A DNA stretch of 64,000 nucleotides from Thiomicrorhabdus sp. Its GTDB lineage: Bacteria > Pseudomonadota > Gammaproteobacteria > Thiomicrospirales > Thiomicrospiraceae. The translations under genes and the position numbers were made by a program. Under the pieces are notes generated by a model. That model saw only the letters and a program-made list of their open reading frames with translations, did no database searches and had not been told where the DNA came from. Within the stretch, counting starts at the first letter, position 1. Each line of letters starts with the position of its first letter. This document shows positions 1 through 64,000 of this stretch, one piece after another. Where the stretch lies: the NCBI RefSeq assembly GCF_963677875.1, contig NZ_OY782565.1, positions 62,001-126,000 of the forward strand, read 5' to 3'.

Positions 1-1044
1 GGCCGCTTCGGAGAGCAACTAAAACAAGCGCTGGAAGCCGAATTCGACCTGAAAATATTTCAAGTCAGCGGTGAGCCGTCTCCTGATCTTGTTGACGACA
101 TCGTCCCGCAGTGCCCGAAAAACGCTCAGGCTGTTATCGGCCTCGGCGGAGGCAGTGTACTGGATGCGGCCAAAGCGATCGCCGGTCTGATTCCAAGCCA
201 AACTTCGGTCATGGATTATCTGGAAGGCGTTGGTGCGGGAAAACAATTGCAGAGCCCGACCTGTCCGTTCATTGCCGTTCCAACCACAGCCGGAACCGGC
301 AGCGAAACAACCAAAAACGCGGTCCTGTCACGCATTGGCTTCTTCAAAAAATCCTTCCGGAGCAACCTGTTGCTGGCGCAGTCGGCCTGGCTGGACCCCC
401 AGCTTCTGGAGAGCTGCCCTAAAGACGTTCTCTATGCAACGGGCATGGATGCTTTCACCCAGCTTCTGGAATCCTATACCACTCTGAAGAGTAACCCGGT
501 TACCGACGCTCTGGCCTGGCAAGGTATGCAGATGTTTGTTGGCAGCTTTGAAGCCATTAATAACGACGAAGACAGCATTCGAAAAGAGGGTTACTGCAAT
601 CTGATGCTCGCGGCGACGCTGTCCGGAACCACTCTGGCTAATGCAGGGCTTGGAGCAGTGCATGGCCTGGCCGGCCCCATCGGTGCCTTCTTCAAAGCTT
701 CGCATGGCATTGTCTGCGCCAGGCTCTTGGCCCCTATTACGCAGGCAAACATCGAAAGCCTGCAATCAGAAAACCCGGTGCATGCCGGGCAGATTCTGCA
801 GAAATATCGTCAGGTCGGACAATTACTCAACCCTCAAGTCTCAGGCCCGGAATCGTTAAACACCCTGATCACCAGTCTCGATGCCTTTGCGCAGAACTAC
901 ACTCCTCAAGGCCTGAAAAGTTACGGTTTGCAGCCGGACAATCTACAGGTCATTCTGGAGAATTGCCGGAGCGGCAGCATGCTTGGAAACCCCCTACCGC
1001 TTACAGATCGCCAGCTTTTGGATGCGATGCTCAAAGCACTGTAA
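1..1044 (+). CDS. Iron-containing alcohol dehydrogenase, 5' end outside window
   Basis: The reading frame is open from base 1, so the gene begins upstream of the window and 347 codons are visible. A GGGS nucleotide-binding motif follows VIGLGG near visible residue 50, and PTTAGTGSE, typical of group III Fe-dependent alcohol dehydrogenases, lies near residue 95. Metal-site segments follow: GMDAFTQLLES, then HGLAGPIGAFF and a second HG. The family oxidises alcohols or reduces aldehydes with NAD(P) and is cytosolic. The substrate cannot be told from sequence. The ATG at 211 is an internal methionine, because the cofactor-binding region lies upstream of it. The gene ends just before a terminator-like hairpin. 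Confidence 0.9.
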   Translation, partial: GRFGEQLKQALEAEFDLKIFQVSGEPSPDLVDDIVPQCPKNAQAVIGLGGGSVLDAAKAIAGLIPSQTSVMDYLEGVGAGKQLQSPTCPFIAVPTTAGTGSETTKNAVLSRIGFFKKSFRSNLLLAQSAWLDPQLLESCPKDVLYATGMDAFTQLLESYTTLKSNPVTDALAWQGMQMFVGSFEAINNDEDSIRKEGYCNLMLAATLSGTTLANAGLGAVHGLAGPIGAFFKASHGIVCARLLAPITQANIESLQSENPVHAGQILQKYRQVGQLLNPQVSGPESLNTLITSLDAFAQNYTPQGLKSYGLQPDNLQVILENCRSGSMLGNPLPLTDRQLLDAMLKAL

Positions 1045-1075
1045 TCGCAGTAATCCGTATCTTCGGAGCCAACGC

Positions 1076-1105
1076 AAAAAACACCTGCTTTTTCCAGTGT
1101 TTTTT
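1076..1105 (+). terminator. Likely terminator of the alcohol dehydrogenase gene
   Basis: AAAAAACAC at 1076-1084 can pair with GTGTTTTTT at 1097-1105 around a short loop, with a T-rich tail. It lies 31 bases past the stop codon of the dehydrogenase. Confidence 0.55.
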
Positions 1106-1107
1106 CT

Positions 1108-1137
1108 TTGCGTATTGCAAATCAAACTCTGTATAAT
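1108..1137 (+). promoter_or_regulatory. Putative sigma-70 promoter of the OmpA-like gene
   Basis: TTGCGT at 1108-1113 and a perfect TATAAT at 1132-1137 are 18 bases apart. A transcript would start near 1144, downstream of the in-frame ATG at 1140. This supports the later start at 1218 for the OmpA-like gene. Confidence 0.5.
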
Positions 1138-1217
1138 CTATGAAAAGTAACACTAAAACCGCGCCGCGTCTGGCATTCAACATATTCTTATTGAAACCAT
1201 CAGTGAAGAGAGTTCTT

Positions 1218-1922
1218 ATGAAGCATTACAAAACCCCCTTAACCTTAGGCATTCTGACCTTCAACGCTTTGTTTGCCAGTCAGGTTTTAGCCGAAAAACC
1301 GCATGCCATTGAGGCCATTGAAAGCGGTCACCTTGATGCACTAAGCTACTACGAAGATCTTGATCAGGACGGCGTGAAAGATACTATCGACCAATGTCCA
1401 AACTCTGCGCCTGGCGCCACCGTGAATCAGTACGGCTGTCAAAGCCGCGAAGACAATCTGGATATCAAGCCGACAAATGCAACCGCCCCTGCCGTTGCAC
1501 CTCAACCGGTTGAACAGGTTACTTATACACTAAGCAACGCCATCTTCGACACCAACAAACACACTATCCGCGGCGACCAGGTTCATGTATTACAGGAAAA
1601 CGCCGGTTATCTACGCAATCTTCCGGCAAATGAGTACATTCTGGTAACCGGTCACGCTGATGCGTCCGGCCCTGACGATTTCAACATGCGTCTTTCATGG
1701 CGTCGTGCCAACAGCGTCAAGCAATTCCTGGTACAGGAATTGGGAATGGCTTCGGATCGTTTCTACATTGTCGGACGCGGTGAAACTCAGCCAATCGCGG
1801 ATAATGCTACAGTTGCCGGACGTCAGCTGAACCGTCGCATCACTTTGCAGCCAATGACTAAAGAGCTGATCCCTGCGGATGCGACAACAGTCATGCCTGC
1901 TTCGATGAATCGTTACAAATAA
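1218..1922 (+). CDS. OmpA-family outer-membrane protein with thrombospondin type 3 repeat
   Basis: A 234-residue envelope protein that probably anchors the outer membrane to peptidoglycan. I chose the ATG at 1218 because a GAAGAGAG ribosome site precedes it and because it begins a clean signal peptide (about residues 1-25, cut after QVLA). An ATG at 1140 would add 26 residues ahead of the signal. Residues about 45-75 hold an acidic calcium-binding-type repeat (DLDQDGVKDTIDQCP). Residues about 110-220 form the OmpA C-terminal domain with GHADASG and NRRI, the peptidoglycan-contact region. It lies immediately before the lap genes, so a role in the same surface system is plausible but not shown. 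Confidence 0.88.
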   Translation: MKHYKTPLTLGILTFNALFASQVLAEKPHAIEAIESGHLDALSYYEDLDQDGVKDTIDQCPNSAPGATVNQYGCQSREDNLDIKPTNATAPAVAPQPVEQVTYTLSNAIFDTNKHTIRGDQVHVLQENAGYLRNLPANEYILVTGHADASGPDDFNMRLSWRRANSVKQFLVQELGMASDRFYIVGRGETQPIADNATVAGRQLNRRITLQPMTKELIPADATTVMPASMNRYK

Positions 1923-1945
1923 GCTGATTCTTTTCAGCTCCAACG

Positions 1946-2626
1946 ATGCCAAGCCCAAGTCGAGTTTTCTCTCTTCAACTTGGGCTTTTTGCGTTATTAC
2001 TCTTCTTCTCTTTTTCCCAGTACCACTGGCTTTCAGCCAAAGAACCTCCCCGAGTTGTTTCCCCTCAAGAGATTCAAAAGGCAAAAACCCAATATAACTT
2101 TCTTGCCGGACTGCGCTTGCAGGCATGGCAGGATCTGGTCGACGAAAGCATTGACCTCCCCGAAAAAATCCAACTGCAAAAAGTCAATAATTTCTTCAAC
2201 GAGGTACGTTTTGTCTCCGATCAGAAAAACTGGGGGAAAAAAGATTACTGGGCCACCCCGGTAGAGCTGTTATCCGTTGATGCCGGGGATTGTGAAGACT
2301 ACTCGGTGGCAAAATATTTCACCTTGAAGGCGCTTGGTGTGCCGGAGAGCAAGCTCTATTTGACTTATGTCAAAGCTATTCGACTGAACCAGGCACACAT
2401 GGTCCTGACCTACTACCAGACGCCGAAAGCCATTCCCCTTGTTCTCGACAACCTGAACCGGAAAATTCTGCCGGCGACGCTGCGTACGGATTTACTCCCG
2501 GTTTACAGTTTTAACGGCGAAGGCCTGTGGAAAGCGCGACAACGCGGTAAAGGCAAGGAAATTGCCGGCGGTTCCCGTCAATTAAAAGCATGGGATGATC
2601 TTTTAAAACGTCTGGGACAAAATTAA
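1946..2626 (+). CDS. lapG: LapG-type periplasmic cysteine protease (BTLCP family)
   Basis: A 226-residue bacterial transglutaminase-like cysteine proteinase. In the Lap system LapG cuts the N-terminal retention region of a giant surface adhesin and releases the cell from the biofilm. The expected triad is visible: C116 in GDCEDY, H151 in AHMVL and D168 in LDNL, with spacings close to those known for the family. An N-terminal hydrophobic stretch (residues about 8-25) serves as signal or anchor. The ATG at 1946 is the only usable start before the hydrophobic segment, although the ribosome site is weak. Codons 3-14 overlap a terminator-like hairpin. lapD follows 36 bases later. Confidence 0.9.
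   Translation: MPSPSRVFSLQLGLFALLLFFSFSQYHWLSAKEPPRVVSPQEIQKAKTQYNFLAGLRLQAWQDLVDESIDLPEKIQLQKVNNFFNEVRFVSDQKNWGKKDYWATPVELLSVDAGDCEDYSVAKYFTLKALGVPESKLYLTYVKAIRLNQAHMVLTYYQTPKAIPLVLDNLNRKILPATLRTDLLPVYSFNGEGLWKARQRGKGKEIAGGSRQLKAWDDLLKRLGQN
1951..1990 (+). terminator. Rho-independent terminator overlapping the lapG start
   Basis: AAGCCCAAGT at 1951-1960 pairs perfectly with ACTTGGGCTT at 1978-1987, with a 17-base loop and a following T run. It lies 28 bases after the OmpA-like stop codon, and inside the first codons of lapG. It probably ends most ompA-like transcripts and may limit read-through into lapG-lapD. Confidence 0.7.
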
Positions 2627-2662
2627 ACTATCAACGATCAGCAGGTCATAAGGACAAACAGC

Positions 2663-4600
2663 ATGAGCCTCTACAAACAGATATCATTACTTATCAGCAG
2701 CATTCTCCTCACGCTGCTTGCCGGCATTTTTGTTTTGAATCTGGCGGCTACCAAGCAATTTCTTCAAGAACAGCTTGGCTCTCATGCCCAGGATACGGCG
2801 ACCTCTCTCGGTTTATCTCTCAGCACCATTCCCGAGCCGGACGACATCGCCGTCATGGAAACCATGATCAATGCCGTCTTTGATCGCGGCTATTACCAAC
2901 AGATCACCTTAGCCGATCTGGACGGCAAAACACTTTACCACCGGCAAGACCCCAAACAGATCGAAGGCATTCCCAGCTGGTTCATCAACCTGATTTCCCT
3001 GCAGACACCGGAGGCCAAAGCGATGGTTCAGGCAGGCTGGACCCCTCTTGGCAGGCTAAGTGTCACCAGCCACCCCGGTTATGCCTATGTGGAATTATGG
3101 CAGAACTTTTTAAACCTCCTGTCCGGCTTCGCCATTGCCGCATTCATCTCAATTATCCTGCTGATTCTCAGCCTGAAATTGCTACTTTCTCCGCTTCGAC
3201 GAGTTGAGGAACAAGCCAAAGCCGTTGTCGAAAAAGAGTATATTCTCCAGAAAAAACTGCCGAAAACGAGCGAACTGCGCCAGGTTGTTCTGGCCATGAA
3301 CACCATGATCGAGAAACTCAAAACGATTTTCGATCGCGATGCCGCTGCCGCACAGCGCCTGCAAAAACTAGCTTATCAGGATCAGGTCACCGAATTCAGC
3401 AACCGCCAGCATTTCGAGATGGTTTTCGACAGTTTTCTGGACGTCAAACAGGAGATGGTTGACGGAAGCATCGCTTTACTGCACATCCATAAATTAAAAG
3501 AACTCAACGAACGGTTCGGCTATGCCAATACCGACAAATTCATCCGTAGATTGGCTGGACGTTTAAAGCTGCAATTCTCCCAGCACAACATCTCCTTCGG
3601 CCGTTTGAACGGCAGTGAAATTGCCATATTGATTCCTGGAAAATCGCCGCGTCAAATCCACCTGATCCTGCACGAAATTGTTGAGTCCACTCCTCAAGAA
3701 CTCCAGCAATGCACCATCGAACCGACGGCAACCTATCTGTCTTCTTCAATTTGCCGATACGCTCCGGGACAGAGCCGGGGAGAAATTTTAAGCCGCCTGG
3801 ATTTCGGCGTTCAACAGATCAAAGGCTTTGAAGAAAACCGAATCTACACCGAAGATTCCATGGAAGAAAGCGGCAACCAACGACAAGAACAACAGATTTT
3901 CGAACAGTATTCCCAGCAATCCTTCCTGCTGTTTTCACAACCGGTAATCGATCTTACCGGCAAAATCACTCAGAACGAGCTGCTATTGCGCATGCGGGAA
4001 AGCGATGGTTCTTTGCGCAGTGCCGCTTACTTCATTCCCCTGTTTGAGAAACACAACCGAATGGCCGAACTGGATTTAAAAACCGTGGAACTCTGCCACC
4101 GTTATCTGGACGAACAGCACGAAGATTGCATCAATCCGGCGATAAACATCTCACTGCAATCCATACAGGAAGAAAATGCGCGCAACAACCTGCTGCAACA
4201 CTTATCACGACTATCAGCACAAAATGCCTCTATCGAACTTCCCGAACACTTGGTTCTCAACCATAAAGCACTGGTTACCGATTTTATCGATCAAGTTACT
4301 GCACTGGGCATCCGCATCGGGATCGATCATTTCGGCAGCCATTTTGCCAATATTCTGTATCTGCAAAAATTGAAACCGGACTACATTAAACTCGATGCTT
4401 CTTTTGCGCGCTCAATCGAGTCCAGCGACATGACACGCAATTACGTCGAGAAACTACGTGACATGACACAACACTTCGACATTAAAATTATTGCCATGGC
4501 CGTCGAAACCGAAGAACAGAGAGCCGCGTTTGCCGAATTGGGAATTGACGGTTTCCAGGGTTACCTGTACGGCGCGCCCCAGAAACTTGACCAGGATTAA
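2663..4600 (+). CDS. lapD: LapD-type inner-membrane c-di-GMP receptor
   Basis: A 645-residue protein with the LapD layout. TM1 is at about 7-29, a periplasmic LapD/MoxY-type domain at about 30-150, TM2 at about 152-176, then HAMP, GGDEF and EAL domains. Both output domains are degenerate: the GGDEF position reads RLNGSE and the EAL position reads NELLLR, as expected for a receptor rather than an enzyme. In the known pathway, c-di-GMP bound to the EAL domain makes the periplasmic domain hold LapG, which preserves the adhesin. The ATG at 2663 has AAGGA upstream. It follows lapG directly, which is the standard pairing. Confidence 0.92.
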   Translation: MSLYKQISLLISSILLTLLAGIFVLNLAATKQFLQEQLGSHAQDTATSLGLSLSTIPEPDDIAVMETMINAVFDRGYYQQITLADLDGKTLYHRQDPKQIEGIPSWFINLISLQTPEAKAMVQAGWTPLGRLSVTSHPGYAYVELWQNFLNLLSGFAIAAFISIILLILSLKLLLSPLRRVEEQAKAVVEKEYILQKKLPKTSELRQVVLAMNTMIEKLKTIFDRDAAAAQRLQKLAYQDQVTEFSNRQHFEMVFDSFLDVKQEMVDGSIALLHIHKLKELNERFGYANTDKFIRRLAGRLKLQFSQHNISFGRLNGSEIAILIPGKSPRQIHLILHEIVESTPQELQQCTIEPTATYLSSSICRYAPGQSRGEILSRLDFGVQQIKGFEENRIYTEDSMEESGNQRQEQQIFEQYSQQSFLLFSQPVIDLTGKITQNELLLRMRESDGSLRSAAYFIPLFEKHNRMAELDLKTVELCHRYLDEQHEDCINPAINISLQSIQEENARNNLLQHLSRLSAQNASIELPEHLVLNHKALVTDFIDQVTALGIRIGIDHFGSHFANILYLQKLKPDYIKLDASFARSIESSDMTRNYVEKLRDMTQHFDIKIIAMAVETEEQRAAFAELGIDGFQGYLYGAPQKLDQD

Positions 4601-4620
4601 ATCCGCCTGGATGTCATTAA

Positions 4621-4698
4621 CACCGGAAACCAAAAGTCACACCCGGTTTTGCTTGAAGAACACAACCGGGCCTGACCAAAAGCATAATGTGTCCGGTG
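4621..4698. repeat. Nested inverted repeats between lapD and lapB
   Basis: CACCGGA at 4621-4627 is complementary to TCCGGTG at 4692-4698. Inside it CCCGGTT at 4642-4648 matches AACCGGG at 4664-4670. The element starts 20 bases after the lapD stop and has no clear T tract. It could fold as a two-part RNA structure in the lapD-lapB spacer. Confidence 0.4.
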
Positions 4699-4749
4699 AC
4701 ATCAGAAAAAACTTAATATCTTGCCATGCCTGCCGAAACATCTCTTACA

Positions 4750-4782
4750 GCGGGTAACATATGCTAATATTCGATAACCCGC
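4750..4782 (+). promoter_or_regulatory. Putative extended -10 promoter with flanking palindrome upstream of lapB
   Basis: TGCTAATAT at 4762-4770 resembles an extended -10 element; no good -35 is seen. GCGGGT at 4750-4755 and ACCCGC at 4777-4782 flank it symmetrically, as an operator might. The lapB start codon is at 4823. Confidence 0.3.
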
Positions 4783-4822
4783 ACAAATCTTAAGACTATA
4801 AAAAGAAATAACGAGGAAAGGG

Positions 4823-7030
4823 ATGTCTGAAAGTTCACAGAATAGCGCGCATTCTGCAAATGCTCAAGCGTCTGCTGCCAAAGCCAGCGCTTCCGGCAAA
4901 CCGGTACACAAGGAAATCCAGAACCAACTACTCGACTGCCTGGTTCTCTACACCAAATTAAACCGCAAGCCATACTCCAAAGACGCATTGATCGCAGGCT
5001 TGCCGATTCATGACGAACAGATTACTCCGGAAATTTTCCAACGTGCAGCGGAAAGAGCCAACCTGATCACCGCTTTCAAAGAACGCCCTCTGGAAAACAT
5101 CTCCAATCTGGTTTTACCCTGCATCCTGGTTCTTAAAAACGACCGGGCCTGCATACTGGAATCCATTGATGCCGAAAGCGGCAGCGCAAGCATTATCACT
5201 CCCGAAGCCGACGAAGGCGAAATCATTACATCGATCGACAAACTGCAACAGGATTACAGCGGTTTTGCCGTCTATCTGACCAACAAAATTCACCACGACA
5301 AGAAAAGAGAAAACCTGATCGGGCTTGAAGAAGGTCACTGGTTCTGGAGTACCTTATGGGAATCCAAATCCATTTACCGCGATGTCTTGCTGGCTTCCTT
5401 CATCATCAACGTTTTCATTGTTGCCACACCGCTTTTCATTATGAACGTTTACGACCGCATTGTTCCGAACGATGCGACCGAATCCCTCTGGGTTCTGGCA
5501 ATCGGAGTCAGCGTTATCTACATTTTTGACTTTGTACTCAAGTACCTGAGATCCTATTTTCTTGAAGTGGCCGGAAAGAAAAGCGATATTCTGATGTCAT
5601 CGCGCCTGTTTGAACAGACCCTTGGCCTCACCATGTCCAACCGCTACAGTTCAATCGGGGCTTTCGCCAACATTCTGCGCGAATTCGACACCATTCGAAA
5701 TTTCTTTACTTCCGGCACCATTGCCGCGGTTGTCGACCTGCCGTTTGTGATCATTTTCCTTCTGGTCATTTTTTACATTTCCGGCAGCATTGTCTGGGTT
5801 CCGATCGCAATCATCTCGATCATTTTAATTTACAGTCTGTTCCTGACCGGCCCGATTCAGCGTAGCATCGAAGCGACCTACGATGCTAATAACCAGAAGA
5901 ACGCTGTCCTGATCGAAACCCTGACGGCAATGGAAACCATTAAATCTCTCGGCGTGGAAGCCCGCGCGCAATGGCAGTGGGAACAGGCCGTCGGAGAAAT
6001 CGCTCAAGCCAGCGTCAAATCCAAGATGCTGCAAAACTCGATTACCCGAGTGACCGAATTCTTCCAGCAGCTCAGTACGGTCATTATTGTCATCGTCGGT
6101 GTCTATTTGATTACCGACGGAGATTTAACCATGGGGGGCTTGATCGCCGCCGTCATGCTGAGTCAGAGAGCCGTGGGCCCGATGGGACAGTTCGCAGCTT
6201 TGGCAACCAGCTACCTGCAAACCAAAACCGCGCTGAATTCTCTGAACGAATTGATGGAAAAAGAAGTTGAGCGTCCCTTGAATAAGCGCTTTATTCAGCA
6301 CCCGAAATTTGAAGGAAAAATCGAATTCAACAACGTCTCCTTCACTTACCCGGGCGAACGCAAACCGGCTCTGAGCAACATCAGCTTTGTCCTCGAACCG
6401 GGCGAAAAGGTCGGAATCATCGGACGAATCGGTTCCGGAAAATCCACCATCCAGAAACTGATCCTCGGTTTTTAAAAACCGGACGAAGGCAGTATTCTGA
6501 TCGATGGCATCGACATTACTCAGTTGGATCCCGCGGAATTACGTCGAAACATCAACTATGTTCAACAGGACGTCACCCTTTTCAAAGGCGATGTTCGCGA
6601 CAACATTGCTTACCGCGCACCTTACATTGATGACGAATCGATTATCAAGGCGGCCAAACTCGCCGGAGTGGATGATTTTATTCGCAAACACCCGTCCGGA
6701 TACAGTCTGAACATCACCGAAGGCGGTAAATCACTGTCCGGAGGCCAGCGCCAGAGCATCGGTGTCGCACGTGCCTTGCTTTTCGATTCTCCGATTTATA
6801 TGTTCGACGAACCGACCAATGCAATGGATGCGCGTTCCGAACAAACCATGATTGAACGCTTGAAAAAAGGCATTCTGAACAGCACTACTCTGGTTGTCAC
6901 TCATAAGATGAGCATTCTGCAGCTGACCGAGCGCCTGATGGTTATCGATAATGGGAAACTGATCGCCGACGGCCGGAAAGAAAATGTTCTGGAAGCACTG
7001 AAAACCGGCAAATTAAATAAAAACGAATAA
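4823..7030 (+). pseudogene. lapB: LapB-type type I secretion ABC transporter, interrupted by an in-frame stop
   Basis: The frame codes for a 735-codon inner-membrane exporter ATPase of the LapB/RtxB class, broken by TAA at 6473-6475 (codon 551). Residues about 30-160 are a C39-like domain. Several membrane segments follow between about 185 and 430. The ATPase domain has Walker A GRIGSGKST with K540, then the stop. The same frame resumes immediately with KPDEGSILIDG, LSGGQ near 638, Walker B D662-E663 and a switch histidine in VTHK. Relatives commonly read LGxY at the stop position, so TAT or TAC changed to TAA is the simplest event. The truncated product would lack most of the ATPase. No frame change is involved. 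AACGAGGAAAGGG gives a good ribosome site. Read-through, true inactivation or a sequence error are all possible. Confidence 0.88.
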
Positions 7031-7048
7031 GGCTGGCAGGATTAACGA

Positions 7049-8404
7049 ATGCAGTTTAAAAACATGATGAAAAAATCAAAAGCGCCACAGCAAGATAATG
7101 ATCTTGAATTTATGTCGAGTTTGAGTCAGGCGACTTTGGAAAAACCAACGTCCCGTTCGCAAATTGTCGTCTGGGTCGTTCTTCTGGTTCTCATCTGGTT
7201 CATCACTTGGGCCAACTATGCCGAACTGGATAAAATTGTCCGCGGTTCCGGCAAAGTCGTCCCGTCTTCGCAGATTCAGATCATTCAGAACCTGGAAGGC
7301 GGGATCGTCGAAGAACTTTATATTCACCCTGGCGACAAAGTCAAAAAGGGCCAGACGCTGCTAAAACTGGATAACACCCAGTTCGCCAGTTCTTATGGAG
7401 AAAGCGAGATCAAGGAAGCCCAGCTGATCGCCAAAGCCCAGCGTCTGGCTGCCGAAGCTTTCGACAAGCCGTTGAAGCGAGCAAATATCGAAAATAATGA
7501 TGTCGTTCAAGCTCTGTATGATCGCGAATACGAACTCTATCTGGCCCGTCAGAAACAGCGTGAAAGCGACGACTCAATTATCGTCGAACAGATCGAGCAA
7601 AAGAAAATTGAACTGCGTGGAACCCTCGGAGAACAACAACAACTCAGACGCTCTCTAGCGCTCATTTCCAAGGAAGTCAATCTAATGAAGCCGCTGGTTA
7701 GACAGGGCGTCGCCTCAGAAGTGGATCTTTTGAAACTGCAACGCCAGGAAAACGATGTGTTGACCAAACTCAAAGGAGTTCAAAACAAAATTCCGCGTCT
7801 GCAATCTCAAATCACCGAAAACCGCGCCAAACGAGTGGAAGCCAAAGAGCAATTCATGAACGATGCCCATGAAGAGCTGAATAAGGTTCTAGCGGAAAAA
7901 TCTCAGCTGGAAAAATCCAAAGTCGCTTTGGAAGACCGCGTTAACCGGACGGATATTAAATCTCCGGTTAACGGGACGATCAAACAGATGTTTGTAAACA
8001 CCATCGGCGGAGTCGTCCAGCCGGGTAGCGATATCGTTGAAATCGTGCCGGATGACGACTCCCTGATTCTGGAAACCCGCATCAAACCTGCCGATATCGG
8101 TTTTCTTTATCCGGGTCTGAAGGCAAAAGTCAAATTCACCGCCTATGACTTCTCGATTTACGGTGGCCTCGACGGTTCAGTAATCGGTATTTCCGCCGAT
8201 ACCATTACTGACGAAGAGGGGAACAGCTTCTATTTAGCCAAAATCAAAACCGATAAAAATCATTTAGGAAAAGAAAATGACCCTTTATATCTGCTGCCGG
8301 GTATGACTGCGGACGTAGATGTTATCGTCGGAAAACATACTGTACTGGATTACATCCTGAAACCGATCATCAAAACCAAAGATTTGGCATTGAGAGAATC
8401 GTAA
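7049..8404 (+). CDS. lapC: LapC-type HlyD family membrane-fusion protein
   Basis: A 451-residue periplasmic adaptor of a type I secretion system. It has one N-terminal membrane helix (about 30-48, VVWVVLLVLIWFITW). A biotinyl-lipoyl-like half motif follows (LEGGIVEELYIHPGDKVKKG, about 78-97), then a long charged coiled coil (about 150-290), and a beta-barrel region with a second lipoyl half (SPVNGTIKQM). It should bridge the LapB ATPase to the LapE outer-membrane channel. It starts 18 bases after the lapB stop, so it is co-transcribed. The gene is intact although lapB upstream is interrupted. Confidence 0.92.
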   Translation: MQFKNMMKKSKAPQQDNDLEFMSSLSQATLEKPTSRSQIVVWVVLLVLIWFITWANYAELDKIVRGSGKVVPSSQIQIIQNLEGGIVEELYIHPGDKVKKGQTLLKLDNTQFASSYGESEIKEAQLIAKAQRLAAEAFDKPLKRANIENNDVVQALYDREYELYLARQKQRESDDSIIVEQIEQKKIELRGTLGEQQQLRRSLALISKEVNLMKPLVRQGVASEVDLLKLQRQENDVLTKLKGVQNKIPRLQSQITENRAKRVEAKEQFMNDAHEELNKVLAEKSQLEKSKVALEDRVNRTDIKSPVNGTIKQMFVNTIGGVVQPGSDIVEIVPDDDSLILETRIKPADIGFLYPGLKAKVKFTAYDFSIYGGLDGSVIGISADTITDEEGNSFYLAKIKTDKNHLGKENDPLYLLPGMTADVDVIVGKHTVLDYILKPIIKTKDLALRES

Positions 8405-8514
8405 CAGGGAATAACGAAATTCGAATCTTGATAAAATTTTAGAAATCGATCCAGCCTGTATCCGTAGAATATAGCCAGTTTATTGCACGATGGCTGAGAT
8501 CAAGGTCATGAAGA

Positions 8515-9108
8515 ATGAAACCGACACTACTTTATGCTTACGAAGAAAAAGCACTACCGAATTGGTTACAAGCGTGTGACAATAACGCTGAGGTATTGAA
8601 ATCACTGGCAGACTTAGGACATAATGCTGCAAACGGTCGATTACTGATGATTCAGATCGGCTCAGAAGTGCAAATAGAGCAAATTAATAAACTATGCCAA
8701 TTAAATTTTGATATATTAGCTCTAAGTAACACACCCACAGATGCTGAGGGATTAAAACTTTTTCAGCTCGGGATTAAAGGATACCTGAACACTTACGCGA
8801 CAATCGATCGTATCAAACAGGCCATTGATACCATTCGGTCCGGAAATGTGTGGTTGGGGCAATCCTTAATGCAGACCATGTTCAGCGCTATGCAGCCGGC
8901 AAAGCAGGCGAACGATGGCTGGAAAGAATTATTGACGGCACGAGAGCTGGCAACAGCTGAACTCGTGCTTGAAAGTCTTAGCAATAAACAAATTGCCAAG
9001 CAGCTAAACATAACGGAACGGACCGTAAAAGCCCATTTGCATAATATTTTTCAAAAGCTCGGGGTCACGGATCGTTTGGCCTTAGCCTTAAAAATTAAAA
9101 ACTGGTAA
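8515..9108 (+). CDS. LuxR-type transcriptional regulator with atypical receiver
   Basis: A 197-residue regulator. The C-terminal part (about 135-195) is a LuxR/NarL helix-turn-helix (LTARELATAELVLESLSNKQ, then ITERTVKAHLHNIFQKLGV). The N-terminal part has the overall pattern of a receiver domain. However, the strand that normally ends in the phospho-aspartate reads FDILALS, so phosphorylation at the usual place looks impossible. The gene lies between lapC and lapE and may control this cluster, perhaps sensing something other than a phosphorelay. The 110-base gap before it could hold its own promoter. Orthologues near Lap-type secretion genes are known, but I cannot name this one. Confidence 0.82.
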   Translation: MKPTLLYAYEEKALPNWLQACDNNAEVLKSLADLGHNAANGRLLMIQIGSEVQIEQINKLCQLNFDILALSNTPTDAEGLKLFQLGIKGYLNTYATIDRIKQAIDTIRSGNVWLGQSLMQTMFSAMQPAKQANDGWKELLTARELATAELVLESLSNKQIAKQLNITERTVKAHLHNIFQKLGVTDRLALALKIKNW

Positions 9109-9143
9109 ATCCTAAAGAAAACCGTAATTGGAGAAAATTAATT

Positions 9144-10472
9144 ATGCGCAGACGTTTCCCAAAATTATTTGCGGCTCTAGGTAGCGCTTTCATTCTGAGC
9201 AATCTGAGTGTTGGCACTGCCCATGCAATTGAACTCGTCCCAACGGTCGAAGACGCAATTCTGCATAACCCCGAATTTAGAGAACAAGTAAAAGCCCACC
9301 AAGGTGTACAAGCCGATTTACGCGGCGCTGAAGGTGGTTGGTTGCCAAAAGTTGATCTTGGTGCCGGAATCGGACAGGAAAAAATCACAACAACTTCTGC
9401 GAACACCGACATGACTCGAAAAGAGGCAGCGGTAACGGTTTCTCAAAACCTGTTTGAAGGCTTTGCAACTGAGTCTGAAATTACACGTCAACAAGCACGT
9501 TTGGATTCTGCCGGTTACTCTGCGCATGCCAAGGCAAACCAAATTGCTCTGGATATGGTCGAAGCTTACGTCAACCTTCTGAAAGAACAGGAACTTCTGC
9601 GTCTTGCTCAACAAAGCCATGACACTCACCAACGCATCCTTGATCAAATCATGCAACGTAACCAAGCCGGTGTCGGTAACTCGGTTGAAGTTGATCAGGC
9701 AAAAGCTCGTTTGTCTCTTGCAAGCTCCAATCTGATTGCAGAGCGCAATAACTATCGCGATACACTAGCCCGTTTCGAACGCGTTCTTGGTCGCATGCCG
9801 GATTCAGACCTGGTAAAACCAAGCCTGAACTACAGCTTCCCTGCCAAACTGGAAGACGCTGTTAATACTGCTCTGATCGAACACCCAGCAATGCGTTCTG
9901 CAAATGCGGATATTGCAACGGTTCGTTACCAGTATGACGTTGCGGAAAGCGCTTTCTACCCTCGCGTTGACGTTGACGTCAAACAAACTTGGGATGAAAA
10001 TATTAACGGAATCGATGGCAAGAGCGAAAACTTCCAAGCAATGTTGCGTGTAAGTTATAACCTGTTCAACGGTGGTAAAGATGACGCCAACTTGGACAAA
10101 GTTGCTGCCTCCGTTCACCAGGCTGCAGAAGTGCGTAACAACACTCGCCGCCAAATCATCGAGAACATGCACTATGCGTGGAACGCTGAAAAGTATATCC
10201 GTGATCAGCTAGAGTTCATGCAAAAACACACCGATCTGACTTTGGCTACACTGGAAGGTTACCGTAAACAATTCAGCCTTGGTCGTCGTTCGTTGCTTGA
10301 TCTGTTGAACACGGAAGATGAATATATCAGTGCGCAACGTGCTTTGGTTACCAGCCAACATGATCATTTGATTTCTCAATACCGCATTCTTAACGGTATG
10401 GGATTATTGCTGAACGCTTTGAACATCAAAGTTGATTACGCATTGGCCGAAAACGAATACAACGAAGAATAA
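9144..10472 (+). CDS. lapE: TolC-family outer-membrane efflux channel (LapE-type)
   Basis: A 442-residue TolC-like protein with a signal peptide (about residues 1-28, ending near GTAHA). Two repeats of long helices and short strands characteristic of outer-membrane efflux proteins follow, including the NLFEGF and NLFNGG strand motifs. It should form the outer-membrane duct for the type I secretion system with LapB and LapC. A GGAG ribosome site precedes the ATG. It is the last gene of the cluster and is followed by a strong terminator. Confidence 0.92.
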   Translation: MRRRFPKLFAALGSAFILSNLSVGTAHAIELVPTVEDAILHNPEFREQVKAHQGVQADLRGAEGGWLPKVDLGAGIGQEKITTTSANTDMTRKEAAVTVSQNLFEGFATESEITRQQARLDSAGYSAHAKANQIALDMVEAYVNLLKEQELLRLAQQSHDTHQRILDQIMQRNQAGVGNSVEVDQAKARLSLASSNLIAERNNYRDTLARFERVLGRMPDSDLVKPSLNYSFPAKLEDAVNTALIEHPAMRSANADIATVRYQYDVAESAFYPRVDVDVKQTWDENINGIDGKSENFQAMLRVSYNLFNGGKDDANLDKVAASVHQAAEVRNNTRRQIIENMHYAWNAEKYIRDQLEFMQKHTDLTLATLEGYRKQFSLGRRSLLDLLNTEDEYISAQRALVTSQHDHLISQYRILNGMGLLLNALNIKVDYALAENEYNEE

Positions 10473-10493
10473 TCGACGTATTCTCATCGGAAA

Positions 10494-10523
10494 ATAAAAA
10501 AGGCGCTAAAGCGCCTTTTTTAT
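10494..10523. terminator. Bidirectional rho-independent terminator
   Basis: AGGCGCT at 10501-10507 pairs with AGCGCCT at 10510-10516, with A-rich sequence before and a T run after. It lies between the convergent lapE and the TauE/SafE-like gene and can serve both strands. Confidence 0.85.
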
Positions 10524-10540
10524 TTTTTCCAACCGAAACT

Positions 10541-11233
10541 TCAATTCACTTTCAAACCCAGCGCGGAATATAGCTCCCACAAGCCGAACAAAATGACCGT
10601 CAAACCGGCAAACCGACGTATCCATAAAGAACGTGCCAAACGTGTGAAATAAAATGCAAACGCACCCATGAGCAGCAAATTCGGCAAGGTACCTAACCCG
10701 AACGACAGCATAATGAAGGCTCCCTGCACAAAATCTCCGGCACTCATCGCCATAATCAACATGCTATAAACCAAACCGCATGGCAACCAACCCCATAAAA
10801 AGCCGTAAATCCATGCCTGAGAATAGGTTTCAACCATTGAATATTTCTGGACGCGCGGCTTCAGCTTCGACCACAGAGACTGACCTAAACGCTCTATCAC
10901 GACAACACCATTCCACCAGCCGGCCAAATACAATCCTAAAGCGACCATCAACCCTCCGGCAAACACCTGCAGTGTGATTTGAATCGGTAGCAAACCATCG
11001 AGAGTCATCAAACTACTCCCCAAGAAGCCGAAAATAGCCCCAATCAGGGTATAGCTTAAAATTCTGCCGAGGTTATAAGCTATCTGAAATTTAAGAACCC
11101 GGAATCTGCTTCTTTGAATGTCCGCTTTCAAGCCGAATGTCAGAGCCCCGACAACACCGCCACACATACCAAGACAATGAACTCCGCCTAACAGGCCGAC
11201 AATCAGTGCAGTCACTAAGGATGATTCACTCAT
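10541..11233 (-). CDS. Sulfite exporter TauE/SafE family (UreH-like) membrane protein
   Basis: A 230-residue polytopic inner-membrane protein with about six membrane helices. Near the N-terminus it has GGVHCLGMCGG, and further on WGWLPCGLVYSML. These cysteine-containing helices mark the UreH-like branch related to CcdA/DsbD-type transporters. Members are often found beside cbb3 oxidase or copper genes and are thought to move metal ions or reducing equivalents; the substrate here is unknown. It stands alone on the minus strand between two plus-strand clusters. The ATG at 11233 gives a continuous first membrane helix. Confidence 0.82.
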   Translation of the reverse strand: MSESSLVTALIVGLLGGVHCLGMCGGVVGALTFGLKADIQRSRFRVLKFQIAYNLGRILSYTLIGAIFGFLGSSLMTLDGLLPIQITLQVFAGGLMVALGLYLAGWWNGVVVIERLGQSLWSKLKPRVQKYSMVETYSQAWIYGFLWGWLPCGLVYSMLIMAMSAGDFVQGAFIMLSFGLGTLPNLLLMGAFAFYFTRLARSLWIRRFAGLTVILFGLWELYSALGLKVN

Positions 11234-11365
11234 AACGCTATTTCTCTTCCGTCACTTTTTCGCACCATTCTAACGGCCTTTACCCAAATTAACAGTCAAT
11301 ATTGGCTAAACAACATCGGGGAATAAAAACTTCTTTTTAATAACTAAATAATTTCATTAATAAAA

Positions 11366-11454
11366 AGGCTCTCTATCTTACTTCTTAAGCGCTATGATAA
11401 GAATAAACACACGAAAACTGCGTATTAGTTTGTATCGATTTAATCAGAGAGCCT
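11366..11454. repeat. 9-bp inverted repeat in the upstream region of the PBP-porin-kinase operon
   Basis: AGGCTCTCT at 11366-11374 and AGAGAGCCT at 11446-11454 are perfect inverses, 71 bases apart, in the 231-base divergent region before the gene at 11465. A third AGAGAGCCT lies at 11901-11909, just before the next start codon, where it codes for the end of the first gene and may act as its ribosome site. Confidence 0.35.
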
Positions 11455-11464
11455 GTTTTGACAA

Positions 11465-11911
11465 ATGACTAGAAAAACCTTGTCAAGCCTATTTGCGCTG
11501 TGTATCAGCGCTTTCATCCTCTGCTCTCCCGTCAGGGCTGACGATATTCTATTGCTGTGCAACTTAAACTCGGCCTCTCCCATCACCCTATCGTCACAGC
11601 AGCTGAAACGTATCTACACCATGAAGACCAGAGTCTGGTCGGACGGCACACCTATCACAGTATTTACACTGCAAACCAGCGACCCTGTCCACAAACTGTT
11701 CACACAGAAACTGCTTAAAACCAACATCTATCAACTGGATCGAATCTGGAATCGGCTAACCTTCAGCGGACAAGGAAGACCTCCAATCATTCTTGATACC
11801 GAAGAAGAAATGCTTGCAAACCTGAAGGAAACTCCAGGAGCCATCGGTTATCTTTCCGGTGAGATCGACAGCAGCAAAGATTTGCACCCCATTCAGATAA
11901 GAGAGCCTTAA
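11465..11911 (+). CDS. Small PstS-like periplasmic binding protein
   Basis: A 148-residue secreted protein with a signal peptide (about 1-25, ending VRA). The body resembles one lobe of the phosphate-binding PBP domain: SSQQLKRIYTMKTRVWSDGTP, RIWNRLTFSGQGRPP and GAIGYLSG match the recurring pattern of short PstS-like proteins. A full PstS is about twice as long, so this is a single-domain relative rather than a transporter subunit, and no pst ABC genes adjoin it. It is followed after 2 bases by a porin gene and then by a hybrid kinase. I infer that it helps sense or deliver an anion, possibly phosphate. Confidence 0.75.
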   Translation: MTRKTLSSLFALCISAFILCSPVRADDILLLCNLNSASPITLSSQQLKRIYTMKTRVWSDGTPITVFTLQTSDPVHKLFTQKLLKTNIYQLDRIWNRLTFSGQGRPPIILDTEEEMLANLKETPGAIGYLSGEIDSSKDLHPIQIREP

Positions 11912-11913
11912 AT

Positions 11914-13098
11914 ATGAGATTGCACCGAATCATTCTTGGCCTGTTACTGTCTCTTCTCGCAAGTGGTTCTCTACACGCGCACGAGGATTTCGAAGGACTA
12001 TCTGTAAAAGGATTTGCTTCACAAGCCTATTTCAAAAGTTCAGAAAATCCTTATGCGACTGATGCCACGCTCAACGAAGGGGGAAGTTTCAACTTCCGTG
12101 AACTCGGAATCAACCTTAACTGGGAAATCAACCATGAATTGAGATTCGCTACACAAGTTCTTTCAAGACAATACGGCGATGTAAACAATGGCGCACCGGT
12201 TTTCGACCTTGCCTTAATCGACTACACACCCATCCATACCTTAAACCTAACCTCCGGCATTCGTCTGGGACGGGTCAAAACGCCATACGGAATCTATAAC
12301 GATGCCAGAGACCTTCCCTCAACCCGCCCTGGCGTACTGTTACCTTCGATTTACTTTGACAATTTGAGAGATCTGATGCTTTCGACTGATGGTGCAAACC
12401 TCTATTTTGAGCGCGAAGACGACCTCGGACACCTCGAAATCAATGCCTATGCCGGACGGAGAGATGCGCAAGATAAAAGTCTTGAATACAAACAATTTTA
12501 TTCCGATATCCCTGGAGGAGACTTCGAAACCTTAAATAAACAAGGCTTAAAATTGCTGTGGAGCCCATTTTCCGTCCCTGGCCTCTCTTTCGGTTATAGC
12601 CTCCTGAGATGGGATACCAACCTCAATTTCTCAACGCCATTCCCTTCGGCCACCCCTTACTACAACGGAAGCGTCGACTCAATCAAACTGGAGACCGTGC
12701 ATCATCTGCTTTCTGTCCAATACCAACTCCAGTCTCTAACTTTTACGGCAGAGTGGATGTCAGCCGACGGGAATCTGAAACTCTATGGTTCAAACGGGAT
12801 AAAAAACATCAATACGGATGCAGAAGGTTATTTTCTTCAAACAGAGTGGACCCCCATTCCCCGTTTTACCGGCCTGATCCGCTTCGAAGCCTATCAGCCG
12901 TACAAAAATCAATCATCGATAGACAGCGAGGCAATCACTCTCGGAGCGCGTTGGTATTTCACCCCCGAGTGGTTGCTTTCGGGGCAATATTCATGGCATG
13001 AAGGCATAGCAGACATCCCCGCTTACACCAAACTTAATCTGACAAACTTAAAAGAAAGCTGGCAGATTTTCGCTCTACAGCTCACCTATCACTTCTAA
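11914..13098 (+). CDS. Outer-membrane beta-barrel porin-like protein
   Basis: A 394-residue protein with a signal peptide (about 1-22, SLHAHED). It has alternating strands rich in aromatic residues and ends in LQLTYHF, the terminal phenylalanine typical of BamA-assembled barrels. No cysteines or TonB box are evident. It starts 2 bases after the PstS-like gene, so the two are probably translated together, and the hybrid kinase starts 21 bases later. I cannot assign a substrate. The placement suggests an uptake or sensing route for the ligand of the neighbouring periplasmic protein. Confidence 0.75.
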   Translation: MRLHRIILGLLLSLLASGSLHAHEDFEGLSVKGFASQAYFKSSENPYATDATLNEGGSFNFRELGINLNWEINHELRFATQVLSRQYGDVNNGAPVFDLALIDYTPIHTLNLTSGIRLGRVKTPYGIYNDARDLPSTRPGVLLPSIYFDNLRDLMLSTDGANLYFEREDDLGHLEINAYAGRRDAQDKSLEYKQFYSDIPGGDFETLNKQGLKLLWSPFSVPGLSFGYSLLRWDTNLNFSTPFPSATPYYNGSVDSIKLETVHHLLSVQYQLQSLTFTAEWMSADGNLKLYGSNGIKNINTDAEGYFLQTEWTPIPRFTGLIRFEAYQPYKNQSSIDSEAITLGARWYFTPEWLLSGQYSWHEGIADIPAYTKLNLTNLKESWQIFALQLTYHF

Positions 13099-13119
13099 AT
13101 TGAGCAGAGTAGCCGGAAT

Positions 13120-16100
13120 ATGACCAGACCCAACTCCATACGCCAGTTAAATTACGCCGTTTTCGCGCTTCTCGCCGGACTCAGTATCATCTTCATCTGG
13201 GCTCTGGCAGATGGCTACAAACAGCTGAATACCGACCAGAAACGCCTTCAGAATATCAAACAGGCCGCCATCGAACTCGAAGCCATCCAATTACTGGAAA
13301 ACGAAGCCTACTTCGCTTATAAAATTTCCTACGAACACAGTCAATCACTCTATCAAAACTGGATTGAATCTCAAAAGCAGGTTGACCAGCTGGTATACAC
13401 CCATTTTTTTAATCAAAACCGAGCCCCCATTTTCTGGCTGGATGAAGCATGGCAGAACCATCTTGACCTGCGCCAACAATTAATCGCCTGCTTTTCGGCA
13501 TCCAACTGCGACCAAACATTCAATGGAGAATGGGAATTTCCGCCCAACGAACTACAAAGCGTCTTAATCAACAACAATATCAAACATCTCTATCAGTTTA
13601 CAGAACGAAACCTGGCCGGATTGTCCCAGTTTTATGCACGCTTTCTGCAATGGAGCCTTCCCCTTGATCGCCTGTTTGAAATGGTTGACCACTATCAGAA
13701 ACACCCTCATTCAAACCTCAAAGACGAAATCGCCAACCTACACTTCATCATTCAACACAATGGTTATTATCTCGATATCGATACGGATCTAATGAAGGCC
13801 TATCCGATCCTGGCTCAAAAACTCGCCACCATCCGCCAGCTCTACCGAAAAACGATGGAAGCCAGCGTCTTTCCAATCCTATCAACTACAGACAAACAGG
13901 TAAAAAACAATGCTGAACCCATTCAAGCTCCCCCACGCCTGCTTGGAGAAAACTGGCAGCTACTGTCACTTCTACAGTCACTGATCGAAACGGAAGCCGA
14001 ACAATTAACACAAGAGAAACTTACCTACATCTCCATTCAGAAAGTGATCTTAGCGACGATTTTCATCGGTTCTATTTTTCTAATCGTCCTATTCAGAAAA
14101 CGCGCACTGGTTCCTTTAAGACAAAACGAAGCCATTTTACAGGGTGCTGCGATCGGGATTATTCAGACCGATCATTCAGGGAAAATCAAACGCCTCAACC
14201 AAGCAACGGAACAAATATTCGGCTACCAATCACAGGCGTTGCTCAACCAGTCCATTCAAATGCTGATCGATTCCAGTACAGGGTCAACTACCCACTTCAA
14301 AAAACTTATCCGTAACTGCCTGAATCAAAATAAGGAAGTCAACGGCCGAAAACAGAACGGGAACATTTTTCCCATCGAATTAACCATCAGTGCGATTCAA
14401 AAAAGTGCTGAAAAAGAATTCATCGTTTTGGTCACTGACCTGACAGAGCGTAATGAAGCCAAGCGACAGACAGAATTACGCAACAAGCTACTGAACGCGC
14501 TCAAGGATGCCATCGAAACCTTCATGTCACACCCTAAAAATCGCCAAGAAGTTTGGACACATTTATTAGATGCTCTTTTAGACATTAGCGACAGCCCTTA
14601 TGGGTTTATCGGAGAGGTCGTTTACCGGGAAAATAATCGGCCCTGTCTTAAAATTCATGCCGCGAATTGCTTGAACGGACGGGCCGAGCCAACAAGTTTC
14701 CGCAGTAATGCATCCTCTGAACAGAATATGCTCTGCCCTCCTAATAAACTGATCGAAGAGCTGTTCCTCCACGAGAACGGTGTGATCGTTAACGAAATCA
14801 CCGACGCCTCTTCCTGCCAGAACAATCATCTGCATAAAGAAATCGAAATTGAACGCTATATGAGCGTACCGATTTTTCAGGGAAAAACCCTGGTCGGCGC
14901 CTACCTTATCGCCAATCGATCAAACAACTATAAATCCCAAATGATCGATTTCCTCGAACCGTTTCAAGCAACTTGCAGTGTTTTGATTGCCAGCATTCAC
15001 CAGAACGAAGAACAGAACCGTCTTATGCAGGAACTCGAAATTGCCCGCGATGAGGCACTCTATTCAAAACAGCTTGCCGAAGACGCCGCCCAGACAAAAT
15101 CAATTTTTCTGGCCAATATGAGCCATGAAATCCGCACGCCGATGAATGCAATTATCGGCATGGCCTACCTCGCTCTCCAAACAGATTTAACCGATCGGCA
15201 GCGCGACTACATTGATAAAATTCATCGCTCGGGACAATCCTTACTTCACGTTATCAACGATATACTCGACTTCTCAAAAATCGAAGCCGGAAAATTGAAG
15301 ATCGAAGCGATTCCGATGCAACTTGAACATGTGCTGGCCGACAGTGTGCAACTCTTGGCGGAAAGCGCTAATAGAAAAGGGTTGGAACTGGTCGTGACCT
15401 ACCATCCAAGAGAAAGCCTCGGCGACGGCGGCCAGGTAGTCAGTGATCCCTACCGGTTACAGCAAATCCTGAACAATCTGCTATCCAATGCCATCAAATT
15501 CACCGAACACGGCTTCATCAAGGTAGATATCAATGCTATTCCCGAGCATGATAAACTCAGAACTCGAATTGCGGTTGAAGATACCGGCATCGGGATGAGC
15601 AAGCAACAACAACAACAGTTGTTTCAAGAGTTTTCTCAGGCAGATAGCTCAACCACCCGAAAATATGGTGGAACCGGTCTAGGCCTTTCCATCTGCAAAC
15701 GCATTATCGAACTGATGGGCGGTAATATTGATGTTGAAAGCCTCCCGGGGAAAGGTAGCCGCTTTACCGTCTCCCTACAGCTTCCGCTGGCCAGCCTTGA
15801 AAATCATCCTGATTTTTCATCTCTGCGAGAGAAAAATGCTTTGATCATTGACGACTTGCCAATTGTTCGCGAAAGTCTGCAAAGCCAGCTTGACCTGTTC
15901 TCAATTCGCTCATCGGTTGCCTGCGGCGTAAAAGAAGCTATCGATATGCTCGATAACACGGTCTTTGACTTCATTCTTCTCGACTGCGTCATGCCGGATG
16001 CAGGCGGTGAAATCCTGATGGAACACCTTAACCAGCACTCTCCGGAATTACTCAGCAGGACACTGTTGATCAGCGCATACGGCTTAGATGTCATACAAGA

Positions 16101-17271
16101 AATCTGTCACAAATATCCTGTTGCGGCAACATTGGAAAAACCGGTACTGCCCAGCTCTTTATATTCGGAGTTAATCCAAATATACGCGGGAGCGCCCAAA
16201 CAAGCCTCCGATAAAAATCACCCGCTTTCAGAGAAAGATTTGAAATTAAACGGCCTGCGGGTTCTCTTGGCAGAAGACAATCCAATAAACCAACAGATCG
16301 CAACCGAACTGCTCCAATTTCAGGGAGCAGAAGTCACTCTCGCCACGAATGGGCAAGAAGTACTTGATCAGCTGAACGCAAAGACAAACGACCACTTCGA
16401 CCTTCTGCTGCTGGATTTACAAATGCCCGTTATGGATGGTTACGAAACCGCCAAAACAATTCGTTCCAATTCCACCTTCAATAACCTCCCTATTTTTGCC
16501 ATGACAGCTCATGTTCTTGACGAAGAGAAGCAGCGTACCAAAGCTCTCGGCATTAACGGCCATATCGACAAGCCAATTGATCCTGAAAAACTCTATCAAA
16601 CCCTCGAACATTTCGTTGCCAAGCCTACCATCGCCCCCTCAAAACAAACATCTGAAGAAAGCAACGCCAACTCGATATTGCCGGAAATAGAGGGAATGGA
16701 TTTAGAGTTTGCGTTAAAGATGACGGCTGGAAACAGAAAACTACTTGAAAAACTGCTTGAGGAATATTGGGAAAGTTACCATAATCTGCAAGACGAACTT
16801 TCTGAACAGACAATCCGATCCAATCCTCAAGCAACGAAAGAGGCTTTAATCCTTCTCCATTCTTTCAAGGGCGTCTCATCGAGCCTTGGTGCAAATCAAC
16901 TAGCAGAAAAAGCGCAAAATCTGGAATTCTGTCTAAAAGACCCAGCCCCGAATTGCCCCGATCTGTCAAAACGGCTTAAAGAACTGCTGGCAACTCAAAT
17001 GCAGGTCTTCAACGCTCTATCAGCCTATATCCAACGCCAACCGAATCATCCGGAAGGCAATACGCACTCTCAGGATGAAGCTCCTTTTGCAAAACTGCAA
17101 CAGCACTTGCTTGATTCGGATAGCCATGCCCTACAGTTATGGCATGAATACAAAGCAGCATTTAAAAAGACTTTCCCCATTTCCGATTATAAAAAAATCG
17201 ATCGCTATATCGAGAACTTCGAGTTTGAAGAAGCCCTTTCCATACTAAATCGCTACAGGAAAACAAACTGA
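13120..17271 (+). CDS. Hybrid sensor histidine kinase with PAS, GAF, two receivers and HPt
   Basis: A 1383-residue multi-domain sensor kinase. TM1 lies at about 12-30 and TM2 at about 307-325, enclosing a periplasmic region of roughly 275 residues. PAS follows at about 340-445 and GAF at about 460-630. The kinase core has phospho-acceptor H669 in SHEIRTPMN and an ATPase domain with [10 protein letters not shown]. Receiver 1 carries D955 (LLDCVMPD), receiver 2 carries D1099 ([12 protein letters not shown]), and an HPt domain has H1247 (LLHSFKG). The full phosphorelay chain is therefore present in one protein. It is co-directional with the PBP and porin genes upstream and the HD-GYP regulator downstream, a likely output partner. 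The periplasmic domain is not one I recognise. Confidence 0.9.
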
Positions 17272-17337
17272 CCCAGACACCATAAAAAATAAGATAATAT
17301 ACTATCAAAGGTTCATAAATTCATTAAAGGAGAGTTC

Positions 17338-18420
17338 ATGGAAACTCAACCAAAACTCTTATGCGTTGATGACACTTCCGCCAATTTAAAACTACTGATC
17401 GAACTGCTAACCCCACTTTACGAGATCAAAATAGCAACCAACGGCAGAAAGGCGCTTGAAATTCTGCAGGACTACCCTGCTGATCTGATCCTGCTCGACA
17501 TTATGATGCCTGAAATGGACGGTTATGAAGTCTGTCAGCGTATCAGAAGCGATGAGAGAACCAAAGAAACGCCAATACTTTTCCTCACGGCTAAAAATCA
17601 GCCGGAAGATGAAGAAAAAGGACTCAAACTCGGAGCCAACGACTTTGTATCCAAACCCCTTATCCCGGGAGTATTACTCGCCCGAATAGAAACCCAGATC
17701 AAACTCAGAATCGCTCAGAAAAAACTGCAGCAGCACAACCAGAACCTTGAAGAACAGGTAAAAAAACGCCTGAATGAAATTCAGCGCTTGCAAGACAGCA
17801 CCATTTTCGTGATGACTTCTCTGGCAGAATTCCGCGATGAATGTACAGGAAATCACATCCAGAGAACACAGAGCTACGTGCATATACTGGCAAAAGCGGC
17901 TGCGCAGACACCTCAATTTCGAAGCCAGCTATCCGCATCTAAAATTGAAATTATCACCCAATCCGCACCATTACATGACATTGGTAAAATCAGCATTCCC
18001 GACGAAATACTTCTGAAGCCGGGGAAATTGACCTATGACGAATTCGAAGTTATGAAGACCCACTCTCTCAAAGGCTACGAAATTCTCCATCAGGCTTCAC
18101 TGAATATGGGAGAAAGCGGAGACTTTCTGGAAGTTGCCCAGCAGATCGCCCTGAGCCACCACGAGAAATGGGATGGAAGCGGCTATCCACAGGGTCTCAA
18201 AGGAGAACAGATACCGCTGGCTGCCCGACTAATGGCGCTTGCCGATGTTTATGATGCACTGACCAGTGAACGCCCCTATAAAAAAGCTTTCAGCTCAGAC
18301 AAAGCATTGGAAATCATTCAGGAAGGAAGAGGCAGTCACTTCCAGGCCATTCTTGTGGATCTATTCATCTCCCTCAAACCGGAACTTGAAAAAATCGCCG
18401 CAGACAAACCGGATAAATAA
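17338..18420 (+). CDS. Response regulator with HD-GYP phosphodiesterase domain
   Basis: A 360-residue protein. The N-terminal receiver has phospho-aspartate D54 (LILLDIMMPEMDG). A coiled linker at about 125-150 leads to an HD-GYP domain with H213-D214 in LHDIGK and HHEKWDGSGYPQG further on. Such proteins usually hydrolyse c-di-GMP when phosphorylated. The start has an AAGGAGAG ribosome site. It follows the hybrid kinase by 66 bases and is the probable recipient of its phosphorelay. That would tie the periplasmic sensing module to the c-di-GMP pool that LapD reads; this link is inference. Confidence 0.9.
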   Translation: METQPKLLCVDDTSANLKLLIELLTPLYEIKIATNGRKALEILQDYPADLILLDIMMPEMDGYEVCQRIRSDERTKETPILFLTAKNQPEDEEKGLKLGANDFVSKPLIPGVLLARIETQIKLRIAQKKLQQHNQNLEEQVKKRLNEIQRLQDSTIFVMTSLAEFRDECTGNHIQRTQSYVHILAKAAAQTPQFRSQLSASKIEIITQSAPLHDIGKISIPDEILLKPGKLTYDEFEVMKTHSLKGYEILHQASLNMGESGDFLEVAQQIALSHHEKWDGSGYPQGLKGEQIPLAARLMALADVYDALTSERPYKKAFSSDKALEIIQEGRGSHFQAILVDLFISLKPELEKIAADKPDK

Positions 18421-18445
18421 CTTGCGTATGTCTTAGAAAAAATCT

Positions 18446-20008
18446 TCAAGTTTTTTTCAAATCGAGAGAACGGTAGCCAACCGCTTCGGCAAGATGCTCT
18501 GTCCCGATATCGGCTTGGCCTGACATATCCGCCAGGGTACGCGCAGTCCGCAATAAACGATGATACGATCGCGCAGAAAAGCCAAAACGCTCAATCGCCC
18601 TCTCCAACAAACGCCTGCCTTCCGAATCAAGAGCCGCAAACTGGCGCAACTGATGCGAGTCCAACTCTGAATTAAGACTATTCTGGCGCCGGAATTGTAA
18701 CTGTCGGCAGAGTTTGACCCTTTCTCTTACCTCAGCACTCGTTTCATTTTGATTGTCGAGATCCGCAACCAGCAAAGACTTCGCATCAACTGGCGGCAAC
18801 TCCAGATGAAGGTCGATACGATCGAGAATCGGCCCGGAAATTTTCTTCTGGTAACGTGCGATTTGCTCCGGAGTATCGCGGCAGCGTCCAAGAGGATCAT
18901 CCGGAAAAAAACCGCTTGGCGAAGGATTCATCGCGGCAACAATCAGACTTTTGGCCGGATAAATCACCTGTGCATTCGCACGACTGACCATCACCTTGCC
19001 GGATTCAATCGGTTCTCTCAAAGCTTCCAGAGCAGCCCGCTGAAACTCGGGCAGCTCATCCAAAAACAATACACCTCTATGCGCCAAACTGACGGCGCCG
19101 GGTTTCGGTATCCGACCGCCGCCAACCAGCGCTACCGCCGAAGCAGTGTGATGAGGATGGATAAAAGCTCTTTGCCGAAAATCGTCTCCCGATACAGACT
19201 GGCCGGCAATTGACCGAATCGATGCCAGCTCAATCGCTTCTTGCGAACTTAAGCTCGGCAAAAGTGTAATCAGACGCTCGGCCAACATGCTTTTTCCAGC
19301 ACCCGGCGGTCCGACCATCAACAGGGAATGCCCGCCGCTGGCACAAATTTCCAGAACCCGCTTTGCCTGTAACTGCCCATTCACCTCGGCAAGGTCAACG
19401 GAATAATCCACTTCTTGTGTACCCTTGTCCAAAGCAGGCTCAACAAGAGACAAACCCGCATGGTTTTCCGGTAGCTGCAAAGCATTCTGGTACAGACGAA
19501 CCACATCCAGTAAATGCTGTGCCGAGAAAATTGGGGAACCTTGCCGGTTTTCTCCCAGAATCAACCCAGCCTCATAGCGATTTTGCTCTGGAATAACGCA
19601 AGCCGCACCCAATTTCTGCGCCTCGATAACGGCTGGAAGAATTCCCTGTACGTGGCGAATTTCGCCACTCAAAGTCAACTCACCATAACATTCGCATACC
19701 AAGGGAAACATACCGTCAATTTGGGAACTGGCAATCAAAATGCCGAGCGCGATCGCAAGATCGTAACGCCCTCCGCTCTTCGGAAGGTCGGCTGGGCCAA
19801 GATGAACAGTAATACGTTTAGGAGGGAGGTTGAATCCGCTACTGATTAGAGCGCTGCGTACCCGCTCTTTACTTTCTTTCACGGAGGCTTCGGGCAAACC
19901 GACAATATTAAATGCCGGTAAGCCGTTACTGATGTGTACTTCAACACTGACTTCAGGCGCCTGCAAGCCGTCAATTGCACGGCTGTTCAAGCGGGCCAGA
20001 GTTGCCAT
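18446..20008 (-). CDS. comM: YifB/ComM family Mg-chelatase-like AAA+ ATPase
   Basis: A 520-residue protein of the ComM/YifB family, a hexameric helicase that promotes branch migration during natural transformation. The N-terminal third is a Lon-like domain. Walker A is GPPGAGKS, preceded by SGGHSLLMV, and the Mg-chelatase signature ALREPIESGKV is present. The C-terminal region has RSYHRLLRTARTLADM. It begins 13 bases after ubiK on the same strand. Together with dprA in this window it suggests competence for DNA uptake, although both genes are widespread. Confidence 0.93.
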   Translation of the reverse strand: MATLARLNSRAIDGLQAPEVSVEVHISNGLPAFNIVGLPEASVKESKERVRSALISSGFNLPPKRITVHLGPADLPKSGGRYDLAIALGILIASSQIDGMFPLVCECYGELTLSGEIRHVQGILPAVIEAQKLGAACVIPEQNRYEAGLILGENRQGSPIFSAQHLLDVVRLYQNALQLPENHAGLSLVEPALDKGTQEVDYSVDLAEVNGQLQAKRVLEICASGGHSLLMVGPPGAGKSMLAERLITLLPSLSSQEAIELASIRSIAGQSVSGDDFRQRAFIHPHHTASAVALVGGGRIPKPGAVSLAHRGVLFLDELPEFQRAALEALREPIESGKVMVSRANAQVIYPAKSLIVAAMNPSPSGFFPDDPLGRCRDTPEQIARYQKKISGPILDRIDLHLELPPVDAKSLLVADLDNQNETSAEVRERVKLCRQLQFRRQNSLNSELDSHQLRQFAALDSEGRRLLERAIERFGFSARSYHRLLRTARTLADMSGQADIGTEHLAEAVGYRSLDLKKT

Positions 20009-20021
20009 AATTTACGATCGC

Positions 20022-20267
20022 CTAAGCGTCCGGGTTTTCCAACTCATCCAAGCGTTTTTCTAACGCTTCGAGCTTGAGGCGAGTCTTCTGTAACACCGCA
20101 CTTTGGCGATCAAATTCTTCGCGGCTGACCAGATCCATTTTTTCAAAGCTTCTACTCAACAACGCTTTTATCTGATCTTTCATATCTTCCGGAAAAGCGC
20201 CAAACCCCTGAGGAATCAAATCGGCAATTTTCTTTGCCGCCTCTTCTAAGTGATTTGGTTGAATCAT
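20022..20267 (-). CDS. ubiK: UbiK (YqiC/BMFP) ubiquinone-biosynthesis accessory factor
   Basis: An 81-residue protein. I chose the ATG at 20267 because GGAG precedes it at proper spacing and MIQPNHLEEAAKKIADLIP is the usual family beginning; a longer frame upstream adds an unlikely leader. The first half is amphipathic and the C-terminal half is a charged coiled coil (LQKTRLKLEALEKRLDELE). UbiK is a trimeric partner of UbiJ in the aerobic ubiquinone-synthesis complex. comM follows closely downstream. Confidence 0.9.
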   Translation of the reverse strand: MIQPNHLEEAAKKIADLIPQGFGAFPEDMKDQIKALLSRSFEKMDLVSREEFDRQSAVLQKTRLKLEALEKRLDELENPDA

Positions 20268-20366
20268 CGCAAGCTCCTTATTTAAATTTAAACCTTGAAA
20301 GTCGACCCAGAAAACCAATATACATAATTTTACGTAAAAACAACATCAAAAAAGAGCAAATGGCGA

Positions 20367-21035
20367 CTATTTATCCGCAACCGGCGCTTTAACCTTAAGG
20401 GTATCAACCCCAAGTCGACGCAATTCGTTTCTGCGTTTATTCAGCACCAGACGGTCGGTAAACGGACCAATTCTAAGCCGATAGTAAGTTCGGGTTGCCG
20501 TCTTATATTCGTTAAGATTCACAATTTGACCGTATTTAGCCAATCGCGCCTGCTCTTTTTTCGCAACTTCCAGAGAACCGAAAGTTCCCGCAATCACATA
20601 ATAAGGCGCATCCAGTTGAACGGAAAGCGGTTCCGCATCGACCTGCATTTTCTGCTCGACCAGATCATCATAAAATCGATATGGAGATTTCAACGCCTCT
20701 TGAGGAACCAGCTCCTCTGCCGGAGCAGGGATATTCAACGCTTCCACTTCCAAAGGCTGCGTTTTCCCTTCCTGACCTAAAGCACTCGCATTCTTCTCAT
20801 TCCCCGAATGAGCGAAAATACTTGCCTGCTGCCCTTCGCTCGCCGACTTCATACCCAAAGTAACAAAGTGGTCGGCAATGAAATAACCGGACAGTAAGCC
20901 GAAAGAAACCATGAAACCGCCAAACCAGATCCATTTTGAAGAACTGCTTTGCGTCTGCACCGTTTTTTTCTGCTGCGACCGGCGTTGATACGTCTGTCTG
21001 GGAGCAGCGTGCCGATGTCGATAATCGCGAGCCAT
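20367..21035 (-). CDS. FtsN-like SPOR-domain protein
   Basis: A single-pass inner-membrane protein of about 222 residues. A short basic cytoplasmic tail precedes TM at about 35-56 (WIWFGGFMVSFGLLSGYFIA). A low-complexity periplasmic linker follows, then a C-terminal SPOR domain (about 145-215, YYVIAGTFGSLEVAKKEQAR and YYRLRIGPFTDR) that binds denuded peptidoglycan at the septum. A TTG at 21041 with AAGGA six bases upstream is an alternative start that would add two residues. It follows argS by about 20 bases, an arrangement frequent in gammaproteobacteria for ftsN-like genes. Confidence 0.85.
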   Translation of the reverse strand: MARDYRHRHAAPRQTYQRRSQQKKTVQTQSSSSKWIWFGGFMVSFGLLSGYFIADHFVTLGMKSASEGQQASIFAHSGNEKNASALGQEGKTQPLEVEALNIPAPAEELVPQEALKSPYRFYDDLVEQKMQVDAEPLSVQLDAPYYVIAGTFGSLEVAKKEQARLAKYGQIVNLNEYKTATRTYYRLRIGPFTDRLVLNKRRNELRRLGVDTLKVKAPVADK

Positions 21036-21056
21036 AGACAAAGCAGTTCCTTCTAA

Positions 21057-22817
21057 TTACATAGATTGCGGTGCAGAAACATCCAAAATCGCCAAGCCAT
21101 TGCGCAACACCTGACGAACGGCAACAATCAGCGTCAAGCGGGCTTGACGGAGTTTGTCGTCTTCAACGATAAACTGGCTCGCGTTGTAATAGGAATGCAA
21201 TGCGTGCGCCAGATCTTTCAAATAATAAGCAATTTGATGCGGTTCATAGGCCAGAGCGCCGCGTGAAATAACTTCCGGGAACTTAGCCAGTTCAACCGCC
21301 AGCTGCGTCTCATGCTCTTCAACAAGCAATGCCATATTCTCGAGGCCAGCCTGCAGATCCAGTGCATACCCTTTCTCTTCCGCCTGCTCCAGAACCCGGC
21401 AGATACGCGCATGAGCATATTGAATATAGTACACCGGATTTTCATTGGATTGAGACTTCGCCAGATCCAGGTCGAAATCCATATGCTGCTCGGATTTACG
21501 CTGAACATAGAAGAAACGCGCCGCATCCGCGCCAACTTCTTCGCGCAGTTCTCGCAGGGTGACAAATTGCCCGCTACGTGTCGACATGGCCAGCTTTTCG
21601 CCACCACGATACAGTACAGCAAACTGAACCAGCAGAACCTTCAATGCTTCAGGATCAGTTTCCATCGCCTGCATTGCCGCTCTGACCCGGGGAATATAAC
21701 CGTGGTGGTCCGAACCCCAGATATCGATCAAAATATCAAAACCGCGTTCCAGTTTATTAAAATGATAAGCAATGTCCGAGGCGAAATAAGTCTTTAAACC
21801 GTTATCCCGGACAACAACCCGATCTTTCTCGTCACCGTAATCGGTAGAGCGGAACCATAAGGCTCCGCCCTTCTCATAAATTTTATCCGCTTTCTGAAGC
21901 TTCTCGATCGCCGCATCAATCACGCCTGAATCCATAAGAGAACGCTCAGAAAACCAATTATCGAAACGCACCTTAAAACCGCCAAGGTCATCTTTAATAT
22001 CAGAAAGAATCGCATCCACTGCAATCTGAAAAACGTTCAGGTACTGAGTTCCGAGCAGATTCTTGGCTTTGGCAATCAGATCATCGATATGCTTCTCTTT
22101 ATCTCCGCCATCCTGACCCTCATCCGGGCTGATACCGGCAAACACTTCCAGAGCCGTACGCTTCAAAGTATCGGCGAATTGTTCATGCACCTGCTCGGCA
22201 ATTTCAAGAATGTAATCCCCTTGATAGGCGTTTTTAGGAAACACCAGTTCTTCACCGCATTTAGACAGATAACGCAACCAGACCGAAGTTGCAAGAATGT
22301 CCATCTGACGCCCTGCGTCATTCACATAATATTCTCTGGAAACACGGAACCCCGCAGCTTCGAGAACATTGGCTACACTGGCTCCGTAAGCCGCTCCGCG
22401 GCCATGCCCGACATGCAAAGGCCCGGTCGGATTAGCAGAAACAAACTCAACCAGAACCGAACGCCCCTGGCCGACATTTCCCTGACCGAAACATTCCTGC
22501 TTATCCAGAATTTCGCCCACAACTTGAAATTTAGCCGAATCATCAACAAAAAAATTGATGAATCCCGGGCCGGCAATTTCAACTTTTCTGACAATAGAAC
22601 CTTCGGCAATCAAAGAGACAATTTTTTGCGCCAGTTCTCGCGGCGGAACACCGGCAGCTTTTGTCAGCATCATGGCCAGATTGGTTGCAAAATCACCATG
22701 ACTTTTATCCCGGGTATTTTCAACATTAATCTTTGGACTCAACGTCTCGGGAATAATCTGTTGCTGTTTTAATTCTTGAACGACATCGCTCAAAATCTGC
22801 GCAATTTGCTGCTTCAT
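21057..22817 (-). CDS. argS: Arginyl-tRNA synthetase
   Basis: A 586-residue class I synthetase that charges tRNA-Arg. The N-terminal Add1 domain (INVENTRDKSHGDFATNLAM) is followed by the HIGH motif as HVGHGRGAAYG. The KMSKS region appears as KLAMSTRSGQFVTL, and the C-terminal DALR anticodon-binding domain begins near YAHARICRVLEQ. The length matches the bacterial family. It probably forms an operon with the SPOR gene downstream. Confidence 0.97.
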   Translation of the reverse strand: MKQQIAQILSDVVQELKQQQIIPETLSPKINVENTRDKSHGDFATNLAMMLTKAAGVPPRELAQKIVSLIAEGSIVRKVEIAGPGFINFFVDDSAKFQVVGEILDKQECFGQGNVGQGRSVLVEFVSANPTGPLHVGHGRGAAYGASVANVLEAAGFRVSREYYVNDAGRQMDILATSVWLRYLSKCGEELVFPKNAYQGDYILEIAEQVHEQFADTLKRTALEVFAGISPDEGQDGGDKEKHIDDLIAKAKNLLGTQYLNVFQIAVDAILSDIKDDLGGFKVRFDNWFSERSLMDSGVIDAAIEKLQKADKIYEKGGALWFRSTDYGDEKDRVVVRDNGLKTYFASDIAYHFNKLERGFDILIDIWGSDHHGYIPRVRAAMQAMETDPEALKVLLVQFAVLYRGGEKLAMSTRSGQFVTLRELREEVGADAARFFYVQRKSEQHMDFDLDLAKSQSNENPVYYIQYAHARICRVLEQAEEKGYALDLQAGLENMALLVEEHETQLAVELAKFPEVISRGALAYEPHQIAYYLKDLAHALHSYYNASQFIVEDDKLRQARLTLIVAVRQVLRNGLAILDVSAPQSM

Positions 22818-22972
22818 GCACTGTCTCTTTAGGGTCTGGAAAAAGAAAAATTCAAACCTTACATTTTACTAAAAATATTGGAATAATTGCGAGGGAATTC
22901 CCGCTATTCAAGAAAGGGATGCAAACAACCGATAAGAGAGGTGATCGAATTAGAGAATCGTCTCACAGTGAG

Positions 22973-23005
22973 GCCGGACGGCGTTTAAATCCGCATTCGT
23001 CCGGC
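22973..23005. repeat. Inverted repeat downstream of topA
   Basis: GCCGGACG at 22973-22980 and CGTCCGGC at 22998-23005 are perfect inverses with a 17-base loop that itself contains GCG and CGC. The element lies just past the topA stop and may end its transcript, although no T tract follows on the minus strand. Confidence 0.45.
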
Positions 23006-23020
23006 ACCGCAATCACTTTT

Positions 23021-25501
23021 CTATGATGACTTTGAAGCTTTGCTTTTCGCCGTCGTCTTTTTAGCCGCCGGTTTTTTCACTGCCGCCTTCTTCGTCGTTG
23101 TTTTTTTAGCCGCCGGTTTTTTCGCAGGCGCCTTTTTCGCTGCAGCCCGGCCACGTTTTTTAGGCTCCGGCGCTTCGTCCAAACGTTTCTGACACTCTTC
23201 CAAACTTAATTGCAAAGCATCCTCGTCTTTGGCAATTTTCGCGTTTTTCTTAGTGACCAGATCGGTAATGTAAGGCCCCCAGCGACCTTTGAGAATTTTA
23301 ATATCCGTTCCCGGGAAAGTTTTAACGATTTTATCGGCTTCGGCCTGTATTTTCGCTTCAACCAAAGCCGCCGCTTCTTCCAGAGTAATACTCAAAGGAT
23401 CAAACCCTTTGATCGGCGCATAGCACTTGGGCCCGTATTCAAGGTAAGGACCGAAAGGCCCCTGCTTGGCGATCAGCTTCTGACCTTTCTCAACCGAGAA
23501 AAGAGTGCCATCGACCGCTGTTGCGGAAAAAGATTCCGGCATCAAACCAACTTCGCGCGGTAGCTTAAACAGCTCCAGCGCATCTTCCAGAGTAATCAGA
23601 TCCATTTTTTGACCGGGCATCAGGCTGGCAAAGGTCGGTTTCTCATCATTTTCGCCATCGCCAACCTGTACATAAGGCCCGAATCGGCCTATTTTGACAT
23701 ACATGGGTAAGCCACTTTCAGGATGCTGACCAAGCAAACGCGCCTGTCCTGCTTCCTCGCGAGAAACATCTTCAGCCGCTTCAACTTTTGGATGAAACTG
23801 CTTGTAAAAATCGTCCAACATTGCCTGCCACGGCATCTGTCCCTGGGCGATCACATCGAATTTATCCTCGACCTTGGCGGTAAACTGATAATCAAGCACT
23901 TCACCAAAGTGCTTAATCAGGAAATTGGTCACAATACCGGCGATGTCGGTCGGAAATAATTTATTCTTTTCGCTCCCGGCCATTTCCGACAAGGTTTCCG
24001 CCTGTATTCCATTTTCATCGAGGGTGATTTGACGGTAGTCTCGCGGCTTTCCTTCGCGGTCTTCCTTAACCACATAGCCCCGTTGCTGAATGGTATCAAT
24101 CGTCGGTGCATAGGTTGATGGACGTCCAATCCCCATTTCCTCAAGCGTGCGTACCAGGCTGGCTTCGTTATAGCGCGCAGGCGGTCTGGCGAAACTTTGT
24201 CTGGAGATCAGATTTCCAAGGCGTAATGCCTGCCCGATTTTCATCGGCGGAAGACGGCCCTCTTCCGATTTGTCACCGAAGTCATAAACCTTTAAAAAAC
24301 CGTCAAACGTAATCACTTCACCCTTTGCCGTCAACTTGTCAGCAGGCAAAGAATCTATTCCGATATCCACCGAGGTACGCATCAATTGCGCATCGGCCAT
24401 CTGTGAAGCGATGGCCCGGCGCCAGATCAGCTGATACAAACGCTGCTCGTTTCGTTCTCCAGTAACATTCTGTACGTTAAAATCGGTCGGTCGGATCGCT
24501 TCGTGCGCTTCCTGAGCATCCGCCTGCTTGGTTTTATAGCGGCGCAGATGAACATACTCCGCACCATAAGCACTTTCGATCGATTGCTGTGCCTGGGCGA
24601 TTGCCACTTCCGATAAGTTCACCGAGTCAGTACGCATATAGGTGATTTTCCCGGATTCGTATAAACGCTGGGCAATCATCATGGTCTGCTTGACCGAGAA
24701 ACCAAGCTTGGAAGCCGCTTCCTGCTGTAGAGTCGAGGTGGTAAAAGGCGCCTTCGGGCTGCGTTTAGCCGGTTTTTCTTCCAGAGAAAGAACACTTAAA
24801 GCCGCATTCGACACCGCTTGCAAAAACGCGGTGGCTTCTTCTTCGTTTTCAAAGCTGGCAGTGCGCTTAACATCTACTTCACCGCTTTCACCACCTTGAG
24901 CGTCCAGTAAAACCAGCTTGCCTTGAATTCGGAACGAATAACCGGCTTCGAAAGCCTCTATCTCTTTTTCTCGCTCGACAATCAGACGAACTGCAACCGA
25001 TTGAACTCTTCCCGCAGAAAGGCCGGTACGGATTTTCTTCCACAGAATCGGTGACAACTCAAAACCGACGATACGATCGAGAATTCTTCGCGCCTGTTGC
25101 GCATTGACCAGATCCATATCCACCGTTCGAGGCGAAGCAACGGCCGCTTCAATCGCAGGCTTGGTAATTTCATGGAACACGATTCGTCGGGTGGTGGTGA
25201 CATCCAGATTGAGAGCTTCAGCCAGATGCCAGGCAATGGCCTCTCCCTCGCGGTCCTCATCCGTAGCCAGCCAGACACTTTCGGCTTCTTTGGCAAGTTT
25301 TTTCAGCTCAGAGACATTTTTCTTTTTGTCAGCAGAAATTTCGTAACTGGGGTTAAAACCGTTTGCGATATCAATCCCCATCCCCTTCTTTTGAATATCG
25401 CGAATATGGCCATAGCTGGAGCGTACGGTAAACCCTTTGCCGAGATATTTTTCTATGGTTTTCGCTTTCGCTGGGGACTCGACTATCACCAAATTTGTCA
25501 T
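23021..25501 (-). CDS. topA: DNA topoisomerase I
   Basis: An 826-residue type IA topoisomerase that relaxes negative supercoils. The Toprim domain begins at once (LVIVESPAKAKTIEKYLG) and the active-site tyrosine is in KITYMRTDSVNLSE. C-terminal to the core are repeated modules ending in GRFGPYVQ, GPFGPYLEYG and GRWGPYITD. I see no CxxC zinc-ribbon tetrads such as those of the E. coli enzyme. The last 45 or so residues are a Lys/Ala-rich tail (KKAPAKK, KPAAKKTT). The gene is transcribed from a 222-base region after dprA. Confidence 0.96.
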   Translation of the reverse strand: MTNLVIVESPAKAKTIEKYLGKGFTVRSSYGHIRDIQKKGMGIDIANGFNPSYEISADKKKNVSELKKLAKEAESVWLATDEDREGEAIAWHLAEALNLDVTTTRRIVFHEITKPAIEAAVASPRTVDMDLVNAQQARRILDRIVGFELSPILWKKIRTGLSAGRVQSVAVRLIVEREKEIEAFEAGYSFRIQGKLVLLDAQGGESGEVDVKRTASFENEEEATAFLQAVSNAALSVLSLEEKPAKRSPKAPFTTSTLQQEAASKLGFSVKQTMMIAQRLYESGKITYMRTDSVNLSEVAIAQAQQSIESAYGAEYVHLRRYKTKQADAQEAHEAIRPTDFNVQNVTGERNEQRLYQLIWRRAIASQMADAQLMRTSVDIGIDSLPADKLTAKGEVITFDGFLKVYDFGDKSEEGRLPPMKIGQALRLGNLISRQSFARPPARYNEASLVRTLEEMGIGRPSTYAPTIDTIQQRGYVVKEDREGKPRDYRQITLDENGIQAETLSEMAGSEKNKLFPTDIAGIVTNFLIKHFGEVLDYQFTAKVEDKFDVIAQGQMPWQAMLDDFYKQFHPKVEAAEDVSREEAGQARLLGQHPESGLPMYVKIGRFGPYVQVGDGENDEKPTFASLMPGQKMDLITLEDALELFKLPREVGLMPESFSATAVDGTLFSVEKGQKLIAKQGPFGPYLEYGPKCYAPIKGFDPLSITLEEAAALVEAKIQAEADKIVKTFPGTDIKILKGRWGPYITDLVTKKNAKIAKDEDALQLSLEECQKRLDEAPEPKKRGRAAAKKAPAKKPAAKKTTTKKAAVKKPAAKKTTAKSKASKSS
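23058..23123 (-). repeat. 21-bp direct repeat coding the Lys/Ala-rich TopA tail
   Basis: The same 21-base sequence occurs at 23058-23078 and 23103-23123, 45 bases apart and in frame. It codes for KKPAAKK-type units in the TopA tail. Confidence 0.7.
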
Positions 25502-25543
25502 CTATTTTCAGCCCTAAAGTGAGGTTGCAATTGTTTATATCGT

Positions 25544-25717
25544 TTACGGGAAAGCGCTGTCATTAAAGGTAAAATTATGCACCTTAACGCGCTCTTGCCG
25601 ATTTCCGACCTTTTTGTAAGGTTGCAAAATTTTTTGGCGTTTTGCAATCATTCGCGGATAAATTTCTTCATCGATGTCTTTGTCGGCATAAACAAAAGTC
25701 CACTTTAGCCAAAAACG
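25544..25717 (-). other. Unassigned open frame between dprA and topA
   Basis: Fifty-seven sense codons stay open on the minus strand, in the same frame as dprA but separated from it by two stops (TAG at 25724-25726 and TAG at 25718-25720). The first ATG is internal (at MIAKRQK) and has no ribosome site. The product would be basic. It may be chance, a decayed gene, or a part of the topA leader. The smg/DUF494 gene often found between dprA and topA is absent. Confidence 0.2.
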
Positions 25718-25723
25718 CTAACC

Positions 25724-26851
25724 CTATTTAATCCGCCGCCAGCGGCCTCCGGAAAGCGCCTCGATCCGTCCGGATAATTCCAGCATCAGCAACTGACTTT
25801 GCAATTCGGACACCGGCTTCTTGGTCACCACCACCAATTCATCCAGGCTGATCGGTTCGAATTCGATAAACGATAACAATTTAGAATCGCGCTCATCTCC
25901 GGCCGTCTCAAGCGTTTTCCTCTCTCCGGTCTTAGCCTGCGTCGTTTGCAGGCTGACCTGCAAAAGCGGCGACAACTCTTCCAGAATATCATCGGCACTT
26001 TCAACCAGCTTGGCACCCTGTTTGATTAGCTGATGACAGCCTTTGGCCTGTGGATTGTAGATCGAACCGGGAATCGCGAAAACCTCTTTTCCTTGCTCCA
26101 GCGCCAGCCGAGCCGTAATCAACGAACCGCTTTTCAACGCCGCCTCAACAACCAGCGTTCCCATACTTAAACCACTGATCATTCGGTTACGCTGCGGAAA
26201 ATACTGCGCCAGCGGTTTGGTTCCAAGTGGCTGCTCGGAAATAATGACGCCCTGCTCGGCAATTTCACGAGCCAAATTTCGGTTACTTGCCGGATACACC
26301 CGATCCAGTCCGGTTGCAACCACTGCAATGGTCTTGCCGATCCCCCTTAAGCCACCAAGATGCGCATGCGTATCGATGCCGGCAGCCAGACCACTGGTAA
26401 TTCCAATGCCCTGCGAAGACAGGAATTCAGAAAAATCTTCGGCGATCATCGCCCCCTGTTTGGATGCATGCCGACTGCCGACCACCGCCAACTGCGGATC
26501 ATGCAAAAGCTCTATCCGTCCCCGGGCTCCTATCAATATCGGCGGATCGTCGATTTCGCGCAAAGCGGACGGATAAGCATCCGCCCCCCAGGGAATCCAA
26601 TGCCGGTCACCTCCCTCACCCCACAAAAGCGCCTCTTCAACCGAAGACTCAATCCCTTCTTCAAAGTATTTCTGCCGCTGTTTATCACGAAGAATCCCCG
26701 CCTGTTTCCAGTCCGATTCCGACGCGTCCAAAGCATTTTCAACCGAGCCAAAAAACGCTTTGATCTCAAGCAACTGCTTAAGCGAAATTCGGCAAAACTG
26801 AAGGCGGATTAACCCGGCCAATTCACAAAATCGATCCATAGAAGGCTGCAT
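25724..26851 (-). CDS. dprA: DprA DNA-processing protein
   Basis: A protein of about 375 residues that loads RecA on incoming single-stranded DNA in natural transformation. The extended Rossmann fold is clear: VVGSRHASKQGAM, SGLAAGIDTHAHLGGL, FPQRNRMISGLS, VVEAALKSGSLITARLALEQ. A winged-helix domain ends the protein (SLDELVVVTKKPVSELQSQL). I chose the ATG at 26851; an ATG at 26839 and a TTG at 26872 are also in frame, and none has a strong ribosome site. The start region overlaps the likely promoter of the divergent def gene. Confidence 0.93.
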   Translation of the reverse strand: MQPSMDRFCELAGLIRLQFCRISLKQLLEIKAFFGSVENALDASESDWKQAGILRDKQRQKYFEEGIESSVEEALLWGEGGDRHWIPWGADAYPSALREIDDPPILIGARGRIELLHDPQLAVVGSRHASKQGAMIAEDFSEFLSSQGIGITSGLAAGIDTHAHLGGLRGIGKTIAVVATGLDRVYPASNRNLAREIAEQGVIISEQPLGTKPLAQYFPQRNRMISGLSMGTLVVEAALKSGSLITARLALEQGKEVFAIPGSIYNPQAKGCHQLIKQGAKLVESADDILEELSPLLQVSLQTTQAKTGERKTLETAGDERDSKLLSFIEFEPISLDELVVVTKKPVSELQSQLLMLELSGRIEALSGGRWRRIK

Positions 26852-26859
26852 AGTTCGGC

Positions 26860-26865
26860 TATAAT
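26860..26865 (+). promoter_or_regulatory. Consensus -10 box upstream of def
   Basis: A perfect TATAAT lies 35 bases before the def start codon, in the dprA-def divergent gap. The -35 region is weak. It is the only obvious promoter ahead of the tightly packed def-fmt-rsmB-DUF4390-ntrYX run. Confidence 0.4.
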
Positions 26866-26900
26866 GAGGCAATTATTGATTCAGAAGTATAAACGACACT

Positions 26901-27410
26901 ATGGAAAAACTCGATATTGTTCTCTATCCGGAACAGGGACTACGCGAAGTCTGCGCACCGATTGCGGAAATGAACGATGAGCTGGACAGACTGATCGATG
27001 ACATGTTCTACACCATGTACGACGCGCCCGGCATTGGATTGGCCGCACCACAAATTGCCGTTCAGGAACGCTTGATCGTTGTCGATGTTTCGGAAACCAA
27101 AGATCAGCCGATCGCTTTGATCAACCCGGAGATTGTTGCTTCAAGCGGAGAAATCGTCTGGGAAGAAGGTTGCCTGTCATTACCGGGAGTCTACGCCAAA
27201 GTTACCCGCCCGAGCCACATTCTGGTACGCGGTATGAACCGCGATGGCAAAACCATCGAAATGCAGGCCGACGACCTGCTTGCGGTCTGCCTTCAGCACG
27301 AAATCGATCATCTGAACGGCAAGCTGTTCATTGATCACCTTTCCGGATTGAAACGCACCCGCGCTCTGCAAAAATTCCGCAAAATGCAGACTCAGGATCA
27401 AGAGGACTGA
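26901..27410 (+). CDS. def: Peptide deformylase
   Basis: A 169-residue Fe/Zn enzyme that removes the formyl group from nascent chains. All three family motifs are visible: GIGLAAPQ, EGCLSLPG with the metal cysteine, and QHEIDHLNG with two metal histidines. The length is standard. fmt follows after 3 bases, the common def-fmt pairing that couples formylation and deformylation. Confidence 0.97.
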   Translation: MEKLDIVLYPEQGLREVCAPIAEMNDELDRLIDDMFYTMYDAPGIGLAAPQIAVQERLIVVDVSETKDQPIALINPEIVASSGEIVWEEGCLSLPGVYAKVTRPSHILVRGMNRDGKTIEMQADDLLAVCLQHEIDHLNGKLFIDHLSGLKRTRALQKFRKMQTQDQED

Positions 27411-27413
27411 AAC

Positions 27414-28367
27414 TTGTCACAACCGCTAAAGATCATTTTTGCCGGAACACCGGATTTTTCAGTCGCACCGCTTAAGGCGCTCATCGCTTCGGAACACGAA
27501 GTCATTGCAGTGTATACCCAGCCGGATCGGCCGGCCGGCCGCGGTCGTAAACTGACGCCCAGTCCGGTCAAGCAGGTCGCTCTAGAACACAATATCCCGG
27601 TATATCAACCGCAATCCTTGCGCAACGAAACAGCACAGCAGGAATTAGCTGCATTAAACGCCGACCTGATGGTAGTGGTCGCCTACGGTTTGATTCTTCC
27701 GGAAGCCGTATTGAAGATGCCGAAACACGGCTGTCTTAACATCCATGCATCACTGTTACCACGCTGGCGCGGCGCAGCACCGATTCAACGGGCGATCGAA
27801 TCCGGCGACGACGCCAGCGGCGTCACCATCATGCAGATGGATATCGGCCTCGATACCGGTGACATGCTGTACAAGGTGGAAACCCCTATTTCTGCCCAGG
27901 ACAGCGCGCAAAGCCTCCATGACCGTTTGAGTATTCTGGGTTCCGAAGCCTTGATGACAACTCTGCAAAACCTGCCGGATTATCAAGCCAAGGCACAGAA
28001 ACAGGATGAATCACAGGTCACCTATGCAGAAAAACTAAGCAAAGCCGAAGCGGCAATCGACTGGAGTCAGGATGCGGCCAACATCGTACGCCGAATTCAG
28101 GCTTTCAACCCCTGGCCGGTCGCCTTTACCGATTTTCAAGGTCAGCCGCTACGCATCTGGCAAGCCCGCCTGCCAACCCGGCAAGAAATGCAAACCCTGG
28201 ATCCTTCAGCACCGGGAACTGTCGTTGCCATTGAGAAATCCGGCATGATCATCGCCTGCGGTGACCAGCCAGTGGTCATTGAAAAACTGCAGCCTGCCGG
28301 CAAAAAAGCTATGGCTGCTTATGACTTCGCTCAGGCGAGACAACTCGCGGGATACCGTTTCGAATGA
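27414..28367 (+). CDS. fmt: Methionyl-tRNA formyltransferase
   Basis: A 317-residue enzyme that formylates initiator Met-tRNA using 10-formyl-THF. The start is TTG at 27414, with AGAGGA eight bases upstream. Motifs include FAGTPDFSVAPL, CLNIHASLLPRWRGAAPIQ with the catalytic asparagine and histidine, and GVTIMQMDIGLDTGDML. The C-terminal tRNA-binding domain follows from about residue 205. Its TGA overlaps the rsmB ATG. Confidence 0.97.
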   Translation: MSQPLKIIFAGTPDFSVAPLKALIASEHEVIAVYTQPDRPAGRGRKLTPSPVKQVALEHNIPVYQPQSLRNETAQQELAALNADLMVVVAYGLILPEAVLKMPKHGCLNIHASLLPRWRGAAPIQRAIESGDDASGVTIMQMDIGLDTGDMLYKVETPISAQDSAQSLHDRLSILGSEALMTTLQNLPDYQAKAQKQDESQVTYAEKLSKAEAAIDWSQDAANIVRRIQAFNPWPVAFTDFQGQPLRIWQARLPTRQEMQTLDPSAPGTVVAIEKSGMIIACGDQPVVIEKLQPAGKKAMAAYDFAQARQLAGYRFE

Positions 28368-29689
28368 ACGGAAAAAACGAGATCAACAGCCGTTATGTGG
28401 CGTTGAAAATGTGTTTAAGCGTTATCGATGGTGGCCGATCACTCAGTCAGGTAATGCCGGAAGGACTTGCCCAGTTTCAGGACGCCCGCAACCGCAGTTT
28501 CACCCAGAATCTGGTGCTTGGAACCCTGCGTTGGCAACTTCGCCTGCAAGCGATCTGCGACCAGTTATTGAAGAAAAAACTGAAGGCTAAGGACGAGGAT
28601 ATCAACCAGCTGATTCTGCTGGGGCTGTACCAGATTTTATATATGGAAACGCCGGATCATGCTGCGGTTTCCGAAACGGTTGCACTGGTAAGCAAGCTGA
28701 AAAAACCTTGGGCAAAAGGCTTGGTAAACGGCGTTTTGCGAAACTTTTTACGTGACCGGGAAGCATTATGTGCCGAAGTCGACTTGAAACCTTCATACGC
28801 CTATTCGCATCCGCAATGGTTTTTCAAAACCATACGCAAAGCCTACCCGCAAGATTGGCAACAGATATTAAGCGCCAATAACGAGATCGCACCGATCACT
28901 CTGCGCAATAACCGACTGCAACAGAGCCGCGACGAATTGCTTGAAAGCCTGAATAAAGAGGACCAGCTTGCCGAAGCTCACCCGCAATGCACTCAAGGGA
29001 TACGTCTGTTGCAGAGCATGGACATTACCGGTCTACCGGGATTTACCGAAGGCGCTTTCAGCGTTCAGGACGGCGCCGCCCAGCAAGCAGCAGAACTATT
29101 GCAACCGATACCGGGCGAACGGCTCCTTGATGCCTGCGCGGCTCCAGGCGGAAAAACCGCCCATTTACTGGAACTTGCCGATGGAGATCTTGATTTACTG
29201 GCCATTGAAAAAGAACCGGAGCGACTTGACCGTCTGGCAGAGAACTTACATCGCCTCGGTCTGGAATGCGACTATCGCGTCGGTGACGCTGCCGCCCCCG
29301 GCGACTGGTGGAATCACACGCCATTCGATAAAATTCTTCTGGACGCCCCCTGTTCGGCAACCGGCATTATCCGCCGCCGCCCGGATATAAAATGGCACCG
29401 GACCGAGGAGGACATCAGCGCCCTATGCAATTTGCAGGCACAGATTCTCGAAACCCTCTGGACAACCCTGAAACCCGGCGGGCGGCTTCTGTACGCCACC
29501 TGCTCAGTACTACCCCAGGAAAACGGCCTGCAAATGCAACGCTTCCTGCAGGAAAACAGAGATGCAAGGGAAGTTCCGATCACCGCAGAATGGGGCTTGC
29601 AGCAACCTCTTCCCGGCCGTCAGATTCTGCCCGGAGACAGCGGCATGGATGGTTTTTATTACTGTTTGCTTGAAAAAACGACAGGATAA
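28364..29689 (+). CDS. rsmB: 16S rRNA m5C967 methyltransferase
   Basis: A 441-residue SAM-dependent RNA methyltransferase of the Sun/RsmB family. The N-terminal 140 residues form a NusB-like RNA-binding domain (QLILLGLYQILYMETPDHAAVSET begins the recognisable core). The catalytic domain has DACAAPGGKTAHLLE for SAM binding, the DAPCSATGIIRRRPDIKW cysteine motif and ATCSVLPQENG with the second cysteine. It overlaps fmt by ATGA, so translation is likely coupled. Confidence 0.96.
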   Translation: MNGKNEINSRYVALKMCLSVIDGGRSLSQVMPEGLAQFQDARNRSFTQNLVLGTLRWQLRLQAICDQLLKKKLKAKDEDINQLILLGLYQILYMETPDHAAVSETVALVSKLKKPWAKGLVNGVLRNFLRDREALCAEVDLKPSYAYSHPQWFFKTIRKAYPQDWQQILSANNEIAPITLRNNRLQQSRDELLESLNKEDQLAEAHPQCTQGIRLLQSMDITGLPGFTEGAFSVQDGAAQQAAELLQPIPGERLLDACAAPGGKTAHLLELADGDLDLLAIEKEPERLDRLAENLHRLGLECDYRVGDAAAPGDWWNHTPFDKILLDAPCSATGIIRRRPDIKWHRTEEDISALCNLQAQILETLWTTLKPGGRLLYATCSVLPQENGLQMQRFLQENRDAREVPITAEWGLQQPLPGRQILPGDSGMDGFYYCLLEKTTG

Positions 29690-29694
29690 CAAGG

Positions 29695-30327
29695 ATGAAA
29701 CAATCGCTTCAGGCAGCTCACTTTCGCGGAACCGTTTGCAAACCATTGCGCAGATGGCTGAGTGCCTGTCTGATCCTTTTACTGTCGTCTGCCGCCACAA
29801 CCAGTCAGGCCAGCGAAGAAATTCTGATCGTTCGCGTTTCCGATTACCAAAATCAACGCGAACTGCTGATCGACTCCGAAAGCAAATTCCACTTGCCGAA
29901 AAAAGTCGCCGCCGCCATTCACCATGAAATTCCGTTACTGTTTACAACCACGATCGAGCTGACCGAAAGCGCCAGTTTTCTCGGAATCAAATATCAGCGC
30001 ACCCGACGTAAAATTGAATACCAGACCCAACTTTACGCTTACGGCGTCAATCACCATTACGTCCTCTATAACACCCGGAACCAGAACGTACAGAGCTTCC
30101 CGACACTGGATGCAGCCCTGGAAACGCTCGGCACCCTGCAATCCTTCCCGATCGCCAAACTCTCTGAACTCCACCCTCAGCAACGCTACACCATTAAAAT
30201 GCGTATTAAACTCGATTACTGGAAGTTACCGGCTCCGTTGATCATCGACGCTATGATGGATTCTGACTGGCGAATCAGCAGCGGTTGGTTCGAAACCTTT
30301 CTGAAGACGCCTCAGAGCTGGCAATGA
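29695..30327 (+). CDS. DUF4390 domain-containing secreted protein
   Basis: A 210-residue protein with an N-terminal hydrophobic segment (about 22-40, ending TTSQA), probably a signal peptide or anchor. The rest is the DUF4390 domain, recognisable from KKVAAAIHHEIPLLFTTTIE and IKMRIKLDYWKLPAPL. The gene is typically located between rsmB and an NtrY-like kinase in gammaproteobacteria, as here. Its last codon overlaps the ntrY start (ATGA). Function is unknown; the context suggests it works with the kinase or in the envelope. Confidence 0.85.
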   Translation: MKQSLQAAHFRGTVCKPLRRWLSACLILLLSSAATTSQASEEILIVRVSDYQNQRELLIDSESKFHLPKKVAAAIHHEIPLLFTTTIELTESASFLGIKYQRTRRKIEYQTQLYAYGVNHHYVLYNTRNQNVQSFPTLDAALETLGTLQSFPIAKLSELHPQQRYTIKMRIKLDYWKLPAPLIIDAMMDSDWRISSGWFETFLKTPQSWQ

Positions 30328-32507
30328 GTACCTTAATTGCCCGTTATCTGAAGCAATACGGCTGGATCACTCTCCTTTCCGGCGTCCTTCTGATCTCTCT
30401 GGTGATTATGAGTCAGATTCTGCAGAACGCTTCCAGCTTTGCGGAAAGCTATTCAGCTCTGCTGTTTTTCACTTTCGGAGGTGTCTTTATTCTCCTGATC
30501 GTGCTTGTCCGGACGCTATGGAGCCTGCTTAAACAGTATAAAAAACGCATACCCGGCATCAAAATCACCATCCGCCTGACCTTTCTGGCCACGCTTCTGA
30601 TGGGACTGCCGACAGCAACCATCTATTACTTTTCTCTAAGCTTCATTCAACAAGGCATCAACCAATGGTTCGATGTCAAAACCGAAGTCGCGCTGGAAAA
30701 TGCCTCCACTCTGGTTCGTATCACTCTTGACAACAAAACCCGTGAGAGCCTCAACCGAACCCTTTCCACCGTGAAAGAAGAACATGACCTGCTTGCCAAT
30801 TCCCCGATTATCGGTGTCAGCCGTTTGCGCAATCAGCTCGGCGCTCAGGAAATTTCTTTCTACCACGCCAACCAGCAATTGATCGCTTTCAGCAGTCCCG
30901 ACGGCAGCGACATTCTGCCGACACCTCCGGGAGACAACCTGTTTCAGCAGGTTCGGCAAAAAATCACTTATGCCGCAATCGAAACCCGACCCGGTGCTAC
31001 CGTTCCCGAACAGTTCATTCGAGTAGTCGTGCCTTTCACCGACACCGACATCAACACCCCATACGTTTTGCAGGCAATCTACACCATCCCGAGCAACATC
31101 ACCGAGCTGGCCGAATCCGTTTCAACAGCCTCCGGTCAGTACAAGGAACTTTCCTACCTGAAGGCACCTTTAACCACCAGTTTCACCCTGATTTTGACCA
31201 TCGTGCTGCTGCTGACTCTCTTGACCGCCATTCTGTTTACCATCCAGGCCGTACAGAACTTTGCCAGACCAATCCGCACTTTGGCTCGAGGGACCAAAGC
31301 AATCTCCAAAGGAGACTACAGCATTAAGATGCCGGTCAAAGAACATGACGAATTCGGCGAATTAATCGCCTCGTTCAACGACATGACCCAACGGATTGCT
31401 CAGGCCCGTAACGAAATCAAAATGGGACAACATCAGGCAGAAGTGCAGAAACTCTACCTGCAGGCGATTATCCAGAATCTGAGCAGCGGCGTTATCACAC
31501 TAGACATGAAACAGCGCATCCGCACCATGAACGATGCCGCCAAGCAGATACTCAATGCCGACTTGTCGTCCTATACCGGCCGTTCGCTCAAAGAGGCCGT
31601 CGAATCAAGACATAACGCACACTTAAGCGAACTCTTCGAACAGATCACTCCACATTTTGACGATCCCGGACAAAACTGGAACCTGCAAAAGGAATTTTCC
31701 TGCAAAGACGGTCAGAAACGTCTGTTGATCCACGGTTCGACGCTACCGGGCATCGACACCCAAACCTCCGGTTACGTCATCGTTATGGACGACATTACCG
31801 AACTCGTTCAAGCACAATTACACGCTGCTTGGAGCGATGTCGCCCGGCGGCTGGCGCACGAAATCAAAAATCCTCTAACGCCGATTCAATTATCGGCCGA
31901 GCGTTTAAAATTCAAACTGCATGACAAACTGCAAGACAAAGACCAATCTCTGCTGACACGCATGACGCAGACGATCATCGAGCAGGTCAATACCATGCAG
32001 ACACTGGTTCAGGCTTTCAGCGACTATGCCAACACGCCCGAAGTCAAGTTGAGCCGACTTGACCTGAATAGTTTGATTAAAAGCATCGTAGACATGTACT
32101 ATGACCCCAAAGCGCCCTGGCAGGTCAAGGCGCAACTGGATCCGAAAATGCCATTTGTTGCTGCCGACCCGGCTCGACTGCGACAACTGTTTCATAATTT
32201 GATCAAAAACTCGCTCGAAGCCACGGAAAGCCAGGAATACGGCCTGATTGAAATCCGTACCGAAATCGAAGCCGCTGAACAAGTCAGAATCACCGTCTGC
32301 GATAACGGCCCCGGCATCCCCGAGCAACATAAAAACTGGATTTTTGAACCCTATGCAACCGATAAGCCGAAAGGCACCGGGCTGGGACTGGCTGTTGTCC
32401 GAAAAATCGTCGACGAACACCACGGCCAGATTCAGCTCAAGTCTTCACCGCAACACGGCACCTGCTTTATAATCAAACTCCCTTTGACATCGAGAGAGCG
32501 TGAATGA
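30324..32507 (+). CDS. ntrY: NtrY-like membrane sensor histidine kinase
   Basis: A 727-residue kinase. I chose the ATG at 30324 because it overlaps the DUF4390 stop as ATGA; earlier in-frame starts would run far into that gene. Membrane helices lie near 12-30, 43-62 and 82-102, then a periplasmic loop and a fourth helix near 290-312. HAMP, PAS, HisKA and ATPase domains follow, with H512 in ARRLAHEIKNPLTPIQ and GTGLGLAVVRKIVDEHHG. NtrY family members respond to nitrogen or redox status, but the signal here is not known. It overlaps ntrX. Confidence 0.93.
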   Translation: MSTLIARYLKQYGWITLLSGVLLISLVIMSQILQNASSFAESYSALLFFTFGGVFILLIVLVRTLWSLLKQYKKRIPGIKITIRLTFLATLLMGLPTATIYYFSLSFIQQGINQWFDVKTEVALENASTLVRITLDNKTRESLNRTLSTVKEEHDLLANSPIIGVSRLRNQLGAQEISFYHANQQLIAFSSPDGSDILPTPPGDNLFQQVRQKITYAAIETRPGATVPEQFIRVVVPFTDTDINTPYVLQAIYTIPSNITELAESVSTASGQYKELSYLKAPLTTSFTLILTIVLLLTLLTAILFTIQAVQNFARPIRTLARGTKAISKGDYSIKMPVKEHDEFGELIASFNDMTQRIAQARNEIKMGQHQAEVQKLYLQAIIQNLSSGVITLDMKQRIRTMNDAAKQILNADLSSYTGRSLKEAVESRHNAHLSELFEQITPHFDDPGQNWNLQKEFSCKDGQKRLLIHGSTLPGIDTQTSGYVIVMDDITELVQAQLHAAWSDVARRLAHEIKNPLTPIQLSAERLKFKLHDKLQDKDQSLLTRMTQTIIEQVNTMQTLVQAFSDYANTPEVKLSRLDLNSLIKSIVDMYYDPKAPWQVKAQLDPKMPFVAADPARLRQLFHNLIKNSLEATESQEYGLIEIRTEIEAAEQVRITVCDNGPGIPEQHKNWIFEPYATDKPKGTGLGLAVVRKIVDEHHGQIQLKSSPQHGTCFIIKLPLTSRERE

Positions 32508-33844
32508 AAACCGCCAAACTACTGATCGTAGATGACGAAAAAGATATTCGAAACCTGATGGAAGAAATTTTTTCCGAAGAGGGCTATCAGGTCGAAACCG
32601 CTGCCAACGGTATACAGGCCCAACAGGCTTGGCGAAAAACCCTGCCGGACGTTATCTTTCTAGACGTCTGGATGCCGGATGTCGACGGAATATCCTTGTT
32701 GAAAGAGATGCAGAAGGAAAGTGTTCTGGAACACACCAAAGTTGTTATGATGTCCGGTCACGGCACCATTGAAACCGCTATCGAAGCGACCCGACTCGGC
32801 GCTTATGATTTTTTGGAGAAACCTCTTTCTCTGGCCAAACTGATTGTCACAGCCGAACGCGCCATTGAGCATAGCCGCCTGCATCAGGAAAACCGTCAAC
32901 TCAAACAAAAAGCTCCCGATCAATTTCTACCGATCGGCAAAAGCAAAATGATGGTGCAGTTGAGAGAAACCATCGAACGCCTCTCCAAATTCACCATGCC
33001 GGTTCTGGTCACCGGAGAAACCGGGGTCGGAAAGCACCATTTCGCACGCGCCTTGCATAAAACCAGCCACCGAAAAGACGCCGCCATTAAAGAAATCACC
33101 TCCATTGACCTGAACCGTCTCCTGGAAGAAGAGCGCACCGAAGAACTGAAAAAACTCTTGCGAGAAGCGCATCAGGGAACCTTGGTGATCGCCAATATTG
33201 AACAACTCCATCCCGGCAGTCAGGACCTGATCGCCGACCTGGTTCTGCACCAGAAAGTCTTTTTAAAGGGCGAACCGGAAAGCCTGTCGCTGGACGTGCG
33301 CGTCATCGCCTTAACCCGCGGCGAACTGGAAGAGATTGTTCTGCATCGTCAATTCCGCGACGACCTTTTCCAGCGTCTCAAAGTCATGCCGATCCACGTT
33401 CCGGCATTGCGCCAGCACACTGAAGACATTCCCGAACTGGTCGACTACTTCGTCAATTTTTTCGTTACCCGCGAAGGACTCGAATATCGCCATTTCAGCG
33501 TCCCGGCGCAAAATAGCTTGCGTCAATACGCCTGGCCGGGCAATATGAAGGAACTACAGAACCTGATTCAGCGTCTGCTCATTCTCGGAAGTCAGGAAGT
33601 CAGTGACGACGAAGTGAAAAAAGCCATTCTGCAAACGGATCTTTCCCAGCAGAATCAACCGCAAATCGATACCAGCCTGAGTTTGAAAGACGCGAAAGAT
33701 CAATGGGAGGCAGCGTACTTAAGCCAGCTGCTGAGAGAGACCGGCGGCAACGTCAGCGAAACCGCCAAACGTTCCGGTGTGGACCGGACCAACCTGTACC
33801 GTAAATTAAAGAGTTTGGGCATCGACCCGAAAAACCCGGTGTAA
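32504..33844 (+). CDS. ntrX: NtrX-like response regulator with degenerate AAA+ domain
   Basis: A 446-residue regulator overlapping ntrY by ATGA. The receiver carries D54 (VIFLDVWMPDVDG). The central domain keeps Walker A (GETGVGKHH, K177) and the FRDDLFQRLKVMPIHVP segment. It has GTLVIANIEQL where sigma-54 activators have GTLFLDEIGD, so both Walker B acids are gone (A230, N231). The GAFTGA loop is missing, and the Walker A to B distance is about 17 residues short. A Fis-type helix-turn-helix ends the protein (GGNVSETAKRSGVDRTNLYRKL). It therefore probably binds DNA without acting as a sigma-54 ATPase. Confidence 0.92.
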   Translation: MKTAKLLIVDDEKDIRNLMEEIFSEEGYQVETAANGIQAQQAWRKTLPDVIFLDVWMPDVDGISLLKEMQKESVLEHTKVVMMSGHGTIETAIEATRLGAYDFLEKPLSLAKLIVTAERAIEHSRLHQENRQLKQKAPDQFLPIGKSKMMVQLRETIERLSKFTMPVLVTGETGVGKHHFARALHKTSHRKDAAIKEITSIDLNRLLEEERTEELKKLLREAHQGTLVIANIEQLHPGSQDLIADLVLHQKVFLKGEPESLSLDVRVIALTRGELEEIVLHRQFRDDLFQRLKVMPIHVPALRQHTEDIPELVDYFVNFFVTREGLEYRHFSVPAQNSLRQYAWPGNMKELQNLIQRLLILGSQEVSDDEVKKAILQTDLSQQNQPQIDTSLSLKDAKDQWEAAYLSQLLRETGGNVSETAKRSGVDRTNLYRKLKSLGIDPKNPV

Positions 33845-33874
33845 TCACCGGCTATAACAACGAGCACACGCTGT

Positions 33875-35278
33875 ATGAATATCGTTATTTTGGGTGCCGG
33901 ACAAGTCGGCTCGTCTCTGGCGGAATTACTTGCAACCGAAAGTCACGACGTAACCGTAGTCGATCTCGACCGGTTGCATTTACAACGCCTGCAGGACCGG
34001 CTGGACATCCGAACCATCTGCGGCCACGCTTCGCACCCGGACATTCTGATACAGGCCGGGCTGGAAGAAGCCGACATGCTGATCGCCGCGACCCAGAATG
34101 ATGAAACCAACATTCTCGCCTGCTATCTGGCGCACACCATGTATAAAACCGGCACCAAAATCGCTCGTGTCCGCAGTCGTTCCTATCTCGAACATCCGGA
34201 ACTGTTCGACAAATACCGGAACACCAATGCCATTCCGATTGATGTTCTGATCAGCCCGGAAAACCTGGTGACCAGCTATATTCTCCAATTGATCGAATAT
34301 CCGGGATCTCTGCAAGTCATCGACTTTGCCGACGGAAAAGTCCGCCTGGTGGCCGTTCGCGCTTACTCGGACGGTCTTCTGGTCGGCAAACAGATCCGAA
34401 GCCTCGGTCAATATCTGCCGAGCCACATTAAAACCCGGATCGCGGCCATTTACCGACGCAACGAAGTCGTAATGCCAACCGGAGATGCAGTCATAAAAGC
34501 CGGCGACGAAGTCTTTTTTCTGGCGGAACCGAAACACATTGCTCCCATCGTAAATGAACTGCGTCAGAAAAAAGAGAAACCCTCTCGCAACATTATGATC
34601 GGCGGCGGTGGCAATATCGGTTACAGCTTGGCAAAATCGCTTGAAAAAGCACATCAAGTCAAACTGATCGACCACAACATTCTTCAGGCGCGCGAAGTGG
34701 CCGAAACCCTGAGCAATACCATCATTATTCACGGCGACGTCTCCGATAAAGAACTGCTGCTTGAAGAAAACATCGACGAAATTGATCTGTTCGTTGCCGT
34801 CACAAACAACGACGAAGCCAACATCATTTCCGGCATGCTGGCCAAAAAACTCGGCGTACGCCGAGTCATTGCACTGGTCAACAACCAATCCTATGTCGAA
34901 CTGATCCAGCTCAACGGGATCGACGTCGCGATTTCCGCCGACAGCATCACCACCAGTAATCTGCTGCATTACATGCGCCAGGGTGACACCGTAAAGGCGG
35001 TAACCTTACGCCGCGGGGCCGCCGAAGCAATGGAAGTCATCGCCCACGGCAGCGAAAACAGTTCGGATATCATCGGTAAAACCATCGGTGAAATCAAATG
35101 GCCGCAGGACATTACCGTCGGCTGCATTATCCGCAACGATAAGGTGATCATTTCTCACCGCGATCTGGAGATTGAAGCCGAAGACCACATCATTCTATTC
35201 CTGACCGATCCGGGAAGTGCCGCGGAAGTGGCTCGCCTGATCTCTCCCGATCCGAAACAGACCAGCTGGTTCGGCTAA
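33875..35278 (+). CDS. trkA: Trk potassium transporter NAD-binding component
   Basis: A 467-residue cytoplasmic regulatory subunit of the Trk K+ uptake system. It contains two RCK units. The first Rossmann motif is GAGQVGSSLAELLA and the second, near residue 240, is GGGGNIGYSLAKSLE. Each is followed by a TrkA-C domain. The DADMLIAATQNDETN-like segments (EADMLIAATQNDETNILAC, VAVTNNDEANI) are characteristic. trkH lies 27 bases downstream, forming the gating-channel pair. Confidence 0.97.
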   Translation: MNIVILGAGQVGSSLAELLATESHDVTVVDLDRLHLQRLQDRLDIRTICGHASHPDILIQAGLEEADMLIAATQNDETNILACYLAHTMYKTGTKIARVRSRSYLEHPELFDKYRNTNAIPIDVLISPENLVTSYILQLIEYPGSLQVIDFADGKVRLVAVRAYSDGLLVGKQIRSLGQYLPSHIKTRIAAIYRRNEVVMPTGDAVIKAGDEVFFLAEPKHIAPIVNELRQKKEKPSRNIMIGGGGNIGYSLAKSLEKAHQVKLIDHNILQAREVAETLSNTIIIHGDVSDKELLLEENIDEIDLFVAVTNNDEANIISGMLAKKLGVRRVIALVNNQSYVELIQLNGIDVAISADSITTSNLLHYMRQGDTVKAVTLRRGAAEAMEVIAHGSENSSDIIGKTIGEIKWPQDITVGCIIRNDKVIISHRDLEIEAEDHIILFLTDPGSAAEVARLISPDPKQTSWFG

Positions 35279-35305
35279 GGCTTACTACCGGGAAACCTGT
35301 TCGCT

Positions 35306-36757
35306 ATGCATTCAAAAACGATCTTTAAAGTCATGGGACTCCTGCTGATGGTCTTCAGCCTGAGTCTGGTTCCGCCGATTCTGATCTCTCTTTACTATCA
35401 AGACGGCGGCTTCTCGGCATTTTTCAGCGTATTCTTCGGACTGCTGCTGCTCGGTTTATTTCTCTGGTATCCGGTTCGAAACTACCGGCCTGATCTGAAA
35501 ATCCGCGACGGTTTCTTTGTGGTGGTCATGTTCTGGGTGGTACTCGGGCTCGCCGGTTCTTTACCCCTATACATCGAAAAAGACGTCCCTCTAAGCCTGA
35601 CTGACGCCATCTTCGAATCTTTCTCGGGGCTGACAACAACCGGCGCCACCGTCATTACCGGGCTTGACGATCTGCCGCATGCCATTCTCTGGTATCGCCA
35701 GCAGCTGCAATGGCTCGGCGGCATGGGGATCATCGTTTTAGCGGTGGCGGTTTTACCAATGCTCGGTATCGGCGGCATGCAGCTCTACCGAGCCGAAATG
35801 CCCGGTCCGATGAAAGATTCCAAAATCGCTCCCAGAATTTCCGAAACCGCCAAAGCGCTATGGTACATCTATACCGGCCTGACGCTCGTCTGCGCAACCA
35901 GTTACTGGTTTGCCGGAATGGACTGGTTTGATGCGTTCGGACACAGCTTTTCCACCGTCGCCATCGGCGGTTTCTCAACCCACGACGCCAGTATCGGTTA
36001 TTTCAATAACGTTCATATCGAACTGGTGGCCATGTTTTTCATGTTCCTGTCCGGGATCAACTTTGCTCTGCATTTCAGTGCCTTTCGCAACCTTAGCGCC
36101 ACACCCTACTTGCTTGATCCGGAATTCAAAGCCTACCTGCTGCTGCTGATCGGTGCAGCAGTCATCGTCACATCCTATCTGTATTTACAGAAGATTTACC
36201 CGACCTTCGAAGAAGCCCTCAGATTCGGACTTTTCCAAACCGTTTCGCTAGCCTCAACAACCGGCTTTGCCAATGCCGACTTTGCCGCCTGGCCCGGTTT
36301 CCTGCCGATCTTACTGATCTTTATGAGCTTTATCGGCGGCAGTGCCGGTTCAACCGCCGGCGGAATGAAAGTCATCCGTTTTATCCTGCTTTTCAAGCAA
36401 GGAATGCGCGAAATCCAGAGTCTGTTGCACCCTAATGCAATCATGCCGGTGAAACTGAGCAATAAAACCATTCCGGAAAAAGTCATGATGGCGGTCTGGG
36501 GCTTCTTATCGGTCTACGTTTTCACCTTCACCATCCTGATGCTGATCATTATGGCGCTGGGAGTTGATCAAACAACCGCCTTCTCGGCCGTCGCCGCCAT
36601 GATGAACAATCTTGGCCCGGGGCTTGGCGAAGTTGCCGCCAACTACCAGCAGATGAGCGATCCGGTAAAATGGGTTCTGACATTTGCCATGTTGCTTGGA
36701 CGACTGGAAATATTCACCTTGCTGGTTCTGTTCACCGCGGCTTTCTGGCGAAAATAA
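35306..36757 (+). CDS. trkH: Trk potassium transporter membrane subunit
   Basis: A 483-residue polytopic K+ translocating subunit with about ten membrane helices in repeated M-P-M units. Pore-loop glycines are visible in SGLTTTGATVITG, STVAIGGFSTHD, SLASTTGFANADF and MMNNLGPGLGEV. GGSAGSTAGGMKVIRF is a strong family signature. It pairs with trkA just upstream. The downstream methyltransferase starts 13 bases on. Confidence 0.97.
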   Translation: MHSKTIFKVMGLLLMVFSLSLVPPILISLYYQDGGFSAFFSVFFGLLLLGLFLWYPVRNYRPDLKIRDGFFVVVMFWVVLGLAGSLPLYIEKDVPLSLTDAIFESFSGLTTTGATVITGLDDLPHAILWYRQQLQWLGGMGIIVLAVAVLPMLGIGGMQLYRAEMPGPMKDSKIAPRISETAKALWYIYTGLTLVCATSYWFAGMDWFDAFGHSFSTVAIGGFSTHDASIGYFNNVHIELVAMFFMFLSGINFALHFSAFRNLSATPYLLDPEFKAYLLLLIGAAVIVTSYLYLQKIYPTFEEALRFGLFQTVSLASTTGFANADFAAWPGFLPILLIFMSFIGGSAGSTAGGMKVIRFILLFKQGMREIQSLLHPNAIMPVKLSNKTIPEKVMMAVWGFLSVYVFTFTILMLIIMALGVDQTTAFSAVAAMMNNLGPGLGEVAANYQQMSDPVKWVLTFAMLLGRLEIFTLLVLFTAAFWRK

Positions 36758-36770
36758 TTTTGAGGAAACA

Positions 36771-37358
36771 ATGAGTCCGAGCAGTGCCGAAAAATGGGAT
36801 CAAAAATACGCCGATGCCGACCTGAATACCCAGGTTCACCCCTGTTATGTTCTTAAACAGCACAGTCGCCTTTTACCTTTCAAAGGATTGGCGCTGGATC
36901 TCGCCAGCGGTTTGGGTGGCAATGCACGTTTTCTGGCTCAGTGTGGTCTGAAAGTCGAGGCCTGGGATATTTCGGATCAGGCTCTGACCGTTCTCAACAA
37001 CTGGGCCAGCCTGAACCAGCTGCCAATCGTTCCCACCTTAACCGATCTCGAGCAGATGCTGTTTCCCTACCGACGCTTCGACGTCATCGTCGTCAGCCGC
37101 TATCTGGATCGCAGATTATTCGCACAGATCGAACAGGCATTGAAACCCGGCGGATTGCTGTTTTATCAGACCTTTCTCGGCCCCGTGAATCCGCAAGGCA
37201 TACAGAACCCGGACTTCTACCTGCGAAGCGGCGAACTGATCAACGCCTTTGCCTCTTTGCGCGTCGAAGTCTACGGCGAGGGCTGGCTGGCTTCGGAAAA
37301 TTCTCTCGATCAGGAGAACAAACAGCGTTATAGTTGGCTGGTCGGCAAAAAAATCTGA
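36771..37358 (+). CDS. SAM-dependent methyltransferase, TehB-like
   Basis: A 195-residue class I methyltransferase. I chose the ATG at 36771 because GAGGAAACA precedes it; longer frames would run into trkH. Motif I is ALDLASGLGGNARFLAQ, followed by VEAWDISDQAL and FDVIVVSRYLDR. The layout resembles the TehB/YtxM-like tellurite-type methyltransferases, but substrate cannot be assigned. It sits between trkH and the slipin-nfeD pair, probably in one transcript. Confidence 0.82.
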   Translation: MSPSSAEKWDQKYADADLNTQVHPCYVLKQHSRLLPFKGLALDLASGLGGNARFLAQCGLKVEAWDISDQALTVLNNWASLNQLPIVPTLTDLEQMLFPYRRFDVIVVSRYLDRRLFAQIEQALKPGGLLFYQTFLGPVNPQGIQNPDFYLRSGELINAFASLRVEVYGEGWLASENSLDQENKQRYSWLVGKKI

Positions 37359-37399
37359 TCGCGCCGATACCTCACTCGATTCAATCTTCGGAGGAAACA

Positions 37400-38317
37400 A
37401 TGTTCGAAATACAGCTGGCCGATAACGCTTTAATCATCATCCTTTTTATAGCCGTGGTCGTGATTTTGATTCGCGGAGTCAAAGTTGTTCCCCAAGCGGA
37501 AAACTGGGTCATTGAACGTTTGGGAAAATACCAGAGTACCCTGGAAGGCGGACTGAACTTCATCATCCCGTTTATCGACGATGTACGCGTCAAATACAAT
37601 ATGCAGGAACAAACCATTGATATTCCTTCACAGCGCGTCATCACCAAGGATAACGTCTCGATTTTCATTGACGGTCTGGTCTTCATCCGCATTACCGATG
37701 CCGAGGCGGCAACCTATTCGGCGCTGGATGTTAAACTGATGATCAGCCAGCTTTGTCAAACCACTCTTCGTTCGGAAATCGGTTCTCTGGAACTGGACGA
37801 AACGCTCAGCTCCCGCGACGACCTCAACGCCTCGCTGATGCAGGCGCTGAACAATGCCAGTAACGAATGGGGAGTCAAAGTCACTCGTGTCGAAGTCAGC
37901 GACATTTCGGTTCCGGAAGAAGTCCAGAAAGCGATGGAGCTGCAATTACAGGCCACCCGTGAAAGACGCGCCATCGAAACCAAAGCTCAGGCAGAGAAAA
38001 ATGCCGTCATCGCCGAAGCCGAAGCCCAGAAACAAAAGGCCTTTCTGGAAGCCGAAGCACTGGAACGAACCGCAGATGCCGAACGTTACCAGCAGGAACA
38101 ACTCGGTATCGGACAGCAACTGGCGATCGAAGCCGTCAATCAGGCAATGCAGGAGAATCCGCAAGCCGCCGAATACCTGCTTGCCAAAGACCGTGTCAAA
38201 GCCTTCTCCGGTTTGGCATCCTCCGATTCAAGCAATAAAATCGTCATACCTGTCGAAACCAGCGAACTGCTTGGCTCCATGAGCTTACTGCAAAGCCTGC
38301 TTAAACAGGATAAATAG
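37400..38317 (+). CDS. SPFH-domain slipin/stomatin-like protein (QmcA type)
   Basis: A 305-residue membrane-associated protein. The ATG at 37400 has GGAGG upstream. One N-terminal membrane helix (about 8-25, LIIILFIAVVVILI) is followed by the SPFH/band 7 domain (about 28-190) with YNMQEQTIDIPSQRVITKDN. A charged coiled-coil tail follows (AQAEKNAVIAEAEAQKQKA). These proteins form oligomeric scaffolds in the inner membrane and pair with NfeD, which is encoded 11 bases downstream. Confidence 0.93.
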   Translation: MFEIQLADNALIIILFIAVVVILIRGVKVVPQAENWVIERLGKYQSTLEGGLNFIIPFIDDVRVKYNMQEQTIDIPSQRVITKDNVSIFIDGLVFIRITDAEAATYSALDVKLMISQLCQTTLRSEIGSLELDETLSSRDDLNASLMQALNNASNEWGVKVTRVEVSDISVPEEVQKAMELQLQATRERRAIETKAQAEKNAVIAEAEAQKQKAFLEAEALERTADAERYQQEQLGIGQQLAIEAVNQAMQENPQAAEYLLAKDRVKAFSGLASSDSSNKIVIPVETSELLGSMSLLQSLLKQDK

Positions 38318-38328
38318 GAGAAAACCTC

Positions 38329-38793
38329 ATGCTCGAATGGATGATCGGCTCTTCCATTAATCCATCGATCGTGATCATTGTCGGCATATTGCTGATGCTC
38401 GGCGAAATTGCGATCATCGGAACCTTTGTACTTTTCTGGCTTGCGCTGGCGTTCATTCTGGTGGGCTTATACAGTTTCTATCAGCCTGTAGACTGGCAAT
38501 ATCAGATTCTTGCGGTCACGGTTCTCGGCGGCCTTTTTACCTGGTTACTCAACCCCTACCTGAAAAAGAGCCGACACACCCGGGAAGCGGACAGTTTTGC
38601 CCCGGTCGAAACACAAGAAATCGGTAAACTGCATCAAGATAAGAACGGAAATTATTCGGTCTTCTACCGTGGGACCTATTGGCTGATTGATCCGCATACT
38701 CCCAGTGAGCAGTTGCAGGCCGGCGCAGAAGTGGCGATACAGGCCGTCAAAGGCAATTATGTCAGTATCAAGCCGGTAAGCGACCCGGTCTGA
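38329..38793 (+). CDS. NfeD family membrane protein
   Basis: A 154-residue short NfeD-type protein with two or three N-terminal membrane segments (about 12-75) and a C-terminal OB-fold (about 95-150, GKLHQDKNGNYSVFYRGTYW). It is the usual partner of slipins and lies directly after one. It ends convergently, 11 bases from the lpxL stop. Confidence 0.9.
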   Translation: MLEWMIGSSINPSIVIIVGILLMLGEIAIIGTFVLFWLALAFILVGLYSFYQPVDWQYQILAVTVLGGLFTWLLNPYLKKSRHTREADSFAPVETQEIGKLHQDKNGNYSVFYRGTYWLIDPHTPSEQLQAGAEVAIQAVKGNYVSIKPVSDPV

Positions 38794-38804
38794 CAGCAGA
38801 TTCT

Positions 38805-39707
38805 CTAACGATAGATATCATCCCAACCGGAAGGCGGTTTCCGATAACGCTTATAACACCAGAGGTACTGCTCCGGCGCTAAAGAAATGCAGCGTTCGAT
38901 CCCCTCGTTCAGAGCCTGAGCAGCCACTTGTTCGTCAGCAGACGCCAAGGCCTCGGAAGCCGGCAGGAAACGCAAATGGAACCGGCCGCCCGGCAATCGT
39001 TCCATGACCACATAGATGACGGCGCAATCGGACTTCTGCAATAGTTTATTGACCAGAGTCATCGTTCTTGCAGGACGTTTGAAAAACGGGGCATAAACGC
39101 TTCCTTTCTCTCCCGGATCCTGATCAGGCAAAATGACCGAAACCTGTCCCTGACTCAACGCTTGAATCAATTTGCGCACGCCCCGCAGATCGGTTGGCGC
39201 CAGATCGGCACCAAAACGTCCTCTCGAAGCCACCATGAAATCATTCAAACCAATCAAATTCGGCGGACGGTACATAAAAGTCGACGGAAAACGCGACGAA
39301 AGATAAGGCCCGATCAATTCCCAAGCCCCGAAATGCGGTGCCAGAAACAAAATCCCTTTTTCCGTCTGCAATATTTCATCCAGCAATTCTTGACCACTGA
39401 TTTTTTCGATTTTCGCCAGCACCTTTTCTTTCGGCCAGATCCAGAAAGGCCCAAGTTCAAAAATCGATTGCCCGGATTGAATCAAAAGAGCCTTCAGACG
39501 CTGGTTCTTTTCATCGTCGCTCAGATCGGGATAGGCCGCTGTCAGATTACGCCGGGCGACTTCTCTCTGACCGTTCGGCAACCAGTACAGCAAGCGCCCC
39601 GCGCCTCTTCCCAGCGCCTGCGTAACCGCAAACGGCAAAGCGGCAAGCAGTTTCAGAAAACCAATGACAATCGCCGCAACCACACGGTCTTTCAATTTCA
39701 TTTTCAC
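38805..39707 (-). CDS. lpxL: Lipid A biosynthesis lauroyl acyltransferase
   Basis: A 300-residue LpxL/HtrB-family acyltransferase that adds a secondary acyl chain to lipid A at the inner membrane. An N-terminal hydrophobic segment is present. The catalytic HX4E element is HFGAWE, and later family features include PTDLRGVRKLIQAL, ILPDQDPGEKGSVYAPFFKR and PEQYLWCYKRYRKPP. The start shown is GTG at 39707, which overlaps the ttcA stop as GTGA; an ATG two codons later is an alternative. Confidence 0.93.
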   Translation of the reverse strand: MKMKLKDRVVAAIVIGFLKLLAALPFAVTQALGRGAGRLLYWLPNGQREVARRNLTAAYPDLSDDEKNQRLKALLIQSGQSIFELGPFWIWPKEKVLAKIEKISGQELLDEILQTEKGILFLAPHFGAWELIGPYLSSRFPSTFMYRPPNLIGLNDFMVASRGRFGADLAPTDLRGVRKLIQALSQGQVSVILPDQDPGEKGSVYAPFFKRPARTMTLVNKLLQKSDCAVIYVVMERLPGGRFHLRFLPASEALASADEQVAAQALNEGIERCISLAPEQYLWCYKRYRKPPSGWDDIYR

Positions 39708-40546
39708 AGGTCAATCTCATCAAGGTCTTCGGCCGTTACCGCGCTAAGATTCGCATCCCCATCATGGTTGTCATCGGCAATCAGCGGCTGCATTGCCGTC
39801 CAAAGGTTAGCGTACAAATGTTTGTTCTTTTTCTCTTGCTCCAGAAGCAATTGCTTGGTTTCGGCACGTGCCTGAGGCTTGGCATAACAAGCCGGACAAT
39901 TATCGGGAATCACCGGCAAATCCGCCGACTCGGCAAAATCACGCGTTTGATTCTCGCGCACCCGAACCAGAGGACGGATAATGCGCACATCTTCATCATC
40001 ATTCAGATAGTGCGCCTTCATGGTTCTCAACTGTCCTGCGTTGAAGGCGGACATGATAAAACTTTCGGCCAAATCATCCAGGTGTTGTGCCAAAGCCAAA
40101 ACGTTGTAACCTTCTCGGCGGCACACCGTATACAGAATACCGCGCTTCTGGCGTGCGCAGAAACTGCAGAAAGAATCTCCTTTCATACGTTCTTCCGCCA
40201 GACCGACCATGTCCTCACTCTCGTAAAAATATGGCACATCCATTTTTTCGCACCATGTTTTCAACGGCGAAGGATCAAACCCGGGAATCATCGGATCAAT
40301 AGTACAGGCCGCCAGCTCGAACTTAACCGGGGCATGCCGTTGCAGATGCTTGAGAATCACCAGCAGACTGAGGGAATCTTTACCGCCGGACAAACCGAGT
40401 AATACCCGATCGCCGTCACGAAGCATCTTAAACTGAGCCATCGCTCTGCCAACCGGCTTCATAATCGCTTTCGGCGGCTTAATCCAGTCTTTGGTGCGTT
40501 CCTTTTTGGTTAGCTTAATCTCGTTCATCTCTGCAGCGTCGCTCAT
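39704..40546 (-). CDS. ttcA: tRNA 2-thiocytidine synthetase TtcA
   Basis: A protein of about 280 residues of the PP-loop ATPase family that thiolates C32 of tRNAs. The PP-loop is LLGLSGGKDSLSLL. Two CxxC pairs that bind an Fe-S cluster are visible (FCSFCARQKRG and DNCPACYAKPQ). I chose the ATG at 40546; a TTG at 40570 lies upstream in frame but gives a less typical beginning. The C-terminal tail is acidic (DDNHDGDANLSA). It overlaps lpxL and diverges from the DUF3616 gene. Confidence 0.94.
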   Translation of the reverse strand: MSDAAEMNEIKLTKKERTKDWIKPPKAIMKPVGRAMAQFKMLRDGDRVLLGLSGGKDSLSLLVILKHLQRHAPVKFELAACTIDPMIPGFDPSPLKTWCEKMDVPYFYESEDMVGLAEERMKGDSFCSFCARQKRGILYTVCRREGYNVLALAQHLDDLAESFIMSAFNAGQLRTMKAHYLNDDEDVRIIRPLVRVRENQTRDFAESADLPVIPDNCPACYAKPQARAETKQLLLEQEKKNKHLYANLWTAMQPLIADDNHDGDANLSAVTAEDLDEIDL

Positions 40547-40619
40547 AACGGCATTTTTATCCTTGGGCAAATTCAGCGCTTATTTTACAATAATCGCAGT
40601 CCATAGGAGATTTGATCCC

Positions 40620-41660
40620 TTGTCAGCCAGCCAATTTCTTCATTCCCGATTCAAAAATCGCTTCTCATTCTCCGACACCTTACGGATTTTCAGCTATCTG
40701 CTACTGATCGGCATTCCGCTGCAACCACTCAAGGCTGGCGAAAGCATTGCCGTCGATTCCCTCAGCATCGACCCGATGAACTTAAGCGGCATGATCATTC
40801 AGGATAACTGGATGGCGATCGTCAGCGACGAAAGCAATCAAATCGCCATTCTCAAACGCGAACAGCACACATGGCGACAATCGCATCTCATCAATTTGAG
40901 CGATCAAGCGGACGAAATCGACTTGGAGGCGCTCGGATTCGACGCGCCTTATCTGTATGCACTTGGTTCCCACAGCAGCAAGCGCAGCCGACTCAAGGAG
41001 CGACTAACCCAAAACAAAAACCGCCAACGCCAGCAACAGCGCTCCGACGAGCCCGCTCGGAAACAGCTGTTCCGAGTACACATCAACCCCAACTTAAAAG
41101 CCGGCAAAATAGAATCCATCAGTCTGCAATCGCTGATTGAACAAGACCCTGTCGTCGGCCTGTTCAGCAAGATTCCCAGCAAAGAAAACGGTGTTGATCT
41201 GGAAGGACTCAGTCTCGATCAAAAAGGCCGCTTGCTTATCGGATTCCGTGGCCCGGTATTACGTGGAAATATGACACCCGTTCTGCGATTAAAACTGGAA
41301 AAAAGCACTTTTAAGGTAAAAAAAAGCAAATGGCTCTGGCTTGACCTGGAAGGCCGGGGATTACGCGGCATGAGTCCGCTGGATGCCGGTATCGGCGGAC
41401 AACTGTTGCTTGCCGGGCCGGTCGGGGATCAATCGGTCGACTATGGCATTTACTACTGGGATGAAAGCGACCAGCTTACCGGAAAAGATCGCGACGACAA
41501 GGGCTTGCGCCTGATATGCAACCTGTCACCCAACCAAGGCAAACCGGAGTCGATCCAATTCATCGGCCGACAGCAAAAGCAAATCGATTTTTTCATTCTG
41601 CATGACGGCATTCGCGGTGGAGGGCTGAGTCGGCGGAGCTGCCCGTTTCCTATGCCTTAG
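40620..41660 (+). CDS. Secreted DUF3616 domain-containing protein
   Basis: A 346-residue protein. I chose TTG at 40620 because GGAG lies 10 bases upstream and because it gives a compact N-terminus with a hydrophobic signal (about 22-40, FSYLLLIGIPLQPLKAGE). Longer frames overlap ttcA. The body has features of DUF3616: SGMIIQDNWMAIVSDESNQI, VDLEGLSLDQKGRLLIGFRGP and NQGKPESIQF. It probably folds as a beta-propeller-like envelope protein. Function is not known. It stands alone between ttcA and the polyamine operon. Confidence 0.75.
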   Translation: MSASQFLHSRFKNRFSFSDTLRIFSYLLLIGIPLQPLKAGESIAVDSLSIDPMNLSGMIIQDNWMAIVSDESNQIAILKREQHTWRQSHLINLSDQADEIDLEALGFDAPYLYALGSHSSKRSRLKERLTQNKNRQRQQQRSDEPARKQLFRVHINPNLKAGKIESISLQSLIEQDPVVGLFSKIPSKENGVDLEGLSLDQKGRLLIGFRGPVLRGNMTPVLRLKLEKSTFKVKKSKWLWLDLEGRGLRGMSPLDAGIGGQLLLAGPVGDQSVDYGIYYWDESDQLTGKDRDDKGLRLICNLSPNQGKPESIQFIGRQQKQIDFFILHDGIRGGGLSRRSCPFPMP

Positions 41661-41869
41661 ACCCGGCTCCAGCCGACCTGACAGGCTACTCCCACCGTTT
41701 CAGTAAGAAAATCAGTAATCCGCGTGAAAAAAAGCTTTTGTTTTTAGCGATTTTTGATTACATTTCAAATTGTTCAGTGAGCATTCCTAAAAATCGTTTT
41801 TTCGACCTGCCGATAAGCGCTCAGGCAGACAAATCACCTTTTCTTTTTCCTTTTCTTGGAGTGATTGCC

Positions 41870-42991
41870 ATGATTTCCCGCAACCGCAAAAATCCCTTGT
41901 TTCGCTACCTCTCCGCAGGCCTTTTTGCACTGAGTGTCCAATTTTTGGGAAGCGCCGCACATGCAGAGCAGCTGCATGTATATAACTGGTCGGATTACAT
42001 TACCGACGAAACACTGGCCAATTTCGAAAAACAGACAGGCATCAAAATCGTTTACGACGTATATGATTCCAATGAAGTGCTGGAGGCAAAACTGCTGGCT
42101 GGAAAAAGCGGCTACGATCTGGTTTTCCCGACCGCCCGTCCGTTTATCGACCGCCACAGCAAAGCCGGTCTCTATCAACCGCTGGATAAAGCCGTCATTC
42201 CGAATTTCAAACACCTTGATCCGGTCATTATGCAATCCTTGTCAGACATCGATCCGGGCAACCGTTATGCCGTGCCTTATATGTGGGGAACCACCGGTAT
42301 CGGCGTGAACATGAAAAAAGTCAAAGAGATTCTTGGCGACGACATGCCGCTGGACACTCTAAAGCTGCTATTCGATCCAAAGATCGTTGCCAAACTTTCC
42401 AAATGCGGTGTCACCCTGATGGATGATGTGACCGAAGTCTTTGCCGCCGCGCATGCTTACAAAGGCGAAGACAGCAACGATTACAGCAAAAAAGCGCTGC
42501 AATCGGCCAGCGAAACCATCAAAGCGGTTCGCCCCTATATCCGCTACTTCCACTCATCGCAGTACATTAACGACCTGGCCAACGGCGACATCTGTGTGGC
42601 ACAAGGTTATTCCGGCGACATTTTGCAGGCTCGCGACCGGGCCGACGAAGCGAAAAACGGTCAGGAAATCGCGTATTTTGTGCCTTCCGAAGGTGCGGTC
42701 GTCTGGACCGATGTCATGGTAGTTCCAGCCGATGCACCTAATCCGAAAGCCGCTTTTAAGTTCATCAATTATCTGCTTGATCCGCTCGTTATCGCCCCAA
42801 TCACCAACTATGTCGCTTATGCCAATGCAAACAAGGATGCGACCGCTCTGATCGACGAGGAAATTCGTCAGGATCCGGGCATCTATCCTCCACAAAGTAC
42901 CCGCGACCATTTCATTGTGATTAAAACCCCGACCGATCGCCAGGTTCGCGATATGAACCGCGCCTGGACACGTCTGAAAACAGGGCAATAA
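41870..42991 (+). CDS. potF: Polyamine ABC transporter periplasmic binding protein (PotF-like)
   Basis: A 373-residue binding protein of the spermidine/putrescine class. The ATG at 41870 follows TTGGAGTG and opens a signal peptide (about 1-33, ending AAHA). The mature protein begins EQLHVYNWSDYITDET, a hallmark of PotD/PotF proteins. Further signatures are KLLAGKSGYDLVFPT, PYMWGTTGIGVN, VAQGYSGDILQARDRA and the C-terminal FINYLLDP. It starts the pot operon, and potA begins one base after its stop. Confidence 0.93.
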   Translation: MISRNRKNPLFRYLSAGLFALSVQFLGSAAHAEQLHVYNWSDYITDETLANFEKQTGIKIVYDVYDSNEVLEAKLLAGKSGYDLVFPTARPFIDRHSKAGLYQPLDKAVIPNFKHLDPVIMQSLSDIDPGNRYAVPYMWGTTGIGVNMKKVKEILGDDMPLDTLKLLFDPKIVAKLSKCGVTLMDDVTEVFAAAHAYKGEDSNDYSKKALQSASETIKAVRPYIRYFHSSQYINDLANGDICVAQGYSGDILQARDRADEAKNGQEIAYFVPSEGAVVWTDVMVVPADAPNPKAAFKFINYLLDPLVIAPITNYVAYANANKDATALIDEEIRQDPGIYPPQSTRDHFIVIKTPTDRQVRDMNRAWTRLKTGQ

Positions 42992-44093
42992 ATGACTTTG
43001 CAAGAGACGCCGATTGTACAACTGCAGCAAGTGACCAAAAACTACGGCGACCTCTATGCTGTAGATGACGTCAGTCTGGATATCTATCCGGGCGAATTCT
43101 TCTCTCTGCTGGGTTCCTCCGGTTGCGGAAAAACCACCTTGTTGCGTATGCTGGCGGGCTTCGAAACCCCGACCAGCGGCAAAATTTTTCTCGGTGGCGA
43201 AGACGTAACCGATCTTCCGCCGTACGAACGCCCCCCTGAATATGATGTTTCAGTCGTATGCGCTGTTTCCACACCTTAACGTTGCCGATAATATCGCCTT
43301 CGGCCTCCGTCAGGAGCGCATGCCAAAAGCAGAACGCGAGCAACGGGTTCAAGAGATGCTGCAACTGGTGCAGATCGAAAAACTCGGCAAACGTAAACCG
43401 CATCAACTCTCCGGCGGTCAGCGTCAGAGGGTGGCTTTGGCGCGCGCTTTGGCCAAGCACCCGAAACTGTTACTGCTCGACGAACCACTCGGCGCTCTGG
43501 ATAAAAAGCTTCGCGAGCAGACGCAGTTTGAACTGGTCAACCTGCAAGAGCGTCTCGGCATTACCTTCATCGTGGTGACCCATGATCAGGAAGAAGCCAT
43601 GACCATGTCATCGCGAATCGCGCTGATGCGCGAAGGCCGTGTCGTTCAGGTCGACGCCCCGCGTCGACTGTATGAGTACCCGAACAGTCGCTACTGCGCG
43701 GATTTTATCGGCTCCATCAATCTGTTCAATGCTGAAGTGGTCAAGCAGGAAGACAATCTGGTCACGCTGAAAAGTCCGGATTGCGATCAACTCCTACAGG
43801 TCTATCACAGCCAGCCTTTGCTGGAAGGAATGACGGCAACCGTCGCAGTTCGTCCGGAAAAAGTCCAGATTACCGAAAGCGGTCAACCGCCACGCTGCAA
43901 CCAGCTTCGTGGCGTCATCAAAGAAATCGCCTATCTCGGCGATGTTTCGGTATATCACGTCGACCTGCCAAGCGGAAAACGTATCCAATTCACCCAGTCG
44001 AACGTCCAGGCGCTGGCGCAACAGCCGCTTGATTGGGAAGAAACCGTCTGTTTGCACTGGCAGGCGGATGCCTGCAATCTTCTGCTGGAATAA
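42992..44093 (+). pseudogene. potA: Polyamine ABC transporter ATPase (PotA-like), frameshifted
   Basis: The full-length product would be about 366 residues, but the frame shifts at a run of six C (43231-43236). Upstream, frame 42992 encodes the N-terminus with Walker A GSSGCGKTT and ends at 43279. The correct continuation (NMMFQSYALFPHLNVADN, LSGGQRQRVALARAL, LLLDEPLGALD, VTHDQEEAMT and a C-terminal TOBE domain) is in the +1-shifted frame to 44093. Deleting one C restores PPYERPLNMMFQSYAL, which fits the family exactly. As written the cell would lack the ATPase of its polyamine importer. A homopolymer sequencing error, phase variation or a real mutation are all possible. potB follows after 2 bases. 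Confidence 0.9.
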
Positions 44094-44095
44094 GA

Positions 44096-44992
44096 ATGCG
44101 TAATCGTTTCAATCTGGGAAAACGCACTTTAATCGGCCTGCCCTGGCTGTGGATGGCGGTGTTCTTCCTGTTACCGTTCCTGTTCATTCTCAAGCTGAGT
44201 CTGTCGGAAGCAGCCTTGATGCAGCCGCCTTACCTGCCGTTTATCCGCGAAGTCAGTGATGGCGTGGTGACCATGACGGTCAACTTCGGCAACTACCTGC
44301 TACTGCTGGAAGACCCGCTGTACTTCAACGCTCTGTTGAACTCAATGGAAATCGCCGCTTGGTCAACGCTGCTGACGCTGCTGGTCGGTTATCCGATGGC
44401 GTATGCCATCGCCAGGGCGCCGCACAACTGGCGCCTGCCACTGCTGATGTTGATTATCCTGCCATTCTGGACTTCATTCCTGATTCGCGTCTACGCCTGG
44501 ATCGGAATACTGAAAAACAACGGCTTACTGAATAATCTGCTGATCTATCTGGGCATTATCGACCAGCCGTTGGAAATTCTGTATACACCAACTGCGGTCT
44601 ACATCGGCATTGTCTACTCCTACCTGCCATTTGTGATTCTGCCGCTGTACGCCACCTTGATTCGCCTTGACGACACTCTGCTGGAAGCGGCTGCCGACCT
44701 TGGCTGTCCGCCGTGGAAGCAGTTCCTGACCGTCACTCTTCCGCTGTCTATTCCGGGCGTGATTGCCGGCACCATGCTGGTGTTTATTCCAGTGATGGGT
44801 GAATTCGTTATTCCCGACCTGCTCGGTGGGCCAAATGTGCTGATGATCGGAAAACTGATGTGGATCGAATTTTTCAGCAATAAGGACTGGCCGGTCGCTT
44901 CGGCACTGGCGGCGATTCTGTTGCTGGTACTGATCGTGCCTTTTGTCCTCTGGCAGCATTTCGAAAATCGAAACCAGGAAAATTCAGGATGA
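44096..44992 (+). CDS. potB: Polyamine ABC transporter permease PotB-like
   Basis: A 298-residue permease. The ATG at 44096 follows the potA stop by 2 bases. There are about six membrane helices and the EAA loop is EAAADLGCPPWKQFLTVTLP. PYLPFIREVSDGVVTMTVNF lies in the large first periplasmic loop, as expected in PotB/PotH. It forms the membrane channel with potC, which it overlaps by ATGA. Confidence 0.93.
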   Translation: MRNRFNLGKRTLIGLPWLWMAVFFLLPFLFILKLSLSEAALMQPPYLPFIREVSDGVVTMTVNFGNYLLLLEDPLYFNALLNSMEIAAWSTLLTLLVGYPMAYAIARAPHNWRLPLLMLIILPFWTSFLIRVYAWIGILKNNGLLNNLLIYLGIIDQPLEILYTPTAVYIGIVYSYLPFVILPLYATLIRLDDTLLEAAADLGCPPWKQFLTVTLPLSIPGVIAGTMLVFIPVMGEFVIPDLLGGPNVLMIGKLMWIEFFSNKDWPVASALAAILLLVLIVPFVLWQHFENRNQENSG

Positions 44993-45843
44993 GGCAGGGC
45001 ATAAAGAAATCAAAAATGAAATCAAAAATGAAATCAAAAATTGCGCTTTTCAGCCTGTTAGCTTTCGGCTACGCTTTTCTGTACGGACCGATTGTCAGCC
45101 TGATTATCTACTCGTTCAACGAGAGCCGCCTGGTCACGGTCTGGGGCGGCTGGAGTACCAAGTGGTACGGTGAACTGATGCGTAATCAGCAGATTCTCGA
45201 TGCCGCCTGGCTGAGTTTGAAAATCGCTGCCATCAGCGCCAGTTTTGCGGTAGTATTCGCCACTCTGGCCGCCATGGCACTGGTGCGTTACAAACGATTC
45301 CGTGGCCGCGGTTCGCTCGCAATCATGCTAACCGCTCCGCTGGTCATGCCGGAAGTGATTCTTGGTCTGTCTCTACTACTGCTGTTTGTCGCCATGAGTG
45401 AATGGCTCGGCTGGCCGGCAGGACGCGGACAAACCACCATCATCATCGCCCACATGACCTTTGCCATTGCTTATGTCACGGTGGTGGTTCGTTCGCGTCT
45501 GGCACATTTCGATTTCAGTTTGGAAGAAGCGGCAATGGATTTGGGAGCCAAACCGGTCAAAGCCTTCTTCACCATCACCTTACCGCTGATCTCTCCGGCA
45601 CTGATTGCCGGCTGGCTATTGGCTTTCACGCTGTCGCTCGACGATCTGGTGGTCGCCAGTTTCGTATCCGGCCCCGGTTCGACGACACTGCCGATGGTGG
45701 TCTATTCTAGCGTTCGTCTGGGTGTCAGCCCGCAGATCAATGCGTTGGCAACCATTATTGTCCTACTGGTCAGTCTGGCGGTAGCAATCGCCGGCTACAT
45801 TTTCTACCGCCAAGAAAAACAGCGCTTAAAAGCGCTGTCATAG
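44989..45843 (+). CDS. potC: Polyamine ABC transporter permease PotC-like
   Basis: A 284-residue permease with about six membrane helices and the EAA loop EAAMDLGAKPVKAFFTITLP. The start overlaps potB. The first codons include three tandem 12-base units that give a repeated Lys/Ser/Met-rich leader (KSKMKSKMKSK), so the true start may be one of the internal ATGs at 45016 or 45028. The 3' end contains a hairpin that serves as a terminator for the convergent minus-strand gene. Confidence 0.92.
   Translation: MRQGIKKSKMKSKMKSKIALFSLLAFGYAFLYGPIVSLIIYSFNESRLVTVWGGWSTKWYGELMRNQQILDAAWLSLKIAAISASFAVVFATLAAMALVRYKRFRGRGSLAIMLTAPLVMPEVILGLSLLLLFVAMSEWLGWPAGRGQTTIIIAHMTFAIAYVTVVVRSRLAHFDFSLEEAAMDLGAKPVKAFFTITLPLISPALIAGWLLAFTLSLDDLVVASFVSGPGSTTLPMVVYSSVRLGVSPQINALATIIVLLVSLAVAIAGYIFYRQEKQRLKALS
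45006..45041 (+). repeat. Three tandem 12-bp repeats at the potC 5' end
   Basis: The unit GAAATCAAAAAT occurs three times without mismatch (45006-45017, 45018-45029, 45030-45041). Each unit carries an in-frame ATG when joined to the next, so copy-number changes would alter leader length without shifting the frame. Confidence 0.85.
45812..45837 (-). terminator. Minus-strand terminator of the TSUP gene inside the potC 3' end
   Basis: CAGCGCT at 45820-45826 pairs with AGCGCTG at 45831-45837 around a 4-base loop. On the minus strand the stem is followed by TTTTTCTTG. It lies 25 bases beyond the TSUP stop codon and within the last codons of potC. Confidence 0.65.
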
Positions 45844-45862
45844 AAAAGCAAAACCGAGCGGC

Positions 45863-46624
45863 TTACAGAAGCGCCGGCAAGTTTTTGTACAGGATAAACA
45901 ACCCCATCAGCAACATGAAAATAGCGAAACCTTTCTTGAGCGCTTCCTGGTCGATTCTAGAACTGATTTTATGACCCAGCCAACCGCCAAAGATACCGAT
46001 TGCCGAAAAAATTCCGATAATGCTCCAATCCAAAGTCAAATCCAAAGCTTTCAACACGGACAGATATTCAGCAAAACCGGCAAACGATTTCACCGCGATA
46101 ATGACCAAACTGGTTCCCACAGCCAACCGCATCGACAGGCCGCCAAGCAAGACCAGCGCCGGAATAATCAGGAAACCGCCGCCAACACCGACCAGACCGG
46201 TCACCCCGCCGACAATAAAGCCGTCGATGGCGATCTTATAAAACGCGCGCGGCTCATGTTCGCCGTCCTGCAGCTTCATCGGCTTGTACATAAAATAAGC
46301 CGCCACCAGAAGCAAAACGGTAAAAATCAGCATCTGCACCGCATCGGACACAAAATGCGCACTCCAGGCACCGGCTACGGCACCGGCCATTCCAGGCACC
46401 CCGAACACCACCACGGTTTTCCACTGAACCAGCTTTTGCCGCGCATATGGAATCGCGGAAAAAACACTGATAATCCCGACGATCATCAAGGAGCTGGCAA
46501 TCGCGACCTTGGTTTCCTGACCAACGACATAGGTCAAAACCGGTACGGTTAAAATCGAACCACCCGATCCCAGCAGACCGAGGGTAATCCCGATAAAGAG
46601 TGCGCCAATCCAGGCCAATACCAT
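45863..46624 (-). CDS. TSUP (TauE/SafE) family anion transporter
   Basis: A 253-residue inner-membrane protein with about eight helices. It contains the duplicated glycine-rich motifs of the family: GITLGLLGSGGSILTVPVL in the first half and GGVTGLVGVGGGFLIIPALV in the second. Members export sulfite, sulfoacetate or other sulfur anions; the substrate here is not known. It is monocistronic between the pot operon and trmA. Confidence 0.88.
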   Translation of the reverse strand: MVLAWIGALFIGITLGLLGSGGSILTVPVLTYVVGQETKVAIASSLMIVGIISVFSAIPYARQKLVQWKTVVVFGVPGMAGAVAGAWSAHFVSDAVQMLIFTVLLLVAAYFMYKPMKLQDGEHEPRAFYKIAIDGFIVGGVTGLVGVGGGFLIIPALVLLGGLSMRLAVGTSLVIIAVKSFAGFAEYLSVLKALDLTLDWSIIGIFSAIGIFGGWLGHKISSRIDQEALKKGFAIFMLLMGLFILYKNLPALL

Positions 46625-46741
46625 AGGGGTTCTCCTAAAAATTTTCTTATGCCAATCGCAAAAATTGGCTCATTCTACACAAAGTGCCGATGCGGATTAT
46701 GACGATAGTATGATCGTCCTGTCAGACCTAAACCCTTTCCG

Positions 46742-47827
46742 TCAGGCTTTGCGAGTCAAAAAGACACCACTTTCGATATGATGCGTGTACGGAAACTGAT
46801 CGAACAGCGCCGTCTGCCGAATGTCGTGCGTCTGCAGCAAGACTTGCAAATCGCGCGCCAGCGTTTCCGGATTGCAGGAAATATAGATAATGCGCTCATA
46901 GTCGCAGACCATCTTGCGCGTCAAATCATCCAGTCCGGAACGCGGCGGATCGACAAAGATAGTCGAAAACTCATACGCGTTCAGATCGATTCCCTTCAAT
47001 CGATTAAACTCACGCCCGCCGAAAGCCTCGGTGACCTCTTCCGCAGCCATTTTGATAATCTGCAGGTTATCGACACCATTATCAGCGATATTAATCTGCG
47101 CCGATGCTACCGAGGTTTTGGAAATCTCCGTCGCCAGAACCTTTCGATAGCAATCCGCCAGCGCAATCGAAAAGTTACCGTTGCCGCAATACAACTCGAT
47201 CAAATCACCGTCCGACTGACCGGAAACCGAGCGCGCCCAATGCAACATGTGTTGCGCCACATACGGGTTCGGCTGGGTAAAACTGTTTTCGATCTGCTGA
47301 TAACGGAAAGGCCTGCCGTCGACATCGAGCGTCTCGGTGACGAAATCCTGATCCAGCAGAATTTTCTGTTTACGCGCCCGCCCGATAATATGATCGATCG
47401 GCAAAATTTCGCGCAGGCGGTTCGCTGCTGCCAACCAGGCATCATCGCCTTCAATTGAACGCCGATAAATCAAGGTCACCAGCATCTGTCCGCTCAAGGT
47501 CGCCAGAAAATCCACCTGAAACAGCTTGCTGCGCAACGCATCGTCGGCCTTGATCGCACTCATCAATCGCGGCATCAGATCGGCAATCGGCTTGATCGCC
47601 ATCGGACACTCATCGATGCGCACCTTCTGCCTGGTTTCCTGATCGAACATGATATAAAACGTATCATCGTCCTCATGCCAGATACGGAATTCAGCCCGCG
47701 CCCGGTAATGTTCAACGGGCGATTCAAAAACTTGCAGATTCGGCATCTGCGGCAAAAGACTCTGCAATCGCTCAACCTTTTCGGCGAGCTGCTGCGCATA
47801 TTGTTCGGGAAATACTTGGCAAAGCAT
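46742..47827 (-). CDS. trmA: tRNA (uracil-54-C5)-methyltransferase
   Basis: A 361-residue SAM enzyme that makes m5U54 in the T loop of tRNA. Recognisable parts are [14 protein letters not shown] (SAM binding), [10 protein letters not shown] and the catalytic cysteine in [13 protein letters not shown]. It begins [17 protein letters not shown]. It lacks the N-terminal TRAM domain and the cysteine cluster of the RlmC/RlmD group, consistent with TrmA. Confidence 0.95.
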
Positions 47828-47967
47828 CTTGGCTTACACTGACCTTTTAGCGATTAGTCGACGATTCAAAAAACAGCGCAATTATACGCTATTTGCCGCC
47901 GCATGGCCTTTTAAAACCGGCCGCTGGCTGTCTAAGCCGTTGGAAAATTTGCAAAAGTCTCCACTTG

Positions 47968-48867
47968 CTATAAGGCGTAACGGATTCCAAGATACAGCGC
48001 ATGACTGTCCAGACTCAGATCGGTTTTCGGAATGGCGTAATTCATTCCGCTCAAATCAAGAGTAAATTTCTGCAGGTGCAAACGGCTGTATTGAATTCCG
48101 AAATCAAACCCTAAACTCGGTTCGACATCAAACATTCCCAGTGAACCGCTTCTTTTTAGCCATTGATAACGAATACCGAGCGCATAATGAAAATAATCGC
48201 CATCGATATCCAACCGGTAATCCAGCGTTTTATTACGGATCGACAATTGTTGTGGCGTATAGCTGATTTCACCATACACTGTCGCCCGTTCGCCGAGTGC
48301 TCTGGACAGCAATAACTTCGGCCCAAGCTTATAACCGAGCAATTCGGTTCGACTGGCGACCAGATTCACCTCAACGGAATCGCCGTTCGGCACCGAGACC
48401 GGCATCCCCTGATTAGGTTGCCATCCCGCAGAAGGAACATCCATTCCGGCATTTTCAATCACCGGAGCAGCAACGCCAAGCGAAACACCCAAAGCAATGT
48501 AGTCGCGTTCACTCCAGCGAAACAAGTCATAACCCAGCGTCGCCTGAGCATCAATCCCGCTCCATTCGAATTCCGCACCGAGAATATTCATCTCACCGCC
48601 TTGCGGGCTTTTCACCGTCACCGACTTTTGCAAACCGGTCGTCGGTGTCAAATAGGCGACTGAATAATCGTAGAACAGCCGCCCGGAACGAATCGAAGTA
48701 TGCTCCGTCTTATAATTCAGCCATTCACCGTAGGATTGGATACCGCCCTGCAATCCAAGCAAACCACCCTGCAATTTCATGCCGGCATTACCAATCAAAA
48801 CCTGGGAAGCCGACACTGCATCACTGAGCATCAACAATGCAATCAGACACAGTCCGCGCCAATGCAT
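47968..48867 (-). CDS. Putative outer-membrane beta-barrel protein
   Basis: A 299-residue protein with a signal peptide (about 1-20, DAVSASQ). It has many alternating amphipathic strands with aromatic ends and terminates in LYLGIRYAL. I do not recognise a named family. The pattern fits a small barrel of the outer membrane with no catalytic motif. It is divergent from metH, with a 152-base shared upstream region. Confidence 0.55.
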   Translation of the reverse strand: MHWRGLCLIALLMLSDAVSASQVLIGNAGMKLQGGLLGLQGGIQSYGEWLNYKTEHTSIRSGRLFYDYSVAYLTPTTGLQKSVTVKSPQGGEMNILGAEFEWSGIDAQATLGYDLFRWSERDYIALGVSLGVAAPVIENAGMDVPSAGWQPNQGMPVSVPNGDSVEVNLVASRTELLGYKLGPKLLLSRALGERATVYGEISYTPQQLSIRNKTLDYRLDIDGDYFHYALGIRYQWLKRSGSLGMFDVEPSLGFDFGIQYSRLHLQKFTLDLSGMNYAIPKTDLSLDSHALYLGIRYAL

Positions 48868-49019
48868 AACATTTCCTTATCTATGCATAAGCAATTAATT
48901 ATATACCTTATCGAGCCATGCTGTCTCGGCAAATGGCAAATTCATCCCTTAACCTGCCCGACTAAAGACGTCAACTTTTAAATCAGGTAGAATAGCGCGA
49001 TTAAATTTTTGATACAGGT

Positions 49020-52000
49020 ATGGCCATGACAGCACGTCAACAACGTTTAACCGCCCTCAAATCACTGCTGAACGAACGCACCGTCATTCTCGACGGTGCG
49101 ATGGGAACCATGATTCAAGGGCTGAATCTCAGCGAAGAAGACTTTCGAGGAGAGCGTTTTGCCGACTATCACATGGACATCAAGGGCAACAACGACATTC
49201 TGGCGATGACCAAACCGGAAGTGATTCGAGATATTCACCTGGCGTTCCTGCGCAAGGGTGTCGATATTATCGAAACCAACTCCTTTAACGCCACCACCAT
49301 TGCCCAGGCCGACTACGACATGCAGGGACACGTCAGCGAGCTGAACCTGGCCTGCGCCAAAGTCGCACGCGAGGCTTGTGATATTGCCGAGCAGGAAGAC
49401 GGCAAACCGCGTTTTGTTGCCGGTGTGCTTGGGCCGACAAACCGTACTGCGTCGATTTCACCTGACGTCAACGACCCGGGCTTCCGTAATACTTCGTTTG
49501 ATGAATTGGTGACCGCTTACAAACAAGCAACTCACGCTCTGTTGGAAGGTGGCGTGGATACCATTCTGATTGAAACCATTTTCGATACCCTGAATGCGAA
49601 AGCGGCAATCTTCGCGGTCAAAGAAGTCGAGCAAGAACTACGCGAAGCGTGGAATAAACGGAAAGATGAATATTTCGCTCAGAACGCGACGGCAGTCGAA
49701 GTAGTAGCGGAGTTAACTGAAGTTAATGAGCAGCGCAGTGAGGCTGCCAACAAAGTGCTGAGTGAAATAGGCGCTTTCCCAGAAGTTCCGATTATGTTGA
49801 GCGGTACCATTACGGATGCATCCGGTCGAACCCTTTCCGGTCAAACCACCGAAGCTTTCTATAACGCCGTAGCGCATGCCGAGCCACTGTCGGTCGGTCT
49901 GAACTGCGCCTTGGGGCCGGAAGAGCTGCGCCCTTATGTGCAGGAACTCAGCCGCGTTTGCGAAACCTATGTGTCGATTCACCCGAATGCCGGCCTGCCG
50001 AACGAATTCGGTGAATACGACGAAACGCCGGAACAGATGGCCGCAGAAATCGCCCATTGGGCGGAACACGGCTGGATCAATATTATCGGCGGTTGTTGCG
50101 GAACCACGCCGGATCACGTCGAAGCCATGGCGCAAGCCGCTCTGGCACATCCGCGCCGCCAGCTTCCCGAAGTGAAACCGGCCTGTCGCCTGTCCGGTCT
50201 GGAACCGCTAAACATCGATGAAAGCACACTGTTCGTTAACGTTGGTGAACGTAATAACGTTACCGGGTCGGCCAAATTCAAACGCTTGATTATCGAAGAG
50301 AACTACGAAGAAGCCATCGAAATCGCCGTTAAGCAGGTGGAAGACGGCGCGCAGATTATCGACGTCAATATGGACGAAGGGATGCTGGACGCCAAGGCGT
50401 GCATGGTCAAGTTCCTTAATCTTTTGGCTTCCGAGCCGGAAGCGTCGCGCGTGCCGATTATGATCGACTCCTCTAAATGGGACGTCATCGAAGCCGGTCT
50501 GAAATGTATTCAAGGTAAAGGAGTGGTCAACTCCATCTCGCTGAAAGAGGGCGAAGAAGCCTTTATTGAACACGCTCGCAAAGTGAAACAATACGGTGCG
50601 GCAACCATTGTTATGGCCTTCGACGAAGACGGCCAGGCGGATACCCTTGAACGCAAAATCGAAATCTGTAAACGCTCTTATGAAGTGTTGACCGAAAAGG
50701 TCGGATTTTTACCGCAAGACATTATTTTCGACCCGAATATCTTCGCGGTGGCGACCGGTATTGAAGAACACAATAACTACGGTCTGGACTTTATCAATGC
50801 GGTCACGTGGATTAAAGCCAACCTGCCGCACGCCAAGATTTCCGGCGGTGTCTCTAACGTCTCCTTCTCGTTCCGTGGTAACAATCCGGTGCGTGAAGCG
50901 ATTCACTCGGTATTCCTGTACTACGCGATTCAAGAAGGCATGGACATGGGGATCGTTAACGCCGGGCAAATGGCGATTTACGATGACCTGCCGGAGAAAC
51001 TACGTTTAGCCGTAGAAGACGTTATTTTGAATAAAGACCCGGATGCGGGTGAACGCTTGCTGGAAGTCGCCGAAGAGTTCCGTGGCGACGGTTCTGCGGC
51101 CGGTAAAGTGGCCGATACCGCGTGGCGTGAAACGAGCGTTGAAAAGCGTCTTGAACACGCACTGGTCAAAGGAATTACCGACTTTATCGAAGAAGACACC
51201 GAAGAAGCCTACCAAAAACTGGGCTCGGGCCTGTCGGTGATCGAAGGCCCGCTGATGGACGGCATGAACGTGGTCGGCGATCTGTTCGGCTCCGGGAAAA
51301 TGTTCCTGCCGCAGGTAGTGAAATCGGCGCGCGTTATGAAGCGCGCGGTCGCCTATCTTGACCCTTATCTGCTGGCGGCGAAAACCGAAGGTCAGCAGCA
51401 AGGAAAAATCGTTATGGCGACCGTTAAGGGCGACGTCCACGATATCGGTAAAAACATCGTCGGCGTAGTGCTGCAATGTAATAACTTCGAGGTTATCGAC
51501 CTTGGCGTTATGGTGCCTGCCGAGAAAATTCTGGATACGGCGGTGGCCGAAGGCGCGAACGTCATTGGTCTGTCTGGTCTGATTACCCCGTCGCTGGAAG
51601 AGATGGTCAATGTTGCCAAACTGATGAAAGAGCGCGGCATGGACTTGCCATTGCTGATTGGTGGCGCAACCACTTCAAAAGCACATACCGCAGTGAAAAT
51701 CGAACCGCAATACGACCATCCGGTGGTTTACGTTAAGGATGCTTCGCGTGCGGTCGGTGTCGCGCAAAGTCTGATTTCCAACGACCTGAAAGCCGATTTC
51801 GCCGCGAAGATTCGTGCCGAATACGAAACCGTGCGTGAAGAGCGTAAAGCGCGCGCCAAGCAGGTGAAACGTGTGCCGATTAATAAGGCGCGTGAAAACC
51901 GCATCGAGATCGACTGGAACGGTTATCAGCCGGTGAAACCCAGCTTCCTGGGTTCACGTGTCATTGAAGCCTTCCCGCTGGAAAAATTGCTGGAGCGTTT

Positions 52001-52865
52001 TGACTGGTCGCCGTTTTTCCAATCGTGGGAACTGCACGGTCTCTTCCCGCGTATTCTGGACGACAAGGTGGTCGGTGAAGAAGCGCGTAAGGTGTATGCC
52101 GATGCGAAAGAAATGCTGGAAAAAATCATTGCCGAGAAATGGTTGACTGCCAAAGCGGTGTACGGTTTCTATCCAGCGAATGCAATCGGTGATGATATTG
52201 AAATCTATACCGACGAGTCGCGCACCGAAGTATTGACCGTGCTACACAATCTTCGTCAACAGGCGGAGAAAAAACGCGGCGGTTACAACCAGTGTCTATC
52301 CGACTATATTGCTCCAAAAGAAACGGGGATTGCTGACTATGTCGGTCTATTCGCGGTTTCCGGCGGGATCGGCTGTGATGAAAAAGCGGCGGAGTTTGAA
52401 GCCGAGCATAACGACTATGAAGCGATTATGTTGAAAGCATTAGCGGATCGTTTTGCCGAAGCCTTTGCCGAGACCCTGCATGAAATGGTACGTAAAGAAG
52501 AATGGGGCTATGCACCGGATGAAGACTTGGACAACGAAGCCCTGATTCGCGAGAAATACCAAGGCATCCGCCCAGCACCAGGTTACCCTGCGTGCCCGGA
52601 ACACACCGAAAAAGGTACTATCTGGGAACTGCTAAAACCGGATACAGAAATCGGTTTAGAGCTGACTTCAAGCTACGCCATGACTCCGACCGCCGCGGTT
52701 TCCGGAGTTTACTTCTCACATCCGGAATCAAAATACTTCGGTATCGGCTCGGTCGGTCGCGACCAGGTCGAAGACTACGCCCACCGAAAAGGCTGGTCAA
52801 TCGAAGAAACCGAGAAATGGCTGGCTCCGAATCTGGGTTACGATCCGGAAGATTTTGCGCAGTAA
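49020..52865 (+). CDS. metH: Cobalamin-dependent methionine synthase
   Basis: A 1281-residue four-module enzyme that methylates homocysteine from 5-methyl-THF. The homocysteine module holds DGAMGTMIQ and the zinc motif [10 protein letters not shown]. The pterin module has [17 protein letters not shown], and the B12 module has [15 protein letters not shown] with the axial histidine. The activation module has [15 protein letters not shown] and ends EDFAQ. It is about 54 residues longer than the E. coli enzyme, mostly through an insertion of about 45 residues (about 207-250) between AIFAVK and VPIMLSGT. The ATG at 49020 is followed two codons later by another ATG. I see no cobalamin riboswitch in the 152 bases upstream. 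Confidence 0.97.
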
Positions 52866-52907
52866 TCAGCCTTAAACAAAATTCAGATGAAAACGCAGGT
52901 TGGAAAA

Positions 52908-53654
52908 ATGGTAGATTTGTTTGAAGGCAACGGATCAAACTACGCCGCTTACCGACCTGCCTATCCCAAAGAATTGGGAGAAGCCCTTTCCCAGCTATGC
53001 AGTCGTCATCAAACAGCACTCGACGTTGGCTGCGGAACAGGTCAGCTCACCAGCCTGCTAAGCAAACATTTCACTTCCGTTATCGGAACTGACACCAGCA
53101 AGAGCCAACTGGAATTTGCGCAAACCGCCGACAACATCCGTTACCTCAATGAACCCGCCGAACAAACCAGTTTAGAGAACGCCTCCGTTGACCTGATTGT
53201 CGTCGCACAAGCTGCCCACTGGTTTAACTTGGAAGCCTTTTATCAAGAAGTTAAAAGGATCGCATCGCCTGATGCCGTAATCGCCCTGATCAGCTATGGC
53301 GTTCCTTATATCGAGGCCAGCGTCAATTCTGTTTTTCAACAGAGGTACTGGCAGCAAGTTCACAAATACTGGCCGGATGAACGAAAACACGTGGAAAACG
53401 GATACATTGAACTGGCATTTCCATTTGAGGAAATCGACTTTCCCGAAACCTTTATCCATAAAGAAATGAACTTCGACGAATTCATTGGCTATATCCGCAC
53501 TTGGAGCGCCTATAAAAAAGCGCAAGAATTACAGGAAACAGCTATCTTTAATTCATTCTTTGAACAACTGGAAAAATCTTGGGGCGATAAGGCGAGAAAC
53601 TATCAAGTCACTTGGCCGATTTCAGTTAGAGTGGGTAAAGTAATTAACTATTGA
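52908..53654 (+). CDS. Class I SAM-dependent methyltransferase
   Basis: A protein of about 248 residues. Motif I is ALDVGCGTGQLTSLLS, followed by VIGTDTSKSQLEFAQ and VDLIVVAQAAHWFN. The pattern resembles trans-aconitate-type and related small-molecule methyltransferases, but the substrate is unknown. I prefer the ATG at 52908, which has GGA upstream and begins MVDLFEGNGSNYAAYRP; an ATG at 52887 would add 7 residues. It starts about 40 bases after metH and is followed by a decayed copy of the metH 3' end. That placement suggests it arrived with that duplication. Confidence 0.85.
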   Translation: MVDLFEGNGSNYAAYRPAYPKELGEALSQLCSRHQTALDVGCGTGQLTSLLSKHFTSVIGTDTSKSQLEFAQTADNIRYLNEPAEQTSLENASVDLIVVAQAAHWFNLEAFYQEVKRIASPDAVIALISYGVPYIEASVNSVFQQRYWQQVHKYWPDERKHVENGYIELAFPFEEIDFPETFIHKEMNFDEFIGYIRTWSAYKKAQELQETAIFNSFFEQLEKSWGDKARNYQVTWPISVRVGKVINY

Positions 53655-53660
53655 TTGATT

Positions 53661-53771
53661 AATCCCGACCGGATCAAAGACGATGTTCACCATAAAGGTT
53701 TGACCGTAGAAGAAACCGAGAAGAGGTTAGCTACGAATCGAAGTTACTATCCGGAAAACTTTGTGCAGTAA
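53661..53771 (+). pseudogene. Decayed copy of the metH 3' end
   Basis: Read in frame, these 111 bases encode 36 residues and a stop that align without gaps to the last 36 residues of metH (52755-52865). I count 18 identical residues, including HxKG, EETEK, LA and PE followed by FxQ. Both copies end in CAG TAA. There is no start codon or upstream metH sequence, so only the tail is present. The methyltransferase gene lies between the intact and decayed tails. Confidence 0.8.
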
Positions 53772-54003
53772 TTTACTGTTTTTCAGGGTGAAGCTATTTA
53801 ACTTTACTTTGCCGAATGTTCCTCCAATGGACTTCCCTCTTACCTTTTCTCGACTCTTTAGCCGAGTTCGATGTTTGTTATTCAGCAAAACCACAAAGGG
53901 CAGATTCCCTTGATTTCAGGAATGGTTTCGCCAAATATTTTCAGACCTTACATCAATTCGAATAGCGAGCATCCAGGCGGCATAGAGTACCGCCCGATCT
54001 TAA
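53772..54003. other. Unassigned 232-base region
   Basis: I find no convincing gene here. A 49-codon plus-strand frame (53816-53965, MFLQWTSLLPF...) has no ribosome site. An overlapping minus-strand frame reads NLPFVVLLNNKHRTRLKSRE without a good start. The stretch could be remnant mobile or accessory DNA that accompanied the metH tail copy. Confidence 0.3.
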
Positions 54004-54567
54004 TCAATAGTTCAGTAACAAATCCACCAAAGTTAGGATGACAAACGTTTTTGGGTCGTATACGACGACATAACCTTGGTAATAGCCGATTGAATAACCG
54101 GCTGGAACGTGCGGTATACGTTTTTTCAGAGAATTGGGCGCAGGGGTAATATAAGGTCGGTATTTGACCGGAATTGACCGCGACTGGGTAAACTGTGGTC
54201 GATGTTGACGGTTTACTTTTCCAAGAATTTTCTGGTAATGCTGATGCATTACTTGTTTATTCCGTGAATTAACGGAGTAAGAAGGGACGGATTTGTTACC
54301 GGATTTCGACGAGCCGTGATGGCTTTGATTCATGCCTTGGGGCTTACTTCGATTTTGCTGCTCCTGTTTGCTGGAATTGAATTGCGCTGAAGAGCCTTTG
54401 CTGTCTTTATGATGCCCCGGATTTTTTTGGTTATTCGGCTGCCCTTTATGCCCGTGATCTTTTGAAAACCCCGGTTGCTCTTGCCCGTGCTGAGGCGGTG
54501 CGGCGTATACGGAATTGACACTTAATCCACAAATTAAAACGCTTGCGGCCAATAATGATTTTTTCAT
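54004..54567 (-). CDS. Secreted RcnB/CigR-like protein
   Basis: A 187-residue protein with a signal peptide (about 1-22, NSVYAAPP). A low-complexity region rich in His, Gln, Ser and Lys (about 25-100) follows, and then a C-terminal RcnB-like segment (HVPAGYSIGYYQGYVVVYD, then VILTLVDLLLNY). RcnB is a periplasmic protein linked to Ni/Co homeostasis, and CigR is a related envelope regulator. No metal efflux gene is adjacent, so the role here is not set. The 199 bases upstream should contain its promoter; I see no clear boxes. Confidence 0.7.
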   Translation of the reverse strand: MKKSLLAASVLICGLSVNSVYAAPPQHGQEQPGFSKDHGHKGQPNNQKNPGHHKDSKGSSAQFNSSKQEQQNRSKPQGMNQSHHGSSKSGNKSVPSYSVNSRNKQVMHQHYQKILGKVNRQHRPQFTQSRSIPVKYRPYITPAPNSLKKRIPHVPAGYSIGYYQGYVVVYDPKTFVILTLVDLLLNY

Positions 54568-54766
54568 AGCGATTGTCCTTCAGGTTGAGAATATTCATAT
54601 GAATGAGCGGCCGTCTCAGTCGATATCTGACCGGTTACCGATCATGGAACTGAATTTACTCTATCATAAGAATGGGATGAAAATAATTGATCAAATATTA
54701 AGCAACTAAGCAACAATCGAATTAATCAATACCCGGTATCAGAGGGAAATAACCTTCTATTCACCT

Positions 54767-55195
54767 TTAATTTTTATTGGATTCGGAATTCGGTCGGCCT
54801 TTTTTCTCATCTGCCATTTTTCGTTGCCTGAACAGGTACAGTTGTTCGATTTTCTCTCGAGCCCACTCGGTTTTGCGCAGAAACGTCAGGCTCGACTTTA
54901 TCGATGGATTGTTCTGGAAACAGTTCATCCGCGTTTGCTCAAACAACCCTTCCCAGCCATAGTATTCCTGCAATTCAGTGACAATGGTTTTCAACGTAAT
55001 GCCGTGCAACGGGTTATTGCGCTGAGTCGAACGACGTTCGAATTTCGGCTTTGATGCAGCTTCCGATCTGGGTTTGGATGTTTGCTTTGCAGGCTGTTTG
55101 GCTTTCATCACCCTCACTTTTACTTTCGATGCCGAGTCCGACTGACGATTCAGTTTAAGGGTCTTGGGCTTTTCTGAAACCGTTTTTTCAACCAT
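54767..55195 (-). CDS. VF530 family DNA-binding protein
   Basis: A 142-residue protein. The C-terminal 75 residues match the VF530 (DUF2132) fold: [20 protein letters not shown], then [20 protein letters not shown] and [10 protein letters not shown]. The N-terminal half is a basic, Lys/Ser-rich extension (about residues 1-70) not typical of the short family core. The ATG at 55195 has AGGAAAA upstream and overlaps the yaeQ stop, so translation is coupled. Family members have been proposed to bind DNA. Confidence 0.82.
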
Positions 55196-55733
55196 GGGCT
55201 TTTTCCTGCAAAACGTTCCAATGCACTTCGCACTCACCTTTTGCCGTCGCAATATACGCCGAGTTGCCGCTCAGGGTGACGGAGAAATCCATCGTGCGTT
55301 CCAACATCCCCGCAAGGGTTTGAATTTCATTCCAGTCAAAACGGTAAATATCGGCGTCCAGACGATTAAATTCCGCTTCGCCCTGCGCCCACCAAACATC
55401 CGATTTACTATTAAAGCTGTAAACTTTCGTCTGCTGCGCCTTTCGAGTAGCTTTTTTAATGCGATCCACTGCCGGTTCGCCGACATCAATCCACAGTGCC
55501 AACTGGTCATCTAACGTCGTCACGGAAATCGCCGGATCATCCACTTCACTGAGTCCTGCGCCAAAATCCAATTGTGCTTGGGCATTGATGCAATAGGCCA
55601 ATAAGCGCGTCATCATGCGCTCGTCGTTTTCCGACGGATGCTTGGCAAGCGTGAGATTCAAAGCGTCGAAATGAGATCGGTTCAGGTCGGATAAGGAAAT
55701 TTTAAATTTATAAACTGTCGGTTTTAACGCCAC
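55188..55733 (-). CDS. yaeQ: YaeQ family protein
   Basis: A 181-residue protein of the YaeQ family, which has a PD-(D/E)XK nuclease-like fold of unknown cellular role. The start is GTG at 55733 with AAAGGG upstream, giving the canonical beginning ALKPTVYKF and the exact length of the E. coli protein. Further signatures are [17 protein letters not shown] and [16 protein letters not shown]. It overlaps the VF530 gene by 8 bases. Confidence 0.92.
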
Positions 55734-55917
55734 TGGATGCCCTTTAAGATAAAAACAGAAAAAATTCAGCGCCGATATCATGCCATAAATAACGATAACA
55801 TTCGGCAAACACGCTTCACCCGAAGCGTATCACTCTGGATGGCATTATCGATCTTGGACGGAAAATCGGCGGTAAAATGTAGCTTGCAAATCCCGCTTCT
55901 GAAAAGGATTCTTGACA

Positions 55918-56085
55918 ATGAAATGGTTAAATTTTGTATTTCGCCTGTTCGGTTATGAATGGGTTAAGGATGAAACGCCCTATGAACGGCAACGGGACGA
56001 TCCAATCACCGACGAAGGTTGGGATGACCTGTATGAGCATTCGCCGCGTTATAAGCTGCGCAAAATCAGACAGGGAGTCAGATAA
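55918..56085 (+). CDS. Small hypothetical protein of 55 residues
   Basis: An ATG at 55918 preceded by AAAGGATT opens 55 codons ending in TAA. The product is MKWLNFVFRLFGYEWVKDE at the start, with a short hydrophobic first segment, then an acidic middle (DDPITDEGWDDLYE) and a basic end (KLRKIRQGVR). Codon pattern and ribosome site look genuine. I do not recognise the family. It lies in the gap between yaeQ and the TlpA fusion, on the opposite strand from both. Confidence 0.6.
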   Translation: MKWLNFVFRLFGYEWVKDETPYERQRDDPITDEGWDDLYEHSPRYKLRKIRQGVR

Positions 56086-56118
56086 TGCCCATTTAAACCG
56101 TCCTGATTCTGTTTCGGT

Positions 56119-57387
56119 TCACTCTTTGGCCAGCAGCCGGTCAATCACGGTTTTCACTTCGGCCTCGTCCCATTCAATTGCCGCATTAACCGAGTGGCGC
56201 AAAGTACCTTCTGCATCGATCAGGAACGAGCTGGGAAAAGAAAAGATTTCATAGTCGGCAGCGACCTTGCCATCCAAATCAAGCAAAACCGGAAAGTCGA
56301 CCTGAACCTGTTTCAGAAAGTCCCGAATGGTGTCAGGGGATTCTTTAAAATTGACCGAAACAATTTCAAAACGCGTTGCATCATAAGATTCCGCCAAACG
56401 GTTCATCGATGGAATCTCCTTAACGCACGGCGGGCACCAGCTGGCCCAAAAATTCAACAACACCACTTTACCCCGTTTGTCCTCAAGGTTGACGGCATGG
56501 CCGAAAATATCGGTGAGTTCAAACACGGGAGCCGGACGGGCTCGAACCGAAACCAAACCTTTTCTGCGCTCGGTTACGTTCGCCGCGATCAATTCTTGCG
56601 CAGGTTCAAATTTCCGGTTTTTCTCAATCCGACTAACCTGCAACCAGATTCCAAGTTGCCCGGCAAGCGCATTGCTCGCTTTGGTTTCAAGGTCACTGGC
56701 TCCGCTTTGCCGACGTAAAAAATACCAGTCGCGAACCTTCGGAACTCCGGCAATCGTGACCTGACTATGCTGTTTTTCCAACGCCTGCTGCAAATCGCCC
56801 GTTTTCCATTTATAGGTTCCCTCCCCCGGCTGAACCAGAGTCACCGGCAGACTGCTGGCGGAAACAATCGGAAACAGTTGCGGCGCATCACCGGCTTTTT
56901 CGGCCGCATCGTACAGATTTGGAAAGAACAGGACAACCTGCTGCAAAGCACCGTGGCCTTTCTCCGGCTGCTCGGCCAATTGCCACAAACGTACACCACG
57001 CAACAACGCCAGACTCATACGCCCGGTACTCACCGGTACAAAAGGCCGTTCAGCTGTTTGTGCATGCGCCAGCACTGCCGCGACACCTTCGCCGGAAAGG
57101 CGTCGGACATTGGATGGGGTGCGTTCCAGAAAATAAGACTCCAGCAAATCCACCTGCCACAGCGAATAGCCTTCGTCGTTTAATTGCGTAACAAGATGTT
57201 TGAAAGACGTTCGATCGGCATAACCTTCGGTAAACCAGATCAGCAGCGGTTTTTTCGCATCCGGAAAAGTCGCCGGAAAAACGTGAATCGTCAGTTCTTC
57301 ATTCGACTTAGTGGAGAGCGTAAAGGTTTCAGCACTGGCAGCAGGAAGCCAAAATAACAAGATCAATGAAAAAATCCAGACGCGCAC
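56119..57387 (-). CDS. TlpA-like thioredoxin fused to an alpha/beta-hydrolase-like domain
   Basis: A 422-residue secreted protein with a signal peptide (about 1-19). Residues about 25-240 resemble an alpha/beta-hydrolase (PLLIWFTEGYADRTSFKHLV), but the usual nucleophile elbow is not intact (VPVSTGRMS). Residues about 285-420 form a TlpA/ResA domain with the redox motif WCPPC in LLNFWASWCPPCVKEIP and a cis-proline region at FSFPSSFLID. The thioredoxin part should reduce or exchange disulfides in the periplasm. The joint architecture is unusual. The gene is alone, 63 bases downstream of malic enzyme on the same strand. Confidence 0.82.
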   Translation of the reverse strand: MRVWIFSLILLFWLPAASAETFTLSTKSNEELTIHVFPATFPDAKKPLLIWFTEGYADRTSFKHLVTQLNDEGYSLWQVDLLESYFLERTPSNVRRLSGEGVAAVLAHAQTAERPFVPVSTGRMSLALLRGVRLWQLAEQPEKGHGALQQVVLFFPNLYDAAEKAGDAPQLFPIVSASSLPVTLVQPGEGTYKWKTGDLQQALEKQHSQVTIAGVPKVRDWYFLRRQSGASDLETKASNALAGQLGIWLQVSRIEKNRKFEPAQELIAANVTERRKGLVSVRARPAPVFELTDIFGHAVNLEDKRGKVVLLNFWASWCPPCVKEIPSMNRLAESYDATRFEIVSVNFKESPDTIRDFLKQVQVDFPVLLDLDGKVAADYEIFSFPSSFLIDAEGTLRHSVNAAIEWDEAEVKTVIDRLLAKE

Positions 57388-57450
57388 AGTTCTCTCCGCT
57401 TTAAGGTTTGTGTTTGATTTTACACGGAAAACCGCACACCCATGAAACTC

Positions 57451-58653
57451 TTAAGCCGCCCCGCTGTTTTTCGCCGCTTGAATGATTGCCGCAGGCAAGC
57501 GCTCAAGTAAACGCGGGTCGGTCGGTTTCGGCAAAATGTAATCTTTACCAAAACTCAGCTCCGACAACCCATAGGCTTTCAAAACCGTCTCGGTAACCGG
57601 CTCTTTTGCCAAAGCTCTCAAAGCTTCCACACAAGCCAGTTTCATTTCGGTATTAATGACCTTGGCGCGGCAATCCAGTGCCGCTCGAAAAATATACGGA
57701 AACCCTAAAACATTATTGACCTGATTCGGATAATCGCTGCGACCGGTTCCCATCACAATATCGCCTCGCAATGCATGCGCCTGTTCCGGAAGGATTTCCG
57801 GATAAGGATTTGCCATCGCCAGAATGACCGGATCTTCGGCCATCGAAAGCACCATATCGTCGGATAACAAATCCCCTGCCGACAGGCCGAGAAAAACATC
57901 CGCGCCTTGCATCGCATCCGCGAGAGTTCGCTTGTCGGTTTCCAGCGCAAACGGCTGTTTGTAAACATTCAAGTCGTCGCGCCCGCAGTGAATCACCCCT
58001 TTTGAATCCAGCAACAGGATATTCTCCCGTCTGGCGCCGCTTTCCAGCAAAAGATTCAGAATGGCAATGCCGGCGGCTCCGGCGCCAACACAGACGATTT
58101 TCGCTTCCGATAACGTTTTATCCTGAATTTCCAAGGCGTTCAGTAAACCGGCCACACTGATAATCGCCGTCCCGTGCTGGTCATCGTGAAATACCGGAAT
58201 ATCCAGAGCTTCGATCAGTCTGCGTTCGATTTCAAAACAGGCCGGGGCAGCAATGTCTTCCAGATTGATGCCACCGAAAGTCGGGGCGATTCGGGTCACA
58301 ATTTCAACAAACCGGTCAACATCGGTTTCGTCGACTTCAATATCAAAGCTGTCGATATTCGAAAAACGTTTAAACAGCAGAGCCTTGCCTTCCATAACCG
58401 GCTTGGATGCCATTGCGCCGGTATTGCCCAGCCCCAGAGTAGCGGTGCCGTTAGTGATCACGGCAACCAGATTGCCTTTAATGGTGTAATCATAAACCCG
58501 CTCCGGGTTGGCCATAATCTCTTCAACCGGCGCCGCAACTCCCGGACTATAGGCCAGACTCAAATCTTTTTGGGTATCGGCCGGTTTGCAGATTTCAACC
58601 GACAGCTTGCCGGGCTTTCCTCTGCGGTGATAATCAAGAGCCTCTTTTTTCAT
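57451..58653 (-). CDS. NAD(P)-dependent malic enzyme, short form
   Basis: A 400-residue malic enzyme that decarboxylates malate to pyruvate. The N-terminal domain has [13 protein letters not shown] and [39 protein letters not shown] is the metal-substrate site, and [12 protein letters not shown] is the cofactor Rossmann motif. It lacks the phosphotransacetylase-like C-terminal domain of MaeB. Cofactor choice cannot be read with confidence. It follows the NUDIX gene after 12 bases. Confidence 0.93.
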
Positions 58654-58665
58654 CTTCCTTATTCC

Positions 58666-59184
58666 TCAAAATCGTTGATCAGGGACGGATAAAAATTTTT
58701 GCAGTGCATTTTTAATGGATTCGAAAGCAATAGACGAAATATCCAGACGTTCTTTAGGCACCCAGAGAGCTTCCGCAACATCGTCTCTGGCCAGCACTTG
58801 CGGCTTGTCGGCCATCTCGGCGACAAAAAATGCATCCTGAGTGTGATAAAGCACTTCGGCGTACAAATATTGATTTGGGAAAGAGAATAAATACTGCCAA
58901 TTCAATTGCGTTAAACCAATTTCTTCCTCACATTCCCTCGCCATCGCTTCTTCCAGAGATTCTCCGTAATCGACAAAACCGCCCGGAAGATCCAACATGC
59001 CTTTGCCCGGATCGAACTTTCGTCTGGTCAGCAGAATCTCATTCCCGCAGACGAGAATGCCCGCCACTGCCGATGCCACATTATGAAAATACTGAAAACC
59101 GCAATTTTGACAGCGCCAGTGCTTCCCATCTTCTACGGAAAGCCCGTGACACCCGCAGGACGGACAGAATTGAATCAATCCCAT
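58666..59184 (-). CDS. NUDIX hydrolase with N-terminal zinc ribbon
   Basis: A 172-residue protein. Residues about 8-31 hold two CxxC pairs (FCPSCG and CQNCGF) forming a zinc ribbon. The Nudix box is GGFVDYGESLEEAMARECEE followed by EIGL and fits the consensus. The zinc ribbon plus Nudix layout is that of NADH pyrophosphatase-related enzymes, but the substrate is not certain. Its ATG lies inside the last codons of the LRR-kinase gene (10-base overlap), so the two are probably translated together. Confidence 0.9.
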   Translation of the reverse strand: MGLIQFCPSCGCHGLSVEDGKHWRCQNCGFQYFHNVASAVAGILVCGNEILLTRRKFDPGKGMLDLPGGFVDYGESLEEAMARECEEEIGLTQLNWQYLFSFPNQYLYAEVLYHTQDAFFVAEMADKPQVLARDDVAEALWVPKERLDISSIAFESIKNALQKFLSVPDQRF

Positions 59185-60455
59185 AGGGCATTTTCCATTT
59201 GCTCAAGCAAGTCTTCCAGGGAAATAGCATCTTGCAGCAAAGCGTCGTGCCACACTTTTACCAGCGCATCCTCTTCTGCAGAAACTTTCGCCTGCTGCCA
59301 AAGATCTTCGATGAAATGCGCCAGCGCACGTTTTTCCATACGCAGCAGCGCATTTTTCGTCTCTTGCTCCAGATCATCAAAATGCGACGCTGCGCCAAAA
59401 TCACCAAGTAAGAGATGCGTCTGCTCATTAAACAAAACATTATGCGCATAAAAATCACCATGCATCAGACCCTGGTCATGCAGATGCATTAACGCCGAAG
59501 TCGCTTGACGCAATATTTTCAATAACTGGTGAGCATCCAAAGAGAACCCATCTTCAAAACAGTCTCGGGTGCAGGTGTCAAAATCAGGAGGCAACCCGAG
59601 ATTTACATACTGCTCCGGGATCAACTGCATTACCAGCCCCGGAGATTCCGTTTCAAGCCGGGCTTCGACCGTTACCAGATTCGGGTGTTTCCCTGCCGTC
59701 AGACAGGCACGCATTTCATCTTGAGGATAGCCGTCACTGGTAACGCCGCCTTTAAAAAGTTTGATCGCTTTCGGCTGTCCGGAGGCTTTCTCCTCCGCCA
59801 AATGAATTCTCCCGGAGGCCCCTTGCCCCAGTAACTCACGCAGCTGATAATCGGCGAGCCTTGCCTGAATCAGAGAAGAGTCCTCCCTGACCGTCCGATT
59901 AAAAGGGTTACCGGAGAAAGCACACCAAGAGAGACGGGGAATGCGGGTAATGACTTGCGGAAACTCGGTCAGATTGTTCGCGGAAATCCGCAGCAGCTGA
60001 AGGTTACGGCAATTTTGCAACGTTTCCGGTAACTCGCGTAAACGATTACCGGCCAACATCAATTTCTGCATACGGGGAAGACGGTCGAAACAATCGGGAA
60101 GCTGTTCGATTTGATTGTCGGTCAGAATCAGCCAGCGTAGCTTCGGCGGCAAAGCATTGGCAGAGACCTCGCGGATACGGTTGGCTTTGAAGCCAATCAT
60201 TTCCAAATCGGGACAAAGACCCAGAACCTCCGGCAGGTGTTCGAACTCGTTATCGGACAAAAAAACGATTTTCAACTTGCGGAACAGGACGAAATCTTCG
60301 GGCAGGTCACTCAGACGATTAGCGGACAAATCGAGAATTTCCAATGTATCCGCCAGCTCATACAGCGCTTGCGGAAGCTCGGTTAAATTCGCGGAAATTT
60401 TGATGTGCTTCGCCCCTTTCAACTCTCCGGAATGCAATTTATGTAAGGTTTCCAC
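59175..60455 (-). CDS. Leucine-rich-repeat protein fused to a Ser/Thr kinase-like domain
   Basis: A 426-residue cytosolic protein with no signal peptide. Residues about 15-185 form roughly seven leucine-rich repeats (LEILDLSANRLSDLPE, LRWLILTDNQIEQLPD, MQKLMLAGNRLRELPE). Residues about 205-400 form a protein-kinase fold: LLGQGASG glycine loop, AIKLFKGG with the ATP lysine, and HGDFYAHNVL, where HGD replaces the usual HRD while D and N are kept. GDFGAAS is the DFG magnesium loop. It is probably active on unknown substrates. It overlaps the NUDIX gene downstream. Confidence 0.88.
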   Translation of the reverse strand: METLHKLHSGELKGAKHIKISANLTELPQALYELADTLEILDLSANRLSDLPEDFVLFRKLKIVFLSDNEFEHLPEVLGLCPDLEMIGFKANRIREVSANALPPKLRWLILTDNQIEQLPDCFDRLPRMQKLMLAGNRLRELPETLQNCRNLQLLRISANNLTEFPQVITRIPRLSWCAFSGNPFNRTVREDSSLIQARLADYQLRELLGQGASGRIHLAEEKASGQPKAIKLFKGGVTSDGYPQDEMRACLTAGKHPNLVTVEARLETESPGLVMQLIPEQYVNLGLPPDFDTCTRDCFEDGFSLDAHQLLKILRQATSALMHLHDQGLMHGDFYAHNVLFNEQTHLLLGDFGAASHFDDLEQETKNALLRMEKRALAHFIEDLWQQAKVSAEEDALVKVWHDALLQDAISLEDLLEQMENALWD

Positions 60456-60598
60456 TTTCCTCTCCCTGCGCCTGAAACCATCATAGCTTATTCACTTTTC
60501 CATCGATTGCAAATTTGAAAATCCGTCGCGTCACCTTTCGCAGAGCGATTTTTTTTCAAACCGCAGCCAACTCGAACGACGACCAGAAAGCGAAAAAA

Positions 60599-60627
60599 TT
60601 GACAAGGCTCACCTTTATGCTTTAAAA
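60599..60627 (+). promoter_or_regulatory. Putative promoter of hemG
   Basis: A perfect TTGACA at 60599-60604 is followed after 17 bases by TTAAAA at 60622-60627. It lies about 75 bases before the hemG start in a 249-base divergent gap. Confidence 0.5.
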
Positions 60628-60704
60628 ACCGTCAAAGCACTTGCCACAACCCACGACAAGCCGCAAAGTAGAGATCATTATTCCGCATTCAGGAGGAGAA
60701 CTCT

Positions 60705-61232
60705 GTGGCAAATATCCTCATCGCTTATTCAACCGTTGATGGTCATACTCGAAAAATCTGTGAACGTTTACAGGAAGTTTTAGAAAGCCAGCAGCAAACC
60801 GTCAGCATTTTTCCAATCGAGAAAGACATCAACCGGGAGATCGCTTCTTTTGACAAAATCATTATCGGTTCAAGCATTCGTTACGGAAATTACCGCCCGG
60901 AACTGTTCGAATTCATTTCGAAGAATCTGAGCGTTCTGAACAACAAACCAAGCGCGTTTTTCTCGGTCAATATGGTGGCCAGAAAACCGCAGAAAGCCCA
61001 GCCGGAAACCAACCCGTATCTGCAGAAGTTTCTCAAAAAAAGTCCGTGGCAACCAAAAACGCTGGCGGTGTTCGCCGGACAGATCGATTATCCGAAATAC
61101 GGTTTCTTTGATCGGGTGATGATCCAGTTCATTATGAAAATAACCAAAGGTCCGACCGACCGTCACGCCTCGTTTGAATTCACCGACTGGACACGTGTCG
61201 AAGCGTTTGCCGAAACAATTTCGCAGATGTAA
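60705..61232 (+). CDS. hemG: Menaquinone-dependent protoporphyrinogen IX oxidase
   Basis: A 175-residue flavodoxin-like enzyme that oxidises protoporphyrinogen in heme synthesis. The start is GTG at 60705 with a strong AGGAGGAG six bases upstream. FMN-binding signatures are IAYSTVDGHTRKI and IIGSSIRYGNYRPEL. AFFSVNMVARKPQKA contains the long loop that separates HemG from plain flavodoxins, and FTDWTRVEAFA ends the protein as in E. coli HemG. It stands alone. Confidence 0.93.
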   Translation: MANILIAYSTVDGHTRKICERLQEVLESQQQTVSIFPIEKDINREIASFDKIIIGSSIRYGNYRPELFEFISKNLSVLNNKPSAFFSVNMVARKPQKAQPETNPYLQKFLKKSPWQPKTLAVFAGQIDYPKYGFFDRVMIQFIMKITKGPTDRHASFEFTDWTRVEAFAETISQM

Positions 61233-61298
61233 TCACGCGTGAAGAGAACGTAATTCTTGCCGGTTGCAGCGCAGTCTGAACATCCATCTTCGGCACGC

Positions 61299-61347
61299 TT
61301 CAGGTGTCGGTGAAAAACTGAAGATTTCACCTGAAAGATTACACCTG
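61299..61347. repeat. Overlapping inverted repeats between hemG and the AraC gene
   Basis: Three pairings share bases. TTCAGGTG (61299-61306) matches CACCTGAA (61328-61335). CAGGTGT (61301-61307) matches ACACCTG (61341-61347). GGTGAAA (61309-61315) matches TTTCACC (61325-61331). They lie between convergent 3' ends and may form a terminator-like structure; no T tract is present. Confidence 0.4.
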
Positions 61348-61351
61348 CAAA

Positions 61352-62257
61352 CTACAGAAACACCGCAACAGAATGCGCCGAATAGTGTTTCGCATCATCC
61401 CTCGGATTAACACCAAAATAATCGGAATAATCCCGGCTGAACTGCGAAGCGCTCTGGTAGCCCACTTTGAACGAAGCCGATGAAACATTCATTTTATTCA
61501 ACAACATGAATTTCCGGGCGCTTTGCAGGCGTTGTATTTTGATGTATTTCAACGGACTGACCCGAGTCATGTTTTTAAAATGCTTGTGAAACGTCGATGT
61601 CCCCATATTGGCGCGCCGGGCAAGTTCTTCAACATTCAAATCTTCAAACAGATGATCGTTGATATAAGCGATGGTTTTGGAAATTCGATAGGCGTTACCT
61701 TCGCTGTAAGCATACTGAAGCAAGGCATCATTGCGGTTGGAGGCCAGCAGACGATAAAGAATTTCATTCAAATAGAGGTTTTCCAAAACCGGGATATCAT
61801 CCGGTTTCTGCCGAAGCCGTGTCAAACGAACCACCGCTTCCAAAAGCTCTTCGGTAATGTGATTTGAATCCATCGCCAGATCGGTACGGCTGTTCTGCCC
61901 GATCTGCAAAGCGTATTCCTGCACCGCTTCCAAAATTTTAGACACCGGAAACACAATTTGCAGTGATAAGAACGGTGCCTCAGGCGAGGCTTGGAGAATT
62001 TGCCCGGTTACCGGTAGAAAAGAGGTCGATAACAGATATTTTTGCGGACTGTATTCAAAGTCGCGTTGCTCAAGACGAACCGCTTTCACGCCCTGAATAA
62101 TGACAAACAACGCCGGTTCATATACGCTATGAAGCGGCCTGGTCACGCTGGAAGATTTAAACACCCTGACGGACGGCACTGCCGTCTGATTCAGACCTTC
62201 GCTTAAGGCATCATCCGAAACCAGCCCCTTCAATTGTGCTAACAAATCTGCAGTCAT
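61352..62257 (-). CDS. AraC family transcriptional regulator
   Basis: A 301-residue regulator of the AraC_N type. The N-terminal cupin-like domain (about 20-175) contains SLQIVFPVSKIL and is preceded by YEPALFVIIQGVKAVRL. Two helix-turn-helix units end the protein (NVEELARRANMGTSTFHKHF and SSASFKVGYQSASQFSRDYS). The ATG at 62257 is preferred over a TTG two codons upstream. The SDR gene is 18 bases upstream on the same strand, so both are probably one transcript and the regulator likely controls it. Confidence 0.9.
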   Translation of the reverse strand: MTADLLAQLKGLVSDDALSEGLNQTAVPSVRVFKSSSVTRPLHSVYEPALFVIIQGVKAVRLEQRDFEYSPQKYLLSTSFLPVTGQILQASPEAPFLSLQIVFPVSKILEAVQEYALQIGQNSRTDLAMDSNHITEELLEAVVRLTRLRQKPDDIPVLENLYLNEILYRLLASNRNDALLQYAYSEGNAYRISKTIAYINDHLFEDLNVEELARRANMGTSTFHKHFKNMTRVSPLKYIKIQRLQSARKFMLLNKMNVSSASFKVGYQSASQFSRDYSDYFGVNPRDDAKHYSAHSVAVFL

Positions 62258-62275
62258 AACCAAATCATAAACACT

Positions 62276-63028
62276 TTACAGAAACATACCGCCGGACAGT
62301 TCGATTCTCTGCCCGTTCAGCCATTTGCATTCATCGGAAACCAGATTCGCCAATGCCGCACCAATATCATCTGCCTTTCCGGCTCTGCCCAATGCGGTTT
62401 TCGAGGCAATCAACGCATTTGCATCCTGGTTATCTCTAACCAGACCGCCGCCGAAATCCGTCTCGATTGCACCGGGAGCAATCGTATTTACCGTAATTTG
62501 ACGACTGCCCAACTCTGCCGCCAGATAACGTGTCATCACTTCCACCGCTCCCTTCATCATGGCATAAGCACCAAAACCCGGCAAAGAAAAACGGGCCAAC
62601 CCGGAAGAAATATTAATAATGCTTCCGCCGTCCTTCAGGCTTGCCAGCAACTTCTGAGTCAGAAAAAAAGGCGTTTTAACGTGGATGTTCATCAACTCAT
62701 CAAACTGAGCTTCCGTCGTGTCCGCCATGGAGGCATGGATTCCAATACCTGCATTGTTGACCAATAAATCCAATTGCTCCGTTTGCCAACCTGTTTGCAA
62801 ACTTGCGGAAACTTTTTCTGCGAAGGCATCCAGAGAGGCCGGGTCTGAAGCATCCAGCTGCAACGCAGTCGCCTGCCGGCCAAGCGCTTCAATTTCCTTA
62901 ACCGTCTCGAGAGCCTGGGCTTCGGACTGTTTATAAGTCACAATCAGATGATACCCTTTCTGCGCAAGATGCACAGCCATATTCTTGCCAAGACCTCTAC
63001 TTCCGCCGGTCACCAGTGCCACTTTCAT
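62276..63028 (-). CDS. Short-chain dehydrogenase/reductase
   Basis: A 250-residue classical SDR. The ATG at 63028 has AAAGGAG upstream and gives the normal beginning MKVALVTGGSRGLGKNMAV with the TGxxxGxG cofactor motif. NNAGIG follows, then the catalytic serine in INISSGLARF and the YxxxK pair in GAYAMMKGAVEVM. The final motif is WLNGQRIELSGGMFL. NADPH preference is plausible but not proven, and the substrate is unknown. It is co-transcribed with the AraC gene. Confidence 0.92.
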   Translation of the reverse strand: MKVALVTGGSRGLGKNMAVHLAQKGYHLIVTYKQSEAQALETVKEIEALGRQATALQLDASDPASLDAFAEKVSASLQTGWQTEQLDLLVNNAGIGIHASMADTTEAQFDELMNIHVKTPFFLTQKLLASLKDGGSIINISSGLARFSLPGFGAYAMMKGAVEVMTRYLAAELGSRQITVNTIAPGAIETDFGGGLVRDNQDANALIASKTALGRAGKADDIGAALANLVSDECKWLNGQRIELSGGMFL

Positions 63029-63030
63029 AT

Positions 63031-63199
63031 CTTGAACTCCTTTGAAAATTTCGAAAGACTTGATGAAACCACATTCCATCTGCCTGAAGAAAATGCTAAA
63101 AGAAGCTGAAAGAGAATCCTATAGCAATCATCCGCAATACTTGCCGGATTCTCTACCAATGAGAGATTCGGTAATGAATCTTGAGTTCAAGAGTTCAAG
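63031..63199. promoter_or_regulatory. Three AGTTCAAG motifs in the SDR/acyl-CoA dehydrogenase divergent region
   Basis: AGTTCAAG occurs twice in direct tandem at 63184-63191 and 63192-63199. It occurs once inverted (CTTGAACT) at 63031-63038, beside the SDR ribosome site. The tandem pair lies about 16 bases before GATAAT at 63216-63221, where an activator would act on the rightward promoter. The AraC-type regulator encoded next door is the natural candidate protein. Confidence 0.4.
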
Positions 63200-63298
63200 A
63201 CTTCACGACACAACGGATAATCCGGTCTCGGGAGGAAAACGCGAAGGCGCTGTGGTAAAGTGCCTGCATCTTAAGCCAGTCCGCAAACAGAGCATGCC

Positions 63299-64000
63299 AT
63301 GACCATTCCATCCACCCAACACCCGCTGATCGAGAAAGTCAGAAACCTTCTTCCGCTGATCGAACAGACCTCTTCCGAAGCCGAACGTTTGGGTCACTTA
63401 CCAGACCGGGTATTAAATGCCTTGTTTGAATTACGCCTGTTTCGCCTGTTTATTCCAGCGGAATACAATGGTGAACCGACAGATTTGCCGACTGCTCTGC
63501 GAATATTCGAATTAATTGCCTCAGCAGACGGGGCAACCGGTTGGCTGGTGATGATCGGCGCCGGTGGTGGATTGTTCTCCGGATTTATCGAAGAGCGGGC
63601 GGCGCGTGGGATATTTGCACCGGAAAGAGCAGTGATTGCCGGTTCCGGATCGCCGTCCGGATTGGCAATAACGAAGAAAAACGGTTTTGAAGTATCCGGG
63701 CGTTGGGCCTATGCCAGCGGTGCCCATCACGCGACCTGGTTTACCGCTAACTGCAAAATCGACGGCAACGATGAGCAAATTATTTCGATTGCGATGCCTG
63801 CTGAACAAGTCGAAATTCACGATACCTGGCATGTATTCGGTATGCAGGCCACCGGCAGCCATGATTTCACTGCCGAGCCGGTTTTCGTTCCTGAAAACTG
63901 TACCTTCTCTCTTGCCGATAAGCCGCTTTTGAAAGATCCGATTTTCCATTGTCCGCTGGAAACACTCGCCAGCTTGACCTTTGCCAGTGTCGCCGTCGGC
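63299..64000 (+). CDS. Acyl-CoA dehydrogenase-like flavoprotein, 3' end outside window
   Basis: The frame is open from ATG at 63299 to the end of the window (234 codons), so the gene is cut. The protein resembles the acyl-CoA dehydrogenase/flavin monooxygenase (HsaA-like) group. Signs are an N-terminal helical part, ASADGATGWLVMIGAGGG, the beta-domain start SGRWAYASGAHHATWF, and DTWHVFGMQATGSHDF, which contains the flavin-contact TGS. It is divergent from the SDR-AraC pair. No good ribosome site precedes the ATG, so the start is tentative. Confidence 0.8.
   Translation, partial: MTIPSTQHPLIEKVRNLLPLIEQTSSEAERLGHLPDRVLNALFELRLFRLFIPAEYNGEPTDLPTALRIFELIASADGATGWLVMIGAGGGLFSGFIEERAARGIFAPERAVIAGSGSPSGLAITKKNGFEVSGRWAYASGAHHATWFTANCKIDGNDEQIISIAMPAEQVEIHDTWHVFGMQATGSHDFTAEPVFVPENCTFSLADKPLLKDPIFHCPLETLASLTFASVAVG

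Follow-up and report, generated by a model that had tools for sequence, protein, structure and literature searches.

In Escherichia coli K-12, the prophage e14, an element of about 15 kb with its own integrase, is inserted in icd, and the icd end stranded by it measures 163–165 bp (PMC6379469, PMC11148124); excerpts of these sources describe it as a 165-bp icdC remnant with 12 differences (PMC11148124; also PMC6379469). Capture of DNA by other means is described in an excerpt of PMC3240628: homology-facilitated illegitimate recombination (HFIR) combines one homologous crossover with one non-homologous joint and inserts about 1 kb on average, and single crossovers with circularised fragments left partial duplications of 109–950 bp in 14 sequenced E. 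coli clones. At chromosomal defence hotspots, as outlined in part of PMC5398294, differing defence-type genes swap between conserved neighbours.

Small toxin-antitoxin and defence genes sit at recombinase-free chromosomal hotspots, and the route by which they arrive is usually guessed. Here, we describe a second, decayed tail of the methionine synthase gene metH in a window from a marine Thiomicrorhabdus, the window being the whole stretch of 64,000 nucleotides that was analysed. Going by the metH end, the nearest named records belong to Thiomicrorhabdus, a genus of sulfur oxidisers. The second tail is real and is explained in outline, and a readable insertion scar found three times at one gene makes the mechanism testable.

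A second metH tail in the window

The first-pass annotation had claimed that bases 53661–53771 align with the last 111 bases of metH, with half of the residues identical and the same stop. Comparison of 52755–52865 with 53661–53771 confirmed this: without gaps, 81 of the 111 nucleotides are identical and the stop is shared, and in translation 19 of 37 positions agree, the stop counted (Table 1). The significance of the alignment was also upheld. Across all plus-strand positions of the 64-kb window, matches to the metH end average 27.8 (sd 4.8), and the next best reaches 52/111 on the plus strand and 49/111 on the minus strand. A search of the window's whole genome with the metH end returned two places only, the second with an E value of 1.9e-13 and a BLAST start at 53663, and no third copy. 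Homology ends on both sides of the tails, where adjacent 20-nt blocks agree at 5–8 positions upstream and at 2–6 downstream. Identity between the tails is 25/37, 29/37 and 27/37 at codon positions 1, 2 and 3, respectively; because the changes are not enriched at third positions, the second tail seems not to be under coding constraint, as in neutral decay. It ends 906 nt past the metH stop. No tRNA genes were found in the window, and no Rfam families at 48800–55000.

Table 1. Features around the metH 3′ end, in window coordinates.
Feature	Position	Strand	Remarks
metH, complete methionine synthase gene	49020..52865	+	ORF of 1281 aa; five MetH-type Pfam domains
First tail: intact metH 3′ end, presumed incoming copy	52755..52865	+	81/111 identical to 53661-53771
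Cargo: class I SAM-dependent methyltransferase, 255 aa	52887..53654	+	Methyltransf_11, E 1e-17
Right junction, cargo stop to second tail	53655..53660		6 nt (8 by BLAST start)
Second, decayed metH tail, presumed displaced original end	53661..53771	+	81/111, ungapped, same stop; E 1.9e-13
Right flank past the second tail, without annotated gene	53772..54003		
Hypothetical protein, 187 aa	54004..54567	-	family F35; no Pfam or NCBIfam match
VF530-type DNA-binding protein and YaeQ genes	54767..55808	-	VF530 E 2.8e-33; YaeQ E 1.5e-61

The gene between the tails is, as first annotated, a complete methyltransferase gene; translation may in fact begin at an inner ATG, at 52908, since homology to its counterpart in another genome of the genus (G013) sets in about there. 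Among solved structures, the closest relative of the methyltransferase is 4hg2 (E 4.7e-51). The G013 homologue is 80% identical; some 2.8 kb separate it from metH, it follows a gene common to three other genomes, and there is no tail at that place. The window's methyltransferase also matches the PADLOC model mad2 of the MADS defence system at positions 253–401 of 492 and not over the whole of Mad2; because this match is confined to the methyltransferase part of the model, it is no evidence of a role in defence. No terminator-like hairpin was found in the first 100 nt of the right flank after the second tail. Further downstream, the hypothetical protein has a relative in G014 that does not adjoin metH there, and the VF530/YaeQ flank is common to several relatives (family F11 in 8 genomes, family F8 in 9).

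Second tails and variable cargo downstream of metH

The genus set comprised 32 Thiomicrorhabdus genomes including the window's own (G000), and the metH 3′ end was found in 27 of them, one of which (G006) has just the last 75 nt of metH. A protein search found no metH in the other five (G002, G004, G011, G012 and G030), three of which are at least 92% complete. The scan for second tails covered 14 kb downstream of metH in most genomes and 2.6–12.3 kb in seven, where contigs end. Second tails were found in 3 of the 27 genomes (the window's own, G025 and G008), each with different cargo in front, and were not found by the scan in the other 24. The cargo in G025 is a zeta-type toxin kinase gene (Pfam Zeta_toxin, E 2.2e-10) with a small gene that we call its partner, since small ORFs resembling it come after zeta-type genes in G019 and G030 as well; this small gene had no family match in Pfam or NCBIfam searches. 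The cargo in G008 is a PEP-CTERM-like protein. The first-pass annotation had predicted the same locus with other cargo genes between two tails, and both genomes supply exactly that. It had also taken relatives that lack the methyltransferase and yet carry the second tail as evidence against insertion; such relatives exist, yet different cargo lies between their tails, which fits a hotspot and does not refute insertion.

The scars are alike in layout and differ in extent. The second tail of G025 is a 102-nt match with a frameshift near its end and ends about 888 nt past the metH stop, and that of G008 is a 27-nt match with a single mismatch, including an exact stretch of 18 nt, and ends 820 nt past the stop. 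Relative to the stop, the second tails start at about −107 (−109 to −105) in the window, −102 in G025 and −27 in G008. The gap from the cargo stop to the second tail is 6–8, 5 and 8 nt, respectively, and all three inserts consist of one or two genes and are shorter than 0.9 kb. When both tails were aligned with the metH of relatives, the window's second tail matched its own metH tail (81/111) about as well as it matched any other, the best being that of G014 (82/111), and the G025 second tail, over 88 nt, was closer to the metH tails of 7 of 25 other species than to its own. In G025 (L064), the frameshifted second tail shares one open frame with the HEPN-type gene after it (ORF at 778–1419 past the metH stop), which on paper would allow a longer fusion protein. 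Among 80 public-genome loci, which coincide in part with the genus set and perhaps do not include the genome of the window, signal came from the G008 contig only. Weak second-tail signals at two Trabulsiella loci (L154 and L161) were rejected as chance: they agree at 41–44 of 111 positions, are full of stops and lie inside another ORF.

The second tails stand where the flank shared with relatives resumes. Directly after a single metH, G020, G010 and G013 carry a pair of Pfam NTase_sub_bind and nucleotidyltransferase-type proteins, which we take to be a HEPN/MNT pair, and G009 has a remnant of it after metH. In G025, a pair homologous to it comes after the second tail and is preceded by the zeta pair and another metH tail; the arrangement in G020, G010 and G013 is in effect the empty site of the G025 insertion. 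Likewise, the second tail of G008 is followed by a block (F30-F4-F3-F1) that is common to relatives. With the same scar behind other cargo in G025 and G008, and with the G025 tail bordering on HEPN/MNT, the proposal that an insertion displaced the old metH end is well supported. HEPN/MNT pairs also occur away from metH, in polysaccharide-synthesis-like neighbourhoods (L196 in G012, L197 in G030 and L198 in G023).

The metH 3′ end is an insertion hotspot that often accommodates toxin-antitoxin genes or candidates for defence. From species to species, the genes that come first after metH differ greatly: PADLOC or Pfam toxin-antitoxin or defence-type genes stand first in G010, G013, G014, G018, G020, G024 and G025, with the remnant in G009, and ordinary or unknown genes in the remaining genomes (e.g., a lipocalin gene in G021). 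Among the former are PDC-M03AB in G024, a RelA/SpoT-domain PDC-S33 protein in G014 and HEC-01AB in G018, PDC and HEC being PADLOC designations for candidate families whose role in defence is not proven. All nine genomes in which the methyltransferase or toxin-antitoxin or candidate defence cargo comes first (G000, G009, G010, G013, G014, G018, G020, G024 and G025) lack a terminator-like hairpin within 100 nt of metH, and 12 of the 18 others, among which G008 was counted (cargo 183 nt away, hairpin present), have one; this association has a p value of 0.0011 for a grouping chosen after the table was seen. The lack of the hairpin in all nine suggests that such cargo is under read-through from metH.

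Control genes indicate that metH stands out. The 27 genus loci contain 286 genes if metH is counted, and the only ones flagged were the metH genes of the three scarred genomes; 70 further loci with 822 genes, a set that overlaps the genus set (L100–L104), gave four flagged genes (L107, L115, L118 and L145), none of them metH. Comparing 3/27 for metH with 0/896 for other genes, which are not a random genome sample, Fisher's test gave p = 2.2e-5, and 7.7e-4 without the window's case. In 800 kb taken from G025 and G000, 637 control genes showed no true tail duplication, after removal of two flagged frames that lie inside a CRISPR array. One such array, outside the window (L255:15013-19500; G000:C4, about 245–249.5 kb), holds some 60 copies of a 28-nt repeat at 60-nt spacing in the 4.5 kb covered, and its repeat resembles those of type I-F.

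Probable route of insertion and competing explanations

The metH 3′ end is probably a recurrent hotspot that has no recombinase of its own and is entered by one-sided homologous recombination or by crossover of a circularised fragment. A metH 3′ end and the gene following it would arrive on foreign DNA and recombine with the resident metH by homology, presumably through RecA. The other end would then be joined non-homologously into the resident metH about 27–109 nt before its stop, as in HFIR, or the fragment would circularise first and integrate by a single crossover; either route would leave an intact metH, the cargo and the orphaned old metH end. The direction of events, the dependence on RecA, entry as free DNA and the donor are what we infer. 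The structure fits HFIR or single-crossover capture, in which one side would be joined by homology and the other without it.

The 21 Phage_integrase and 4 Resolvase matches in the three scarred genomes all lie away from metH, on other contigs in G000 and G008 and at a distance of at least 160 kb in G025, and there were none near metH in the rest of the genus among the matches listed. The differing break points (about −107, −102 and −27) may speak against a single fixed crossover site, with the proviso that these are three cases, one of them strongly decayed. The gap of 5–8 nt after the cargo stop in all three is not predicted by random joining, and the units could therefore have defined right ends. 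Also counting against the preferred reading, 24 of the 27 genomes have no second tail, and most of these have cargo-like variable genes after metH.

Imported metH ends should look foreign. In a tree of the last 150 nt of metH, G013, G021 and G025 group together (95/96), and the metH sequence upstream places G013 with other species (86/96); the tails of these three genomes are more alike than the 300 nt preceding them. A clade of G013, G021 and G025 is rejected by rpoB (p 2e-69), but the tests on metH trees are borderline (p 0.057, 0.041 and 0.038), for groups chosen after the trees were seen. In the rpoB tree, G008, a metagenome bin with 8% contamination, is oddly placed. The last 65 nt of the window's metH are exactly those of G014, with 81% identity over the 300 nt before the tail, but G014 is also the rpoB sister of the window's genome; the support lent to import is weak. 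The search for a donor with a metH tail and the methyltransferase found none, the only close homologue, in G013, having no metH tail. Mobile carriers of the metH end were not found in viral contigs, and metH-like ends of less than 80% identity occur in 14 phage and 50 plasmid records, several of them annotated as whole metH. DprA is present in all 32 genus genomes and ComEC in 28; the genome of the window itself gave no ComEC (PF03772) match, which argues against present-day uptake of free DNA there.

It is unlikely that these insertions are site-specific, that is, that a tyrosine or serine recombinase uses an att site in the metH 3′ end and that the loci have lost the enzyme or it is encoded elsewhere. 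The outcome is the same as that of e14 in icd (PMC11148124, PMC6379469, in the parts cited), two of the three second tails start within about 7 nt (−109 to −105; −102), and the cargo ends 5–8 nt from the second tail in 3/3; against this stand the start of the G008 tail at −27, inserts of less than 0.9 kb, and 0/25 recombinase matches near metH in the scarred genomes, with none among the genus matches listed. The first-pass annotation had likened the event to elements that integrate at tRNA genes: the likeness holds for the outcome and not for the means, since metH has no recombinase in its vicinity in any of the scarred genomes, and the second tails do not start at one common point. The zeta-type toxin gene of G025 has a homologue in G008:C32 (L214:222-2040) that directly adjoins a phage-type integrase gene, and the zeta module thus also travels with recombinases.

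Distinctly improbable, in our estimate, is that the metH tails themselves serve as a recombinase-free attachment site, the cargo circling out with one tail and re-entering another metH so that units circulate among species. In its favour are the direct repeats on both sides of the cargo in three species, the related HEPN/MNT pairs that recur in one position downstream of metH (in G020, G010 and G013, behind the second tail in G025 and as a remnant in G009), and the greater likeness of the G013, G021 and G025 tails compared with the 300 nt before them. However, neither a circle nor a donor-recipient pair was seen, most cargo-bearing genomes have no second tail, and diverged repeats of 27–111 nt are poor substrates for homologous recombination. 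If this reading were true, the end of a core gene would play the part of an att site for one-gene or toxin-antitoxin units in Thiomicrorhabdus.

The alternative offered by the first-pass annotation, tandem duplication and decay, is very unlikely; it would here mean that the metH end was duplicated long ago and that the cargo came in as a separate insertion. The near-equal identity of the window's second tail to its own tail (81/111) and to the closest other (G014, 82/111) would suit it, but cargo stands before all three second tails, tandem tails without cargo occur in 0/27 genomes, the G025 second tail is closer to the tails of seven other species than to its own, and two rare events would have to coincide three times. 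Chance or convergent similarity of 53661–53771 to the metH end has next to no probability, given 81/111 against a next best of 52/111 and an E value of 1.9e-13.

Comparison with known systems

As with e14 in icd, at least as far as the cited excerpts describe it, a protein gene at metH is kept whole by an incoming 3′ end, and the old end is stranded beyond the insert: the intact gene lies upstream and the displaced end downstream. The use of the 3′ end of a protein gene, which the first-pass annotation had called unusual, accordingly has a well-known precedent in e14 with its 165-bp icdC remnant (PMC11148124, in part). Unlike in e14, the metH insert is one or two genes of less than 0.9 kb, the break point varies, and no recombinase lies in or beside the element. 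Because the insert is far smaller and no recombinase is near, we do not file it as an integrase-type island. By analogy, the metH insertion appears e14-like in outcome and nearer to HFIR or single-crossover capture in means. It shares with the latter, as excerpted from PMC3240628, the capture of about 1 kb and the partial duplication of the homologous locus left behind; those events were laboratory ones, whereas the metH case is a repeated natural pattern at one gene. As at chromosomal defence hotspots, variable defence-type genes lie at metH between conserved flanks, and to this the metH site adds a footprint, the duplicated gene end, in 3 of 27 genomes.
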